The notes beneath the pieces were generated by a model. That model saw nothing but the letters and a program-made list of their open reading frames with translations, searched no databases and had not been told where the DNA came from. The position numbers and the translations under genes were made by a program. Shown here piece by piece: positions 1 through 52,786 of a DNA stretch of 52,786 nucleotides (positions are counted from its first letter, which is position 1; every line of letters starts with the position of its first letter). Origin of the DNA: Bacteroidota bacterium (GTDB taxonomy: Bacteria > Bacteroidota > Bacteroidia > Chitinophagales > Saprospiraceae); NCBI GenBank assembly GCA_963169325.1, contig CAUJEY010000204.1:1-52786 (forward strand), written 5' to 3'.

Positions 1-297
1 GGATTTTACGATGTCGCCGGCGCTGGTTTCGCCGATGCGAAAATCCGTGCGATTGGAGTTGAAAATGATTTCCGGTTGCAGGAAAACCGTGTTGCCGATG
101 CGGAACCAGGCGCCGAACTGCGTACCGAATTTCAAATCATCGACGCCGAAACTAAAGGACGTGTCACCGGTACCGATCGTAATGTCTTCAGGGTTTTTCA
201 ATTGAGTCTGAAAACCGCCTTTTAAACCGAAAGCGAATTGCGCCTGGGCGGCGGCGGCGCAAAGAAGCAGGATGGATACTACAAGAAAGTGTTTCAT
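1..297 (-). CDS. Outer-membrane beta-barrel protein, N-terminal part (runs off the window)
   Basis: The minus-strand frame is open from an ATG at 297 to the window edge (99 codons). The N-terminus is a signal peptide: MKHFLVV, a hydrophobic core, then AAAAQAQ as the cleavage region. The mature part begins FAFGLKGGFQTQ and has alternating polar/hydrophobic strands with Gly and aromatic residues (FGTQFGAWFRIG, FLQPEIIFNS). This is how porin-like eight-stranded barrels of Bacteroidota (outer membrane protein beta-barrel domain, PF13568 type) begin. It should sit in the outer membrane; the ligand cannot be inferred. The remainder lies outside the window. Confidence 0.75.
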   Translation of the reverse strand, partial: MKHFLVVSILLLCAAAAQAQFAFGLKGGFQTQLKNPEDITIGTGDTSFSFGVDDLKFGTQFGAWFRIGNTVFLQPEIIFNSNRTDFRIGETSAGDIVKS

Positions 298-469
298 ACG
301 AGTTCAGATTTTAATGCCGAAAAAACGGTGGGGGAATCTTCATCGTACATACCGGGCGCAAAACGGACCCGGTTTAACCTAATCTTAAAATTGAAGTTTA
401 ATAAAATGTAAAAATACGAACGGACATTATTCTACACGTCGATTTTTAAACAATACTGATTCACCCATG

Positions 470-1048
470 TCAACGCCGACGAATATTTTTGCTTAAAAAC
501 CGCTCCGCCCGTTCAAAGCGCATGGTTTCCAGATTGCCGTCGCCAAAAAAATCAAATCGAACCAGGTTGTACTGATCCGAAAAAACATCGAGCAAAATCT
601 GATTGTGCAGTTCGATCGCATACGTCTCCGCGGGCGAAAAAGCGTCAGCCACCCATTCCACTTGCAATACCGGATCCCGAAATTCGGCTTTTACATAGCG
701 CAACGACACCGGTACGCCGTTGATTTTCAATTGAAAATACTTTTTTACAAAAGCATCGAGCAAACGATCGTTTTCCCGCGAAGGATGGCGCAAATCGAGT
801 TCCCGACCACTTTGTTTTTCCAGTGTGACCTCCAGATCGTCCTGAAAAAATTTGAACCGAAAACCAAGTTGCCGCTTTTCCGGCAAATGTTTGACGTCGC
901 AAACGCACATTTTCAAAGGATGCGCCGGTAAGCCCTGCTTCGTAAACCCGTAAACGGCAAGCAGGGTCATCACGCCTACGGCTTTTATTAATCCGGCAGC
1001 ACAGTGAATCTGATCGAAGCCGATAGGAAAATAGGTGTAAAAGGTCAT
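470..1048 (-). CDS. DUF6702 family protein
   Basis: About 192 residues. A hydrophobic segment (roughly residues 20-35) precedes the motif HPLKMCVCDVKH and then FRFKFFQDDLEVTLEK, which matches the DUF6702 family of Bacteroidota. No enzymatic role is known for that family. I chose the ATG at 1048. A TTG at 1054 in the same frame would overlap the stop codon of the upstream phosphoesterase gene (TGA at 1051-1053). In either case the two genes are translationally adjacent and probably co-transcribed. The N-terminal hydrophobic stretch suggests export or membrane anchoring. Function unknown. Confidence 0.75.
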   Translation of the reverse strand: MTFYTYFPIGFDQIHCAAGLIKAVGVMTLLAVYGFTKQGLPAHPLKMCVCDVKHLPEKRQLGFRFKFFQDDLEVTLEKQSGRELDLRHPSRENDRLLDAFVKKYFQLKINGVPVSLRYVKAEFRDPVLQVEWVADAFSPAETYAIELHNQILLDVFSDQYNLVRFDFFGDGNLETMRFERAERFLSKNIRRR

Positions 1049-1050
1049 AG

Positions 1051-4000
1051 TCAAATTTTTACCACTATTGCATGTACGCGCTCCAGGGTTTCAGCCTGAA
1101 GTTCGATCCGGTACACACCCGGCGGCAAGGCGCCGAGGTCGGCTTCATTGTGCGTCAGTGTTGTTTGCATGACCAATTGATTGTACATTGAATATACCAA
1201 AACCGTACTGCCGGCCAACGAGGGTACGTTCCGGAAAAATATCGCTCCTTTTGTCGGATTGGGCGAAATCAAAAGTGCTGAAAGGCCCGGCGGTGTATGC
1301 GTGGACACACTGGTTTCGACCCGCACATACACTTGCGGCGAAGTGGATGGCATACCGCCCTCATCGGTCGCGCGGGCGGTGAGCAGGTACGCTCCGGTGG
1401 GCACATTGGTCCAGTTGAAAAAGTAGGGAACGCCGTCGTTGTCTTCGCCGATTTTGTCTTCGTTGGCAAAAAACTCGACCAGCGGCACGCTTCCTTCCGC
1501 ATCGTTTGCCGTTGCAACCAGCGTAATCTGAGCCGGCGCGGTGTACACGCTGCTGTCTGCCGGATTGAGCAAACTTACATTTGGAGCGGTGTTAACCAGC
1601 ACGATTACATCCACGGGCGTCGATACGCTGTGGGCGCCGAGGTTGTCGGTGGCGCGGGCCGTGAGGGTATGAATACCTGCCGGGGCATTGTCCCAGACAA
1701 AGGCGTAAGGTAGGCCGTCCACATCTTCATAAATTTTTTGTGTGCCGTTGAAAAATTCCACCACCGACACCGTGCCGTCCGCGTCGGCGGCATTGGCGCT
1801 GATGGCGATACTCGCGGGAGCGGTATAAATACTGTTTGGCGCGGGGGCGGTGATGACAACGCCGGGCGCGAGGTTGCTTTCCTTCCGGTACAGTTGCAAG
1901 ACCTCGGCATCGCTGAGCGCGCGTTCCCAGAGGATGAGTTCGTCGAGCGCGCCGTCGTGTACCCAGTTTTCGTTTTCGTCCAAATAGGCGCCGATGACAA
2001 ACCTGTCGCTGGCCAGGCCGGCGTACACGATGTCGCCGTTTTGGGCTGTACTGCTGTTTTTCAACAGACCATTGACGAAAATTTTTAACAACGCGCCATT
2101 GTAGGTGACGGTTACATAATACCATTCACTCAGGTTGAAATCTTCAGTGTCGGTCAGGTAGGTCATGCCGGAAGCGTTTTCCGTCATCAGGGCGATGGAG
2201 AAACGTTGGTTGCGTGTACCGAGCACCCAGCCTTTTTCAAAAGACCCGTTATCCTGAATATTACCGATAAAACCGCCCCAGTTGTCGGCGTTGTTGACCT
2301 TCACCCAGCCACTCACAGCCATTTGCACCACCGGCAGACCGACGCCGGCATCTACGCCACTGCGCACGATGATGGACTCACTGTTGTCGAAGGCGGCCAC
2401 TTGCCCGCGTACGGGTTCATCTTGTGGGAAGGTAACGCCGGCGGGCGGCACCGTGCCGTCGAAGCCGTGGCCGGTGGCGTCGATGGCGTCGCCGTTAAAA
2501 TGCCACCAGGCGATAGGTTCGAACACCAGTGGCATTTGGCCGTTTTGGGCATGGAAGGCCATTGGTTCGCTCCATTCGCTCCATTCCAGATTCTGGTCGC
2601 GGTAGCGCACACGAATCCAGTTTTTACCCTGAAAAACCTGTGTGGAATCCACCGTTATCTTAAAAATATTGACCCCGGCCATTTGATCAATCGGTGAAAA
2701 ATAGGCGGCACTTTCGATCTGATAAAAATTTTCAAAATCGCGTTTCAGGTCAACAATCAGGTTATGGTCAAAATCTCCCGAAGCGCCCGAAATCTGGAAC
2801 TGGGTGGAATTGTTCAGTTCACCGGCCGGCGAAAAATAGGGCGAGCCTTCAAACGTGTAGGGCAGGGTCACGAGGGTGTCGGCCAAAGGGAACAGGCTTG
2901 GCTGAGCGGGCTGCGGCTTTCCGAAGTAGCGGTGAAACCGGTCAATCAGCACATTCTGCATCGTATATTCGAAGTTGCCGGTGGTATAACATTCCACATC
3001 CATCGTCCCTGCATCAAGGTCAATATCCATAATCTGATAAGTCGAAACATCGAACGACCGCTGCACGTCGGGGTAGTCCTGCTCCTCGTTTTCGTTCCAG
3101 TTCTGAATCAGGCCTCCGCCACCGCTGATGACCTCCCACAACGACGAGTCGCGATTGCTGCCGCGGGCGTACATGTGCGAGTGCCCGGAGGTGTACATGG
3201 CAGCCTTTTCGGAAGCGCGCAAGGCCGGAATGATTTGTTCGCGGATATACGCCGAGCCGTCTGAGACCCAGTTTTCGCAGCGCAGCGGGTGGTGCGCCGT
3301 TCCGAACAGCATACGTACCGAGGGGTCGGCATTGGCGGTTTGCACCACGTCTTCGAGCCAGTCGGTCTGTCGGCTCCACCATTCGTTGGAATTCAACATA
3401 CAAAACAACACCTTGCCGAGGCGAAAGGCGTAGTAATGCTCGCCATCCTGTCCGGCTATATTGTTGTAAATCAATGCCGGATCGTCGAATTCGAAGTGCG
3501 GAAAATATAGCGAGAGATCGCTGTTCTGATAATACTCGTGGTTGCCGATCACCGTCATAGTCGGGATATTGGCCGACAAAACGCTGAGCGGATCGAAGTG
3601 CATGGAGGAATAGAGCGCCAGGATACCCTGGTCTACGTTGTCGCCCTGTTTGAGGATGAGATGTACGCTGTCTTCGAGATTGGGACCGTATTTTTCAATG
3701 AGTTTGGCTTTGGCGGCATTGAAGGTAGTGGTGGCATTGCCGGGATGCTGGGTGTCGCCGACGATCAACACGCGAATATGCCCGCCGGCATTCGCAGGCG
3801 TCGGGTACGTGCGAAACCGCGCTACGGGCGATACCTGAGTGCCGGTTTTTACCTGATAGAAATAGGCCGTATTCGGTTGTAAATTGTCGAGTTTGACCCG
3901 GTGCCAAAGGTTGTTGGGGGCAAACGTGTGTATATCGCCGCCGGCCACATTGTTCAGTGCATCGGGCGATTCTCCCCACAAAACGGTACTCTCCGTATCG

Positions 4001-4137
4001 GTGGTAGTGCGCCAGCCGATCCAGATGGAATGGTCGGTGGCCGATTGCAGGTAAGGTTTGAGCGTTTGTGCGGTGAGCAGGAGTGGCGACAAGAAAAGGA
4101 GGCCGGCAGGCAGGCCGAAAACAAAGCGGTTCTTCAT
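1051..4137 (-). CDS. Secreted purple-acid-phosphatase-like metallophosphoesterase with LamG, Ig-like repeats and T9SS type A signal
   Basis: 1028 residues. A signal peptide (1-24, ending LLLTAQ) is followed by a fibronectin-like N-domain (about 25-112) typical of purple acid phosphatases. The metallophosphoesterase core shows the metal-binding series GDT (127-129), GDN (165-167), GNHE (198-201), HH (282-283) and GHSH (318-321), so it should be catalytically competent. A LamG/concanavalin-like domain follows (about 545-755, starting WWHFNGDAIDA). Then come two near-identical Ig-like repeats, each with PLVEFF/VVEFF and TARATD. The final ~80 residues (SPNPTKG ... LPPGVYRIEL) are a T9SS type A sorting domain. 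It likely hydrolyses phosphoesters at the cell surface or outside; the LamG and Ig modules suggest polymer or glycan binding. It is the first gene of a pair with the DUF6702 gene. Confidence 0.88.
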   Translation of the reverse strand: MKNRFVFGLPAGLLFLSPLLLTAQTLKPYLQSATDHSIWIGWRTTTDTESTVLWGESPDALNNVAGGDIHTFAPNNLWHRVKLDNLQPNTAYFYQVKTGTQVSPVARFRTYPTPANAGGHIRVLIVGDTQHPGNATTTFNAAKAKLIEKYGPNLEDSVHLILKQGDNVDQGILALYSSMHFDPLSVLSANIPTMTVIGNHEYYQNSDLSLYFPHFEFDDPALIYNNIAGQDGEHYYAFRLGKVLFCMLNSNEWWSRQTDWLEDVVQTANADPSVRMLFGTAHHPLRCENWVSDGSAYIREQIIPALRASEKAAMYTSGHSHMYARGSNRDSSLWEVISGGGGLIQNWNENEEQDYPDVQRSFDVSTYQIMDIDLDAGTMDVECYTTGNFEYTMQNVLIDRFHRYFGKPQPAQPSLFPLADTLVTLPYTFEGSPYFSPAGELNNSTQFQISGASGDFDHNLIVDLKRDFENFYQIESAAYFSPIDQMAGVNIFKITVDSTQVFQGKNWIRVRYRDQNLEWSEWSEPMAFHAQNGQMPLVFEPIAWWHFNGDAIDATGHGFDGTVPPAGVTFPQDEPVRGQVAAFDNSESIIVRSGVDAGVGLPVVQMAVSGWVKVNNADNWGGFIGNIQDNGSFEKGWVLGTRNQRFSIALMTENASGMTYLTDTEDFNLSEWYYVTVTYNGALLKIFVNGLLKNSSTAQNGDIVYAGLASDRFVIGAYLDENENWVHDGALDELILWERALSDAEVLQLYRKESNLAPGVVITAPAPNSIYTAPASIAISANAADADGTVSVVEFFNGTQKIYEDVDGLPYAFVWDNAPAGIHTLTARATDNLGAHSVSTPVDVIVLVNTAPNVSLLNPADSSVYTAPAQITLVATANDAEGSVPLVEFFANEDKIGEDNDGVPYFFNWTNVPTGAYLLTARATDEGGMPSTSPQVYVRVETSVSTHTPPGLSALLISPNPTKGAIFFRNVPSLAGSTVLVYSMYNQLVMQTTLTHNEADLGALPPGVYRIELQAETLERVHAIVVKI

Positions 4138-4214
4138 TCAACTTCAAAAAATGGTGCGGTGTAAAATACGGCGTTTTTCCGTACTTAATGCCGGATGCGG
4201 CATTTACACCCTGA

Positions 4215-4249
4215 AAAAACAAAAGCCGGAGGCTCCCACCCCCGGCTTT
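4215..4249 (-). terminator. Rho-independent terminator
   Basis: An 8-bp stem AAAGCCGG (4222-4229) / CCGGCTTT (4242-4249) with a 12-nt loop is followed, reading the minus strand, by TGTTTTTT. It would stop transcripts arriving from the minus-strand ORF at 4625-5032 before they enter the phosphoesterase gene. Confidence 0.6.
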
Positions 4250-4624
4250 GCTATATTGTTTTCAAATGGTTTTTTCAGTTGTTTTGCCGGCTTTCCAGAG
4301 AGGCAATAGTTTTCACGGTGTTTTGGCAAATGCCGGGGGTATTTTAGCACTGGGTCATTAGCCACTTTTCTGGTCGAAAAAAAGGTTTCCGGGAGGGCGT
4401 CCCAAAAGTATTTTTCAGACGGCCCTCCCCGGGTTACAGATTACCGGTTAAAATGGAGTGGCTTCTTGAAGGGTTCATCTGGCTTTATTCGGAATACTGA
4501 CGTTTTGGCGTAAATGGTCTTGAGTGGCAGCGAATTACTTTTGAAACATTTGGCAGCACAAAGATGCAGGCCTCGTTTGGGTTAGAGTAATTACAAAATT
4601 TCCACTTTTTACTTTTGGAATTGG
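4250..4624. other. Non-coding stretch with an imperfect hairpin
   Basis: No convincing gene in this stretch. An imperfect hairpin lies at 4389-4432: CCGGGAGGGCGTC pairs with GACGGCCCTCCCCGG with two single-base bulges. It has no T-run, so it is not an obvious terminator. A TACTTTTG promoter-like box lies at 4610-4617 on the plus strand, inside a direct repeat of the promoter region at 5110-5139, but no plus-strand gene follows it. Confidence 0.4.
4591..4620 (+). repeat. Direct repeat, copy 1 (promoter-like, pairs with 5110-5139)
   Basis: By eye 25 of 30 positions match 5110-5139. Both copies contain TTACAAA at the left and TTTTTACTTTTG at the right. The two copies bracket the minus-strand ORF 4625-5032. 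Confidence 0.5.
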
Positions 4625-5032
4625 TCAGCCGGCTGCCGCAATGATCGTATTGCTGCCGGGTTTCACCGAAATTTCGATGGAGGAGCCGTCGATCAGGTGA
4701 AATTGTACAGAAAAGGTGAATCCATTGTTAGCATATTGCAGCGTCGTATCGTTCAACACGCTCAACGACTCAAAAACGCCGTTGTCGCAGGTGCCGATCG
4801 CTTCAATTTTTTGCGTTAATCCATTGTAAGCAAGCAAAACGCCGACTGAACCGACCGAGAGTTTCACATTCCCGGATGTGCCGCCAAACTGCCCCCAACC
4901 AAAAATGTAGGTGTTGTGCGCGGTGGCATTGGTGCTGAAATAGCCGGTGCTGAGGTTGCTGCAAAGTTGCCCGATTTGCTGATCGGCGGCACGTTCGATA
5001 ATAGTATCAAGAATAATAATGTTGTCTGCCAA
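4625..5032 (-). CDS. Hypothetical protein, 135 residues, TTG start
   Basis: Not recognised. The frame opens at a TTG (5030-5032); the only upstream in-frame alternative is an ATT at 5051-5053. The protein starts ADNIIILDTIIERAADQQ, has a Gly/Ser/Asn-rich middle (IFGWGQFGGTSGN) and a beta-rich C-terminus (FTFSVQFHLIDGSSIEISV). It has no signal peptide or membrane segment. A good -33/-7 promoter (5049-5083) lies directly upstream on the same strand and leaves only a very short leader, and a terminator lies downstream at 4215-4249. These signals support a real gene despite the unusual start. It could be a small beta-rich cytoplasmic protein; no function can be assigned. Confidence 0.5.
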   Translation of the reverse strand: MADNIIILDTIIERAADQQIGQLCSNLSTGYFSTNATAHNTYIFGWGQFGGTSGNVKLSVGSVGVLLAYNGLTQKIEAIGTCDNGVFESLSVLNDTTLQYANNGFTFSVQFHLIDGSSIEISVKPGSNTIIAAAG

Positions 5033-5048
5033 AGGTTTAAGTATTTTA

Positions 5049-5083
5049 TAAATTTACATCCATTGATTGTAACGCCACAAAAA
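5049..5083 (-). promoter_or_regulatory. Bacteroidota-type promoter for the 135-residue ORF
   Basis: Reading the minus strand: TTTTTG (5083-5078), a 21-nt spacer, then TAAATTTA (5056-5049). This is seven of eight positions of TANNTTTG at the expected spacing. Confidence 0.45.
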
Positions 5084-5102
5084 TGCGGCAGGGGCAGCAT
5101 TA

Positions 5103-5136
5103 TTTGTGATTACAAATTTTTTCATTTTTACTTTTG
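5103..5136 (+). promoter_or_regulatory. Bacteroidota-type promoter for the gene at 5153
   Basis: TTTG (5103-5106), a 22-nt spacer, then a perfect TACTTTTG (5129-5136). The ATG at 5153 follows 16 nt later, so the leader is very short. Confidence 0.6.
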
Positions 5137-5139
5137 AAA
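5110..5139 (+). repeat. Direct repeat, copy 2 (contains the 5153 promoter)
   Basis: Near-copy of 4591-4620; contains the TACTTTTG -7 box of the downstream gene. Confidence 0.5.
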
Positions 5140-5152
5140 AAAACGAAAAAGT

Positions 5153-6631
5153 ATGGAGCGCTCGGAATTAGTGCGTACGCTAAAAATTTTCGCTGAACAG
5201 GACCAGGAGCGGTTATTGCTTTTTTTACAATCGCCATATTGCACTGGCAACCTGGATACGGCACAGGAGTTAGCCTTGGTCCGGTATATTTTTGAAACAT
5301 TTAAAAAGGGCGAAAATGGCCTGGTTGATTTAGCCGGAGCGCAAATTTATGCAGCATTATACCCCAACCGGCCATTCAAACGCCCGACGATCAATAACCT
5401 GGCCTCGTCTACCCTGCGAATGATTCGCCGGTTTATGGAGGAGGAAGTATTGTCGAGGATGAAAAGACCGGTCAACGAACACGCTTCGATCATTAAGTAT
5501 CTGAGTGAAAAAGGCGCTGTTGATTTGTGTGAGAAATATATTAGTCGTTCTGACCGGATCGAACCAACGGAAGAAACCCTGGACGATCTGGACTTTTACT
5601 TGCTTTGGCGCGCCGAAGATGCCCGGTCGCAGTATCTGGGCATGCACAATCTTCTGACGGATGATTATAATTTGCAGAATTGTTTATCGGCGCTGGACAA
5701 ATTTTACCTCGCAGCCCGTTTAAACTCCCTGACAAACTTGTTCAATCAAAACCGGATTACACCGATACTAAGCCTGGAGGAGCGGCAAAAAATTATCGAC
5801 GAGTTAGCATATTGGGAGTACTCGCCGTTTTTCAAGCAACCCCTGATACAATTGTATTATAAGGTTTTGCTCTTTTTTCATTTGGACGGCGAAGAAGCCA
5901 ACCAGGCCTTTGACGAATTTATGGAAATGCTGCAAGTACATGAAAAAGCGTTGTCTCCCTTTTATTTGAAACGAATGGAATCGTTTGCTTATAATTACTG
6001 CGTAAGGCGTTTTACCTTGGAAAAGTACCGCAATATTCTGTTTCAGTTATTCCAACGCTGGATACAACCGGAAAGACTCGCTCAGTATGAGTTGATCCAG
6101 TCGCATGAACTAATAACCATGGTGCAAACGGGCCTTGCTGGCAACCGATATGATTGGGTGCATACCTTTTTGGAATCCTGGAAAAACCGTATTCAGGGCG
6201 CCCAACCATCCGAAGATTATTATCAGTTTAACCGGGCGTTGTTACTTTTTCAACAAGGTGAATATGATCAGGCAAGGGACATCGTCGTACGGCTGAACTT
6301 CCATGAAATGCAATATAAGTACCACGCCAAAACCCTGGAAATCAAACTGTTTTTTGAAACAGGTGAAAAGGATTTTGATCTGTTCGAAAGTAAGTTAAAC
6401 AGTCTTAACGTGGGGCTTTCCCGCGAAACAAAAATGACCAAAGAGAAAAAGAAACGCTACACGCAGTTCGTCAACTTTATGATGCGTCTTAATCGCTGGC
6501 GCGGCCAGCCGGATTCCGATATAAAAAGATTAGAAAAAATTCGGGAGGATGTGCGTAATGCTCAAAATACGGCTGAATGGCGCTGGTTAATGCAGAAATT
6601 GGAACAGTTGGACAAAAACCAAAATACCTGA
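5153..6631 (+). CDS. Helical-repeat protein of unknown function, paralogue of 13761-15167
   Basis: 492 residues, no signal peptide, almost entirely predicted alpha-helical with TPR-like spacing of Tyr/Phe/Leu and Ala. It starts MERSELVRTLKIFAEQDQER and carries FLQSPY (about 25-30). A C-terminal segment reads KTLEIKLFFETGEKD, followed by a basic MTKEKKKRY stretch. The protein at 13761-15167 has the same order: LRSPFF near the N-terminus and KTLQLKIYYETGEFD near the C-terminus. The two are therefore diverged paralogues. No catalytic motif is visible, so a scaffold or regulatory role is possible, but that is inference. The gene stands alone, convergent with the DAHP synthase gene (8-bp gap). Confidence 0.8.
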   Translation: MERSELVRTLKIFAEQDQERLLLFLQSPYCTGNLDTAQELALVRYIFETFKKGENGLVDLAGAQIYAALYPNRPFKRPTINNLASSTLRMIRRFMEEEVLSRMKRPVNEHASIIKYLSEKGAVDLCEKYISRSDRIEPTEETLDDLDFYLLWRAEDARSQYLGMHNLLTDDYNLQNCLSALDKFYLAARLNSLTNLFNQNRITPILSLEERQKIIDELAYWEYSPFFKQPLIQLYYKVLLFFHLDGEEANQAFDEFMEMLQVHEKALSPFYLKRMESFAYNYCVRRFTLEKYRNILFQLFQRWIQPERLAQYELIQSHELITMVQTGLAGNRYDWVHTFLESWKNRIQGAQPSEDYYQFNRALLLFQQGEYDQARDIVVRLNFHEMQYKYHAKTLEIKLFFETGEKDFDLFESKLNSLNVGLSRETKMTKEKKKRYTQFVNFMMRLNRWRGQPDSDIKRLEKIREDVRNAQNTAEWRWLMQKLEQLDKNQNT

Positions 6632-6639
6632 AAACCAAC

Positions 6640-7716
6640 CTAATCCCTAAACCTTACCCCGGCCCCGGCATGCAAAACCGTATGCTGATGCGAAATACTC
6701 TCCTGATGCACCGCTGTGAGGTATTTTTCCACAAACTCCTCGCTCAGGCCCCGTGCCTGCCCTTGCGCAAACGCTTTTTCCAGAATCTCATTCCAGCGCG
6801 CCGTTTGCAAAATGGAGATGTTGTTGCGGCGTTTGTAGCGCCCGATGTCTTCCGCCAATCGCATCCGGCGTGCCAGCAGGTTGAACAGTTCGAGGTCGAC
6901 CTCGTCTATTTTGTGCCGCAGGTTTTCCAGATTTTCTAAAAAATCGGCGTTGTCTGTGGTTTCCCGGCGCACGATGAGGCGGCCGGCCAATTCACCGTAA
7001 GTAAAAGGCGTGATCTGTTGTTTGGCATCGCTCCAGGCCTGATCGGGCGTGCAGTGTACTTCGGTCATCAAGCCGTCGTAGTTCAGGTCGAGTGCCTGTT
7101 GGGCTACTTCGAGCAGGTCGTCGCGGTTGCCGCAAATATGGCTGTTGTCGCATATCAGCGGCAATTCCGGCATCCGGCGGCGCAGTTCAATGGGTATTTC
7201 CCAATACGGCGCGTTGCGAAACTTGCTTTTCGCGTAGGCCGAAAATCCGCGGTGTATGGCCCCTACCTGTGTGACGCCGGCATTCCGGATCCGCTCGATG
7301 GCACCGATCCACAAATCCAGATCGGGATTCACCGGATTTTTTACCAACACCGGCACATCCACTCCGCGCAGGGCATCGGCAATTTCCTGTACCGAAAACG
7401 GATTGACCGTGGTGCGGGCGCCCACCCAAAGCACATCCACCCCGAATTTGAGGGCCTCGTACACCTGGTTGGCGTTGGCTACCTCAATGGTGGTGCGCAA
7501 GCCGGTTTCGGCCTTCACCCGGCGCAACCAGGGCAGTGCCGAGGCGCCGTTTCCTTCGAAAGCGCCCGGGCGGGTGCGTGGTTTCCATACGCCGGCGCGA
7601 AAAAGGTCGATGCCCAGCGGGACCAATTCATGCGCGACGGCCAGTACTTGTTCCTCCGTTTCCGCCGAACAGGGGCCGGCGATGAGGAATGGGCGGGAAG
7701 CGTGTTTTTGAAACAT
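6640..7716 (-). CDS. Bifunctional 3-deoxy-7-phosphoheptulonate synthase / chorismate mutase type II
   Basis: 358 residues. The N-terminal part is a type I-beta DAHP synthase that condenses phosphoenolpyruvate with erythrose 4-phosphate. Visible motifs are GPCSAE (14-19), KPRTRPG (45-51), GART (99-102), KNP (126-128), HRGFS (155-159) and DNSH (190-193), all on the PEP/metal-binding side of the barrel. Residues ~262-345 form an AroQ-type all-helical chorismate mutase (LRHKIDEVD, LLARRM, IGRYKRR). The enzyme thus supplies both the first step of the shikimate pathway and the chorismate-to-prephenate step. It is the last gene of the pheA-aminotransferase-tyrA operon. The 98-bp gap to tyrA holds a palindromic repeat. 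The C-terminal mutase arrangement is the common one in Bacteroidota. Confidence 0.95.
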   Translation of the reverse strand: MFQKHASRPFLIAGPCSAETEEQVLAVAHELVPLGIDLFRAGVWKPRTRPGAFEGNGASALPWLRRVKAETGLRTTIEVANANQVYEALKFGVDVLWVGARTTVNPFSVQEIADALRGVDVPVLVKNPVNPDLDLWIGAIERIRNAGVTQVGAIHRGFSAYAKSKFRNAPYWEIPIELRRRMPELPLICDNSHICGNRDDLLEVAQQALDLNYDGLMTEVHCTPDQAWSDAKQQITPFTYGELAGRLIVRRETTDNADFLENLENLRHKIDEVDLELFNLLARRMRLAEDIGRYKRRNNISILQTARWNEILEKAFAQGQARGLSEEFVEKYLTAVHQESISHQHTVLHAGAGVRFRD

Positions 7717-7724
7717 GAGATTTA

Positions 7725-7803
7725 GTTATGAGTTATGAGTTATGAGTTATGAGTTATGAGTTATCTTATTCGGCATAGCTCATAACTTATAACTCATAAC
7801 TTA
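7725..7803. repeat. Palindromic GTTATGA heptamer repeat, copy 1
   Basis: Five exact tandem copies of GTTATGA (7725-7759) plus GTTAT. A short centre and then the complementary series CATAACTTATAACTCATAAC complete a long hairpin. On the minus strand the centre reads ATGCCGAATAAGATAAC, which recurs with one change (ATGCCGAGTAAGATAAC) at 22304-22358. It lies between two genes of one operon. Confidence 0.9.
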
Positions 7804-7814
7804 TTTTGACCACA

Positions 7815-8657
7815 TTAATCTATTATTCTCCGAATATCATTGGCATGGCGGATAAGTTGATCGAAGGTGTCGAAGTCGCGTTTGATTAGCAGGGTACGGA
7901 AGCGGCTAACGGTATTGATAAACTCGTCGAGTACATCGAGTACATGGTCGCGGTTTTGCTGAAAAATGGGAATCCAGGTATCCGGGTTGCTTTTCGCCAG
8001 GCGCACCGTGCTGCTGAATCCGCCGCTGGCCAGATCGAAAATGCGGTTTTCTTCCCGCTCCTTTTCCAGCACCGTCAGGGCCAGGGCAAAAGATGCGATA
8101 TGCGATATGTGGCTGACGTAGGCCACATGTAAATCGTGCTCCGCGGCATTCAGGTGGATAATGCGCATTCCGAGCGATTCAAAAAGCCTTTTGGCCGTTT
8201 CCCCGGCATCGGGGTCGCTGTCTTCGGCGTCGCAGAAAACGCAACACTTGTTTTTAAACAAATCCGGCACGGCGGCTTCCGGCCCCGAATATTCCGTGCC
8301 CGCCATGGGGTGGGTGGCCACAAAACGCCCGCGTTTAGGGTGGTTTTTTATAGCCGTTATCACGGGGCCTTTGGTGGAACCCACATCTACAACGATTTGG
8401 TTATCTTCAATTTGTGACAATATTTTCGGTATGAGCATGGCCAGGCTGTTTACCGGGGTCGCCACGATAATCAGGTCGGATTGCAGGATGGCAATTTCCA
8501 TGGGTAGTATTCCATCTACTAAGCCCAGGGCCAGCGCCTGAGCTATGTGGGCAGGGTTTTGATCCGTGCCGCTTAATTGACCGGCAAAACCGTTTTTTCT
8601 GAGATCGATGGCTATTGAGCCGCCGATGAGTCCAAGTCCTATAATTGCGATCTTCAT
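7815..8657 (-). CDS. tyrA: Prephenate dehydrogenase
   Basis: 280 residues. It oxidatively decarboxylates prephenate to 4-hydroxyphenylpyruvate, the tyrosine branch. The N-terminal Rossmann fold shows GLGLIGGS (7-14). VDVGSTKG and ATHPMAGTEYSGP are characteristic of the TyrA family, as is the later NAAEHDLHVAYVSHISH with the conserved His residues. The C-terminal dimerisation helices follow (ASGGFSSTVRLAKSNP). There is no fused mutase or ACT domain, so feedback control must lie elsewhere, and the leader attenuator upstream of pheA is a good candidate. Third gene of the operon. Confidence 0.95.
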   Translation of the reverse strand: MKIAIIGLGLIGGSIAIDLRKNGFAGQLSGTDQNPAHIAQALALGLVDGILPMEIAILQSDLIIVATPVNSLAMLIPKILSQIEDNQIVVDVGSTKGPVITAIKNHPKRGRFVATHPMAGTEYSGPEAAVPDLFKNKCCVFCDAEDSDPDAGETAKRLFESLGMRIIHLNAAEHDLHVAYVSHISHIASFALALTVLEKEREENRIFDLASGGFSSTVRLAKSNPDTWIPIFQQNRDHVLDVLDEFINTVSRFRTLLIKRDFDTFDQLIRHANDIRRIID

Positions 8658-8673
8658 AGTTTGAGTTGTATGT

Positions 8674-8753
8674 GGGGCTAATTTTTAATTCGCCTTATGT
8701 GTAGGGCGAATTTTTAACCCGCCCGTAGCGTAGTCGAATTAAAAATTCGCCCC
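8674..8753. repeat. Inverted repeat GGGGC(G/T)AATTTTTAATTC, invading the 3' end of the aminotransferase gene
   Basis: Left arm 8674-8691, right arm 8736-8753, one mismatch. A third partial copy, GGGCGAATTTTTAA, lies at 8704-8717 between them. The right arm and part of the middle are coding: they specify the last ~13 residues of the aminotransferase. Confidence 0.8.
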
Positions 8754-9886
8754 ACCGCAGTTAAAAGATAGTCCGTTGTGCTGCAAAGGGAAATCCGCAC
8801 GTAGCGGTTGCCGGCTGCGCCAAATATTCCGCCGGGCGTGAGAAAAACATAAACCTCGTGCAGCAGCCGGTCGCTCAGTTCGTAGCCGTCGGCGTAACCT
8901 TCCGGGATTTTCGCCCAAACGAACATGCCTTGTTGTGCGCGATCGAAGCTGCAACCCAGTGCCTCCAAAATTACAAATGCATGTTTCTGTCGCTCGCGAT
9001 AGGTATCATTCAATTCGTGATACCAGGTGTCCGGCAGTTCCAGCGCCCGGGTAGCGGCTAATTGCACCGGTTGGAATTGCCCGGAGTCCATATTACTTTT
9101 AAAGCGCAGGATAGCCTGTAAGTGCTCGGCATGACCGGCCACCATGCCCACGCGCCAGCCGGCTAAGTTATGCGATTTGCTGAGCGAGTTCAGTTCCAGC
9201 GCCGTTTCGGCAGCACCGGCAGCCGCCAGTATGCTGATGGGCTGATCGTTGAGGATAAAACTGTATGGGTTATCATTGACAATCAGAATATTGTGCCGAA
9301 GGCCAAAGTCTACTAAGCGTTGAAAAACGGCCGCTGTGGCTACTGCGCCGGTGGGCATGTGCGGGTAATTGACCCACATGATTTTCACCCGGTTCAAGTC
9401 CGTTTTTTCCAAATGGTCCAAATCTGGCAACCACCCGTTGGCAGCGTCGAGGTCGTAGTGCCGTACTTCGGCGCTGGCCAGCAAGGTAGCGGCACGGTAA
9501 GCCGGATAACCCGGATTGGGGACCAAAGCCACGTCGCCGGGTTCCAGAAAAGTCATGGCCACGTGTACGATACCTTCCTTGGAGCCGATCAGCGGCAAAA
9601 TCTCCGTTAGGGGGTCGAGGGTCACGCCATACCAGCGGAGGTACCAATTGGCCCAGGCATTGCGCAGGGCCGGAATGCCGGTATAGGGCTGGTAAGCGTG
9701 CGAGGCGGGGTCATTGGAGGCCGTTTGCAGGGCTTCAATCACCGAAGGCGCCGGTGGCAAATCGGGGCTGCCGATACCGAGATTCAGCACCGGGTGGCCG
9801 GCCTGGCGCATTTGCGCGATGTCGCGCAGTTTGCCGGCGAAGTAGTATTCAGCGATGCCGTCGAGACGGCGGGCGGGTCGGAACAT
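8714..9886 (-). CDS. Class I/II pyridoxal-phosphate aminotransferase (aromatic amino acid operon)
   Basis: 390 residues, fold type I. The PLP-binding lysine is K237 in LNSLSKSHNLAGWRVG, and R245 just after it should bind the substrate carboxylate. D205 and Y208 in NDNPYSF are the cofactor-ring residues; YQPYTGIPALRNA and NPGYPAY are family landmarks. Its place between pheA and tyrA implies transamination of phenylpyruvate and 4-hydroxyphenylpyruvate to Phe and Tyr, although the sequence alone resembles broad aspartate/LL-diaminopimelate-type enzymes. The extreme C-terminus GRIFNSTTLRAG is encoded by an interspersed inverted repeat (8674-8753), so the ancestral stop was probably upstream. Confidence 0.88.
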   Translation of the reverse strand: MFRPARRLDGIAEYYFAGKLRDIAQMRQAGHPVLNLGIGSPDLPPAPSVIEALQTASNDPASHAYQPYTGIPALRNAWANWYLRWYGVTLDPLTEILPLIGSKEGIVHVAMTFLEPGDVALVPNPGYPAYRAATLLASAEVRHYDLDAANGWLPDLDHLEKTDLNRVKIMWVNYPHMPTGAVATAAVFQRLVDFGLRHNILIVNDNPYSFILNDQPISILAAAGAAETALELNSLSKSHNLAGWRVGMVAGHAEHLQAILRFKSNMDSGQFQPVQLAATRALELPDTWYHELNDTYRERQKHAFVILEALGCSFDRAQQGMFVWAKIPEGYADGYELSDRLLHEVYVFLTPGGIFGAAGNRYVRISLCSTTDYLLTAVGRIFNSTTLRAG

Positions 9887-9889
9887 AGG

Positions 9890-9996
9890 GGACGGTGGAC
9901 GGTGGACGGTGGACGGTGGACGGTTGACGGTGGACGGTGGACGGTGGACGGGAGACGGTGGACGGTGGACGGGAGACGGGAGACAGTGAACGGGAG
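9890..9996. repeat. Tandem heptamer repeat GGACGGT
   Basis: About fifteen head-to-tail 7-bp units, mostly GGACGGT, with variants GGTTGAC and GGGAGAC toward the pheA side. It fills the gap between the stop codon of pheA and the ATG of the aminotransferase. The repeated peptides readable in other frames are artefacts of the repeat. Confidence 0.9.
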
Positions 9997-10003
9997 ATTT
10001 GGG

Positions 10004-10867
10004 TTAGAAGGTTGCGGAGCGGTAGATGCCAAACACTTTGCAGTCGTCGGTCATTACATCGAGCAGGCGCAGGGTTTCGGGGATCACGGCGGGGTTTCGC
10101 ACGGTGAAATCGACCAGAAACAGGTATTCGCCGGGAAAACCGACCAGCGGTACCGACTGGATTTTGGTCAGGTTGGCGCTTTGGGCGGCCAACATCGCCA
10201 GAATACGGCTCAGGCTGCCGGGCTGGTGCGGTACGGTAAAACTGACGGATACCTTGTTGGCGCCCTGCACCACTGGCGCCCCGGCTTCCCGTTGCAGGGC
10301 CAGAAAGCGGGTGAAATTGGCCGGATGTGTTTCGATGCCCGGGGCAAGAATGTCCAGACCGTACAGCGCTCCGGCCAGGGCGCTTCCGATAGCGCCGGTA
10401 TTTTTCAATTGCAAGTGGGCAATCCGGGCGGCACTTTCGGCGGTGTCTTCCGATTCGACCAGCCGGATATGCGGGTGCGGCCGGAAAAATTCGGCGCATT
10501 GGGCCAACGCCATAGGATGGGAGTGAACGGCGGTCAGGTCGGCTAATTGCACGCCCGGCAGTACCAATAAATTTTGCCGGATGGGGATATTGACCTCCGC
10601 CGTGATCCGGAACGCATTTTTTTGCAACAAAATATAGTTGCTCAAAATGCTGCCCACCAGGCTATTTTCGATAGCCATCACGGCGGCATCCGCAACCTCG
10701 GCATCGGCGGTTTTTTGTGCCAACTCATCAAAACTCAGCGCCGGAACAAGTTCGATGGCTTCCCCGAAAAGTTGGCGGGCAGCCATTTCGTGAAAAGCTC
10801 CCCGGACGCCCTGAATGACGATGCGCGGAAGCGTTTTGGATATGGATTTTGGAAATAAGTTGCTCAT
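10004..10867 (-). CDS. pheA: Prephenate dehydratase
   Basis: 287 residues from the ATG at 10867. An upstream in-frame ATG at 10909 would add 14 residues that are absent from the family and would overlap the terminator side of the leader. The enzyme converts prephenate to phenylpyruvate. It begins with the periplasmic-binding-like catalytic fold: IQGVRGAFHEMAARQLFG, then VADAAVMAIENSLVGSI, then the GAIGSALAGALYGL region. It ends with an ACT domain (SFTVPHQPGSLSRILAMLA ... PGEYLFLVDF) that binds Phe for feedback inhibition. It is the first structural gene of the Phe/Tyr operon, about 200 nt downstream of the operon promoter and immediately after the attenuator. Confidence 0.95.
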   Translation of the reverse strand: MSNLFPKSISKTLPRIVIQGVRGAFHEMAARQLFGEAIELVPALSFDELAQKTADAEVADAAVMAIENSLVGSILSNYILLQKNAFRITAEVNIPIRQNLLVLPGVQLADLTAVHSHPMALAQCAEFFRPHPHIRLVESEDTAESAARIAHLQLKNTGAIGSALAGALYGLDILAPGIETHPANFTRFLALQREAGAPVVQGANKVSVSFTVPHQPGSLSRILAMLAAQSANLTKIQSVPLVGFPGEYLFLVDFTVRNPAVIPETLRLLDVMTDDCKVFGIYRSATF

Positions 10868-10911
10868 TTTCAATATATTTATAAAATAGATGTGAAATCT
10901 GATGGGCAAAG

Positions 10912-10949
10912 AAAAAGGGGAGTTCCTGTGGCCAGGAACTCCCCTTTTT
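10912..10949 (-). terminator. Attenuator terminator hairpin upstream of pheA
   Basis: A perfect 17-bp stem: AAAAAGGGGAGTTCCTG on plus 10912-10928 against 10933-10949, with the tetraloop TGGC. On the minus strand it ends in a TTTTTCTTT tract. It lies between the leader-peptide stop codon (10976) and the pheA ATG (10867). No other minus-strand gene ends nearby, so termination of the leader transcript is the only sensible role. Confidence 0.88.
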
Positions 10950-10975
10950 GGTGTCGTTTTTTTGTTTTTATCCGA

Positions 10976-11068
10976 TCATACGACTACGCATAGGCAATTC
11001 CCGTTCCTTTTTCCAAAAAAGAAATAGTAACCAAAATAGCCAAAAAAATATGCGCGTATGGTTGTCAT
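10976..11068 (-). CDS. Phe/Tyr-rich leader peptide of the pheA operon
   Basis: A 30-codon ORF, ATG at 11068, TGA at 10976-10978. It begins MTTIRA, then the run YFFGYFGYYFFF (residues 7-18: six Phe, four Tyr, two Gly), then GKRNGNCLCVVV. It sits just downstream of a perfect TACATTTG promoter and upstream of the 17-bp terminator. This is the arrangement of pheL-type attenuators. Ribosomes would stall at the aromatic codons when charged tRNA-Phe or tRNA-Tyr is scarce. The Phe codons UUUCUUUUU can pair with the following AAAAAGGAA (both in 11003-11024). AGGAAC of that second strand can instead pair with GUUCCU in the left arm of the terminator. The peptide itself probably has no other function. 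Confidence 0.88.
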   Translation of the reverse strand: MTTIRAYFFGYFGYYFFFGKRNGNCLCVVV

Positions 11069-11092
11069 GTGTACTGCTGTACTGATACGGTG

Positions 11093-11123
11093 CAAATGTA
11101 TGGGGAAACTTTGAGCGATGCAA
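11093..11123 (-). promoter_or_regulatory. Promoter of the pheA leader/operon
   Basis: On the minus strand TTG (11123-11121), a 20-nt spacer and a perfect TACATTTG (11100-11093). The leader-peptide ATG is 24 nt downstream of the -7 box. Confidence 0.75.
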
Positions 11124-11149
11124 GACCGGAATTAAAAAAATGCTTTTTC

Positions 11150-11157
11150 TACATTTG
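11150..11157 (+). promoter_or_regulatory. -7 box of the fucosidase gene
   Basis: A perfect TACATTTG, divergent from the pheA promoter. No clear -33 element at the expected distance. The fucosidase ATG lies 45 nt downstream. Confidence 0.5.
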
Positions 11158-11202
11158 CCTGTACCGAAGTGAAAATCTTATCACACACTAACCCGCAACG
11201 CC

Positions 11203-13368
11203 ATGCGCAGAATTTTCCTCCCCTTTTTGTTCGCCTTGCTGCTGTCTCCTCTGTTTGCTCAACAACAGCCTTACCAACCCGACTGGACTTCGCTCGACAC
11301 CCGGCCTACACCCGACTGGTGGCTCGACGCCAAGTTTGGCATTTTTATCCATTGGGGTGTATACTCGGTACCGGCCTATACGGCCAAAGGCAACTACGCC
11401 GAATGGTACCAGCACTCTTTTGAAACCAACGCGCATGAGGGCAAAGTGCGCGAGTTTCACGCCAAAAATTACGGCAACCGCAGCTATTACGACCTGGCCG
11501 ACGATTTCCACGCCGAATTGTTCGAACCCGATGAATGGGCCAAACTTTTTGAAAAATCCGGCGCCAAATACGTGGTGCTCACCTCCAAACACCACGACGG
11601 CTTCTGCCTGTGGCCCAGCGCGCAAGCCGACCGAACCTGGCGTTTCCCCTGGAATTCAGTCGCGCGCGGCCCGAAACGCGACCTGGTGGGCGATTTGTTC
11701 ACCGCTTTGCAAAAAACCAATGTAAAGCCGGGGCTGTATTATTCGCTTTACGAATGGTATAATCCGCTGTATAAAATGGACCATGCGCGCTATGCCTACG
11801 AACATGCGCTGCCGCAACTGCACGATCTCGTGGCCCGCTACCAACCCTGGGTACTCTGGTCCGACGGCGATTGGGACGATACGCCCGATACCTGGCAATC
11901 GCCCCGGTTCCTGTCGTGGCTGTACAACCAAAGCCCGGTGCGCGACTTCGTGGCCGTCAACGACCGCTGGGGTAGCGGCGTCCGGTTCAACCACGGTGGG
12001 TTTTATACGCCCGAATACCAGCCCGACCTGGATTTTGAAGATCATGCCTGGGAGGAAAGCCGCGGCATGGGCTTTTCTTACGGGTACAACCGCGCCGAAG
12101 ATGCGCAGGATTATAATTCCGCCCAAACCCTGGTGCTGCACCTGATCGATAAGGTGTCGCGCGGGGGGAATTTCCTGCTCGACATCGGCCCCGACGCCCA
12201 CGGAAAAATACCGCCCATCATGCAGGAACGGCTGCTCGAAATGGGCCGCTGGCTCGACATCAATGGAGAAGCCATATATGGCACCCGGCGCTGGCGTATA
12301 CCTTTCCAGTGGAGCGAAGGCAACCGCGATTTCAAAGCCGATAAGGTGGAGGGCTGGAAAACCGGCGGCGACCTGCTGCTGAAACAAACCATTGACCCCG
12401 AACCCGGCTACGCGGTAAAAGAAATATTTTACACCTATAAGCCCAAAGACAACGCGGTGTACGCCATTTTCCCCAAATACCCCGCTAACAATCAACTGGT
12501 GCTCAAAGATATCCAATTGCCAAAAAACGCCCTCGTCTCCTTGGTGCATACCAAAGAAGCGTTGCGCTGGACCAGCACCGGAAACAACACCACGGTGTAT
12601 CTGCCGGCTTACGATCCCAACAAGATCAAATCGCCTTACGCCTTTGCGGTCAAGTTGTCCAACTACGGTGAATATGTGGCCAAGCCAAAAGTCGATATTC
12701 AATATGATCCGCAAACGATGCGATCGATCATCACCATGTCCTGCTCTACGCCGGGCACCACGATTCACTATACAGTGGACGGCAGCGTTCCCACCGACAA
12801 ATCACCCACCTACGTCCAACCGGCTACCCTGAGCGAAGCGCGCACCATTCGCGCCCGGGCATTCAAACCGGGGCTGTTGGCCAGCAAGGTAGATTCGGCC
12901 ACCATACAATTATTCACGATGATGCCCAGCCTTTCCATGTTCCGCCAGCCCGATGCCGGCCTGAACATGCGTTTGCTGAAAGCCGATAAATACGATGCGG
13001 CATCGATGGAATATGGCGTAACGCAAAAAAATGCCGTCGTACCGACGATCGACCTGGACCCCTTATGCCTTCAGGAAGCATGCGGAATGGTCTGGAAAGG
13101 ATATTTTTACGCGCCGCAGACCTACGGCTACCAGTTTTTCCTGGAATCGGACGACGGTAGCCAGTTGTTTCTCGACGGCCAGCGCATTGTTGATAACGAC
13201 GGCGACCACGGCATGCAGGAACGCAGCGGTTATGCCTTTCTGCAACAAGGCTGGCATCAGATGCGCATGCTCTATTTCAACAGCGGCGGCGGTGCCGGCC
13301 TCCGGGTGACCTACGCGCCGGTGGGCGGCGCGCGCATTCCGATTCCGGCCCAGGCGTTAGCGCATTGA
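11203..13368 (+). CDS. Secreted alpha-L-fucosidase (GH29) with chitobiase-type and PA14 domains
   Basis: 721 residues. Signal peptide 1-19 (LPFLFALLLSPLFAQ). The GH29 catalytic barrel covers about 25-400: FGIFIHWGVYSVPAY, KHHDGF (129-134) and WSDGDW with the expected nucleophile D221. The general acid is not fixed at sequence level in this family and I cannot point to it. Residues ~535-590 (STPGTTIHYTVDGSVPT) form a CHB_HEX_C-type/Fn3-associated module. The last ~110 residues form a PA14 domain (GYQFFLESDDGSQLFLDG), usually a glycan-binding unit. It should release L-fucose from fucosylated polysaccharides in the periplasm or outside. No sulfatase or SusCD pair lies nearby, so it is not in an obvious polysaccharide utilisation locus. 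Confidence 0.93.
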   Translation: MRRIFLPFLFALLLSPLFAQQQPYQPDWTSLDTRPTPDWWLDAKFGIFIHWGVYSVPAYTAKGNYAEWYQHSFETNAHEGKVREFHAKNYGNRSYYDLADDFHAELFEPDEWAKLFEKSGAKYVVLTSKHHDGFCLWPSAQADRTWRFPWNSVARGPKRDLVGDLFTALQKTNVKPGLYYSLYEWYNPLYKMDHARYAYEHALPQLHDLVARYQPWVLWSDGDWDDTPDTWQSPRFLSWLYNQSPVRDFVAVNDRWGSGVRFNHGGFYTPEYQPDLDFEDHAWEESRGMGFSYGYNRAEDAQDYNSAQTLVLHLIDKVSRGGNFLLDIGPDAHGKIPPIMQERLLEMGRWLDINGEAIYGTRRWRIPFQWSEGNRDFKADKVEGWKTGGDLLLKQTIDPEPGYAVKEIFYTYKPKDNAVYAIFPKYPANNQLVLKDIQLPKNALVSLVHTKEALRWTSTGNNTTVYLPAYDPNKIKSPYAFAVKLSNYGEYVAKPKVDIQYDPQTMRSIITMSCSTPGTTIHYTVDGSVPTDKSPTYVQPATLSEARTIRARAFKPGLLASKVDSATIQLFTMMPSLSMFRQPDAGLNMRLLKADKYDAASMEYGVTQKNAVVPTIDLDPLCLQEACGMVWKGYFYAPQTYGYQFFLESDDGSQLFLDGQRIVDNDGDHGMQERSGYAFLQQGWHQMRMLYFNSGGGAGLRVTYAPVGGARIPIPAQALAH

Positions 13369-13369
13369 A

Positions 13370-13730
13370 AGTTTGAAGGTTTGAAGGTTTCTGGTTTGAG
13401 GGTTTGAAGGTTTCTGGTTTGAGGGTTGGGCCAACCAGAAACCTTCTGACCCTATCGATTACCCACAAATTCAACATTTTTTAGCAGATGTCTCGCTGCG
13501 CTCGACATGACAAACAATTGATTATGATCTGTTTATCCAGATTTCTCGCTGCGCTCGAAATTAACACGGGAACACATGGCCTTACTGCGTTAGGAATGCC
13601 AGACGTATCCGGGAAATTTCGAGCGCAGCGAGAAATCTGGGTAAAATTTTGATTATCAACAGATTGTCATGTCGACCGAAGGGAGACATCTGATGGATCA
13701 ATATGCGGATTTGTGGGTAATCGATAACCT
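13370..13730. repeat. Nested palindromic intergenic element (361 bp)
   Basis: Fills the gap between two convergent genes. From outside in: 7-8-bp GGTTTGAAGG units (13370-13428). A 14-bp perfect local hairpin (13406-13419 / 13433-13446). An 18-bp perfect pair TATCGATTACCCACAAAT (13453-13470 / 13709-13726). An imperfect pair CAGATGTCTCGCTGCGCTCG.. (13485-13513) with 13664-13693. An inner perfect 26-bp pair (13537-13562 / 13615-13640) containing TTTCTCGCTGCGCTCGAAA. A 52-nt loop remains. The TCTCGCTGCGCTCGA and CGACCGAAGGGAGA cores resemble repeats common in Bacteroidota intergenic DNA. Confidence 0.9.
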
Positions 13731-13760
13731 TCAAACCCCCCAATCAGCCCCCTCCAACCT

Positions 13761-15167
13761 TTAATGATCTATCATCTCCAAAAACCACTCTTTCTCCGTC
13801 AAAACCGGTTCCTCCTCTATTTTTTGCCTAAGGGCAGCGCGGGCTTGCCGGCTATTGGGATTGTGTTGCATTAGCCGGCGGCCATAGCGCACGATATTCA
13901 GGTAATTCGTTTTGTGGTAGCCGATTCCCCGTTGGCGCCGGATAAAGGTTTGCATACTTTGCAGGTGGGCTTCGAGCGCGTCGAATTCGCCGGTTTCATA
14001 GTATATTTTCAGTTGCAGAGTTTTGGCGATCAGGTTGTTGATGAGGTCTTTGTAATCGGCATGTTGCAGGTGCAGGAGGGCGGCGCTCAGGTTGTGGCGT
14101 CCGTACTCTACCCGGGCGAGATTGAGGTGAAAAGCGGCGTCGCGGTGCTTTTTTTCCAAAAAAGGGGTGTACGTATGGATAAACTGCTCGGCCCAGTCGA
14201 TATCGCCGACTTTCAGGGCTATGGCTATGATATTATTGTAGGCGAAATGCGAGAACTGGCCGTTTTCCAGCAGCAGGCCGGCATTCAGGGCAGACTTGTA
14301 CAGGTCGAGTGCCTCGCGGAAATAGGCGCTCTCCAGTTGGTTGATTTTTCGGATACAAAAATTAAGGGCCAGCAAGTGAAGGTTGCGTTGCTCATCGCCG
14401 GGCAATTGATCGAGGTTTTCGAATAATTGTGTTTTAAAACGTTGGAAGAGGGTTTCGCCCGCAGGCTCGGTCAGCAACAGGTAACAATAGAAATACAAGG
14501 ATACGGCGGGAATTTGTTGCAGGGCTTCCGTTTGGCGCACATGCTCCAGTACGGCGTTGAGCAGGCCGAATTGATAATTGGCCGGATACACGGCCTGGTG
14601 ACTCAGTGCCATACAGGCCTGCCGCAATTTCCGGGCAATGTAGGCCGTGTCGGTTTGGTCGGAGAGTTGTTGCCAGTTCAGGGCTTCGGTGCGGCGCCCG
14701 GCGCTGAGTTGCTGGTATAGTTCGTATTCGATAGCCGATTGGGCATCGAAAAATTCCGCATGGCGGTAAGGTTGTTTGCCCCAGCCGGCGCGGGCGCTGT
14801 GCAGGCTTTGGCGAAAATGTTTTTCCAGGCCGCGTTTGCGATAAGCGGCGGCCAGGTGAATATCAAAATTAGCCTGCTCGGCAAACATTTCCCGGTATAC
14901 CAGAAAATGCTCGATTTGGGCCAGCAACTCGCTCGTCAGCAAACGTATAGCATGCATATCGGGCTGTTTTCCCTGGCCGGCGAGTGGTTCGAAAGCCCCC
15001 TCATAAGTTGGCGTAACTCCTCTGGCCAGGCAGTTTTGCAGGTATTCGAACAATAAGACCGGTTGTTCGCGCCGGCAAAAAAACGGGGAGCGGAGCCATT
15101 GGCCCAGGTGTTTTTGCTCCAGATTGTTGAGTGTGCGCAGGGTTTGCCAGAGCAGCGTGTTTTCCAC
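13761..15167 (-). CDS. Helical-repeat protein of unknown function, paralogue of 5153-6631
   Basis: 468 residues, starting at a GTG (15165-15167); no upstream ATG is available in frame. It is predicted all-helical without signal peptide or membrane segment. Shared landmarks with the 5153 gene are QWLRSPFFCR near residue 25-33, KTLQLKIYYETGEFDALE in the C-terminal third, and then an R/Q-rich stretch and YLNIVRYGRRLM. TPR-like AxxLLHLQHADY repeats are visible around residue 360. No enzymatic motif. The AT-rich 15168-15391 upstream region separates it from the divergent T9SS gene. Role unknown. Confidence 0.78.
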   Translation of the reverse strand: MENTLLWQTLRTLNNLEQKHLGQWLRSPFFCRREQPVLLFEYLQNCLARGVTPTYEGAFEPLAGQGKQPDMHAIRLLTSELLAQIEHFLVYREMFAEQANFDIHLAAAYRKRGLEKHFRQSLHSARAGWGKQPYRHAEFFDAQSAIEYELYQQLSAGRRTEALNWQQLSDQTDTAYIARKLRQACMALSHQAVYPANYQFGLLNAVLEHVRQTEALQQIPAVSLYFYCYLLLTEPAGETLFQRFKTQLFENLDQLPGDEQRNLHLLALNFCIRKINQLESAYFREALDLYKSALNAGLLLENGQFSHFAYNNIIAIALKVGDIDWAEQFIHTYTPFLEKKHRDAAFHLNLARVEYGRHNLSAALLHLQHADYKDLINNLIAKTLQLKIYYETGEFDALEAHLQSMQTFIRRQRGIGYHKTNYLNIVRYGRRLMQHNPNSRQARAALRQKIEEEPVLTEKEWFLEMIDH

Positions 15168-15391
15168 GGAGATATTTTTATGGCTTGTAATTATCTTTTT
15201 ACCAATCTTAACTTTTGCAAATATTTATAAATCAATTGTTTATTTGAAATTTATTTAAAAATAATTTTATAAATGCTAAAAATTGTCTTTGGTTACTGAT
15301 TCGATAAAGTGAACTTTTGTACCGTTAAATAATATTGATCAACGTTGTTCAATCATTCCATTGGTTTTTCATTCCCAAACTATAATATCCT
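15168..15391. promoter_or_regulatory. AT-rich divergent promoter region
   Basis: A 224-nt gap, much richer in A+T than its neighbours. For the plus-strand gene it holds TTTG (15288-15291), a 20-nt spacer and AACTTTTG (15312-15319, seven of eight positions of TANNTTTG), leaving about 65 nt of leader. For the minus-strand gene I see only weak candidates. Confidence 0.55.
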
Positions 15392-17893
15392 ATGCACAAG
15401 AAAAAACATCTATTTCTGCTTCTCCTGACGATTTCGATCGCGCTGTTTCAGCGTATTCAGGCCCAGAACCCCTGTACGCTGGACGTTCAAATTAATCCAC
15501 CGTCGGCAGTATTGACCTGCCAAAATCCCACCATACAATTGACGGCAACCGTAACACCGCCGGGTGGGAATCTGGAGTGGTTCTGGAGCGGTGGCGGGGC
15601 TTCCCAGAATACGCCTTCCATAACGGTGAGCCAGCCTGGTAGCTATGCCGTATTTGTATTTGATTCGCTGGCCAACTGTTGGGGCGGCGATACGATTGTG
15701 GTCACCAGCGACGTTTCGTTTCCGCAGGTTTCTATTACAGCGAGTAATATCGACTGCAATGTGCAAAATAATCCCGTTACACTCAGCGCCATTGTAGGAG
15801 GCGGCAGCGGGAACTTTTCCTATTCCTGGACCGGCGGCCAAACCGGCCCGGAGATCGCGGTTACCCTTCCGGGAACCTATTGCGTCACGGTCACCGATTT
15901 GACACTTGGTTGCGAGGCGACGCAATGTTTTGCGCTCACCTTGCCGGCACCTTTGAGTGCTTCCGTCTTCTATGTCAATACCTTTTTTTGCGGCGATTCC
16001 ACCGTGGTATGTGCCAATGTTTCGGGAGGTGTGCCGCCTTATAGCTATATGTGGAATAACCAGAATAACTCGTCATGTGAATTCGACCCGCTTCCCGGTA
16101 CGTATGTGATTACGATTACAGATGCCTTCGGCTGTTCAGTTGTGGTGTCGCAAGTAGTGGAGGACGGCCTGGACGAATGTGCGCGGTTAACCGGTTCGGT
16201 GGTTGCCGACTGGAATACAAACTGTACGATTGATCCTTCCGACGACGAGTTTGCCGGCGTGATTATTCGGGTTGAAAATGGCGCGGGAGATGAATTTTTT
16301 GCCAATACGGATATTGATGGCGAATTTGACGTAGAATTATATCCCGGTACTTACACGGTAACCGTACTGTCGCCCAATGCATTGTGGGCAGCCTGCCAAA
16401 GTTCCTTTTCGCTCAACATTTTGGCCAATCAAACGGTGAATCAAGATTTTCTCCTGCAGCCCCAGGCAGTATGCCCGGCGATGACGGTCGATATTGGAAA
16501 TGCCTTTTTGCGGCGTTGTTTTGCAGGGCATTACTTTGTGCAATATTGTAACGAAGGGACTGCCGCGGCAACCGATGCTTTTATTGATATCCAATTTGAT
16601 CCTTTCCTGACGATCACTAGTGCACAATTACCCTTCACCAATTTGGGCAATAACCAATACCGTTTTCAGTTGGGAACAGTTCCATTCAACACCTGCGGTC
16701 AATTTTGGGTACACGTACAGGTAAGTTGCAACGCGACATTGGGTCAAACACACTGCACCGAAGCCATCGTACATCCGACTGGCAACTGCGAACCCGCTAA
16801 CAGCCAATGGTCGGGCGCCAGCCTAGAGGTGGGCGCCGATTGTCAGGGCGATTCACTGGAATTCATTATCCAAAATTTGGGTACCGGCGATATGACCCAG
16901 GCATTGGAATACGTCATCATCGAAGACGCTGTAATGTTGATGCAGGCTCCGCCGCCGTCCATCATTCTGGATCAACTGGAATCGCATCGGTTCAAAGTGC
17001 CGGCAAACGGGTCTACCTGGCGCGTGGAGGTGACTCAGGCGCCTTTCCACCCCGGAAATTCCATGCCCAGCCTGGCGGTAGAGGGTTGCACCACGAATGC
17101 ACAGTTCAGCACGGGCTTTGTAAACCAATTTCCTGTAAATGATAACGACCCCTGGATAGACATCGACTGCACCCAAAACGTAGGCGCTTATGACCCGAAT
17201 GACAAACAGGGTTTTCCGACCGGCTACCAGTCGGCGCACTACATCAATCGCGGTACCGACCTCGAATACCTGATCCGTTTCCAAAACACCGGCACGGACA
17301 CGGCATTTACAGTAGTGATTCGCGACGAACTGTCACCCTGGCTTGATCCGGGCAGCATTACGCCTGGCGCCAGCAGTCATTCGTACCGGTTCGAGTACTT
17401 TGGCGACCGCGACATTAAATTTATTTTTGATAATATAAACCTCCCGGACAGCAGCAAAAGCCAGGAAAATTCCCAGGGCTTCGTGTCCTTCCGCATTGCT
17501 CAGAAAGGCGACGTTCCACTTCAGACGGATATTTTGAATCAGGCCGGCATCTTTTTCGATTTCAACGAGCCGGTGTATACCAATACGACCCGCCATCGCG
17601 TCGGCCAGGATTTTGTGGTGGTGAGCGCCTGGCAACCCTTCCTTGCAGGTTTGAGCCTGCGGGTAATGCCGAACCCAGTGACCGAAACGGCTATCCTGCA
17701 ACTCGACGGTTTGAACACGGCCACGGATTGGACGGCGGAACTCAGCGACGCCACCGGCCGGCCGGTTCGGACAGCACAAGTAAATGGCCTGCAATGGCGC
17801 TTCGAACGCGAGCAACTGCCCGCAGGTATTTATTTTCTGCGGGTAATTTCAGGCGGACAGGTGTTGGGCACCGGGAAGGTTATGCTGAAGTAG
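15392..17893 (+). CDS. Large secreted T9SS type A protein with Ig-like, SdrD-like and DUF7619-type domains
   Basis: 833 residues. Signal peptide 1-24 (LFLLLLTISIALFQRIQAQ). Next come three Cys-containing Ig/PKD-like modules, each with a pair such as LTCQNP and a GxYxVxVxD end. A B-domain-like region, GSVVADWNTNCTIDPSDDEF, follows (about 268-345); it has an acidic, possibly Ca-binding start. Then a section with conserved DPNDKQGFP and INRGTDLEYLIRFQNTGTD (about 610-735), typical of the DUF7619 domain of Saprospiraceae surface proteins. The last ~75 residues (MPNPVTETAIL ... LPAGIYFLRV) are a T9SS type A signal. Probably a cell-surface structural or adhesive protein; no enzymatic motif. Confidence 0.85.
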   Translation: MHKKKHLFLLLLTISIALFQRIQAQNPCTLDVQINPPSAVLTCQNPTIQLTATVTPPGGNLEWFWSGGGASQNTPSITVSQPGSYAVFVFDSLANCWGGDTIVVTSDVSFPQVSITASNIDCNVQNNPVTLSAIVGGGSGNFSYSWTGGQTGPEIAVTLPGTYCVTVTDLTLGCEATQCFALTLPAPLSASVFYVNTFFCGDSTVVCANVSGGVPPYSYMWNNQNNSSCEFDPLPGTYVITITDAFGCSVVVSQVVEDGLDECARLTGSVVADWNTNCTIDPSDDEFAGVIIRVENGAGDEFFANTDIDGEFDVELYPGTYTVTVLSPNALWAACQSSFSLNILANQTVNQDFLLQPQAVCPAMTVDIGNAFLRRCFAGHYFVQYCNEGTAAATDAFIDIQFDPFLTITSAQLPFTNLGNNQYRFQLGTVPFNTCGQFWVHVQVSCNATLGQTHCTEAIVHPTGNCEPANSQWSGASLEVGADCQGDSLEFIIQNLGTGDMTQALEYVIIEDAVMLMQAPPPSIILDQLESHRFKVPANGSTWRVEVTQAPFHPGNSMPSLAVEGCTTNAQFSTGFVNQFPVNDNDPWIDIDCTQNVGAYDPNDKQGFPTGYQSAHYINRGTDLEYLIRFQNTGTDTAFTVVIRDELSPWLDPGSITPGASSHSYRFEYFGDRDIKFIFDNINLPDSSKSQENSQGFVSFRIAQKGDVPLQTDILNQAGIFFDFNEPVYTNTTRHRVGQDFVVVSAWQPFLAGLSLRVMPNPVTETAILQLDGLNTATDWTAELSDATGRPVRTAQVNGLQWRFEREQLPAGIYFLRVISGGQVLGTGKVMLK

Positions 17894-17894
17894 C

Positions 17895-18326
17895 TTATTT
17901 GCTTTTTTTAACCAGCACTTCAATCTTATAATCAGTCAACGACAGGGACTGGTCAGATTTAGGAGCCGGTTGGGCGTTAAGCAGTTTAACCGTATAATCG
18001 CCGAAAATGAATTCATCCGAATAACTGGTACCGGTAATATCACCCAAAGCCAAGGCGCCTGTTTGTTCCGTACCGTTTTGGAAAAAGGTTACATTGACCA
18101 CGATACGGCCGGCCCAAACACATTGAACATCGGTAGGGCAACGACTGTCTTCGGTTACTTGAACAAATTGAATTTTGACATCCGGCTTATTATCCAACTG
18201 AGCCGTGGCATTGTAGCCCAGGGTAAAGGACTCGTCGAGATTAAAACTGGAGGCATTATCTTTTTTGGAGCAAGAAACTACTCCAATTAAACATATAGCC
18301 AGGCAAAAAAAGATGGAATTTTTCAT
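17895..18326 (-). CDS. Small lipoprotein with an RCPxxxxCxWAG motif
   Basis: 143 residues. The lipobox LIGVVSC gives a lipidated Cys19 followed by SKKDN, so it should be membrane-anchored. The mature part is beta-rich and carries SRCPTDVQCVWAG (about 61-73), a motif I recognise from many uncharacterised small exported proteins. Its two Cys could form a disulfide. The stop codon is 1 bp from the stop of the convergent T9SS gene. Function unknown. Confidence 0.78.
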   Translation of the reverse strand: MKNSIFFCLAICLIGVVSCSKKDNASSFNLDESFTLGYNATAQLDNKPDVKIQFVQVTEDSRCPTDVQCVWAGRIVVNVTFFQNGTEQTGALALGDITGTSYSDEFIFGDYTVKLLNAQPAPKSDQSLSLTDYKIEVLVKKSK

Positions 18327-18424
18327 GATTGTTTAACTTTTAAATTTGTTAGCATTTGAAAATGAAACAATTATAAGGCATAAATGTTAATTTTATATAG
18401 GTTAAACCGAAGTTAAATCTATCT

Positions 18425-18455
18425 AAAGCCGGCGAGACAACTCTCGCCGGCTTTT
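18425..18455 (+). terminator. Strong rho-independent terminator without an obvious upstream gene
   Basis: A perfect 13-bp stem AAAGCCGGCGAGA (18425-18437) / TCTCGCCGGCTTT (18442-18454) with loop CAAC. On the plus strand it is followed by TTGCCTTTTTT. The nearest upstream plus-strand gene ends at 17893, with a minus-strand gene in between. Confidence 0.75.
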
Positions 18456-18584
18456 GCCTTTTTTAGCCACCCTAACAGGCTATATGACACCCAGATTTGG
18501 GGTTAAAACGGCTATTTTGAAGCCTGTTGACCGAAACTGGCAAGCCGTCCGGGTAAAAATGGCCGGGGTAACGGATTTACAACC

Positions 18585-18592
18585 TACTTTTG
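18585..18592 (+). promoter_or_regulatory. -7 box upstream of the GH3-family gene
   Basis: A perfect TACTTTTG; no good -33 element at 19-21 nt. It would give a leader of about 120 nt. Confidence 0.4.
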
Positions 18593-18715
18593 CGTCCATT
18601 TTCAACGGCAGCATTTTCCTATCGTCGGTCCTTGCGCCAAACTCTGTTTAAAATTTGGCTCTTCTCTTGAATTTTTCTGAAAGGGCGAGGGGCTTAAAAT
18701 CCGTCTGCTTCAACT

Positions 18716-20260
18716 ATGTACTCGTTGGGCCATTTTATCAAAACCGGCATTCGGCTGGGCGCCACCCGCTCCGAACCCCGCGTATCGCCGGTCATGCAAC
18801 AAAAGAAAACCCTCACAAGCCTGCTCTCCGAAGCCTGCGACACCGCTTTCGGACGGCATTACAACTTTCGGCAAATACTGGAATCACCCGATCCGGTGCG
18901 CGCTTTTCAGGAACGTGTGCCATTGCACGACTATGATCGTATGTATGACCAATGGTGGTCGCGCGCGCGGCAGGATGAGGCCGATGTGTGCTGGCCCGGC
19001 CAGATACCCTGGTTTGCCCTGAGCAGCGGCACGTCCAACGCGGCCTCCAAATACATACCGGTGACGCCGGATATAATCCGAACGATGAAAAAGGTGTCGC
19101 GGCGGTTGTTTTGTGACATGGCACATTTCGATCTGCCGGCCGACCTGTTTACCAAACAAATGCTCATGGTAGGCAGCTGCACCAGCCTGACACCGGAGGG
19201 CGGCCATTGGGTGGGCGACATGTCGGGCATTATCGGGTTAAACCGGCCTTTCTGGTTGAAAAAATACTACAAACCCGGCCGGCACATTACCACAATCCCG
19301 GAGTGGGAAGACCGCATAAAACAAATTGCGGAAGAAGCCCCGCAGTGGGACATCGGTTTTATTGTAGGCAATGTTGCCTGGGTGCAGATGATATTCGAGC
19401 GGGTGATCGAACGGCATGGGCTGAAAAATATCCACGAAATATGGCCCAACTTTTCCCTCATCCTGCATGGCGGTATCTTTTTTGAGCCTTACCGGCAAAC
19501 GTTCGAACAGCTCCTGGGTCGCCCGGTCCATTATGTGGACAGTTATATGGCCTCTGAAGGTTTTATTGCCTATCAACCGGGGCCGGAATCCAGGTTATTA
19601 CGATTGGTGACCGATGCCGGTATTTTTTATGAATTTGTGCCGTTCAACGAACAAAATTTTGATGAAAACGGCAATTTACGCCCGGATGCGACAGCGATTA
19701 CCCTGGCCGATGTACAGCCCGGACAGCAGTATGCCTTGATCCTGAACACCGATGCCGGCGCCTGGCGTTATTTGCTGGGCGATACCATCGAATTTGTCGA
19801 TGTAAACAGAGTTCGTTTCAAGGTCACCGGCCGGGTCAAACATTTTCTAAGCGTGGTGGGCGAACACCTGTCCGTCGACAATATGAACACCGCGATCCGG
19901 AAAACCGATCTGAAAATGAATGCCGGAGTTAAAGAATTTGCCGTGGCTGCCGTACAACATGGAAGCCACTGGGCACATCAGTGGTATGTAAGCGTGGATA
20001 ATGCCTACATCAATGCCCCGGAGTTTGCGGCAAATCTCGATGCCCACTTGTGCGAAATAAACGACGACTACGCGGTGGAACGCCGTTATGCGCTGCGTGA
20101 TGTACGTGTGGAATTGCTGCCGCACGAAGTGTTTTACAACTGGATGGATGAGCAGGGCAAACTCAACGGCCAGGCAAAATTCCCCCGGGTGTTGAAAGGC
20201 GCCGTCCAATCGAACTGGGAAGCCTATTTGCGCCGGATATTGAATATTTCAGAACCGTGA
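18716..20260 (+). CDS. GH3 auxin-responsive-promoter family acyl-adenylate-type protein
   Basis: 514 residues. The family (ANL-like adenylating enzymes related to plant GH3 amido synthetases) is recognised from the overall plan: ACDTAFGRHYNF near the N-terminus, the ATP-binding serine-rich loop PWFALSSGTSNAASKYIP (about 98-115), YMASEGFIAYQPG, YALILNTDAGAWRYLLGDTI, FKVTGRVKHFLSVVGEHLS, and NWMDEQGKLNGQAKFPR near the C-terminus. These place it as an ATP-dependent acyl-activating enzyme that would join a carboxylate to an amine. The bacterial substrate is unknown. No signal peptide, so cytosolic. Its TGA overlaps the GTG start of the LysE-type gene. Confidence 0.88.
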   Translation: MYSLGHFIKTGIRLGATRSEPRVSPVMQQKKTLTSLLSEACDTAFGRHYNFRQILESPDPVRAFQERVPLHDYDRMYDQWWSRARQDEADVCWPGQIPWFALSSGTSNAASKYIPVTPDIIRTMKKVSRRLFCDMAHFDLPADLFTKQMLMVGSCTSLTPEGGHWVGDMSGIIGLNRPFWLKKYYKPGRHITTIPEWEDRIKQIAEEAPQWDIGFIVGNVAWVQMIFERVIERHGLKNIHEIWPNFSLILHGGIFFEPYRQTFEQLLGRPVHYVDSYMASEGFIAYQPGPESRLLRLVTDAGIFYEFVPFNEQNFDENGNLRPDATAITLADVQPGQQYALILNTDAGAWRYLLGDTIEFVDVNRVRFKVTGRVKHFLSVVGEHLSVDNMNTAIRKTDLKMNAGVKEFAVAAVQHGSHWAHQWYVSVDNAYINAPEFAANLDAHLCEINDDYAVERRYALRDVRVELLPHEVFYNWMDEQGKLNGQAKFPRVLKGAVQSNWEAYLRRILNISEP

Positions 20261-20886
20261 CAGCAGCGATAGTAAAAGGTACGTTGGCCGGATTGGCTTA
20301 TGGATTATTGTTGGGGCCATTGTTCTTCCTGGGGCTTCAGGTTACGCTGAAAAAAGGGCTTCGGTATGGCATCGCCCTTGCTTTAGGCGCTTTTATCAGC
20401 GATGCCGCCCTTGCTGTCGGTGGGTGGTGGTCATCGGCCCGTTTAATGGCCATGCTCCGGCAGGATACGTTTCAATCCGTTTTGGGGCTGATCGGATCTT
20501 TACTGATTATCGGTTTCGGTATCTCGGCTATTTGGCCGAAAAAGGAAAGGGCCCCCGGAGCGGTCATAGAAGGGGTCGCCCGTCGCCGGTATTCCTTTAT
20601 GAAAGGTTTTGCCCTGAATATGGCCAATCCATCTAACTGGCTCTTTTGGTTCGGCTTGGCCGCTGCCGCGCGGGCCGATGCGCCACCAGAAGACAAGTAT
20701 TATACCTTTGTATTTCTCGGCGCTGCGCTGGCAATGGTACTGACGACGGACGTGGCCAAGGTTGTGCTGGCAGATCAAATCGGCGAGCGGCTGGGGCCGG
20801 GAATTCCGGGTAAAATCGTCCGACTGGCAGGTATTGTTTTAATCGGCGTAGGGGTTTGGCTGCTGGTTAATATACTTTGGGTATAA
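20257..20886 (+). CDS. LysE/RhtB-type exporter
   Basis: 209 residues, starting at a GTG that overlaps the previous stop codon (GTGA, 20257-20260), so translational coupling is likely. About six hydrophobic segments: LAGLAYGLLLGPLFFLGL, a second around 40-55 containing the helix-forming AFISDAALAVGG, VLGLIGSLLIIGFGI, a reentrant NMANPSNWLFWFG (the conserved NP-x-N/W element of LysE proteins), FVFLGAALAMVLTTDV, and IVLIGVGVWLLVNIL. The family exports amino acids or small amphipathic metabolites. Coupling to the GH3-type enzyme suggests export of its acyl-amino product, which is inference. Confidence 0.82.
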   Translation: MTAAIVKGTLAGLAYGLLLGPLFFLGLQVTLKKGLRYGIALALGAFISDAALAVGGWWSSARLMAMLRQDTFQSVLGLIGSLLIIGFGISAIWPKKERAPGAVIEGVARRRYSFMKGFALNMANPSNWLFWFGLAAAARADAPPEDKYYTFVFLGAALAMVLTTDVAKVVLADQIGERLGPGIPGKIVRLAGIVLIGVGVWLLVNILWV

Positions 20887-21038
20887 AACTGGCGGAGGCA
20901 AATCAAATATCTCGCGAATCCAATTCATTGATAGACGATTAAAACGTATTGATCGAATCCATTTTTAAACGCGGGCGGCAATTATGACCTTCGCGCCGTC
21001 AAATCCTCAAATCGCCGGACAAACAAATTCTCAGCCCT

Positions 21039-22304
21039 ATGCGTCAAATTCTCCGCATCCTTTCCGAAGGCGCTGCCCAAGCCTGGCAACAACTCATGGC
21101 GAACAAACTGCGCTCCTTTTTGTCGCTGTTAGGCATCACTATCGGCATTTTTTGTATTATCGGGGTAAAAAGTGCGGTGGACTCGCTGGAGGATAACATC
21201 CGCGGGAGTTTGGCCAAATTGGGCAGCGATGTTATTTACCTGGATAAATTCTCCTGGGGAGAAGATCCAGGACAAAATTTCTGGAAATGGATGCGGCGCC
21301 CGAACCAGAGCTATGACGAATACGAAGCGCTGAAAGACAAACTGAAAACGGCGTCTGAAATAGGTTTCTGGCAGTTTTTGGGAAGCAAAACCCTCAAATG
21401 GCAATCTTCAAGTGTGGAAAATGCCGCGTTTCTGAGTATGACCGAAGATTGCAGTGAAATTTTCCGGCTCGAATTTGAGGAAGACGGCCGTTTTTTTTCA
21501 CCGGCGGAGTACACCAATGGCAGCGATGTATGCATTATCGGCGCCAAAATCGCCGAAGGATTGTTTCCCGAAGGAATCGGACCGCTTGATAAATCGGTGA
21601 GTGTGGGTGGACGTAAGTTGCGGGTCGTCGGCGTAGTCAAATCCTCGGGTAAGGATTTATTGAAAATTATGAACTTCGACAATGCCGTGCTGATCAGTCA
21701 TACGCTCGCCCGGCGTGGGTTCAGTGTGCGCGATAATAACCCTTGGGTAGGCAAAACAACCGTCGGGGTGCGGGCCAAACCCGGAACTGACTTAGAGGAA
21801 CTCAAAGACGAAATTACGGGCGTCCTGCGGGCCGAGCGCCGCTTGAAACCGCGGGAAGACAGCAATTTTGCGTTGAATACCCTAACCATACTAAGCAACG
21901 TATTTGATCAACTGTTTAAAGTAATCAACCTGGCCGGTATTGCCATCGGCATTTTCGCCCTTATCGTGGGTATGTTTTCCGTGGCCAATATCATGTTCGT
22001 TTCCGTGCGGGAACGCACCAACATTATCGGTATAAAAATGGCGCTGGGCGCCAAACGTTGGTTTATATTGCTCGAAATACTTTTTGAAGCAGTGGTATTG
22101 TGTATCGTGGGCGGCGCCATCGGATTACTGCTTATCTGGCTGATTACCACGATTATATCCAATGCAATCGATTTTGATATACACCTTTCCATGCTTAATA
22201 CCCTCGTCGGTGTGGGCACATCCGTTGTCGTAGGCGTACTCTCCGGACTCATCCCGGCAATTCAGGCAAGCGGAATGGACCCGGTGGAGGCGATAAGGAA
22301 ATAG
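21039..22304 (+). CDS. MacB/FtsX-type ABC transporter permease
   Basis: 421 residues. The N-terminal cytoplasmic helix MRQILRILSEGAAQAW precedes NKLRSFLSLLGITIGIFCIIGV (first membrane segment, about 24-45). Residues ~50-290 are the extracytoplasmic MacB-PCD domain. Three C-terminal membrane segments follow (about 295-415), including VGMFSVANIMFVSVRERTNIIGIKMALGAKRW and the closing PAIQASGMDPVEAIRK typical of this family. It probably works with an ATPase encoded elsewhere, since none is adjacent. The gene end touches a palindromic repeat whose first base is the last base of the stop codon. Confidence 0.9.
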   Translation: MRQILRILSEGAAQAWQQLMANKLRSFLSLLGITIGIFCIIGVKSAVDSLEDNIRGSLAKLGSDVIYLDKFSWGEDPGQNFWKWMRRPNQSYDEYEALKDKLKTASEIGFWQFLGSKTLKWQSSSVENAAFLSMTEDCSEIFRLEFEEDGRFFSPAEYTNGSDVCIIGAKIAEGLFPEGIGPLDKSVSVGGRKLRVVGVVKSSGKDLLKIMNFDNAVLISHTLARRGFSVRDNNPWVGKTTVGVRAKPGTDLEELKDEITGVLRAERRLKPREDSNFALNTLTILSNVFDQLFKVINLAGIAIGIFALIVGMFSVANIMFVSVRERTNIIGIKMALGAKRWFILLEILFEAVVLCIVGGAIGLLLIWLITTIISNAIDFDIHLSMLNTLVGVGTSVVVGVLSGLIPAIQASGMDPVEAIRK

Positions 22305-22358
22305 TTATGAGTTATGAGTTATGCCGAGTAAGATAACTCATAACTCATAACTCATAAC
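22304..22358. repeat. Palindromic GTTATGA heptamer repeat, copy 2
   Basis: GTTATGA units, a centre ATGCCGAGTAAGATAAC, then the complementary CTCATAA units. Same element as 7725-7803 but inverted relative to it. It fills the whole gap between two convergent genes and shares one base with the permease stop codon. Confidence 0.9.
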
Positions 22359-22360
22359 AA

Positions 22361-23035
22361 CTACATCCTCAGATCCTCCACGTGTGCGCCCGGGAATGAT
22401 TTTGCGTCCAAGCGGAAGTAATCGGCGCCGAAAATTTTATTGGGGGTAAACCGGGTGATTTGGAAAGCATACCGCGAACCGTCTTTTGCGAACGCTTTGA
22501 TACTTTCGATGGTGCCGGCTTTTTCATCGATGCTCACCCGTAGTTTGGCGTATTCCGACTTTTTATCTTTGGGTTTGAATTCTATTTGCGTCAGGACGCG
22601 GCTTTTCTCCGTGACCTTATCGGTAATAGCATACATGAAATCGCCCTTTTCATAACGGAACAGCAAATCTTTGGGCGTCAGGAAGCCGTTATCGCTATTG
22701 GGGTCGGCGTCGTTGATCTGGATTTCATTGTTTTTTTTCAGATAGATCCAGTTGGTTTTGCCATCGCTGGCAATGATCTGTGGATCCATGTCGAGGCGAA
22801 ATTTTTCGCCTTGTTGCCCGACGGTGCCCTTTTGGGTGTCTTTCGGTTGGCCGGGTACTTCGATAACGAGGGAAAAGTTTGCCTCGAAGGATTTATAATT
22901 GTCGTATTTTTTACGAACGCGGTCCAGGACTTTTTTAGCCTCCGGGTCCGATTTTTCGGCCGGTGCAACCGGATTTTGTGCCGTGAGACCGGACAAAATC
23001 AGGATCAAAAAGGGTAAGATCAGTGTTTTTCTCAT
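22361..23035 (-). CDS. LolA-like periplasmic lipoprotein carrier
   Basis: 224 residues with signal peptide 1-20 (LILPFLILILSGLTAQ). The mature protein has VLDRVRKKYDNYKSFEANFSL, the LolA-type start, then GEKFRLDMDPQIIASDGKTNWIYLKKNNEIQI and FLTPKDLLFRYEKGDF, matching the half-barrel fold that shields lipid acyl chains. In Bacteroidota such proteins are thought to carry lipoproteins from the inner to the outer membrane. No lolCDE genes are adjacent, although an ABC permease of the MacB/LolC superfamily is convergent with it. That closeness may be chance. Confidence 0.87.
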   Translation of the reverse strand: MRKTLILPFLILILSGLTAQNPVAPAEKSDPEAKKVLDRVRKKYDNYKSFEANFSLVIEVPGQPKDTQKGTVGQQGEKFRLDMDPQIIASDGKTNWIYLKKNNEIQINDADPNSDNGFLTPKDLLFRYEKGDFMYAITDKVTEKSRVLTQIEFKPKDKKSEYAKLRVSIDEKAGTIESIKAFAKDGSRYAFQITRFTPNKIFGADYFRLDAKSFPGAHVEDLRM

Positions 23036-23224
23036 TATTTTGAATCAATTTTACGGCAAAGAAACGCCGAAACGAAGGCGGCAGTTGCCAACTAAAGGTT
23101 AAAGATTGCCAAATTTGTTTGCAGGCAACTTTTTACCTTTCGTTTTTGTTTTAACGGGCGGTGGAGGTTAATTAGTTTTTCAATACCTAACCAATTCCCC
23201 GATTGATAACCAGTATTATAGTTT

Positions 23225-25525
23225 ATGACCAAACAGAAAAAAAAAGGCGGCAAAAAGTTGACCGCCAAAAATTTACAAATTGAAATCCTCAAATTTCTGC
23301 TCACGCAACCCAAAAAGCAGTTCACGCCCCGCCAACTCCTCGATTTGCTCAAAATTGAGAATAATAAAGACTCCGTTGAATATGCGTTGCTGCAACTGGA
23401 GCAGGCCGGCTCGGTAAATTCTTTCAAAGAGAACAAGTTTGGGGTTGCCTTGGAGCGTTTAACCGTCTCTAAAAAAGAGAATACGGGCGCAAAAATTGCG
23501 GGCGAGCCACTTAAAAAGGAGGTCGACCAGGCCAAAAAAACAAAAGCCGCCGTTCCTGCCGCACAAAAGAAAATCATCGAAGGCCGGGTGGATATGACCC
23601 GAACCGGTGCAGCCTATATCGTGGCCGACTCGCTGGATTCGGATGTCTATATCGCGCCAAAGTATATTCATGGCGCACTAAATGGCGACACGGTCCGGGT
23701 ATTGTTGTTTTCTTCGGCGCCAAGATTCCGTCGCGGCCAGCCACCGCGCAAACCGGAAGGCGAGGTGCTCGAAGTACTGAAGCGGGCCAATGAGTTTTTT
23801 ATCGGCACCCTGCGCAAAAGCCGGAAATACGCCTTGTTTTTGCCCGATAACCCGAATATGCCGGTGGATATCTACGTGCCGCTCGAAGCTTGTGGCGATG
23901 CCCGCGACGGTGAAAAAGTGGTGGTGCGTGTTACCGACTGGCAAGAAGGAAAGGGACGTGTCCCGATGGGGAAAGTGACCCAAACCCTGGGCGATGCGGG
24001 AGGGAACGACTTCGAGATGAAAAAAATCCTGATCAATGCCGGCTTCGAACTGATGCACTCTGAAGAGGCGCTGGCAGAAGCCGACCGTATACCGGAACGG
24101 ATTTCTCCGCAGGAGATCAGCCTCCGCCGCGACTTCCGCGATGTGCTGACCTTCACCATCGACCCGGAGGACGCTAAGGATTTCGACGATGCCCTCAGCA
24201 TCCAAAAATTAGAAAACGGAAACTTGGAAATCGGGATTCATATCGCCGATGTGACTCATTACCTGAAACCCGATTCGTCGATGGATGCCGAAGCCCTGCG
24301 CCGCAGTACTTCGGTGTATCTGGTGGACCGCGTTAATCCGATGCTGCCTGAAAAACTGTCGAATAACCTCTGCTCTTTGGTCCCTTACCAGGACCGGCTG
24401 ACTTTTTCGGCGGTTTTTGCTTTTGACCAAAAGGACCAAATTGTATCGCGCTGGTTTGGCAAAACCGTCATTCACTCCGCCAAACGGTTCTCCTACGAAG
24501 AAGCCCAAACCATTCTCGAAGATCAACCGGCAGAAGCGCTGCGGCAACTGACTATTTACGACCAACTCGAATGGGCCGTAAAAACGCTCAACAAACTGTC
24601 TAAAAAAATGCGGCTCGAGCGCGAGCGCAACGGCGCCATCGGTTTCGACTCGGAGGAGGTGCGATTCCGGTTGGCTGAAGACGGTACGCCGATCGAAGCC
24701 TATGTAAAAGAACGAAAAGACGCGCACCTGCTGATTGAAGATTTTATGCTGCTGGCCAATAAAGAAGTGGCCTGGTTCATCGAACAAAAGGCGGCCGCAC
24801 AACAGGAAATACCTTTTGTGTACCGCGTTCACGATCTGCCGGACATGGAAAAAGTGGCCGAATTCGCCCGCTTTGCCGCTGAAATGGGGCATAAGATGAA
24901 AGTGGATACGCCGAAACATATTGCCCAGTCCTATAATTCGCTGATGCGCGCGGCTCAAAAAGACGAACGGCTGAAACTGCTGGAGCCCCTGGCGATTCGA
25001 ACTATGGCCAAAGCCGTGTACTCTACCAACAATATCGGCCACTACGGGCTTGGGTTCACACATTACGCCCACTTCACGTCGCCCATACGCCGCTATGCCG
25101 ACGTGCTGGCCCATCGCCTCCTGTACCGCAACCTCGACGGGCGCACGTTCCGGATGGATAAGACCAAACTGGAGGAACAGTGCAAACACATCAGCACCCA
25201 GGAAAAAAAGGCGGCCGATGCCGAGCGCGAAAGTATCAAATACAAACAAGCCGAACTACTGCGGCGGCATCTCGGGGAAGAATTTGAAGGATATATCAGC
25301 GGCATGATCGAGCGCGGCTTTTTTGTGGCTTTGCCTGGCTCCTTAGCCGAAGGAATGGTGGAATTCAAATACCTGGACGATACCTATATCCTTCAGGAAG
25401 GAAACTTGCGCGCTAAAGGTCGCCGATATGGCAAGTCGATCAAAATGGGCGACCGGGTCCGCGTCCGGATCACCGCGGTGGATTTGCAGAAGCGACAAAT
25501 CGAGATGGAGCTGGTGGAGGAATAG
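23225..25525 (+). CDS. rnr: Ribonuclease R
   Basis: 766 residues. Basic N-terminal tail (TKQKKKGGKK), a winged-helix region (about 15-75), two cold-shock/OB domains (about 120-290), the RNB catalytic domain (about 290-640) and an S1 domain (about 680-765). The catalytic signature DPEDAKDFDDALS starts at D313, with D313, D319, D321 and D322 as metal ligands. HYGLGFTHYAHFTSPIRRYADVLAHRLL is the RNB end motif. It degrades structured RNA 3' to 5'. Stand-alone gene; the region after the stop is packed with repeats. Confidence 0.95.
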   Translation: MTKQKKKGGKKLTAKNLQIEILKFLLTQPKKQFTPRQLLDLLKIENNKDSVEYALLQLEQAGSVNSFKENKFGVALERLTVSKKENTGAKIAGEPLKKEVDQAKKTKAAVPAAQKKIIEGRVDMTRTGAAYIVADSLDSDVYIAPKYIHGALNGDTVRVLLFSSAPRFRRGQPPRKPEGEVLEVLKRANEFFIGTLRKSRKYALFLPDNPNMPVDIYVPLEACGDARDGEKVVVRVTDWQEGKGRVPMGKVTQTLGDAGGNDFEMKKILINAGFELMHSEEALAEADRIPERISPQEISLRRDFRDVLTFTIDPEDAKDFDDALSIQKLENGNLEIGIHIADVTHYLKPDSSMDAEALRRSTSVYLVDRVNPMLPEKLSNNLCSLVPYQDRLTFSAVFAFDQKDQIVSRWFGKTVIHSAKRFSYEEAQTILEDQPAEALRQLTIYDQLEWAVKTLNKLSKKMRLERERNGAIGFDSEEVRFRLAEDGTPIEAYVKERKDAHLLIEDFMLLANKEVAWFIEQKAAAQQEIPFVYRVHDLPDMEKVAEFARFAAEMGHKMKVDTPKHIAQSYNSLMRAAQKDERLKLLEPLAIRTMAKAVYSTNNIGHYGLGFTHYAHFTSPIRRYADVLAHRLLYRNLDGRTFRMDKTKLEEQCKHISTQEKKAADAERESIKYKQAELLRRHLGEEFEGYISGMIERGFFVALPGSLAEGMVEFKYLDDTYILQEGNLRAKGRRYGKSIKMGDRVRVRITAVDLQKRQIEMELVEE

Positions 25526-25606
25526 GGGTTTCGAGGAATAGGGGTTTGGAGGTTTGGGGGTTTGGAGGTTTCTGGTTTGAGGGGTTAGGAGGTTTCTGGA
25601 GGCGTC
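25526..25606 (+). repeat. GGTTTGGAGG-type 7-8-bp repeats
   Basis: Starts within a base of the rnr stop codon. Units of GGTTTGGA/GGTTTGGG, then GGTTTCTGGTTTGAGGGG, the same phrase seen at 13385-13400. Confidence 0.8.
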
Positions 25607-25697
25607 ATTGACCTCATTGACCACATATAAAACACATTGACCACATATAAAACACATTGACCACATTTAAAACACATTGACCACATTTTAAAAAAAA
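25607..25697 (+). repeat. 20-bp tandem repeat
   Basis: Period exactly 20: CCACATATAAAACACATTGA at 25621-25640 and 25641-25660, CCACATTTAAAACACATTGA at 25661-25680. Degenerate half copies lie on either side. Confidence 0.9.
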
Positions 25698-25730
25698 ACA
25701 CCCCGCTTCCCGGAAGACCGGGAGCGGGGT
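25690..25730 (-). terminator. Terminator of the basic secreted protein gene
   Basis: Stem CCCCGCTTCCCGG (25701-25713) / CCGGGAGCGGGG (25718-25729), one bulged T, loop AAGA. On the minus strand it is followed by TGTTTTTTTTT. It lies 36 bp beyond the stop codon at 25766. Confidence 0.8.
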
Positions 25731-25765
25731 GGATTGTTGTCGTGGTTGTTGTATTAGCCGCCTGT

Positions 25766-26275
25766 TTATTTACCTTTTCGGTTTTCGGTGCCTGGAGTCG
25801 GTTTGTCCCCGGCTTTGCGGCTTTTTTGTTCGCTTGGGGCAGGAGCCGGTTTAGATGTCGGGGATTTTTCCCCTCCGGTGCGCTCCTGGTCGCGTTTGCG
25901 TTCGCCTTGCTGCCGGCCTTTGTTGTCATCATCGTCTCTGTCCCGACCTCTTTTACCTTCGGCTTTATCTTTTGATTTGTTTTTGTTTTTGAATTTGCCT
26001 TTACTTTTCCCCTTGCCTTTTCCTTTCTTGCCTTTTTCTCCTTTTTCTACCCGATCCTTTTTGCCGCCTTTGCCTTTGCCGCTATATGCGGAACCATTAG
26101 AACGTTCCTCTGCGCGCCCAATTTTATCGGCATCTTTGGTAGATTTTGCCTTCTCCATCCGCTCGGTTTTATTGGCGGGAGCGGTTTCAGGTTGAGCCGC
26201 CGGCCTGTTTTGCGCGAGGGCGACTACAGAGGCAATCAGGGCAACGAAAGCAGTTAACACGAATTTCTTCATCAT
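25766..26275 (-). CDS. Exported, extremely basic, disordered protein
   Basis: 169 residues. A clear signal peptide (MKKFVLTAFVALIASVVALAQ) is followed by ~147 residues with almost no hydrophobic amino acids. They are rich in Lys, Gly, Arg, Glu, Asp, Pro and Ser, e.g. KGKGGKKDRVEKGEKGKKGK and KGRQQGERKRDQER. No domain is recognisable and it should be intrinsically disordered. A strong terminator follows it and it has its own untranslated upstream region, so it looks like a real single-gene unit. Possible roles (binding surface polysaccharide, nucleic acid or cell wall by charge) are inference only. Confidence 0.7.
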   Translation of the reverse strand: MMKKFVLTAFVALIASVVALAQNRPAAQPETAPANKTERMEKAKSTKDADKIGRAEERSNGSAYSGKGKGGKKDRVEKGEKGKKGKGKGKSKGKFKNKNKSKDKAEGKRGRDRDDDDNKGRQQGERKRDQERTGGEKSPTSKPAPAPSEQKSRKAGDKPTPGTENRKGK

Positions 26276-26421
26276 GGATAAATTAATTTTGTTTTTAAAC
26301 AGACCTTTATACGCTTCAATGCGCTAAAAGATACTTGCTAAACGAAACTTAACAAATTTTTAGGTAAAAGTTTCCTGCTTCGGCGCGAAAGGGGGTTTCT
26401 TTGAGAAAATTTGTAAACACG

Positions 26422-27714
26422 ATGACGAATCGCCGCAGTTTTATCCGCCAAACCGCTGCCATGCTCGGTGGCCTCGCCTTACACCAATCCGCCCAGGCTG
26501 CTTTCCTGAAAGACCTGCCGGAATCTGATCGGTCCGGAGACCTCGGTACAATCCGGAATCCGAAATCCGAAGACGATTTTTGGCGGCAGATACGTTTGGC
26601 GTATGCCTCCAGTCCGAACATTATCAACCTGAACAACGGCGGCGTATCTCCCGCGCCCAGGGCGACCCTGGATGCGCTGGATTATTACAACCGTTTATGC
26701 AACGAAGCGCCCTCATATTACATGTGGCGCATATTGGAACAGGACCGGGAACCGCTGCGCTACAACCTGGCAGCGCTGGCCGGCGCCGACCCGGAAGAGA
26801 TTGCCCTGAACCGAAACTCGACGGAAGCGCTCAATACCGTCATTTTTGGACTGAACCTGAAGGCCGGCGATGAGGTAGTGCTGTCCAAATACGATTATCC
26901 CAACATGATACACGCCTGGAAACAGCGCGAAAAACGAGAAGGCATCCGCCTGGTATGGGCAGATTTCGACTTGCCCAGCGAGGATGCCGATACGCTGATT
27001 CAAGCCTTCGTATCTAAATTTACCGACCGAACCAAGGTGGTACACCTGACGCATATTATCAATTGGTGCGGACAAATTCTTCCGGTACGCCGTATTGCCG
27101 ATGCGGCGCACGCCCGCGGCATTGAGGTGTTGATTGACGGCGCGCACTCCTTTGGTTTGCTCGATTATAAAATACCGGACCTGGGCGGCGATTATTTTGG
27201 CACCAGCCTGCATAAGTGGTTGAGCGCGCCGTTTGGCAACGGAATGTTGTGGATTAAAAAGGAAAAAATCCCGAATGTCTGGTCTTTGCTCTCCAGCGAT
27301 AAACCCGACGGCGACAATATCCGAAAGTTTGAATCCCTGGGTACCCGCAGTTTTCCGGTGGAAATGGCGACCGGATACTCCCTCGATTTGCACAACCTGA
27401 TCGGTTCGGCCCGCAAGCAACAGCGCCTGCATTACCTGAAAAACTATTGGATGGAGCAAGTGCGCGATTTGCCGGGTATTCAATTTTACACGCCGCTACA
27501 TCCGGATTGGGGCTGCGCCATCGGCACGTTTGCGATAGCAGGGCAAAAGGCAGGCGCCGTTTCAGAAGCCCTTTTTACAAACTGGAAAATTCATACGACG
27601 GCGATCACCTGGGAAAAAGTGGACGGCGTACGGGTGACGCCGCATGTGTACACTACGGAGGCGGAGTTGGACAAGTTGGTCAAAGTAATCACAGAGATGA
27701 CGCAAAAACGGTAA
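26422..27714 (+). CDS. Tat-exported class V aminotransferase-fold PLP enzyme
   Basis: 430 residues from the ATG at 26422; a TTG at 26401 would add seven residues before the Tat motif. The N-terminus TNRRSFIRQTAAMLGGLALHQ is a twin-arginine signal. The body resembles isopenicillin-N-epimerase/cysteine-desulfurase-like enzymes: NLNNGGVSPAP, LNRNSTEALNTVIFGLNL, VLIDGAHSFGLLD (D binding the pyridine ring) and GTSLHKWLSAPFGNG with PLP lysine K265. PLP enzymes fold with cofactor in the cytoplasm, which fits Tat export. The linker after the signal peptide (residues ~43-50, IRNPKSED) is encoded by three AATCCGN heptamers. Substrate unknown. Confidence 0.85.
   Translation: MTNRRSFIRQTAAMLGGLALHQSAQAAFLKDLPESDRSGDLGTIRNPKSEDDFWRQIRLAYASSPNIINLNNGGVSPAPRATLDALDYYNRLCNEAPSYYMWRILEQDREPLRYNLAALAGADPEEIALNRNSTEALNTVIFGLNLKAGDEVVLSKYDYPNMIHAWKQREKREGIRLVWADFDLPSEDADTLIQAFVSKFTDRTKVVHLTHIINWCGQILPVRRIADAAHARGIEVLIDGAHSFGLLDYKIPDLGGDYFGTSLHKWLSAPFGNGMLWIKKEKIPNVWSLLSSDKPDGDNIRKFESLGTRSFPVEMATGYSLDLHNLIGSARKQQRLHYLKNYWMEQVRDLPGIQFYTPLHPDWGCAIGTFAIAGQKAGAVSEALFTNWKIHTTAITWEKVDGVRVTPHVYTTEAELDKLVKVITEMTQKR
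26550..26571 (+). repeat. AATCCGN heptamers inside a coding sequence
   Basis: AATCCGG AATCCGA AATCCGA in tandem, in frame, within the linker of the Tat-exported PLP enzyme. Related units form the inverted repeat at 28595-28650. Confidence 0.7.
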
Positions 27715-27739
27715 ACCGGTAAATTATTCTGCGCGGCAA

Positions 27740-27769
27740 TTGTTGCTGCGGCAATACCCACTATCTTTG
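27740..27769 (+). promoter_or_regulatory. Promoter of the PaaG-type gene
   Basis: TTG (27740-27742), a 19-nt spacer and a perfect TATCTTTG (27762-27769). Confidence 0.65.
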
Positions 27770-27804
27770 CGGGCTATTTTTACATGCATCAAGTCCTTAA
27801 AAAA

Positions 27805-28584
27805 ATGCCCGATCATATCCTTTTTTCCGTTGAAAACCAGGTTGCGCGGATTGTCCTGAACAGGCCGCAAGTGTTTAATTCCATGCACCATGCGATGCGT
27901 CAGGAAATATTGGCGGCGCTTGAAACCTGTAAAAACGATCCCGCGATCCGGGCCGTGTACCTGACCGGCACGGGTAAAGCTTTTTGCGCAGGTGAGGATT
28001 TGCAGGAAGTGACTGACCCCAACGGCCCTTCCCTGAATGAGATCATATCGACAGGTTACAACCCGATCGTGCTGAGCATCCGCAACCTGGAAAAGCCCGT
28101 GGTGTGCGCCGTGAATGGAGTTGCTGCCGGCGCCGGCGCCAATATTGCGTTGGCTTGCGACATTACAGTGGCTACAGCCTCCGCTTCGTTTACCCAGGCA
28201 TTTTCCAAAATCGGCTTGATCCCCGACAGCGGCGGCACCTGGACCCTTCCGCGCCTTGTCGGGCTGCAACGGGCAACAGCGCTGATGATGTTGTCCGACA
28301 AAATTCCGGCTTCCGAAGCCTCAGCGATGGGGATGATCTGGAAAACTTTTCCCGACGAAACTTTTGCCGAAGATAGCCTTAAAATAGCCGAAACGCTGGC
28401 CCAAATGCCGACCCAGGGCCTCGGCCTCACCAAACGCGCGCTCAACCGGGCCTTTTCCCATGATTTTGCCGCCCAACTGACTGTTGAAGACGAGTTGCAA
28501 ACTGCCGCCGGCAAAACAAACGATTACAAGGAGGGCGTGTCGGCCTTTCTGGAAAAACGCAAACCCAATTTCACCGGAAACTAA
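27805..28584 (+). CDS. paaG: PaaG-type enoyl-CoA hydratase/isomerase
   Basis: 259 residues. I start at the ATG 27805 (MPDHILFSVENQ), which aligns with E. coli PaaG; an ATG at 27784 would lie only 14 nt past the -7 box. The crotonase fold shows LTGTGKAFCAGEDLQ, CAVNGVAAGAGANIALACD (oxyanion hole; the first catalytic Glu of hydratases is absent), FSKIGLIPDSGGTW with the isomerase Asp, and the ending YKEGVSAFLEKRKPNFTG. These features fit 1,2-epoxyphenylacetyl-CoA isomerase of phenylacetate breakdown better than a beta-oxidation hydratase. No other paa genes are in the window, so the pathway role is inferred from sequence alone. Confidence 0.82.
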   Translation: MPDHILFSVENQVARIVLNRPQVFNSMHHAMRQEILAALETCKNDPAIRAVYLTGTGKAFCAGEDLQEVTDPNGPSLNEIISTGYNPIVLSIRNLEKPVVCAVNGVAAGAGANIALACDITVATASASFTQAFSKIGLIPDSGGTWTLPRLVGLQRATALMMLSDKIPASEASAMGMIWKTFPDETFAEDSLKIAETLAQMPTQGLGLTKRALNRAFSHDFAAQLTVEDELQTAAGKTNDYKEGVSAFLEKRKPNFTGN

Positions 28585-28594
28585 ATAATTACGG

Positions 28595-28650
28595 CTTGCG
28601 GATTCCGGAATGCGGATTATTCCACCATCCGCAATCCGTATTCCGCAATC
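28595..28650. repeat. Inverted repeat of GCGGATT-type heptamers
   Basis: Left arm 28595-28617, right arm 28627-28649, three mismatches in 23 bp and a 9-nt loop. Both arms are made of GCGGATT/CCGGAAT units. It fills the gap between the crotonase and lysozyme genes. Confidence 0.85.
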
Positions 28651-28653
28651 GAT

Positions 28654-29487
28654 ATGTCTTTTCCCTGGCGAAAACTACTCATTTTTCCGTCGTCTTCCGG
28701 GCGCCGGAAAAGCCGTTCTGCAAAAACCTTGTTGCCGGCGCTGTTGGTTCTATTCGCTATTGCGTTATGGATCAGCCCGGTGTTGCGGTACACGGTGTTG
28801 TCCGTTTTGGACTACCCCTTCCATTATAAAGAGTACAAACATTTTGGCATACGGATTCCCGGAGATTACCAGATTCATGGCATCGACGTCAGCCGGTATC
28901 AAAGCCGGATAGATTGGGAACGGGTAAAAAAAATGCGCGTCGGAGACATGCGTATCGACTTTGCCTTTATAAAAGCCACCGAAGGTACCTGGATAGAAGA
29001 CCCTTGGTTTGACCATAACTGGGAAAATGCGCGTAAACAAGGCGTTATCCGGGGTGCATACCACTATTTTTTACCCAATGTTAGTCCGCGTGCACAGGCG
29101 AACCGGTTTGCCCAAACCGTTCGCCTGCGATCCGGCGATCTGCCGCCGGTAGTGGATGTGGAAGAAACACGCGGGATGGATAAAACCCAGGTGCGGAAGT
29201 ATACCAGAGATTTTCTGAGCCTGCTGGAAAAACAATTCAACGTAAAACCCATCATATACACGAACCGGGATTTTTACAAAAACCATTTTGCCAATCAACC
29301 CGAATTCAAACCGTATCGTTTCTGGATTGCCCATTACCACGTGGCCAAACTGAACATGCCCGACGACAGTAAATGGCATTTCTGGCAACACAGCGACCGC
29401 GGTACCGTAAACGGCATCAATGAACCGGTTGATTTTAATGTTTTTTATGGCGACAGCGCCGCGCTGCGGCGGATGTGTGTGCCGTAG
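28654..29487 (+). CDS. GH25 lysozyme-family muramidase, membrane-anchored
   Basis: 277 residues. The N-terminus is basic (RRKSRSAK) and followed by one membrane segment (about 26-45, LLPALLVLFAIALWI), so the protein is probably anchored with its catalytic part in the periplasm. The GH25 fold shows IHGIDVSRYQ (D78), IDFAFIKATEGTW, GAYHYFLPN, PPVVDVEE (catalytic D168/E170 region), KPIIYTNRDFY and DFNVFYGD. It should cleave the MurNAc-GlcNAc bond of peptidoglycan. It begins 3 bp after the heptamer inverted repeat and probably shares the paaG transcript unless that repeat ends it. Confidence 0.93.
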   Translation: MSFPWRKLLIFPSSSGRRKSRSAKTLLPALLVLFAIALWISPVLRYTVLSVLDYPFHYKEYKHFGIRIPGDYQIHGIDVSRYQSRIDWERVKKMRVGDMRIDFAFIKATEGTWIEDPWFDHNWENARKQGVIRGAYHYFLPNVSPRAQANRFAQTVRLRSGDLPPVVDVEETRGMDKTQVRKYTRDFLSLLEKQFNVKPIIYTNRDFYKNHFANQPEFKPYRFWIAHYHVAKLNMPDDSKWHFWQHSDRGTVNGINEPVDFNVFYGDSAALRRMCVP

Positions 29488-29492
29488 GGGGT

Positions 29493-29523
29493 GATTTGTT
29501 GATTTGTTGATTTGTTGATTTGA
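29493..29523 (+). repeat. GATTTGTT octamer tandem repeat
   Basis: About four 8-bp units GATTTGTT directly after the lysozyme gene and before the convergent secreted-protein gene. Confidence 0.8.
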
Positions 29524-29539
29524 GACCCGAAAAATCTGT

Positions 29540-30424
29540 TCAAAATTCCACTTCAATATCCTGTATCACCCGCTTATTGGCTGTTTGTACCCGCACGGTG
29601 TATTTCCCTGGTTTCAGGTTCCAGGCTTGTAAGCGCAGTCCGGAGCGGTGTTCGCCGGCTATTGCCGTTTCGTTTTCGCGCAAGGTTTTTATGAGTTTAC
29701 CTTCGGCGTCGAGTAGGAGGGTGCTGAGTTTTTCGTCCTTCGCCAGGGTGTATTTGAAATTGCTCTCTACGATCAGGGCTTTGCCCAGGTCGGCGCGTTC
29801 GCCGGGCACTTCGCGACTTTCGTATTGTACCCGGTAACCGGGCATCTTTTGACCTAACAGGTCAGCGGTAAGTTTGGTCAGCGCGGCATCGCCGATGCTG
29901 GCCAGGCTGTGTCCATTAGTCACACACCAGACGGCCGATTGTGCTGCCGGGTCGTCTGTTTTACCGTTTTCATGGAGCAATTTCAGCAACTGACACAGTT
30001 TTTCGGGCGCCATGGCGCCTACGGCAAACGGCGTGCCGGTACTTGGCGAACGATCGCCGGCCTGGGTGCAAAAGGTCTTCAGGCTGATTTCGGCAGGGGT
30101 TTTAGTATTGACGGCCAGTGACTTAGCCTCTGCCACCACGAGCGTTTGCATGGAAGAATCGGCCGGTTCCATCAGCAAGCCCTGCGGGATTTGTACACGC
30201 AGAAATTGTCCTTGCAGGTTCCGGCAAGTGAGCGTTATACTTTCGCCCTGATGCCCGCCCGTGGCGGTGATAGTGAGGGCGATTCGTTTTTGGGCCAGGG
30301 CTTCGAAAAGGCTCAGGGTGGTGGGCGCGGGCGATTTGCCGGAGGCCTTCGGTTTGTTTTTTTGCGCGTACAGGGTGGACGCGAGCAGCAGGAGCAAGAA
30401 GGGTAGCAGGATGCGTTTTTGCAT
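29540..30424 (-). CDS. Secreted protein of unknown function
   Basis: 294 residues from the ATG at 30424 (MQKRILLPFLLLLLASTLYAQ, a clean signal peptide); an in-frame ATG at 30448 would add eight residues before it. The mature region has a beta-rich first part (TLSLFEALAQKRIALTITATGG) and a middle section with two Cys (FCTQAGD, KLCQLLKLL, WCVTNGHSLASIGD). The C-terminus (LDAEGKLIKTLRENE, LQAWNLKPGKYTVRVQ) resembles a T9SS/FlgD-like Ig fold but lacks the full sorting consensus. Probably periplasmic or surface. Not recognised further. Confidence 0.72.
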   Translation of the reverse strand: MQKRILLPFLLLLLASTLYAQKNKPKASGKSPAPTTLSLFEALAQKRIALTITATGGHQGESITLTCRNLQGQFLRVQIPQGLLMEPADSSMQTLVVAEAKSLAVNTKTPAEISLKTFCTQAGDRSPSTGTPFAVGAMAPEKLCQLLKLLHENGKTDDPAAQSAVWCVTNGHSLASIGDAALTKLTADLLGQKMPGYRVQYESREVPGERADLGKALIVESNFKYTLAKDEKLSTLLLDAEGKLIKTLRENETAIAGEHRSGLRLQAWNLKPGKYTVRVQTANKRVIQDIEVEF

Positions 30425-30661
30425 GTATGTCAGTGATTTGGGGTTCAAACGATGGGAAGGGGAGTTTTCGTTCGGGGGGATGAAAGATTTAAGTATTACG
30501 GATTTCGGTTAAGGGATTAGATCAGTGCGTTTTTTATTGAGTTTCAAAAGAATTTATTGGAGGAGAAGGTAATGTTAAAATTATATAAGTTTGCGGTTCT
30601 TTGAGGGTTGCGAATCAAGCGCCTTGCCCGTCGGACCATTTGATTTTCAACATCTGAAATC
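30425..30661. promoter_or_regulatory. Divergent intergenic region with a -7 box for the giant surface protein
   Basis: 237 nt. On the plus strand a perfect TAAGTTTG lies at 30586-30593, with no convincing TTG at 19-21 nt upstream. It gives a leader of about 60 nt before the ATG at 30662. No clear minus-strand promoter for the secreted protein gene. Confidence 0.45.
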
Positions 30662-33600
30662 ATGCACGACATTACCATTGGGCTATTTAAAGCACCTAAC
30701 TCCCGAAATTTAAACCTGCTTTCTGTCGTACTCCTGTTATCGCTCTGGACATTCAGACTTGACGCGCAAAACGGGTGTTCCTGTACGAACTGCCCCCAGT
30801 ACATGCCCGATAACTTTCAGGGCGATTTTCCCATTCAGGTTTCATTAGCCGCCAATCCAACGCTTGGGCAAAACGGGCAAGGGGTTTGCGGAGTTACGCT
30901 GAATCTGGACCATGAGTATATCGGCGATCTTCGAATCACCCTGACATCGCCCGCCGGGCAAACTATCACCCTCATCGGCCCGATCGGCCATTTTGGTGAA
31001 ACCAACGGGTCCGCCTGGAATATTTCTTTTGTCCCTTGTGGCGATCCGGCCAACCCGGATCCGGGATTTTCCGCGGTATGGAACAATAATCAGCCCTGGG
31101 GGATGAATGGCAGCTTTTTCGGCTCCTACTACCCACAAATCGGATGCCTGGAAAGTTTTAATACCGGCTCTGTCAACGGCGAATGGACCCTCACAGTCTT
31201 CGACGGCCAGGGAAATGATGTGGGTAACTTCCTGGACTGGACCATCATTTTTTGCGACCCGACGGGCATTCTGTGTCTTGCCTGCGAAGCCAATGCCGGC
31301 AACTTGCTGCAGCCCGACATCACGGCTTGTCAGGGCTCCCCCAATCTGGCCCTGAACCTCCCGCCCACCTACCTCCCGCCCAGTATGCCGCCGCCCTTCG
31401 GTACCTTGTACGCGTACACGTACGTGATTGGCGATGCCGGGGGCGTGATTCTGGAATATACCCAAAATCCGGATTTGAGCGCCTACCCAGCAGGCACGTA
31501 CACCATTTGCGGCCTGTCGTATCTGGTCCAGCAGGAAGGCCTGATTCCTGCGCCTGACGGCACGCTGACGGTTCCGGAACTGACAGCACTATTGAACGCC
31601 GCCATACCGCCCTTTTGTGCCAAAATCACCACCAACTGCGTCAATGTAACCATTTTGGAGGTGCCTGCCAGTTCTGACGATTATGAAACCATTTGCGCCC
31701 CGGATTGTGTCGAGTACTACGGGAAGAGCTTTTGCGCCTCCGGCGATCATGTGGTCAACCTGTCCCAAAACGGGTGCCCATACACGGCAACCCTGCACCT
31801 GACCGTGCTGCAGCGGACTTTTGCCACGGTTTTCGAAACCATTTGCAGTGGAACCTGCGCCCAAACACCCGGCTTCGAAGACGCCTGCACACCCGGGCAG
31901 CACATTCGTACCTTGACCGGGTCGAACGGCTGCGACAGTATCGTCACGCTGAACCTGATTGTATTTGAGGTGGTCGCCGCCATTGTACCACCCCAGCCGA
32001 TCTCCTGCGTGCAGCCGACATCGGCGCTTCTGGGAACCGGCTCCACTCCTCCGGGGCCGGGTGTCAGTTACCAATGGACAGCCACTAACGGCGGCACGTT
32101 TTCCGGTCCAACCAACCAGATCAATGCAACGGCTGCCGGCACGGGTACCTATGCGCTGCAGGTATGCCGAACGGTTGGCAACAATACCTGCTGCGACACG
32201 GCTACTGTGACCGTTAAGGCCGACCAGGTTCCCCCGCCGCTGCCCGATACTATTTTCGGTCAAACACAGGTGTGTCCCGGGCAAATGCTCAACTGGAGCA
32301 CGCCGGTCGTCCCGGGCATCACCACTTACACCTGGGCTACACCCGCCGGAACAGCCCTCAACAACGGGCAAGGAACACCCGCCATCAACCTGAGCTGGGG
32401 CATTGATTCGGCAGGGATGATTTGTGTCAGCCTGGAAAACGTTTGTGGAACCGGCGCTCCGTATTGCCTGAATATCGGCTTGGCAGATTCCGTCGGAGCG
32501 CCTTCTGTTCCCCAGGGAAATACGATCGTCTGTGTGGGCGATACGGTGGAATACACCACTGCCGGAATGGCCGGGTTTGTTTGGGAACTGCCGCCCAATG
32601 CATCCATCCTGAGCGGCCAGCATACCGACACTATCCGGGTCGTTTGGGTGGCGACGGGGAGCACGCCGGTCTGTGTGCGGGCCGTTGGCGCCTGCGATAC
32701 TTCGGCCGCCGTTTGCCTTTCCGTACAAATAAATGGTGCGCCGGCAATGCCTATTCTTTCAGGGCCCGGCAGCCTGTGTGCCGGGAGTAGTGCCGTCTAT
32801 CAGGTTGCGCTGCAACCTGATGCCGGCGGCTATCTGTGGAGCGTTACCGGCGGTTCTATTCCTGGAAAAAATGATTCAACTGAAATTCGGGTGCAATGGG
32901 ACAGTTTGGCGCCTGCCGGTACGGTATGCGTACAGGCGCTCAACCTTTGCGGTGCCGGGCCAAGCCAATGTTTGAACATCGTTTTCAACCCGTATCCGCT
33001 CGCTGATGCAGGACCGGACAAATCGCTTTGCGGCGACCAGACCAGCCTCGACGCCGCTCTCGCGCCGGGAAACGCCGGCCTTTGGCGCTTGCTCGACGGA
33101 CCCGGCGCCTGCATTTTTGCCGACAGTACGGCGCCCCAAACCGGTATCGGGGTTGCTTTGCCCGGAACGTATTTGTTCGAGTGGACGGAATTTGCCGGTT
33201 CCTGTGCGGATGCCGATACGGTCACCATACAGTTTTTTGAGGCGCCGGTTGCCGGGCCGGTACAGGCCGTATGCGACCCGGCAAATGAATTTTATACCAT
33301 AGAAATTTCGCTCGCAAACGGCCTGCCTCCGTACCTGGTAAATGGAAACCCGGTTGCGGGCAACCTGTTCGTATCCAATTCCATACCCAGCGGCGCTGGG
33401 TATCAGTTTGCGGTTTCCGATGCCAACGGTTGTTCGGCGCCGCCACTGACGGGTTTGAATCAATGCAATTGCAGCACGTTTGCAGGGGTAATGCCCCCGG
33501 ATACCCTGAAGCGTTGTGCCGGAGATAGCGTCCAGGTTCAACCGGCAGCAGGGATAATACTGGATGCCAATGACGTTGCGGTTTTTGCGCTGCATTCCGG

Positions 33601-36600
33601 TGCCGGTAGTACACTTGGGCAGGTTTTCGACCAAAACACGACCGGGATATTTTCCCTGCTTCCCGGCATGACGCCAGATTCGGTGTATTACATTTCACAA
33701 ATAGCCGGCACCGATACCGGGGGACAGCCGGATCTCCTGGACCCATGCCTGGCAGTAAGTGCCGGTCAGCCGGTCATTTTTTACAACTATCCTATGGTCT
33801 CGGCCGGCGCCGACGCATCGGTTTGTGGAAACACCTGGACGCTGGGCGGCGGCCCACAACCCGGGCAGTGGTTTGTACTCGGGTCTCCGGCAGGAGAGAA
33901 CCTGGCGCTGGCAGACGATCAGACCGCCACAACCCCGGTAACTGCTTCGGGTCCCGGCATTTTCAGCCTTTCCTGGACGCATGCCGCAAATGGTTGTGCG
34001 GCTTCGGACACACTTGTGCTCGAATTTCTCGAGCATCCGGTGATTATAGATTTGACCACCGCTTGCGATGCTGCCAACGAAAACTACACCGTGAGTTTTT
34101 CGGTGAACGGCGGAACGGCGTCCTATTCGGTGAATGGCAACGGACTGGCCGGCAATACGTTCTCGTCGGCTCCGATGGGCAGCGGCATGGTGTACAACTT
34201 TACGGTCACGGATGCCAATAACTGCGTTTCGCAACCGGTGACCGGCTCTTTCTCCTGTGCATGCGCCACCACTGCGGGTAGTATGCCGGGGTTTTTACTG
34301 ACGGCATGTGCCGGAGATTCCGTTTCGGCAGCCTCAAATGGGGACTACTTCCTGGACGGCAACGACACCACCGTATATGTGTTGCACTCCGACGCCGGTG
34401 CGGTATTGGGCCAGGTGTTTGCGCAAAACCACACCGGTACATTCGGGTTGGCTCCGGGTATGACCGCAGGAGTAACCTATTTCATCTCGCTGGTTGCCGG
34501 TAATGTCCAAAATGGTATTCCGGATTCCGGCGACCCATGTTTTTCAGTAGCTCCTGGTCAGCCGGTGCTGTTCGTTTCTCCGCCGACTCCGGATGCGGGC
34601 CAATCTTCCCAGATTTGTGGGCAGGCAGCCATGCTTGCGGCCACGTTGTCTCCGGGGAATACCGGTTTGTGGTCTCCTGTTGCCGGTCCCGGAACGGTAT
34701 CGTTCGCCGATTCCCTGTTGCCCGGAACCGGTGTGACGGCCGGTCAGCCCGGGCAATATGTATTTCGCTGGACGGAGTCAAACGGGCTCTGCCAAAGCGC
34801 CGACACGGTATCCGTCACATTTTTTGACCTTCCGATTGTTCAGGATGTCGCCCAACTCTGCAACGGTACCAATACCGCATACACCCTCAGCCTGACAGTA
34901 GCCGGCGGGGCGCCGCCATACGCGGTTTCGGGCGTAGCGGGATCGTTCGCCGGAAATGAATTTGTTTCCGGTGAATTGCCGAACGGAAGCGGCTTTACAT
35001 TTTTTATCACCGATGCCAATGGTTGCAGTACGACTCCGATTGCCGGAACATACCATTGCCAATGCGCTACGAATGCCGGCACGATGAGCGCCTCACCGGC
35101 AGGTTTTTGTGCCGGCCAGCCCGCCCAGGGTATCTGGAACAACGATGCGACGCTGGATGCTGATGACAGTGTACAGTTCGTATTGCACACCCTGCCCGGC
35201 AATACATTGGGTAATATTTTGGGTGTTAGTGGCCAACCCATTTTCAACTTCGGCCCGCCGCTGCAAACGGGTGTCACGTATTATATTTCGGCTGTGGCGG
35301 GGAACAGTTTGGGCGGCGTTGTGGATCTCAGCGATCCGTGCCTTTCCGTGGCGGCAGGAAGCCCGGTGTACTGGAAACCCCTCCCGTCCGCAACCCTTTC
35401 AGGTGACCAAACGATATGCGCCGGTCAGCAGGCCGTGCTCCAGTTGAGTGCTACCGGGATATATCCGGTAACGGTGACCTGGTCGGATGGGGCCGGAAAT
35501 CCGGTACAGGTGCTGGTGCCCGACCAATTCCCGGTGTACCTTAATGTTGCTCCGCCAGGCACAACCGTTTATCAGTTGTTTCAGGTAACAGACGGCAGTT
35601 TGCCAACGTGCAGTACTTCGCTGAGTGCCGGCGTTACCGTTTCTGTTCAAAACCGCCGATTAAGCGGCACGGCAGCAGCGCCGGTGACCTTTTGCGCCGG
35701 TTCTGACAAAATGGTGGACTTGAAGGCACTGCTGACCGGGGCCGACCCCGGAGGCGCCTGGAGCGAGGTGTCGGCCGTACCTTCCGGCGCCGGTGCTTTT
35801 CAGGCAAATCAGGGTATTTTTAACACGGGGGGGCAGGCTCCCGGGACGTACATTTTTCAGTATAAAATCGGCGGGCAATTTTCCTGTCCCGACGACAGCA
35901 CCTCCGTTCGGGTTGTTCTTTTCCCCGGCCCGGTGGCCGATGCCGGACCGGATCAGGTACTGTCCTGTACAGAACCGGATGCCACCCTCGGTGGTGCAGG
36001 TACCAGTACGGGCGCCGGTATGCAGTACGACTGGATTCTCGGCGGCCTGCCATCCGGCAACACACGCACCCTTGTAGCGACTGCGCCAGGGATTTATATT
36101 TTAACCGTGACAACCCCTGATGGGTGTACGAGTCGCGACAGCGTTCAGGTGCAGGCGAACGCTCAGCCATTAGCGGTTGGTGTTACGGTACGCCCGGTAG
36201 TGTGTTTTGGCCAAAGGAACGGGAGTATCGGGATTGATACGGTGGCGGGCGGAACCGCGCCGCTGTTGTTCAGCCTTAACGGCGGGCCCTACGGAAATGC
36301 CACACAGTTTGTGAATCTGGCGCCGGGCGCCTACGTAATATCCGTTCAGGATGCCACCGGCTGCGAATGGTCCGGTACCTACCAGGTTGTGGAACCGCCG
36401 GAAATAAAAATTGATCTTGGAAATGATCTGGAGGTAGCGTTAGGCGATTCGGTGCATCTGCTGTTGCAAACTTCGGTTAACCCGGGCGACCTTTCCAGCA
36501 TGGTGTGGCGACCCTTGATGGACAGTGCTGCCGTCGGAAAGCCTTATCAGCATTTCCTACCGGTACAATCAGTTCTTGTATCGGTGGAGGTTGCTGATTC

Positions 36601-36940
36601 CAACGGATGCCGTGCCTTGGACGAAGTCCTGATTCGCCTGCGAAAAGACCGCCGGGTGTATATCCCCAATGCATTTGAACCGGGCAGTCTTCAGAATACT
36701 ATTTTTGAAATAAGTGTCGGTAATGAGGTGGCGGAAATTGAAATATTGGACATTTTCAGCCGGTGGGGCGAAAAGGTGTTTGAAGCCCGAAACTATTTGC
36801 CCGTACCGGGCAAGACCGGTTGGAACGGCGTATTTCGTGGGAAAGCAGCCGATGTCGGAGTATACCCTTACTATTTGTTGATCAGATATAAAAACGGGGA
36901 GAAGGAGGTATTTACCGGGGGCGTTACATTACTTCGTTGA
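30662..36940 (+). CDS. Giant surface protein: P domain, PKD-like repeats, T9SS type B (CHU_C) signal
   Basis: 2092 residues. A signal segment (about 18-36, ending WTFRLDAQ) is followed by a proprotein-convertase P domain (about 45-185): VTLNLDHEYIGDLRITLTSP, VNGEWTLTVFDGQGND, FLDWTIIFC. There is no protease domain next to it. Cys-rich modules, then three or more PKD-like domains (about 520-780) follow, each starting PG..VCxGDTVxY. Long repeats of ~265 residues start near residues 933, 1199 and 1465 (the last partial). Each opens with C-C-C-x-T-x-A-G-x-M, contains LDxND/LDADD, HSxAGxxLGQVF and DPCxxV, and closes at the next CxC. The last ~90 residues (VYIPNAFEPGS ... IFSRWGEKVFE) are a gliding-motility/T9SS type B signal. 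Likely an adhesin or matrix protein. Confidence 0.9.
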   Translation: MHDITIGLFKAPNSRNLNLLSVVLLLSLWTFRLDAQNGCSCTNCPQYMPDNFQGDFPIQVSLAANPTLGQNGQGVCGVTLNLDHEYIGDLRITLTSPAGQTITLIGPIGHFGETNGSAWNISFVPCGDPANPDPGFSAVWNNNQPWGMNGSFFGSYYPQIGCLESFNTGSVNGEWTLTVFDGQGNDVGNFLDWTIIFCDPTGILCLACEANAGNLLQPDITACQGSPNLALNLPPTYLPPSMPPPFGTLYAYTYVIGDAGGVILEYTQNPDLSAYPAGTYTICGLSYLVQQEGLIPAPDGTLTVPELTALLNAAIPPFCAKITTNCVNVTILEVPASSDDYETICAPDCVEYYGKSFCASGDHVVNLSQNGCPYTATLHLTVLQRTFATVFETICSGTCAQTPGFEDACTPGQHIRTLTGSNGCDSIVTLNLIVFEVVAAIVPPQPISCVQPTSALLGTGSTPPGPGVSYQWTATNGGTFSGPTNQINATAAGTGTYALQVCRTVGNNTCCDTATVTVKADQVPPPLPDTIFGQTQVCPGQMLNWSTPVVPGITTYTWATPAGTALNNGQGTPAINLSWGIDSAGMICVSLENVCGTGAPYCLNIGLADSVGAPSVPQGNTIVCVGDTVEYTTAGMAGFVWELPPNASILSGQHTDTIRVVWVATGSTPVCVRAVGACDTSAAVCLSVQINGAPAMPILSGPGSLCAGSSAVYQVALQPDAGGYLWSVTGGSIPGKNDSTEIRVQWDSLAPAGTVCVQALNLCGAGPSQCLNIVFNPYPLADAGPDKSLCGDQTSLDAALAPGNAGLWRLLDGPGACIFADSTAPQTGIGVALPGTYLFEWTEFAGSCADADTVTIQFFEAPVAGPVQAVCDPANEFYTIEISLANGLPPYLVNGNPVAGNLFVSNSIPSGAGYQFAVSDANGCSAPPLTGLNQCNCSTFAGVMPPDTLKRCAGDSVQVQPAAGIILDANDVAVFALHSGAGSTLGQVFDQNTTGIFSLLPGMTPDSVYYISQIAGTDTGGQPDLLDPCLAVSAGQPVIFYNYPMVSAGADASVCGNTWTLGGGPQPGQWFVLGSPAGENLALADDQTATTPVTASGPGIFSLSWTHAANGCAASDTLVLEFLEHPVIIDLTTACDAANENYTVSFSVNGGTASYSVNGNGLAGNTFSSAPMGSGMVYNFTVTDANNCVSQPVTGSFSCACATTAGSMPGFLLTACAGDSVSAASNGDYFLDGNDTTVYVLHSDAGAVLGQVFAQNHTGTFGLAPGMTAGVTYFISLVAGNVQNGIPDSGDPCFSVAPGQPVLFVSPPTPDAGQSSQICGQAAMLAATLSPGNTGLWSPVAGPGTVSFADSLLPGTGVTAGQPGQYVFRWTESNGLCQSADTVSVTFFDLPIVQDVAQLCNGTNTAYTLSLTVAGGAPPYAVSGVAGSFAGNEFVSGELPNGSGFTFFITDANGCSTTPIAGTYHCQCATNAGTMSASPAGFCAGQPAQGIWNNDATLDADDSVQFVLHTLPGNTLGNILGVSGQPIFNFGPPLQTGVTYYISAVAGNSLGGVVDLSDPCLSVAAGSPVYWKPLPSATLSGDQTICAGQQAVLQLSATGIYPVTVTWSDGAGNPVQVLVPDQFPVYLNVAPPGTTVYQLFQVTDGSLPTCSTSLSAGVTVSVQNRRLSGTAAAPVTFCAGSDKMVDLKALLTGADPGGAWSEVSAVPSGAGAFQANQGIFNTGGQAPGTYIFQYKIGGQFSCPDDSTSVRVVLFPGPVADAGPDQVLSCTEPDATLGGAGTSTGAGMQYDWILGGLPSGNTRTLVATAPGIYILTVTTPDGCTSRDSVQVQANAQPLAVGVTVRPVVCFGQRNGSIGIDTVAGGTAPLLFSLNGGPYGNATQFVNLAPGAYVISVQDATGCEWSGTYQVVEPPEIKIDLGNDLEVALGDSVHLLLQTSVNPGDLSSMVWRPLMDSAAVGKPYQHFLPVQSVLVSVEVADSNGCRALDEVLIRLRKDRRVYIPNAFEPGSLQNTIFEISVGNEVAEIEILDIFSRWGEKVFEARNYLPVPGKTGWNGVFRGKAADVGVYPYYLLIRYKNGEKEVFTGGVTLLR

Positions 36941-37068
36941 ATGTTGGCAGCTCGTCCGGCTTTACTTATGCGTAGAAGCGCGCTGGAGAGAAAAAAGGAA
37001 TGTGGCTCCAGCCACTTCCAGCTCCAGCAGCGCCGGCGCAAACAGCAACAGCCGGAAAACAGAAGATT

Positions 37069-37464
37069 TCACTCTTCAATCAATTCTATCTTATAATTCC
37101 CTCCAGCACTAACAACATAATAGAAGTATTCACTAATATACCTTTCAGCGCCTCCATCGATACGCACTTTGGTGTATTTAGGATTCAACCCGGCAAAATT
37201 AAAGAGCGCAACGCCGCTATACAGATTGTACTCGATTCGAAATGAACCTGTGTCATCCGTTGTCGCAGATCCAATTTCTCTCCAAAGAACATATGCCCCC
37301 TCATATTCTATAGCACTGTATAGTTTCAAATATACTCCCGACACCGGCGCCTGGCTCTTCATTTCCACCACCTTTCCCTGAATATAGAATTCCGGTCTGT
37401 TTTTTTCCTTTTCGCATGCGCTAAAAAACAGCATGGAAGCGAGTACTAAAACGATGTGTTTCAT
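37069..37464 (-). CDS. Small lipoprotein with a carboxypeptidase-regulatory-like fold
   Basis: 131 residues. The lipobox MLFFSAC gives a lipidated Cys17 followed by EKEKN. The mature part reads FYIQGKVVEMKSQAPVSGVYLKLY, then TTDDTGSFRIEYN, which matches the one-turn beta-sandwich seen in CarboxypepD_reg/SpaA-like modules of Bacteroidota. It ends with GGNYKIELIEE. Probably outer-membrane anchored and structural. Neighbours give no clue. The 128-bp gap to the giant surface gene holds no clear feature apart from small GC-rich repeats. Confidence 0.72.
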   Translation of the reverse strand: MKHIVLVLASMLFFSACEKEKNRPEFYIQGKVVEMKSQAPVSGVYLKLYSAIEYEGAYVLWREIGSATTDDTGSFRIEYNLYSGVALFNFAGLNPKYTKVRIDGGAERYISEYFYYVVSAGGNYKIELIEE

Positions 37465-37574
37465 AATGGTTATTTTTGAGGAAATTTAAATTTATTCTAA
37501 TGGATCTGCAATGATCGGAATCAGATTCTACCGTGATTTGTTTAGCAGATTATTAGTTCATTAAAACCACAATC

Positions 37575-37718
37575 ATGAAAAATGTTCAACGATTCCAGGT
37601 TAACTCCGAACTATTGATTCACCAAATCGATGTGAGTCGTTTTATTCCCGGGGTTTACATGTTCACTTTGCGGAACAATCAAATATTGGAAACCCAAAGA
37701 GTAATTGTGCTGAGATAA
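37575..37718 (+). pseudogene. Orphan T9SS type A C-terminal tail (47 residues)
   Basis: ATG at 37575, TAA at 37716-37718. The sequence IDVSRFIPGVYMFTLRNN followed by VIVLR fits the last half of a T9SS type A sorting domain (idls-LpaGvYxvrl ... kvvi). It has no signal peptide and no cargo in front of it. A 13-bp terminator follows 13 nt later, as at the end of a real gene. I read it as the 3' relic of a deleted secreted-protein gene. A functional micro-protein cannot be excluded. Confidence 0.55.
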
Positions 37719-37731
37719 TCCTGCTGCTACC

Positions 37732-37767
37732 TGCGTAAGTCGGGCAATTTACCCGACTTACGCATTT
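37732..37767 (+). terminator. Terminator after the orphan T9SS tail
   Basis: A perfect 13-bp stem TGCGTAAGTCGGG (37732-37744) / CCCGACTTACGCA (37752-37764), loop CAATTTA, then TTTG. The T-tract is weak. Confidence 0.6.
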
Positions 37768-37772
37768 GTAAA

Positions 37773-37952
37773 TTATACCTCGCCTGGATTCAAATCCCAT
37801 TCCGCCTGAACGGCGATCATTCCACGTCTACCCCAGTCCTTCGGCATATTGCGAAAAGAGGCGGCCGGGGGGAGGAGTACGAGTTTGGAGTTGGTGGTGA
37901 AGATAAAATTGATTTTATGCGGAAGGTATCCCAATTTATTGGTCAGAATCAT
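37773..37952 (-). CDS. Possible 59-residue ORF, unknown
   Basis: ATG at 37952, TAA at 37773-37775. It encodes MILTNKLGYLPHKINFIF and ends MIAVQAEWDLNPGEV. No signal peptide, no recognised domain and no clear promoter. It may be a gene fragment; listed because no other feature occupies this gap. Confidence 0.25.
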   Translation of the reverse strand: MILTNKLGYLPHKINFIFTTNSKLVLLPPAASFRNMPKDWGRRGMIAVQAEWDLNPGEV

Positions 37953-37993
37953 TAATGCTTAGTTAAACGCCTTTCGCGTCTCCTTCTTTGCCG

Positions 37994-38001
37994 TACTTTT
38001 G
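37994..38001 (+). promoter_or_regulatory. -7 box of the TlpA-like gene
   Basis: A perfect TACTTTTG, with TTTC about 19 nt upstream as a poor -33. It rules out the in-frame TTG at 37999 as start and supports the ATG at 38041. Confidence 0.6.
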
Positions 38002-38040
38002 CATGGATTTTACCAAATTTTTCCACTTCATTTTAGAAAC

Positions 38041-38532
38041 ATGAAAAGAACACTCCTTGTAATGGCGGCTGTTTTGTGCGCCGTGGGCCTGTTTGCCCAA
38101 ATGACGTCCTTGCCCTCGGCAAACGTAAAAACCCTTGAAGGTCAAACCTTTAATGTTCAGGACCTGGGCAAGTCAGGCAAAATAACCGTTATCAGTTTCT
38201 GGGCGACCTGGTGTTCTCCCTGCAAAAAAGAATTGGACGCTATTAAGGACTATTACGGGGAGTGGAAAGAAAAATACGACCTGGAATTTGTAGCCGTAAG
38301 CGTGGATGATCCCCGTACGGCGGCGAAAATCCCGGCTATGGTAGCCGAAAAAGGCTGGGAATACCGCATCCTGCACGATTATAATAAAGAATTCCAGATT
38401 GCGGCAAATGTAGCCTCGGTGCCCTACACTTTGTTGCTTGACGCCAAAGGCACCGTCGTTTTTGAACATACGGGCTACGCGCCGGGCGATGAACTGGAAC
38501 TGGAAGACCGGATCAAGGAGTTGAAGAAATAG
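38041..38532 (+). CDS. TlpA-family thiol-disulfide oxidoreductase
   Basis: 163 residues. Signal peptide 1-20 (LLVMAAVLCAVGLFAQ). The thioredoxin fold has the active site FWATWCSPCKKEL (C58, C61) and the cis-proline loop ASVPYTLLLD. It matches TlpA/ResA-type proteins that keep periplasmic cysteines reduced, for example during cytochrome c maturation. None of those genes is adjacent, so the target is unknown. It converges on gldC across a 39-bp perfect inverted repeat. Confidence 0.92.
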   Translation: MKRTLLVMAAVLCAVGLFAQMTSLPSANVKTLEGQTFNVQDLGKSGKITVISFWATWCSPCKKELDAIKDYYGEWKEKYDLEFVAVSVDDPRTAAKIPAMVAEKGWEYRILHDYNKEFQIAANVASVPYTLLLDAKGTVVFEHTGYAPGDELELEDRIKELKK

Positions 38533-38573
38533 TTCACTCCATCTGACTTCGGTTCACTCCGATTGCCTGTCTG

Positions 38574-38667
38574 TTTTTATTAAACCACATTAGTACACAA
38601 AGTACACATTAGCCCTATTTCTGAAAAACTAATGTGTACTTTGTGTACTAATGTGGTTTAATAAAAA
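38574..38667. repeat. Perfect 39-bp inverted repeat between convergent genes
   Basis: Arms 38574-38612 and 38629-38667 are exactly complementary, with a 16-nt spacer. The arms start with TTTTTATT and end with AATAAAAA, so either strand forms a hairpin followed by a short T-run, a possible bidirectional terminator. Inside the arms the unit GTACACA is repeated. Confidence 0.92.
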
Positions 38668-38689
38668 TACTAAAAAGGTACATGTGTAC

Positions 38690-39043
38690 CTACTTCGGAA
38701 TAATCTCCGTCTTTTCCCCGAAATGATGCGCGAATTTGGCCATTTCTTCGGCCAGTTCTTTGTTTTGCGTAGCGCGCAGGTACGATTGGCTGAGTGAGCG
38801 CAACGTTTGATACACAAAGCGGTCCATCTCCTGGACCTGCATTTCCTTTGTCCACAGGTCGATACGCAGGGTGTCCCGGTGTTCTTTATCGAACAGGGCC
38901 ACGGCCATCGCTTTACACTCATCAAATTTTCCTGCCTCGTGCATGTCGCTCGCCGACCATTCGATCTTCACGGGCACCCGGTCTTTGTCCAGCGCGACCC
39001 GTATGGTAATATCACTCGTTTTGGCAATATTTTGCTCTTCCAT
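38690..39043 (-). CDS. gldC: Gliding motility protein GldC
   Basis: 117 residues from the ATG at 39043 (MEEQNIAKTSDITIRV). The upstream ATG at 39079 lies inside the -7 box (39077-39084) and cannot be used. Family features: DITIRVALDKDRVPVKIEW near the N-terminus, DTLRIDLWTKEMQVQEMDRF, LRATQNKELAEEMAKFA and the ending FGEKTEIIPK. GldC is a small cytoplasmic accessory of the gliding/T9SS apparatus in Bacteroidota. gldB, often adjacent in other genomes, is not here. Confidence 0.9.
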   Translation of the reverse strand: MEEQNIAKTSDITIRVALDKDRVPVKIEWSASDMHEAGKFDECKAMAVALFDKEHRDTLRIDLWTKEMQVQEMDRFVYQTLRSLSQSYLRATQNKELAEEMAKFAHHFGEKTEIIPK

Positions 39044-39076
39044 TTTTTCAAAAAAATTGTTTCGATAACAACCGCG

Positions 39077-39084
39077 CAAAAGTA
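39077..39084 (-). promoter_or_regulatory. -7 box of gldC
   Basis: A perfect TACTTTTG on the minus strand, 33 nt before the chosen ATG; no clear -33. Confidence 0.55.
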
Positions 39085-39167
39085 GGACAAAAACCTAAAT
39101 TTACTCCTTAAACAACGAATGCCATTAACCGGAAACCTTCGGACCAGAAACCGGCTAACCCAATGTG

Positions 39168-41864
39168 ATGCAACTACACCTCGGCCTTGATTTTGACAGC
39201 CCCCTGTACACTGCCCCCGATGCCCACCGGGCAGGCCACCTATACCTCGGCCCTAAAAAGTTGCTCCACTGGCTCGAAGGCCAGGTGGGTCTGTTCGGGT
39301 ATCCCGAAAATACTGACTATCTGCGTATCGAATTGTACCGGCAGGCATTGTTGCAGTGGGCCGAAACTGCCCCGGAAAAGCCGTTTTACGATGCCTCCTT
39401 TGAGGCCGACCGGTTTGCCACGGCAGAAGGACTACTGGCCTGGCGCGACGAATTATTGTTGGCCGGGTGGGATTTTACAGCCGGAACGGACTGCCCGAAA
39501 CGGCCTGCAGCCCTGGCACAAGTGGAGCAATTTTTCAGACAAAAAATAAACAACCCCGAGGCGGGCGTGTCGGCCATCGGATTTGCCGACCGCTGCGCAC
39601 AGGCGTTGAACTGGCTGGAACAACGCGCCTTACCATTAGATAAAGTAGTTTTATACGAACCGGAACACCTGCTGCCTGCTTTTCTTCAACGCGTAATGGC
39701 GGTTTTCCGATTAAAAAAAATTGCGATCGAAACAGTGGAGATTGCAGCCTCGGCCGATGCCGGCACTGACCTCGGCTGGTTACAACGCAGTTTGCTGGGG
39801 CAAGTTTCCGGCAAAAAAGCGGCGGCAGGCGATGCCTCTCTTTTGGTGCTGACGGCCCGGCGCGACAGCGATGCCGCCGTTTTTCTGGCCCAATGGCTGG
39901 CCCAAAACCCGGATTGGCATCCCGTGTTCCTGATCCCGGAAATGAACCGGACGCTCGAACAAGCCCTGCTGCTGGAAGGGTTTCCTGCCTTGGGCGTGTT
40001 GTCTGCTTCCTTGGCCCGCCCCTCGCTTCAGGTGTTGAAACTGGCGCCGGTCTTCCTGTGGGAACCGGTAGACGTATTCAAGATCATGGAGTTCGTAACC
40101 TTGCCGATAAAACCCCTGGACGATGGCTTGGCGCTTGAGATCGCCCGTGTAATGGCGCAGAAGCCGGGTTTGTTCAGTGATACCTGGTTTGCAGCGGTGC
40201 TGGGGTATCTGGAAAAAGAAGGGGTGCCGAATGCCGTGCGGGAACAATACGAATTTTGGTTTAACCGGCGCCGGTACCGGGCTGATGGCATGGCGCCCAA
40301 GCGCGATGCGATTGAACTGTATGATTACCTGCACCACTGGGCGCGCAAGGAGTACGAGGAGGATAAAAATACTACGCTGCTGGTGTTGGCGGAACAGGCA
40401 CGCCGGATTCGCGATTTGTTGGAGGCATTGCCGGAGCCGCGGCTCAGTTTTCTGGAATTGGAACGTATCGTGCGCACGATTTACCAGCCGGCGCCGGTTC
40501 AACTTACCCAAGCCGAAACCGGCCGCTTCGACTTTGTACACCAGCCCGGCGCCCTGGCCGCGCCGGCGGATATGCTGCTTTGGTGGAATTGCCTGTTCGA
40601 CGGCAAAGCCCCGGCGCCCGATCACTGGCGGCAAGAAGAACGGATGTGGCTGGCCTCCAGATCGGTAACACTCGACGAGCCGCTGCTGGAAGGCCAACGG
40701 CGCCAGTTACTCAAACAGCGTCCCGTTTTACAAGCCCGAAAGCGGCTCATTCTGGTGGTACCGGAACAGGCCGACGGCGCCGACGCTTTGCCCAGTTTGC
40801 TGCTCAGCGACCTGGAAGCGGCATTTGACTCGACCCGAAAATTCAAATTTTGCCTGGATGACGAAACCGGGCGCCAGGCACTATTGCATCTGGGCGGTAT
40901 TCCAGGCCGTGCCTTGCTGGAAAGCAGGGTCATCGCCCGCCCGCGCCCGCAGTTGTTGATCCGGGAACCCGGGCGTCTGGCCGAAAGCGAGTACGAGACG
41001 CCGACCAATCTGGAAAGCCTCTTTTATTATCCGCACCGCTGGTTTTTCCGGCAAAAGCTGCGTTTGTTCCCGGCCAGTTTGCTTAGCGTCACCCGCGACC
41101 AAACCCTGCTGGGAAGCCTGGCCCACCGCTTTTTTGAACTGCTTTTACAGGAAAACCCCCTCGATTGGGATAAAATTACCGTGCGCGACTGGATCGATGC
41201 CAAAGCCGCTACGTTACTCGAACGGGAAGGCGCAACCCTGCTGCTGTACGGCCGGGAACCGGAGCGCAACCAGTTTCTCAACCGGGTTAAAAATGCCGCC
41301 TGGAGCCTGCTCACCCAGATACGGAATAACGGCTGGACGATAGAGGCAACCGAATTGCCGCTGGAGGGCGACTTCAGCGGGCTGCCGGTACGTGGCAAAG
41401 CCGACCTGGTCTTGCGCCGCGATACCGACGAATGGGCCATCATCGACCTGAAATGGAGCGGCGCCAGGCGGCGAAAGGAAATGATTCAAAACGGCGAAGA
41501 TTTGCAATTGATCCTCTATGCCAAATTGCTGCCGCCACCGGCGCATTGGGCACATACTGCCTATTTTATCCTGGAAGACGGGAAAATGATTGCCCGCAAC
41601 AAAGCCGCTTTCCGCGACGCCATCGCTGCCGGCGGCGATGACGATCACGCCGAAGCCTGCGCGCAAATTTTTGCCTGCATGGAACGCACCTTCGCCTGGC
41701 GCCAGGCCCAATTACAAAAGGGCGTGGTCGAAATGCGCACCGCCCGTACGGCGCCCGAACTGGATGCCCTGTACGCCGAAGAATTGATCGACCTGCTCGA
41801 AATGAAAATGGAAGATTCCCGGTGGGATGACTATCGGACCTTGGTGGAGTTTATGGGAGCGTAG
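39168..41864 (+). CDS. AddB-like PD-(D/E)XK nuclease family protein
   Basis: 898 residues from the ATG at 39168; a GTG directly before it (39165) is equally possible. The C-terminal nuclease has GKAD (D747 counting from the GTG), IIDLKW (D761-L-K763) and LQLILYAKLL (Q781-x3-Y785), the RecB/AddB-type PD-(D/E)XK signature. The long N-terminal part resembles an AddB-like inactive helicase body; I see no Walker A motif. Such proteins normally pair with a UvrD-family helicase in double-strand-break processing. No helicase lies beside it. Confidence 0.8.
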   Translation: MQLHLGLDFDSPLYTAPDAHRAGHLYLGPKKLLHWLEGQVGLFGYPENTDYLRIELYRQALLQWAETAPEKPFYDASFEADRFATAEGLLAWRDELLLAGWDFTAGTDCPKRPAALAQVEQFFRQKINNPEAGVSAIGFADRCAQALNWLEQRALPLDKVVLYEPEHLLPAFLQRVMAVFRLKKIAIETVEIAASADAGTDLGWLQRSLLGQVSGKKAAAGDASLLVLTARRDSDAAVFLAQWLAQNPDWHPVFLIPEMNRTLEQALLLEGFPALGVLSASLARPSLQVLKLAPVFLWEPVDVFKIMEFVTLPIKPLDDGLALEIARVMAQKPGLFSDTWFAAVLGYLEKEGVPNAVREQYEFWFNRRRYRADGMAPKRDAIELYDYLHHWARKEYEEDKNTTLLVLAEQARRIRDLLEALPEPRLSFLELERIVRTIYQPAPVQLTQAETGRFDFVHQPGALAAPADMLLWWNCLFDGKAPAPDHWRQEERMWLASRSVTLDEPLLEGQRRQLLKQRPVLQARKRLILVVPEQADGADALPSLLLSDLEAAFDSTRKFKFCLDDETGRQALLHLGGIPGRALLESRVIARPRPQLLIREPGRLAESEYETPTNLESLFYYPHRWFFRQKLRLFPASLLSVTRDQTLLGSLAHRFFELLLQENPLDWDKITVRDWIDAKAATLLEREGATLLLYGREPERNQFLNRVKNAAWSLLTQIRNNGWTIEATELPLEGDFSGLPVRGKADLVLRRDTDEWAIIDLKWSGARRRKEMIQNGEDLQLILYAKLLPPPAHWAHTAYFILEDGKMIARNKAAFRDAIAAGGDDDHAEACAQIFACMERTFAWRQAQLQKGVVEMRTARTAPELDALYAEELIDLLEMKMEDSRWDDYRTLVEFMGA

Positions 41865-41870
41865 GTTAGA

Positions 41871-42015
41871 AGAGGTTACTGGTTTGAGGGTTTGAAGGTT
41901 TGAAGGTTGGAGGGTTTGAAGGTTAGAGGGTTAGAAAGTTACTTGTTTACGTGTCGAACCAGTAACCTTCTAACCCTCTAACCAGAAACCCTCTAACCAG
42001 TAACCCTCTAACCCT
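41871..42015. repeat. GGTTTGAAGG/GGTTAGAGG repeats in inverted arrangement
   Basis: 7-8-bp units GGTTTGAA, GGTTGGAG and GGTTAGAG on the left. The complementary CTAACCAGAAACC/CTCTAACC units lie on the right. A perfect 16-bp pair joins GGTTAGAGGGTTAGAA (41921-41936) to 41968-41983. It fills the whole gap between the convergent nuclease and ferredoxin genes. Confidence 0.88.
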
Positions 42016-42016
42016 T

Positions 42017-42334
42017 TTATTCAGCATCCGGCGCCAGTTTCACGCTCAATCCATCCAATTCGTCGGTTAACCGGATTTGGCACCCGAGGCGACTATTGTT
42101 TTGAACAAAAAAAGCCTGATCAAGCATAGCGTGTTCATCCTCGGAGGCTTCCGGCAACGGGTGTTCGCTCAAAACATACACATGGCATGAAGCGCATAAA
42201 GCCATTCCACCGCAGGTACCTTTGACCGGGAGTTCGTAACTTTTACACAATTCCATGAGATTCAAGCCCATATCGGTTGGTGTCTCCAGCGCGTGGGGTT
42301 GATCTTCGCGGTCAATAACGGTGATGGTGATCAT
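42017..42334 (-). CDS. [2Fe-2S] ferredoxin, adrenodoxin type
   Basis: 105 residues. Cluster ligands C41-x5-C47-x2-C50 (CGGMALCASC) and C85, with the acidic EASEDEHAMLD helix typical of adrenodoxin/bacterial Isc-type ferredoxins. A soluble one-electron carrier. It starts 12 bp after the ferredoxin-NADP reductase gene and is almost certainly co-transcribed; the two form a redox pair fed by NAD(P)H. The acceptor is not encoded nearby. Confidence 0.93.
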   Translation of the reverse strand: MITITVIDREDQPHALETPTDMGLNLMELCKSYELPVKGTCGGMALCASCHVYVLSEHPLPEASEDEHAMLDQAFFVQNNSRLGCQIRLTDELDGLSVKLAPDAE

Positions 42335-42346
42335 GTCGTATGGAAA

Positions 42347-43405
42347 TCAAAGGACGGCGGTTGCGGGCAAGCCGTCGATACCGGTAACGGTGGTATATTT
42401 GAAGGATAGTTTTTTTCCGGGATTGGCAAAGGTGAAGGCCGATTGACAAGCGAGGGTGGCTTCATGGAACCCGCAGAGGATCAGTTTCAACTTTCCGGGG
42501 TAGGTATTGATGTCGCCGATGGCAAAAATGCCCGGCACGTTGGTGCTGTAGTCGAGTGTGTTTACTTCGATAGCGCCTTTATCGACGGCCAGGCCCCATT
42601 CGGCAATAGGGCCGAGTTTGGGTGTGAGGCCGAACAGCGGCACAAAATGGTCGGCTTCGAGTTTGAATTCACCTTCCGTATCGTGTTGTACGACTACATG
42701 CTCTAATTTGCTGTTGCCCTGAAGGCCCGTTACCTGGGCATTGGTGACGATTTTAATTTTCCCGGTTTGGGCCAGGTGTTGCACTTTTTCCACCGAATCG
42801 AGGGCGCCGCGAAACTCCGTGCGGCGGTGGATCAGCGTCAGTTCGCGGGCTACATTGGCCAGATAAATGGTCCAGTCCAGCGCCGAATCGCCGCCGCCGG
42901 CGATCACAACACGCTGGTTGCGGTAGATATCGGGATTGCGGACGAAGTACTCCACACCTTTTTCCTCGAATTGTTCGATATTATCGATCGGTGGTTTTCG
43001 CGGTTCGAAACAACCCAGGCCGCCGGCGATAAAAATAACGGGAGCGGTGAGTACGGTGCCGCGATCGGTAACCACTTGCCACCTGCCATCGGCTTGTTTT
43101 TCTACGGTGGTGGCGCGTTCACCCAAGGTAAAACCGGGGTGAAAGGGTTCTATTTGCCGGAGCAGGTTTTGCACCAGATCGGCGGCCAGCACGCCGGGGC
43201 AACCGGGAATATCGTATATCGGTTTTTTAGGATAGATTTCTGTTAATTGGCCGCCGGGTTGCGACAGCACATCGACCAGTTGACAACGCATTTTCAGCAG
43301 GCCGGCCTCAAATACGGCAAACAAACCGACAGGTCCTGCGCCGATGATGATAATATCGGTCTCGATAGATTTCTGTTCCGATGAATGTTCAAAAGAATAC
43401 AGCAT
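42347..43405 (-). CDS. Ferredoxin--NADP(+) reductase, thioredoxin-reductase type
   Basis: 352 residues from the ATG at 43405 (MLYSFEHSSEQKSIETD); an earlier ATG at 43489 adds 28 residues unlike the family. FAD-binding IIIIGAGPVGLFAVFEAGL, QPGGQLTEIYPKKPIYDIPG, the NADPH-binding VVIAGGGDSALDWT and the C-terminal GIFAIGDINTYPGKLKLILCGFHEATLA define the TrxR-like FNR group. The redox-active CxxC of thioredoxin reductase is absent. It reduces the neighbouring ferredoxin or takes electrons from it. A hairpin ending in a T-run lies just upstream (43412-43445). Confidence 0.92.
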   Translation of the reverse strand: MLYSFEHSSEQKSIETDIIIIGAGPVGLFAVFEAGLLKMRCQLVDVLSQPGGQLTEIYPKKPIYDIPGCPGVLAADLVQNLLRQIEPFHPGFTLGERATTVEKQADGRWQVVTDRGTVLTAPVIFIAGGLGCFEPRKPPIDNIEQFEEKGVEYFVRNPDIYRNQRVVIAGGGDSALDWTIYLANVARELTLIHRRTEFRGALDSVEKVQHLAQTGKIKIVTNAQVTGLQGNSKLEHVVVQHDTEGEFKLEADHFVPLFGLTPKLGPIAEWGLAVDKGAIEVNTLDYSTNVPGIFAIGDINTYPGKLKLILCGFHEATLACQSAFTFANPGKKLSFKYTTVTGIDGLPATAVL

Positions 43406-43411
43406 GCCCGG

Positions 43412-43445
43412 ATAAACAAAAAATAGCCGGCTATAGTTGCCGGCT
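43412..43445 (-). terminator. Hairpin with T-run just before the ferredoxin reductase gene
   Basis: Stem AGCCGGC (43425-43431) / GCCGGCT (43439-43445), loop TATAGTT, followed on the minus strand by ATTTTTTGTTT. It can end the engB-acyltransferase-hydratase transcript. It is only ~20 nt from the next start codon, so it may instead sit in that gene's leader. Confidence 0.6.
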
Positions 43446-43543
43446 GAATGTGGCTCAATTTTGTGCGTTAAAGGCGGCAAAATTCTCATTTTGTCGCGTA
43501 GGAGAAAACAAATTAGAATCGCTGCACGAGATGATTTTAATCA

Positions 43544-44326
43544 TTATTTCCCCAAAAAATTTGCTTTGCGTTTTTCCACAAAAGCGGTAGCGCCCTCGCG
43601 GAAATCTTCGGTGTCGCAGCACGCGCCGAAAGCATCGATTTCCGTGGCAAATCCGTCGATCCCGTCTTCAAAAAGGGCATTAACACTTTCAATCACTTTT
43701 GCAATAGCGACCGGTGCTTTGGTCGTTATTTTTTCAATCAACTCCTTTGCTTTGGTTACTTCTTCGCCGGCCGGCACAACATAGTTGACCAAACCGAGCC
43801 GCAACGCTTCCGCTGCGTCGATCATATCGGCGGTCATCAGCAGTTCCAGGGCTTTGCTTTTGCCGATATATTGTACCAGGCGTTGGGTGCCCCCGTAGCC
43901 AGGAATAATACCCAGATTGACTTCCGGTTGACCAAATCTGGCGCGTTCGCCGGCTACCCGGAGATGACAGGCCATCGCCAGTTCGCAACCGCCGCCGAGG
44001 GCAAAACCATTCACCGCGGCTATTACCGGTTTGGAAAACCGTTCGATCAGGAAAAAAATATCCTGGCCGCGTTTGGCAAAGGCAGCGCCCTGGGCAGCGT
44101 CCAGATCACGGAACTCCGTGATATCGGCCCCGGCTACAAATGCTTTTTCGCCTGCCCCTGTCAGCACTACGCCTTTAAGTCCTTCCATTTCCGGCCCTTC
44201 CGTGCCAAAAAAATAGCGCAGTTCGAGCATGGTTTGGGAGTTCAGGGCATTCAGCGCTTTTTCCCGGCTGATGGTGATCACGGCAATACCGTTGTCTATT
44301 TCGATGTGCAGGTTTTGATATAACAT
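43544..44326 (-). CDS. Enoyl-CoA hydratase
   Basis: 260 residues from the ATG at 44326, four bases after the stop of the acyltransferase; a start at 44353 would run inside that gene. Crotonase fold with both catalytic glutamates: GGGCELAMACHLR and FGQPEVNLGIIPGYGGTQRL. The ending is FREGATAFVEKRKANFLGK. It hydrates trans-2-enoyl-CoA in fatty-acid beta-oxidation or a crotonyl-CoA route. Operon position behind a PlsB-like acyltransferase points to lipid metabolism. Confidence 0.92.
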   Translation of the reverse strand: MLYQNLHIEIDNGIAVITISREKALNALNSQTMLELRYFFGTEGPEMEGLKGVVLTGAGEKAFVAGADITEFRDLDAAQGAAFAKRGQDIFFLIERFSKPVIAAVNGFALGGGCELAMACHLRVAGERARFGQPEVNLGIIPGYGGTQRLVQYIGKSKALELLMTADMIDAAEALRLGLVNYVVPAGEEVTKAKELIEKITTKAPVAIAKVIESVNALFEDGIDGFATEIDAFGACCDTEDFREGATAFVEKRKANFLGK

Positions 44327-44330
44327 ATCT

Positions 44331-46040
44331 CTAATCAACTTTAAGTACTTCAATTTCCTCCGATTTCCACTGTACGGCTTTATCTAAATGATAGTTTTTG
44401 AGGCGGTTGTGATAGAAATACAGCACCCTGAAGTTGGAGGAAACGATATTGTCTTCCCGGGTAAAGCCGAGCGGTTTTTCCCGATGAAACACGCCGAGGT
44501 TTTTAACGCCGTTGCGCACTACATCCGCCGCGGGCCGGTGTATTTCCGGGGATAATTTGATCCGGCCGAGTTGTTCCCATTCATACAATTGGGCCTGCAT
44601 TTGATCTACCACTTCCTCCACGGCGCGAAAGGGGAACATGTAATCGTCGGGGGGCAGGCGCAGGATACCGAACAAGTCTAATTTTGGATTTTCGTGCACC
44701 AGCATCTCAAAAACGGCGTACGCGATCAGGTGACTGCTCAACACGACGTTTTCAATGCTGTAGCGCTCGGCTATACGTTCGGCAAGGAGTTTGGTGTATT
44801 CTTCTTCCCGCTGCCGGTCTTCATTTACGGCGCCTTTGGACATAAAATATTCCTGGATGTCGATTTCATTGCCAAAGCGGTCGAAACTGCGGCCCTGGGC
44901 ATCTACGAAGTTGCCGAGCACATCCATTGGTTTGCCGATACTGAGGGTGATGTCGTTGGTGGTGGAAAAAAAGCGCCAGATAAACCGGAACCAGCTGCGA
45001 ATACTGTTGCCTTCGTCGCGCAGCCGGATATATTGTTCCTTGCCTGTAAAACGCAGGTGTTGTTCGATGAGAAAAGGCGCCTCCAGTACAAAGTGATAGC
45101 CGATGACCATCGGAACGATAAACACCTTTTCGATTTTCCCTTGCTGGCACAGGGCGCGCTGGGCTTCCACGGTAGTGCCGAGCAGCCCCATTTTGAGTTC
45201 AGACTCCAGTTCGCCGGAGCGCGAACGGGTGCCGCCCGGAAAGAACAAGCTGTTCACCCCGCGCTGAATGCTGAGGTGGCTCATGGTTTTCAGGGTTTCG
45301 AGGTAGATGGCATTTTTTTTACGCCGGTCAACCCGGTAGGCGCCGAGCCGGTTCATAAAATAAGCCGCCGGGCCGAAATTATAGAGATTGAGCCCGGCGC
45401 CGTAAGAAAAGGAGGGCAAACCCATCATTTGGTCCATCGCATAACCGACGAGGATGGAATCCAAATTACTGGAGTGGGTGGGCACTACCACCACCGTGCC
45501 GTGGCGAAACAGGTGGCGCACGGTATCCACATCGCCCACTACGTTCAGTCGTTCGTACAACTGACGCCGTCCGCGCCACAAACTGGTGATGCTTTTGTCT
45601 ACGGCTGCATTGAGCAGGCGGTCGAACAGAACCGTTAAAAAACGTTGGGCGAACCGGAATGTCGGGATTTTGAACGTACCGACGATTTCTTCCGAATACC
45701 GGTGTATGATTTTCCGGAGGATATCTTCCGCCGCTTCTACGGCCTCCGGGTCGTTTCGGTCGAGCGATTTTTTGATCAGCCGTTTACTGATTTTATTCCA
45801 GAACGACCGTTCATTGGGAGGGTCCACCTTCCAGGGAGATTCCTTGATACGGATACGTTCCTGGTAAATGGTTTTCACAAGCACATCCACCAGGTCGTCG
45901 CGGTGGCGGGCAGAGATTCGCCGGAAGGTAAAATCTTCGATGTCCCGAATAAATGCCGCGCGATCTTCGCTGAGCCGGTAAATAGGCCAGTCTTCCGTTT
46001 TTTCGATGACACGCGGATATGTCTGAATGTCTTTTCTCAC
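44331..46040 (-). CDS. PlsB-like glycerol-3-phosphate / 1-acylglycerol-3-phosphate acyltransferase
   Basis: 569 residues. The acyltransferase core has HSSNLD (189-194, the HX4D catalytic box), the FFPGGTRSRSG substrate-binding box (about 267-276) and the LGAYRVDRR block between them. The N-terminal ~180 residues (helical) and the C-terminal ~200 residues resemble PlsB more than the short PlsC enzymes. It should esterify an acyl group onto glycerol-3-phosphate or lysophosphatidate at the inner membrane. It lies 13 bp after engB and 4 bp before the enoyl-CoA hydratase gene. Confidence 0.87.
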   Translation of the reverse strand: MRKDIQTYPRVIEKTEDWPIYRLSEDRAAFIRDIEDFTFRRISARHRDDLVDVLVKTIYQERIRIKESPWKVDPPNERSFWNKISKRLIKKSLDRNDPEAVEAAEDILRKIIHRYSEEIVGTFKIPTFRFAQRFLTVLFDRLLNAAVDKSITSLWRGRRQLYERLNVVGDVDTVRHLFRHGTVVVVPTHSSNLDSILVGYAMDQMMGLPSFSYGAGLNLYNFGPAAYFMNRLGAYRVDRRKKNAIYLETLKTMSHLSIQRGVNSLFFPGGTRSRSGELESELKMGLLGTTVEAQRALCQQGKIEKVFIVPMVIGYHFVLEAPFLIEQHLRFTGKEQYIRLRDEGNSIRSWFRFIWRFFSTTNDITLSIGKPMDVLGNFVDAQGRSFDRFGNEIDIQEYFMSKGAVNEDRQREEEYTKLLAERIAERYSIENVVLSSHLIAYAVFEMLVHENPKLDLFGILRLPPDDYMFPFRAVEEVVDQMQAQLYEWEQLGRIKLSPEIHRPAADVVRNGVKNLGVFHREKPLGFTREDNIVSSNFRVLYFYHNRLKNYHLDKAVQWKSEEIEVLKVD

Positions 46041-46053
46041 GTAAAGTATTTGG

Positions 46054-46656
46054 TTAGGACGGCCGGTTTTTCAACAGTTTGCTGATATACTCCAGGATTT
46101 CCGGTCTTCCGGTGCGGTATTGCGCGGAAGTAATAAAATGAGGCGGCAGGGTTTCCCAGGTTTTACCCAATTCACTTAAAAAGGCTTCGACATTTCGTTC
46201 CAACTCGGTTTTTTTCATGCGGTCCGTTTTGGTAAAAGCCAGGGCAAATGGAGTGCCGGCCGTGCCGAGGGCGTTGACAAAATCCAGGTCAATTTGTCTG
46301 GGCGGCACATTGGAGTCGATTAAAACAAAGGCCAGCAGGAGGGGTTTCCGGTTGCGCAAGTATCCGTCGATCATGGCAGCCAGGGTCTTTTGCTGGGTTT
46401 TCGACACTTTTGCGTAACCGTAACCGGGTAAATCGACCAGGTACCATTGGTTGTTGATCAGGAAAAAATTGATCAACTGTGTTTTGCCCGGTGTGCCGGA
46501 TACTTTGGCCAAGCCCTTTTTGGCAGTCAGCATATTAATCAGCGACGACTTCCCCACATTGGAGCGCCCGATAAAAGCGAACTCCGGGCGACCGTCCTTC
46601 GGGCACGCACTTTCTTTCAAAAAACTTGATACAAATTCGGCTAACAAGATATCCAT
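46054..46656 (-). CDS. engB: Ribosome biogenesis GTPase YihA/EngB
   Basis: 200 residues from the ATG at 46656 (MDILLAEFVSSFL); an upstream ATG at 46686 falls inside the -7 box. G1 GRSNVGKS (30-37), the G2 region GTPGKTQLINFF, G3 DLPGYGYAKVS, G4 TKTD and G5 TSAQYRTG. It assists 50S subunit assembly in the cytosol. First gene of a three-gene unit with the acyltransferase and the hydratase. Confidence 0.95.
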   Translation of the reverse strand: MDILLAEFVSSFLKESACPKDGRPEFAFIGRSNVGKSSLINMLTAKKGLAKVSGTPGKTQLINFFLINNQWYLVDLPGYGYAKVSKTQQKTLAAMIDGYLRNRKPLLLAFVLIDSNVPPRQIDLDFVNALGTAGTPFALAFTKTDRMKKTELERNVEAFLSELGKTWETLPPHFITSAQYRTGRPEILEYISKLLKNRPS

Positions 46657-46683
46657 TTCGTAAAGGCGATTTTTGGCGGGCTG

Positions 46684-46691
46684 CAAAAGTA
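46684..46691 (-). promoter_or_regulatory. -7 box of the engB operon
   Basis: A perfect TACTTTTG on the minus strand, 27 nt before the engB ATG; -33 not clear. Confidence 0.55.
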
Positions 46692-46803
46692 CACATTCCT
46701 GCCGCTTTATAAGGCGGGATTTTTAGACCGTGCTGCTGCCTGTGTTCCTGCGGATTCAACAAATCGCCTCAAATATGTCCTTGTGTTTAATTTGATTGCG
46801 CAC

Positions 46804-47289
46804 TTAAGTGGTTGAAGCAGCCACCATCCGCCCAAATCTTTTTTCCAGTATTTCCTCGCGAAAATTAAATATTTCCGCAACCCTTTTTCCCACAAACAGG
46901 AAATGCGCCAGACGGCCCAAGAGCCCGAGGGGCAACTTGTAGTGCAACAAGTCCGTCATCTCCACGCCGCCAGGTATCGACTTGAAATGGTGCTGGTGAT
47001 GCCACAAAGCGTAAGGGCCCGAGCGCTGCTCATCGATAAAGTACTCCCCTTCTTTTACTTGTGTGATTTCCGTCAGCCAGTGCATGGGAATGTTCCACAA
47101 CGGGCGTACGGTGTAGGCAATGACTTGCCCGGGATACATCTGTTTTACCCATCTGGCGCCGGAAACGATGTCGAAACCCATCTCGGGCGGTGTTATTACT
47201 TTCAAATTGGCGGGCGATGAAAAAAAAGTCCACGCTTCTTCCAGCGATATGGGCAATTGCTGTACCCGCTCCAAGGTGTAAACGGCCAT
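46804..47289 (-). CDS. SRPBCC-superfamily protein
   Basis: 161 residues. START/Bet-v-1-like fold: YTLERVQQLPISLEEAWTFFSSPANLKVITPPEMGF at the N-terminus, then the central VKEGEYFIDEQRSGPYALWHHQHHF and a C-terminal long helix. This subgroup (often mis-called cell-division inhibitor or polyketide-cyclase-like) probably binds a hydrophobic ligand in the cytosol. The ligand is unknown. The gene follows the 47330-47786 palindrome. Confidence 0.85.
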   Translation of the reverse strand: MAVYTLERVQQLPISLEEAWTFFSSPANLKVITPPEMGFDIVSGARWVKQMYPGQVIAYTVRPLWNIPMHWLTEITQVKEGEYFIDEQRSGPYALWHHQHHFKSIPGGVEMTDLLHYKLPLGLLGRLAHFLFVGKRVAEIFNFREEILEKRFGRMVAASTT

Positions 47290-47329
47290 AAATGTTTTTT
47301 TGGCCAGATAACAACCGCTGGGTGCAAAG

Positions 47330-47786
47330 GTTTAGGGTTTGGAGGTTTGGAGGTTTAGGGTTTGGAGGTTTAGGGTTTGGAGGTTTAGGGTTTGGAGGTT
47401 TACTGGTTGGAAGGTTGGAGGGCATAGTCGGGACTTGGGCAACCCTTTATCCCTCCCCCCAACCACCATAGCCATCAGGTTAAGGATTTTGAGTGCATTT
47501 TTAAAGTCAAAATGTAAAATCTAAAATGTAAAAGTCAAAAGGAATATCGCGGAAGGGGGCTTTGTGCCAGCATTTATACCACTGAATATCCCTTAATCAC
47601 GGTATCCCACTTTTACATTTTGACTCTTACATTTTACATTTTGACTTTAAAAGCAACAATTTTCCCTTAACCTGATGGCTATGGGGGTTGGAGGGAGGGA
47701 GAAAGGGTTGCCCAAGTTCTGGCTATGCCCTCAAACCAGTAACCCTCAAACCTCCAAACCAGAAACCTCCAAACCCCCAAACCCTC
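47330..47786. repeat. Large nested palindromic intergenic element (457 bp)
   Basis: Three blocks repeated in inverted order around a ~68-nt centre (47542-47609). (i) GGTTTGGAGGTTTA units (47330-47415) against CCTCCAAACC units (47730-47786). (ii) A ~65-bp unique block (47421-47485) against 47664-47729, about 90% identical by eye and containing ACTTGGGCAACCCTTT and CATAGCCATCAGGTTAAGG. (iii) AAAATGT/AAAAGTC heptamers (47500-47541) against 47610-47652. No ORF of substance. Confidence 0.92.
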
Positions 47787-47790
47787 TTTT

Positions 47791-48216
47791 TTACATATTC
47801 TCCGGAATAAACTTATCGAGGCTTTCCGGGTATTCCTTCCCGTATTCGTATCGCAACACGTCGTAAGTGGTGACGATACCGACCAGTTCCTTGTGCTCAT
47901 TTACGATTGGCACGGCGTGAAAGAGATGCTCCATCAACACTTCTGCCACGGCGCCGATGTGTTGTTCGGGGTCGAGCGTGGCCAGATGTGTCGACATCAC
48001 TTCGCTCACACGCATATCCTGGTAAGCCACAACAGAAAGACCGAGTTTGAAAATATCCCAGGAGGTAACTAATCCCACCAATTTTTTCCCTTCGACAACC
48101 GGTATATGGTGTATCCGTTTTGTCATAAAAATTTCACGCGCTGCGCCCAGCGTGTCGGCCGGTGTGAGGGTTATCACATTTGAGGTCATAATCGTGTGTA
48201 CGCGTTCGTTCATCAT
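47791..48216 (-). CDS. Tandem CBS-domain protein
   Basis: 141 residues made of two CBS motifs (about 8-62 and 72-128): VHTIMTSNVITLTPADTLGAA with IHHIPVVEGKKLVGLVTSWDI, then VSEVMSTHLATLDPEQHIGAV with FHAVPIVNEHKELVGIVTTYDV. A Bateman module alone normally binds adenine nucleotides and regulates a partner. No partner domain is fused. Cytosolic. Confidence 0.92.
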   Translation of the reverse strand: MMNERVHTIMTSNVITLTPADTLGAAREIFMTKRIHHIPVVEGKKLVGLVTSWDIFKLGLSVVAYQDMRVSEVMSTHLATLDPEQHIGAVAEVLMEHLFHAVPIVNEHKELVGIVTTYDVLRYEYGKEYPESLDKFIPENM

Positions 48217-48413
48217 AGGCTATGATATTTAAAAATGGCTTAGTATACTGATTGTGAATGGTTAAGCAGAATTTACAAAGATTTGAATGGTTACTGAGGT
48301 TTTACGACGGAGCATAAAATTTTAACCGCGGCCGAAAGTAGAGGGCTTCCGATTATTCTCCAAATATTCGGGCGTGGAACTCAACAAATTAACTTGCTCC
48401 GGTTATGCGGGGA

Positions 48414-49214
48414 TCAGGCACCGAGTTCGCGCGCGCGCTCCAGTGCAGCCTGTGCGCCGGCTACAATGTCTTCGTGCAGGGCAGTATCCCTGAAAATTTT
48501 TAACGCCGCCTCCGTGGTACCGCCTTTGCTGGCCACTTTACCGATCCAGCCTTCGCAGGACAAATCGGCTTTGTTGTACAAATCGACGGCGCCGGTAAAC
48601 GTTTGCGCGACCAGCAGTTCGGCTTCAGAATCGCTGAAACCCATTTGACGGGCCGCCTGAATCATCGCATTCATAAAATAATATACATACGCCGGCCCCG
48701 AACCGGATATGGCCGTGGCGGCATCTATCATGGCCTCCTGCTCTACATAAAGGGTTTTTCCGGTGGTATTGAGTAAGTTTTGAACCATGACCAACTCGAT
48801 ACGCGTCACCGGGTCGGTACTGGTGAAAGCAGTGACACCGGCGCCGATTTGGGCCGGCAAATTGGGCATGGCGCGAATGATCTTGTTTACGCCGAGTTCC
48901 CGTGCTATCGCTTCGATTCGAACGCCTGCCATAATGCTGATAAACACCTGGGAGGGTTCCGCCAATCCGCGGATTTGCTCAAACATCCTTGGTGAATCCT
49001 GTGGCTTCACGGCCAGGATAATCAAATCAGCCTCGGATACGCAGTGCCGCGCATCGCTGAAAAACCGGCCTTCATGCGTTTCGCCGAGGTGATTGGCCTT
49101 TTCGTAAGTGCGGCATAGCACCATCAGGTTGTCGGGGGTGACAATACGGCTGCGCAAAAAACTCTGCGCATAAGTCAGGCCCATATTGCCGCCGCCGATA
49201 ATCAGGATTTTCAT
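48414..49214 (-). CDS. proC: Pyrroline-5-carboxylate reductase
   Basis: 266 residues. The N-terminal Rossmann motif IIGGGNMG (5-12), then LAVKPQ, IIRAMPNLPAQIGAG, the dimerisation signature AISGSGPAYVYYF and a C-terminal VASKGGTTEAALKIF. It carries out the last step of proline synthesis, reducing pyrroline-5-carboxylate with NAD(P)H. Stand-alone gene; no proA or proB in the window. Confidence 0.95.
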   Translation of the reverse strand: MKILIIGGGNMGLTYAQSFLRSRIVTPDNLMVLCRTYEKANHLGETHEGRFFSDARHCVSEADLIILAVKPQDSPRMFEQIRGLAEPSQVFISIMAGVRIEAIARELGVNKIIRAMPNLPAQIGAGVTAFTSTDPVTRIELVMVQNLLNTTGKTLYVEQEAMIDAATAISGSGPAYVYYFMNAMIQAARQMGFSDSEAELLVAQTFTGAVDLYNKADLSCEGWIGKVASKGGTTEAALKIFRDTALHEDIVAGAQAALERARELGA

Positions 49215-49318
49215 GGCTAATAATTTTGGATTTTTACCGGCCCAAAGATTTGAAATTTACGCCGGTTTCCGGTTATAAATTCCTGGCGAAAGGCCGCAGC
49301 GACAACTCGCCCTCTACC

Positions 49319-51064
49319 CTACCCTCCATGCGACACCACTATTTTTTTGCAAATCCATGCCTCCGGTGTAATCAGTGTTATCCAGTATACCCCTGCCGGT
49401 ATATCCGTCAATAAAACGGGTATTTGTAATGGCCCTGCCGCCGCTTCAAAATAGCGGCTTTGAACCGCGGCGCCCTGTGCATTTTTTATTTCCAGCAATA
49501 ATTCCCCTCCGGGAAAATTTTGCCAGTCCACATTGATTCGGTCTGCGGCCGGATTTGGAAATACCGCAACGGAATACCGATCCCTTGCAACTTCCGATAC
49601 CGGGGTTCCGGTCACGCCCTCCTGCAACATGCGATATTCGTTTAATGCCGGTTCGTACAATTTGTCGGTCCGGCCGGAAGGCCAGCGAATGATCACCGAA
49701 TCGATCCGGTTGAGTTGTCCCAACCCGAAATGGATTTGCATGGAGTTCATGATACCGTAACTTTCGCCGGATCGCACTTCACGCATTTGAATACCCAAAT
49801 CACTGTACAATAACACTTTAGCCCCTACCCCACTCCGGTTGCTCTGCACGCCGCGCAGGTTTAGTCCGAAGAAATGGTTGTCGTTGCCGGCGTTGAGCCA
49901 CAAGGCATCGGGAATAGTACTGGGGTCGTTAAAAATTTCGGCATAGCCGGCATAGATGTCCTGAAAACCGTCCGAATTCAAGTCGCCGACGGCAAAAGAT
50001 TCCATTGGCAGGCTGTCTAAGATGGGCACGGCTGAAAACGTTTTGTTTCCACTATTCCGGAGCAGGAAATGCGCGGAACCGGCCACGAGGATATCCACGA
50101 AGCCGTCGTTATCAAAATCGCGAAAAATACCCTGCGCGGTCAGCCCGGTGATGGTATTCAGCACACCCGACGAGGCGGAAATATCGGTAAAGTGGCCGGC
50201 GCCGTCGTTTTCGAGTAATTGGCTGGAGACATCGTGATTGGTCACCAGGCAATCAAAATCCCCGTCGTTGTCGATGTCGCCGAAATCGGCCGTCCAGCTT
50301 TGCGCGCCGATGCGCAGGCCGGACACGTTGGTCAAATCCTGGGTAAAGGTTCCGTTGCCGTTGTTCCAAAACAACTGGTTGATCCGCCTGCCGTCGCCCG
50401 GATCGTCTACACCGTGTTTGCATCTGGCAATGTACAGGTCCGGGTCCCCATCGTTGTCGACATCGCTCCAAACGGAGCCATAACTGCCCGAGCCATCGGA
50501 AGCAGGCGTGGTGGTCAAATCGATTTGGGCCGGCGTGTACAAGAGGTTGCCGACGCCGTCATTGATAAATATCCGTGACAGCCCTTCGTCGTTACACACG
50601 AAAGCATCGAGCCGGCCATCATTGTTTATATCGGCCATGTTGACGCATTGAGCGAACGTTTGAGGAACGTCTAAAAAAGTGACGTTGAAATCCGTGCCGT
50701 CTTCGGTAGCCTGCACGACTTTGACGCCATCGCGGTACCCGGCGGTCAGTACATCCGGAAAACCGTTATTATCCAGGTCGCCGGCGCATATCCCCCACTG
50801 ACTTCCCTGGGTCAGGCCGGCCACCGGGCGGTGCTGGAAGGGTTCGCCCGGCCCGGTTTGGTATTCGACAGCCAGGTTAAAACCCTGATCCATCCGGGCG
50901 ATGTCATCGCGCCCGTCGCCATTCATATCGAGCACGGCGATTGCGACACCGCTGTAATGTTTGGCCGGGGTGAGTAAATCGCCGTGTTTGGCAAATTGGA
51001 TTTGCGCGTGTAACCGGGGGCCGGCGACGCAGCATAAGATCGGTAATAAGTAACGGTACATCAT
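49319..51064 (-). CDS. Secreted FG-GAP/VCBS-repeat protein with ASPIC/UnbV domain and T9SS type A signal
   Basis: 581 residues from the ATG at 51064 (MMYRYLLPILCCVAGPRLHAQ, a signal peptide); an ATG at 51076 adds four residues. At least six calcium-binding-type repeats with D-x-D/N-x-D-G cores (DMNGDGRDD, DLDNNGFPD, DINNDGRLD, DVDNDGDPD, DIDNDGDFD, DFDNDGFVD, DLNSDGFQD) form a beta-propeller. An ASPIC/UnbV segment follows (MREVRSGESYGIMNSMQIHFGLGQ, RWPSGRTDKL, about 435-485). The last ~75 residues (FPNPAADRINVDW ... IPAGVYWITL) are the T9SS signal. Likely an extracellular CRTAC1-like surface protein. Confidence 0.9.
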   Translation of the reverse strand: MMYRYLLPILCCVAGPRLHAQIQFAKHGDLLTPAKHYSGVAIAVLDMNGDGRDDIARMDQGFNLAVEYQTGPGEPFQHRPVAGLTQGSQWGICAGDLDNNGFPDVLTAGYRDGVKVVQATEDGTDFNVTFLDVPQTFAQCVNMADINNDGRLDAFVCNDEGLSRIFINDGVGNLLYTPAQIDLTTTPASDGSGSYGSVWSDVDNDGDPDLYIARCKHGVDDPGDGRRINQLFWNNGNGTFTQDLTNVSGLRIGAQSWTADFGDIDNDGDFDCLVTNHDVSSQLLENDGAGHFTDISASSGVLNTITGLTAQGIFRDFDNDGFVDILVAGSAHFLLRNSGNKTFSAVPILDSLPMESFAVGDLNSDGFQDIYAGYAEIFNDPSTIPDALWLNAGNDNHFFGLNLRGVQSNRSGVGAKVLLYSDLGIQMREVRSGESYGIMNSMQIHFGLGQLNRIDSVIIRWPSGRTDKLYEPALNEYRMLQEGVTGTPVSEVARDRYSVAVFPNPAADRINVDWQNFPGGELLLEIKNAQGAAVQSRYFEAAAGPLQIPVLLTDIPAGVYWITLITPEAWICKKIVVSHGG

Positions 51065-51225
51065 AGTCTGAACCACAAGTTAAGGTCATTTGAACCGGGG
51101 TTTATGCTTTTTGAGCCTTTTTAATACTTGTTTACCCTTTAGCGGCCTGCACACCCCCCAACTTTGCAGCAACATTTGACCAAATCATTTTTTTAAACTA
51201 AAATTTTACAAACTTCAACTTCATT

Positions 51226-51705
51226 ATGAAAAAGCAATTTTTGTTTTTCGCCGTTACCCTGTTGTTATTTGCTTTCGCAGCCACCAGCGGCAATGCCCAG
51301 GCCGGCGGCAACCCCAAAGCCGAGTTTGTACTCGTCGCTAACGACGTAGACAGTTCGATCGTTATGCTGCTTCCCGCCGTGCAAAAAGTACGCGAAGCCG
51401 CCGCGCGCTCCTTTGCCGCTATCCTTACAGAAGCCCGGAACCTGGCCGCAAAAGTGGAAAGAGCCGGCCCCAATATGAGCGACAGCCAGTACCAGGGTTT
51501 TCAGCGTGAATTACAAACGCTGGCAGGAAAATTAGACAAATTGGATAGCCAACTCCCGTCGTCGGCAGGCCCGGCCGGATGTATGAAAGAATGCGACGGC
51601 GCCTACTCCGGCTGGGGCGGCGGCAAAGGCTGGAACCGTTTCTGGTGCAAAGCCGCTTGCATAAAACCTAAAGTAGGCAGAGGCGGCGCCAGTGTCGGGG
51701 AATGA
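51226..51705 (+). CDS. Small secreted protein with a twin CX3C motif
   Basis: 159 residues. Signal peptide 1-25 (LFFAVTLLLFAFAATSGNAQ). The mature N-terminal half is a helical, Ala-rich region with heptad-like Leu/Val (VQKVREAAARSFAAILTEA, LQTLAGKLDKLDSQL). The C-terminal half has exactly four cysteines, C119-x3-C123 and C141-x3-C145, separated by the Gly/Trp-rich YSGWGGGKGWNRFW. Two disulfides joining two helices are the natural reading. Not recognised. A promoter-like CAACTTTG (51159-51166) lies upstream and a 32-bp inverted repeat downstream. Confidence 0.72.
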   Translation: MKKQFLFFAVTLLLFAFAATSGNAQAGGNPKAEFVLVANDVDSSIVMLLPAVQKVREAAARSFAAILTEARNLAAKVERAGPNMSDSQYQGFQRELQTLAGKLDKLDSQLPSSAGPAGCMKECDGAYSGWGGGKGWNRFWCKAACIKPKVGRGGASVGE

Positions 51706-51713
51706 TCCATCGA

Positions 51714-51801
51714 ATTTACGATTTTGGATTTACGATTTACGATTGAGAACATCCACCTTTCGGGAACCCCAATCGTAAATCGTAAATCCAAAATCGTAAA
51801 T
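51714..51801. repeat. Perfect 32-bp inverted repeat of ATTTACG heptamers
   Basis: Arms 51714-51745 and 51770-51801 are exactly complementary, with a 24-nt spacer. The arm is built of 7-bp units ATTTACG, ATTTTGG, ATTTACG, ATTTACG. On the plus strand the second arm is followed by CCATTTTTTATTCTTTTTT, so it can act as a terminator of the twin-CX3C gene. Confidence 0.93.
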
Positions 51802-51845
51802 CCATTTTTTATTCTTTTTTACACTTTCGCATGTGGTGGTACCGA

Positions 51846-51853
51846 TAACTTTG
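51846..51853 (+). promoter_or_regulatory. -7 box very close to the TPR gene start
   Basis: A perfect TAACTTTG; the ATG follows at 51858, so the transcript would be leaderless or nearly so. Confidence 0.5.
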
Positions 51854-51857
51854 AGGG

Positions 51858-52786
51858 ATGAAAAGCACATTTCGGGTATTCGGTTTGGCACTGATGCTGT
51901 TGTATGCGTACACAAGCCGTTTATCTGCACAAACCGGCAGCAGAACGGAAAAACTGGAGCAAGAACTGACCGAAGCGACGGAGGATTCAGTCCGGATCAG
52001 AAAGTATAATGCTCTGGCATTTATTTATTTGCAATCCAATCCGGCAAAAACCCTCGAATACTCGCAGGAGGTATTGCAACGCACCGCTGCGCTGGAAACA
52101 GGCCGGCGCCTGCCCGGCATCACCAACAGCAGCCGGGCATACGGTTTTTACCATCTCGGCTGGTATCACCTGAACCGGGGCGAGCTGCCGCCGGCGCTGG
52201 ACCATATTTTAAAAGCCCTGGATTGGTTTGAGCGCGACAGTAATACCAACCGCATTGCCTTGTGTTACAACAGCCTGGGTTCTATTTTTAAACAACAGGA
52301 AAAAAACCAGGAATCGGAGTATTATTTTAAAGAAGCCTTACGCATCCTGGAAGGGCAACCGCCCGGCGATTTTAAAGCGGTTATCAACCTCAATTATGGC
52401 GGTTTGCTGGTCGAAACCGAACGCTTCACCGAAGGCTGGGATTTGTTTCAGGAAACCAAAACCATTTATGAAAAGAAAAATCAAAAAACCGGTTGGGGAA
52501 TACTGTATAACAACCTGGGCGTATGCGCTAAAGGCATGAACCGGTTGGAAGAAGCAGAAATGTATTTTAACAAAGCCCTGGACATTTATGAAGCGGAAAA
52601 TAACCCAACAGGCGCCGCATTTGCACTGAACAGTCTTGCCAATATCTTCCGGGACCAAAAACGTTTTGCCGATGCGCAGCAATTGTATGAACGTTCCTTG
52701 TCGAAAGGGAAACAAACCGGCAACAAAGCCATGGTTTCCAGAACCAGTGCCAACCTGGCTGAACTTTACGTGGAAATGGGTAAAAG
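51858..52786 (+). CDS. Secreted TPR-repeat protein, N-terminal part (runs off the window)
   Basis: Open from the ATG at 51858 to the window end (309 complete codons). The signal peptide is MKSTFRVFGLALMLLYAY ... SAQ. Consecutive TPR units follow: YNALAFIYLQSNPAKTLEYS, YHLGWYHLNRGELPPALDH, CYNSLGSIFKQQEKNQESEY, LYNNLGVCAKGMNRLEEAEM and ALNSLANIFRDQKRFADAQQ. In Bacteroidota this plan, an exported TPR array after a signal peptide, often continues into a membrane helix and a histidine kinase or LuxR-type output domain. That part would lie beyond the window, so the output is inferred. Confidence 0.85.
   Translation, partial: MKSTFRVFGLALMLLYAYTSRLSAQTGSRTEKLEQELTEATEDSVRIRKYNALAFIYLQSNPAKTLEYSQEVLQRTAALETGRRLPGITNSSRAYGFYHLGWYHLNRGELPPALDHILKALDWFERDSNTNRIALCYNSLGSIFKQQEKNQESEYYFKEALRILEGQPPGDFKAVINLNYGGLLVETERFTEGWDLFQETKTIYEKKNQKTGWGILYNNLGVCAKGMNRLEEAEMYFNKALDIYEAENNPTGAAFALNSLANIFRDQKRFADAQQLYERSLSKGKQTGNKAMVSRTSANLAELYVEMGK

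What the first reader, a model, noticed from the sequence alone, without database searches (positions are those of the whole stretch)
10912..11123. Complete Phe/Tyr transcription attenuator upstream of the pheA operon
Seen: a Bacteroidota-type promoter (TTG, 20 nt, TACATTTG), a 30-codon ORF with YFFGYFGYYFFF, and a perfect 17-bp terminator before the pheA start. The Phe codons UUUCUUUUU can pair with AAAAAGGAA (strands 1:2). AGGAAC can pair with GUUCCU of the terminator arm (2:3), competing with the terminator (3:4). Known: this is the logic of pheL/trpL attenuation in Gammaproteobacteria. The mixed Phe+Tyr codons match the operon content (pheA, aminotransferase, tyrA, DAHP synthase/mutase), so one leader would sense both end products. 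The leader is 30 codons and too short for routine gene calling.
Basis: partly seen in the sequence, partly recalled or inferred. Interest (0 to 1): 0.85.

Follow-up and report, generated by a model that had tools for sequence, protein, structure and literature searches.

The report
Phe/Tyr-sensing attenuator upstream of pheA
A tiny hidden gene rich in phenylalanine and tyrosine codons, placed before a stop signal for transcription, appears to let the ribosome sense both amino acids and switch on the genes that make them; many related bacteria share the design, and this genus seems to have added a tryptophan-sensing repressor.

Summary
On the minus strand a promoter, a 30-codon Phe/Tyr leader ORF and a 17-bp hairpin with a U-tract precede pheA–aminotransferase–tyrA–DAHP synthase/mutase. 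All 17 same-genus relatives with pheA have the leader, as do 106 of 108 of the nearest Bacteroidota pheA loci; counting ATG ORFs alone, 104 of 107 against 0 of 375 controls. It is missing in 6 of 8 other loci of the order and 17 of 20 from other families. Leader hairpin and terminator covary; the antiterminator is conserved, with strand 2 CGGGAAUU rather than AGGAAC. In modelling the switch falls 0–4 codons past the aromatic run in 111 of 118 leaders. New: a TrpR-operator-like 18-mer at the predicted start site in this genus recurs before trpE, and the genome has a TrpR-family gene, so the operon may read all three aromatic amino acids. The mechanism is textbook, and a structured RNA before pheA was noted in Flavobacteriaceae (PMC9723704): a new variant of a known kind. 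No experiment was possible.

The parts
11121..11123 (-). -33 TTG of the Bacteroidota-type promoter (promoter type recalled)
   Evidence: sequence; 20 nt before the -7 box; a TTG at a like place is visible in many of the same-genus loci
11093..11100 (-). -7 box TACATTTG
   Evidence: sequence; over 114 leaders with 130 nt of upstream sequence, 62 of 73 perfect TAnnTTTG boxes lie 0-29 nt before the leader start
11071..11088 (-). TrpR-operator-like 18-mer GTATCAGTACAGCAGTAC, overlapping the predicted transcription start
   Evidence: present in all 15 non-redundant same-genus leaders (leave-one-out scores 16.9-28.4), none of 105 other leaders scores above 6.6; also upstream of 21 of 22 trpE loci as scanned
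10976..11068 (-). leader ORF, 30 codons, MTTIRAYFFGYFGYYFFFGKRNGNCLCVVV
   Evidence: leaders of the same plan in 17 of 17 same-genus relatives with pheA
11015..11050 (-). aromatic run, codons 7-18 (YFFGYFGYYFFF): 6 Phe and 4 Tyr in 12 codons
   Evidence: sequence
11049..11056 (-). 5' side of the leader (pause) hairpin, codons 5-7
   Evidence: pairs with the 3' side below
11039..11041 (-). GGC of the leader hairpin (codon 10)
   Evidence: pairs with GCC at 10993-10995
10985..10995 (-). 3' side of the leader hairpin (GCCUAUGCGUA), codons 25-28
10996..11003 (-). strand 2 of the antiterminator, CGGGAAUU (codons 22-25)
   Evidence: pairs with AGUUCCUG of the terminator 5' arm; 85% of cells paired over 15 sequences, 27-58% when the partner is slid
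10980..10984 (-). 5' side of the inner antiterminator stem (GUCGU, end of the ORF)
   Evidence: pairs with ACGAC at 10953-10957 in the fold; cognate pairing test
10953..10957 (-). 3' side of the inner antiterminator stem (ACGAC, spacer)
10933..10949 (-). terminator 5' arm (strand 3), AAAAAGGGGAGUUCCUG
   Evidence: nearly invariant in the genus (2 non-majority letters in 8 core columns against 13 in the facing 3' arm)
10912..10928 (-). terminator 3' arm (strand 4)
10908..10916 (-). U-rich tail of the terminator, UUUUUCUUU (overlaps the outer A:U pairs)
   Evidence: sequence
10004..10867 (-). pheA, prephenate dehydratase
   Evidence: prephenate dehydratase model, E 1.4e-54, below its curated cut-off; PF00800 over its cut-off
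8714..9886 (-). PLP aminotransferase of the operon
   Evidence: aminotransferase models, none over its cut-off
7815..8657 (-). tyrA, prephenate dehydrogenase
   Evidence: NF006307, 348 bits, cut-off 295
6640..7716 (-). DAHP synthase fused to chorismate mutase (named from its sequence by recall; no family search was run on it)
   Evidence: ORF; found downstream of pheA in the same order in 57 of 80 loci

Best explanation
It is a ribosome-mediated transcription attenuator of the pheA-aminotransferase-tyrA-DAHP synthase/mutase operon that senses charged tRNA-Phe and tRNA-Tyr together. When both are plentiful the ribosome runs past codon 19 and covers strand 2 (CGGGAAUU), and the terminator hairpin forms before pheA. 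When either is scarce the ribosome stalls in codons 7-18; strand 2 is then free to pair with the 5' arm of the terminator, and transcription continues into the operon. With no ribosome on the leader, the leader hairpin competes for strand 2 and termination is favoured, though not strongly. Shown here: the anatomy, its conservation, the mutually exclusive pairings, and in modelling the match between switch point and run. Inferred: transcription of the leader, its translation, and the response to starvation. Added layer, inferred: in this genus a TrpR-family repressor probably binds the 18-mer at the start site when tryptophan is plentiful.
For: Leader in 17 of 17 same-genus relatives with pheA and in 106 of 108 wider loci; ATG ORFs alone 104 of 107 against 0 of 375 controls. 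Terminator: 100% of cells paired in 15 sequences, 10 compensatory cells, no shuffle of 500 as good. Leader hairpin: no permutation of 5000 as good; covariation score above all 500 shuffles and all slid versions. Antiterminator: inner stem 1 of 5000 permutations as good; 114 of 118 distinct leaders form at least 5 pairs between ORF tail and terminator arm, mean energy -16.9 against -8.9 kcal/mol for shuffles. Window switch: probability of the antiterminator 0.97-0.99 for stalls at codons 7-19, at most 0.11 from codon 20 on. Wider set: switch 0-4 codons past the last aromatic codon in 111 of 118. Operon content fits the codons: all three further genes in 56 of 67 loci with enough sequence. In G022, where no prephenate dehydratase was found, a leader with 9 F/Y residues and a hairpin stands before the aminotransferase. 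PMC9723704 (section 19 read whole) reports structured 5' transcripts upstream of pheA and hisG in Flavobacteriaceae.
Against: No transcript, ribosome or reporter data for this organism. The outer antiterminator stem shows no double-sided change and its permutation test says nothing (4270 of 5000 as good), because the terminator arm is nearly invariant. In the wider set the number of tail-arm pairs alone is unusual in only 65 of 118 leaders (at most 3 of 60 shuffles), the energy in 109. In the leader hairpin the number of pairs with double-sided change is no more than in shuffles (240 of 500) and its main helix pairs in only 71.8% of cells. With no ribosome the antiterminator still has probability 0.4 in the window. 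Six of 8 order-level loci and 17 of 20 loci from other families lack the leader. The switch modelling assumes that the ribosome covers 12 nt from the first base of its A-site codon; U-rich aromatic codons can hardly pair with the arm themselves, so part of the agreement is expected. Seven of 118 leaders do not fit the 0-4 codon rule.
Confidence: 0.92

Rival explanations
1. The hairpin is only an ordinary or bidirectional terminator for the divergent genes, and the short ORF is a chance U-rich frame.
For: The scan lists the hairpin as terminator-like on the plus strand, not on the minus strand; the region is AT-rich.
Against: 0 of 375 control regions have such an ORF, 104 of 107 pheA regions do. 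The terminator's 5' arm is far more conserved than its 3' arm (2 against 13 non-majority letters), as expected of a strand with two partners. In the genus the hairpin keeps its place between leader and pheA.
Confidence: 0.02
2. The leader encodes a small functional protein and the hairpin is incidental.
For: The peptide is aromatic and hydrophobic in the middle, 14-40 residues long.
Against: Outside the F/Y run the residues change freely between groups while the C-terminal codons take part in RNA pairing; 114 of 118 leaders have the alternative pairing.
Confidence: 0.03
3. The RNA is a riboswitch, a tRNA-sensing T-box, or the target of an RNA-binding protein, with the ORF secondary.
For: Structured 5' RNA before an amino-acid operon.
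Against: No Rfam family reaches its gathering score in the window and no T-box family is among the 23 matches up to E 10 in the region. The structure is built largely from the coding sequence.
Confidence: 0.02
4. In this genus control is mainly by the TrpR-like repressor at initiation and the attenuator is a relic.
For: The operator-like 18-mer is in all 15 non-redundant genus leaders and a TrpR-family gene in 24 of 38 genus genomes.
Against: Leader, terminator and alternative pairings are intact and covary in the same genomes. TrpR would not report Phe or Tyr.
Confidence: 0.05

Closest known systems
pheL/pheA attenuator of Escherichia coli (Rfam RF01859 Phe_leader)
   Same: Short Phe-rich leader ORF, pause hairpin, antiterminator and terminator before pheA (E. 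coli details recalled).
   Different: The leader here mixes Phe and Tyr; strand 2 lies inside the ORF; the operon also holds tyrA and DAHP synthase; Bacteroidota mRNAs lack Shine-Dalgarno sequences (PMC6847099, abstract start and passages). The Rfam model scores 17.3 bits against a gathering score of 55.
Structured 5' transcripts upstream of pheA and hisG in Flavobacterium psychrophilum and other Flavobacteriaceae (PMC9723704)
   Same: Same phylum and genes; the authors see strong clues for leader-peptide attenuation upstream of amino-acid operons.
   Different: Section 19 (read whole) and the passages found give no leader sequence, pairing model, Phe+Tyr reading, spread outside the family, or TrpR layer. 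The supplements were not read.
his operon attenuator
   Same: All 12 same-genus hisG loci examined have a His-run leader ORF upstream, own genome MINSTFHLHHHHHLPPGER (11, L162).
   Different: Other amino acid. The hairpins before hisG were judged by eye only, and the pairings were not tested.
TrpR regulon of Escherichia coli
   Same: A TrpR-family protein and 18-bp sites before trpE that resemble the E. coli operator as recalled (11-14 of 18 letters).
   Different: Here the second target is a Phe/Tyr-attenuated operon; the protein is below the TrpR equivalog cut-off (40.6 against 67.25 bits).
uORFC-13-1 motif upstream of aroF in Acholeplasma (PMC8632094, passages)
   Same: Suggested Phe-codon uORF next to a terminator before a DAHP synthase gene.
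   Different: Other phylum; described there with Phe only.

Membership tests
Ribosome-mediated transcription attenuator | Short leader ORF with a run of codons for the operon's end products | tested here: met
Ribosome-mediated transcription attenuator | Intrinsic terminator between leader and first gene | tested here: met
   for the genus; 92 of 106 leaders by a strict scan (a few of these hairpins overlap the start of the pheA match); 118 of 118 distinct leaders by a loose scan without its own control
Ribosome-mediated transcription attenuator | Antiterminator that excludes the terminator | tested here: met
   pairing and conservation, without double-sided covariation of the outer stem
Ribosome-mediated transcription attenuator | Leader (pause) hairpin that competes with the antiterminator | tested here: met
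Ribosome-mediated transcription attenuator | Position of the ribosome on the regulatory codons decides the fold | tested here: met
   by modelling only
Ribosome-mediated transcription attenuator | Readthrough rises when the amino acid is limiting | not testable with these tools
   needs RNA-seq or a reporter
Rfam RF01859 Phe_leader | Score above the family's gathering score | tested here: not met
   17.3 bits against 55, E 2.2, full-length match at the right place
T-box | Match to an Rfam T-box model | tested here: not met
   no match
TrpR repressor family (gene elsewhere in this genome) | Pfam PF01371 cut-off | tested here: met
   42.6 bits against 27; the same family also rings in Bacillus subtilis, so it is wider than TrpR
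TrpR repressor family (gene elsewhere in this genome) | TIGR01321 TrpR equivalog cut-off | tested here: not met
   40.6 bits against 67.25
TrpR repressor family (gene elsewhere in this genome) | Tryptophan-dependent binding to the 18-mer | not testable with these tools
   needs a binding assay

The most novel reading that the evidence does not exclude
One promoter-leader unit reads all three aromatic amino acids: Trp through a TrpR-family repressor acting at the transcription start, Phe and Tyr through the codons of one attenuator, over an operon that carries both branch enzymes and the DAHP synthase. The attenuator is widespread in the Bacteroidia and the TrpR layer was added in this genus. 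The attenuator works in bacteria whose mRNAs lack Shine-Dalgarno sequences, so tight transcription-translation coupling must exist at these leaders.
Probability: 0.6. Interest if true: 0.72.

Novelty: new variant of a known kind. Interest (0 to 1): 0.6.

Why it matters
Leader-peptide attenuation is textbook in Gammaproteobacteria, but for Bacteroidota the texts that I could read only hint at it. A widespread, sequence-defined case gives a ready reporter for asking whether transcription and translation are coupled in a phylum whose mRNAs lack Shine-Dalgarno sequences. It also shows how one leader can read two end products and how a repressor layer may be added later. The leader genes are too short for routine gene calling, and in this window no Rfam family reaches its cut-off.

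Tried and rejected
Not supported: Trp sensing by the leader itself. 35 of 118 leaders hold a Trp and Trp is 1.2% of residues, about an ordinary share (recalled), but 28 Trp lie in the Phe-rich windows, so it is not excluded for groups such as Maribacter and Flagellimonas. Rejected: Rfam or T-box membership. Not found: a Trp leader before trpE in this genus; in the 21 loci looked at the best upstream ORFs hold 0-3 Trp. Led nowhere: a genome-wide pattern scan for TAnnTTTG-to-ATG spacing, hardly above its reversed control (742 against 673 matches). The Rfam miRNA, CRISPR and sRNA matches are below their gathering scores.

Dropped rows and weak points. L006, L011 and L012 were left out of the 15-locus tests as near-duplicates. 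L023-L028 (no leader) were left out of the 128 loci examined; of those 128, 126 have a leader, with 118 distinct peptides. L029 and L030 are the contigs of L004 and L012 again. L047 and L092 have no leader by my scan; L092 has only 177 nt of upstream sequence. L015 was wrongly cut in the test (strand 2 placed too far 3'). In one search, six of the 17 loci without a leader (L143, L148-L151, L156) have the pheA match inside a longer frame. In one search the control windows come from the same loci and some overlap real sites, so their 95% point (18.8) is inflated, and several trpE sites score below it; the trpE miss L250 is an error of my frame at a contig edge, and its site is seen in L232. The PWM was built from the same 15 leaders. 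In one search L162 was cut wrongly and was redone.

Full report
1. The observation. On the minus strand the window reads TTG (11123-11121), 20 nt, TACATTTG (11100-11093), a 30-codon ORF from ATG 11068 to the stop ending at 10976 (MTTIRAYFFGYFGYYFFFGKRNGNCLCVVV), then a hairpin of 17 perfect pairs at 10949-10912 with a U-tract, and pheA from ATG 10867. The consensus scan lists the hairpin as terminator-like on the plus strand only, because on the minus strand the first five U of UUUUUCUUU are counted into the stem; with 13 pairs counted the tail is UUUUCUUU. The leader RNA folds better than all 200 shuffles, z -4.9. In the 8.07-Mb genome the region matches only itself. Downstream in the same direction lie pheA, an aminotransferase and tyrA and an ORF that I name DAHP synthase/chorismate mutase from its sequence.

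2. Same genus. A search of 60 genomes, the window's own among them, found pheA in 26: own, 17 of 36 same-genus relatives, and 8 of other families in the order. All 17 same-genus loci have a leader of 29-33 codons at the same place (L004-L020). Of the eight others two have one (L021, L022); L023-L028 do not, L026 having only 117 nt of upstream sequence.

3. Wider. In 80 named loci (the best 80 of more than 558) and 28 more from a phylum search (the best-scoring of 172 genomes with pheA), 106 of 108 have an upstream ORF with at least 6 Phe/Tyr in 12 codons; L047 and L092 do not. Organisms include Chitinophaga, Flagellimonas, Maribacter, Flavobacterium, Marinifilum and Hymenobacter. These are the nearest pheA relatives, and L029 and L030 are same-genus contigs seen before, so the sample leans to kin. 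Of 20 further pheA genes, one or two each from other families (19 of them outside the class), only 3 had a leader (L142, L153, L157); in 6 of the 17 without, the pheA match sits in a longer frame and the test is unfair. Counting ATG ORFs only, 104 of 107 pheA regions reach 6, against 0 of 375 control regions, maximum 5. By a strict scan 92 of the 106 leaders are followed by a terminator-like hairpin; a looser scan, without its own control, finds one for all 118 distinct leaders.

4. What the codons say. Over 118 distinct leaders (from 126 loci with a leader, of 128 examined) Phe is 23.9% and Tyr 14.0% of residues, and 116 hold at least one Tyr. In windows chosen on Phe alone there are 648 Phe and 354 Tyr, but 63 Ser, 11 Leu, 11 Cys, 8 Ile and 6 Val, the other one-step neighbours of Phe codons. 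Tyr codons therefore look selected. The genes downstream fit: of 67 loci with at least 3.8 kb after pheA, 56 have the aminotransferase, tyrA and DAHP synthase/mutase, and all 57 of 80 loci with the three have them in this order; 3 of the 67 have none of them.

5. Structures. Each of the 18 genus sequences (window included) folds in two exclusive ways. (a) A leader hairpin closes the codons before the aromatic run on those near the end of the ORF. Among 15 loci no permutation of 5000 pairs as well as the cognate strands; the covariation score exceeds all 500 shuffles and all slid versions, but the number of pairs with double-sided change does not (240 of 500), and the main helix pairs in 71.8% of cells. 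(b) An antiterminator pairs ORF codons near 22-25 with the terminator's 5' arm, with an inner stem between ORF end and spacer (1 of 5000 permutations as good). Its outer stem has 85% of cells paired, 27-58% when slid, but no double-sided change, and the permutation test is uninformative there (4270 of 5000) because the arm is nearly invariant. That arm has 2 non-majority letters in 8 columns, its 3' partner 13, mostly G-U drift, as expected of a strand with two partners. The terminator pairs in 100% of cells with 10 compensatory ones. In the wider set 114 of 118 leaders form at least 5 pairs between ORF tail and terminator arm (mean 8.3, shuffles 2.9); the energy is reached by at most 3 of 60 shuffles in 109, the pair count in 65.

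6. Switch point. For the window, stalls at codons 7-19 give the antiterminator a probability of 0.97-0.99; at codon 20 it is 0.09 and later at most 0.11; with no ribosome it is 0.4. The run ends at codon 18. In the wider set the switch lies 0-4 codons past the last aromatic codon in 111 of 118 leaders, with mean probability 0.71 in the run and 0.03 five or more codons after it (101 leaders long enough). Strand 2 starts 7-14 nt after the last aromatic codon in 109 of 118. This assumes that the ribosome covers 12 nt from the first base of its A-site codon, and U-rich codons make some agreement likely anyway. [quoted passage not shown]

7. A second layer. Between the -7 box and the leader start all 15 non-redundant genus loci carry an 18-mer near GTAACAGTACAACAGTAC (12-18 letters identical; leave-one-out scores 16.9-28.4); none of 105 leaders outside the genus scores above 6.6. 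The matrix finds it in the 300 nt upstream of 21 of 22 trpE matches (scores 12.6-25.4; own genome GTACCAGTACATTAATAC), and the 22nd has it just outside my frame. Some sites are inverted repeats, such as GTATCA-N6-TGATAC in L254, the spacing of the E. coli TrpR operator as I recall it (11-14 of 18 letters identical). A gene of family PF01371 is present in 24 of 38 genus genomes, this one included; in G014 it lies directly before trpE with the site between them. Among 148 other genomes of the class one exceeds the family cut-off and five more match weakly. All 18 genus genomes with pheA have it, and 5 of the 19 without pheA, which is confounded by general loss of amino-acid pathways. The protein aligns with solved TrpR chains at E 0.003, its best NCBIfam match is TrpR, below the equivalog cut-off, and PF01371 also rings in Bacillus subtilis. 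I infer, and have not shown, Trp-dependent repression on top of the attenuator.

8. Natural experiments. In G022, without a prephenate dehydratase by two searches, a leader and a hairpin with U-run stand directly before the aminotransferase, with the start of tyrA following. In G029, without pheA by one search, promoter, 18-mer and hairpin remain but the ORF is gone.

9. Known or new. PMC9723704 (section 19 read whole; passages elsewhere) reports structured 5' elements before pheA and hisG in F. psychrophilum and relatives and strong clues of leader-peptide attenuation before amino-acid operons: prior notice, and independent support for transcription. PMC7366714 (passages) mentions sORFs reminiscent of leader peptides in B. 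thetaiotaomicron. PMC2965389 (passages, 2010) knew leader-peptide systems from Proteobacteria and Actinobacteria and added one from bacilli. In the listings of six searches on attenuation and leader peptides and I saw no other account of a Phe+Tyr leader in Bacteroidota, and in the 10 of 18 listed papers none on TrpR there. Most subscription papers are not held, and a 2010 survey could not be opened, so priority is uncertain.

10. Verdict. The finding is right, the mechanism is well supported by comparison, and the pairing detail is corrected. The kind is known; the mixed Phe+Tyr reading, the breadth and the genus-specific TrpR-like layer make it a new variant.

Noticed in passing
L159-L166, L168-L171 (same-genus hisG loci); own genome G000:C194 near 6848: All 12 same-genus hisG loci have a His-run leader ORF upstream, for example MINSTFHLHHHHHLPPGER in the own genome, and many show a strong hairpin by eye; L167 from another family has one too, L158 a weaker one. 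Attenuation may be a general habit here.
   Followed up: partly
leaders of the wider set; L161, L164, L168 for his: The -7 box often ends only 0-9 nt before the leader start codon (34 of 73 perfect boxes), so many leader mRNAs may be nearly leaderless. Against a general rule: leaderless mRNAs were only 5.5% in F. psychrophilum (PMC9723704, passage). The window's own leader has 24 nt between box and ATG.
   Followed up: partly
L197 (G022), around 1500-1700: A genome without a detected prephenate dehydratase keeps a Phe/Tyr leader and hairpin directly before the aminotransferase of the operon.
   Followed up: yes
L193 (G029), around 1500: Relic: promoter, 18-mer and hairpin kept, leader ORF lost, no aromatic operon seen next to it; it could make a short RNA.
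   Followed up: no
window about 9886-10004 and L171 just before hisG: Short tandem repeats of the GTCCACC type lie between pheA and the aminotransferase and again between the his leader and hisG of this genome (seen in the translations and the sequence).
   Followed up: no
G007, G009, G017: Genomes of the genus with trpE, hisG and a trpR-family gene but no prephenate dehydratase by protein and by PF00800 search; how they make Phe is open.
   Followed up: no
window 11151-11158, plus strand: A second TACATTTG box faces the divergent gene at 11203, which looks fucosidase-like by recall; the intergenic region seems to hold two back-to-back promoters.
   Followed up: no
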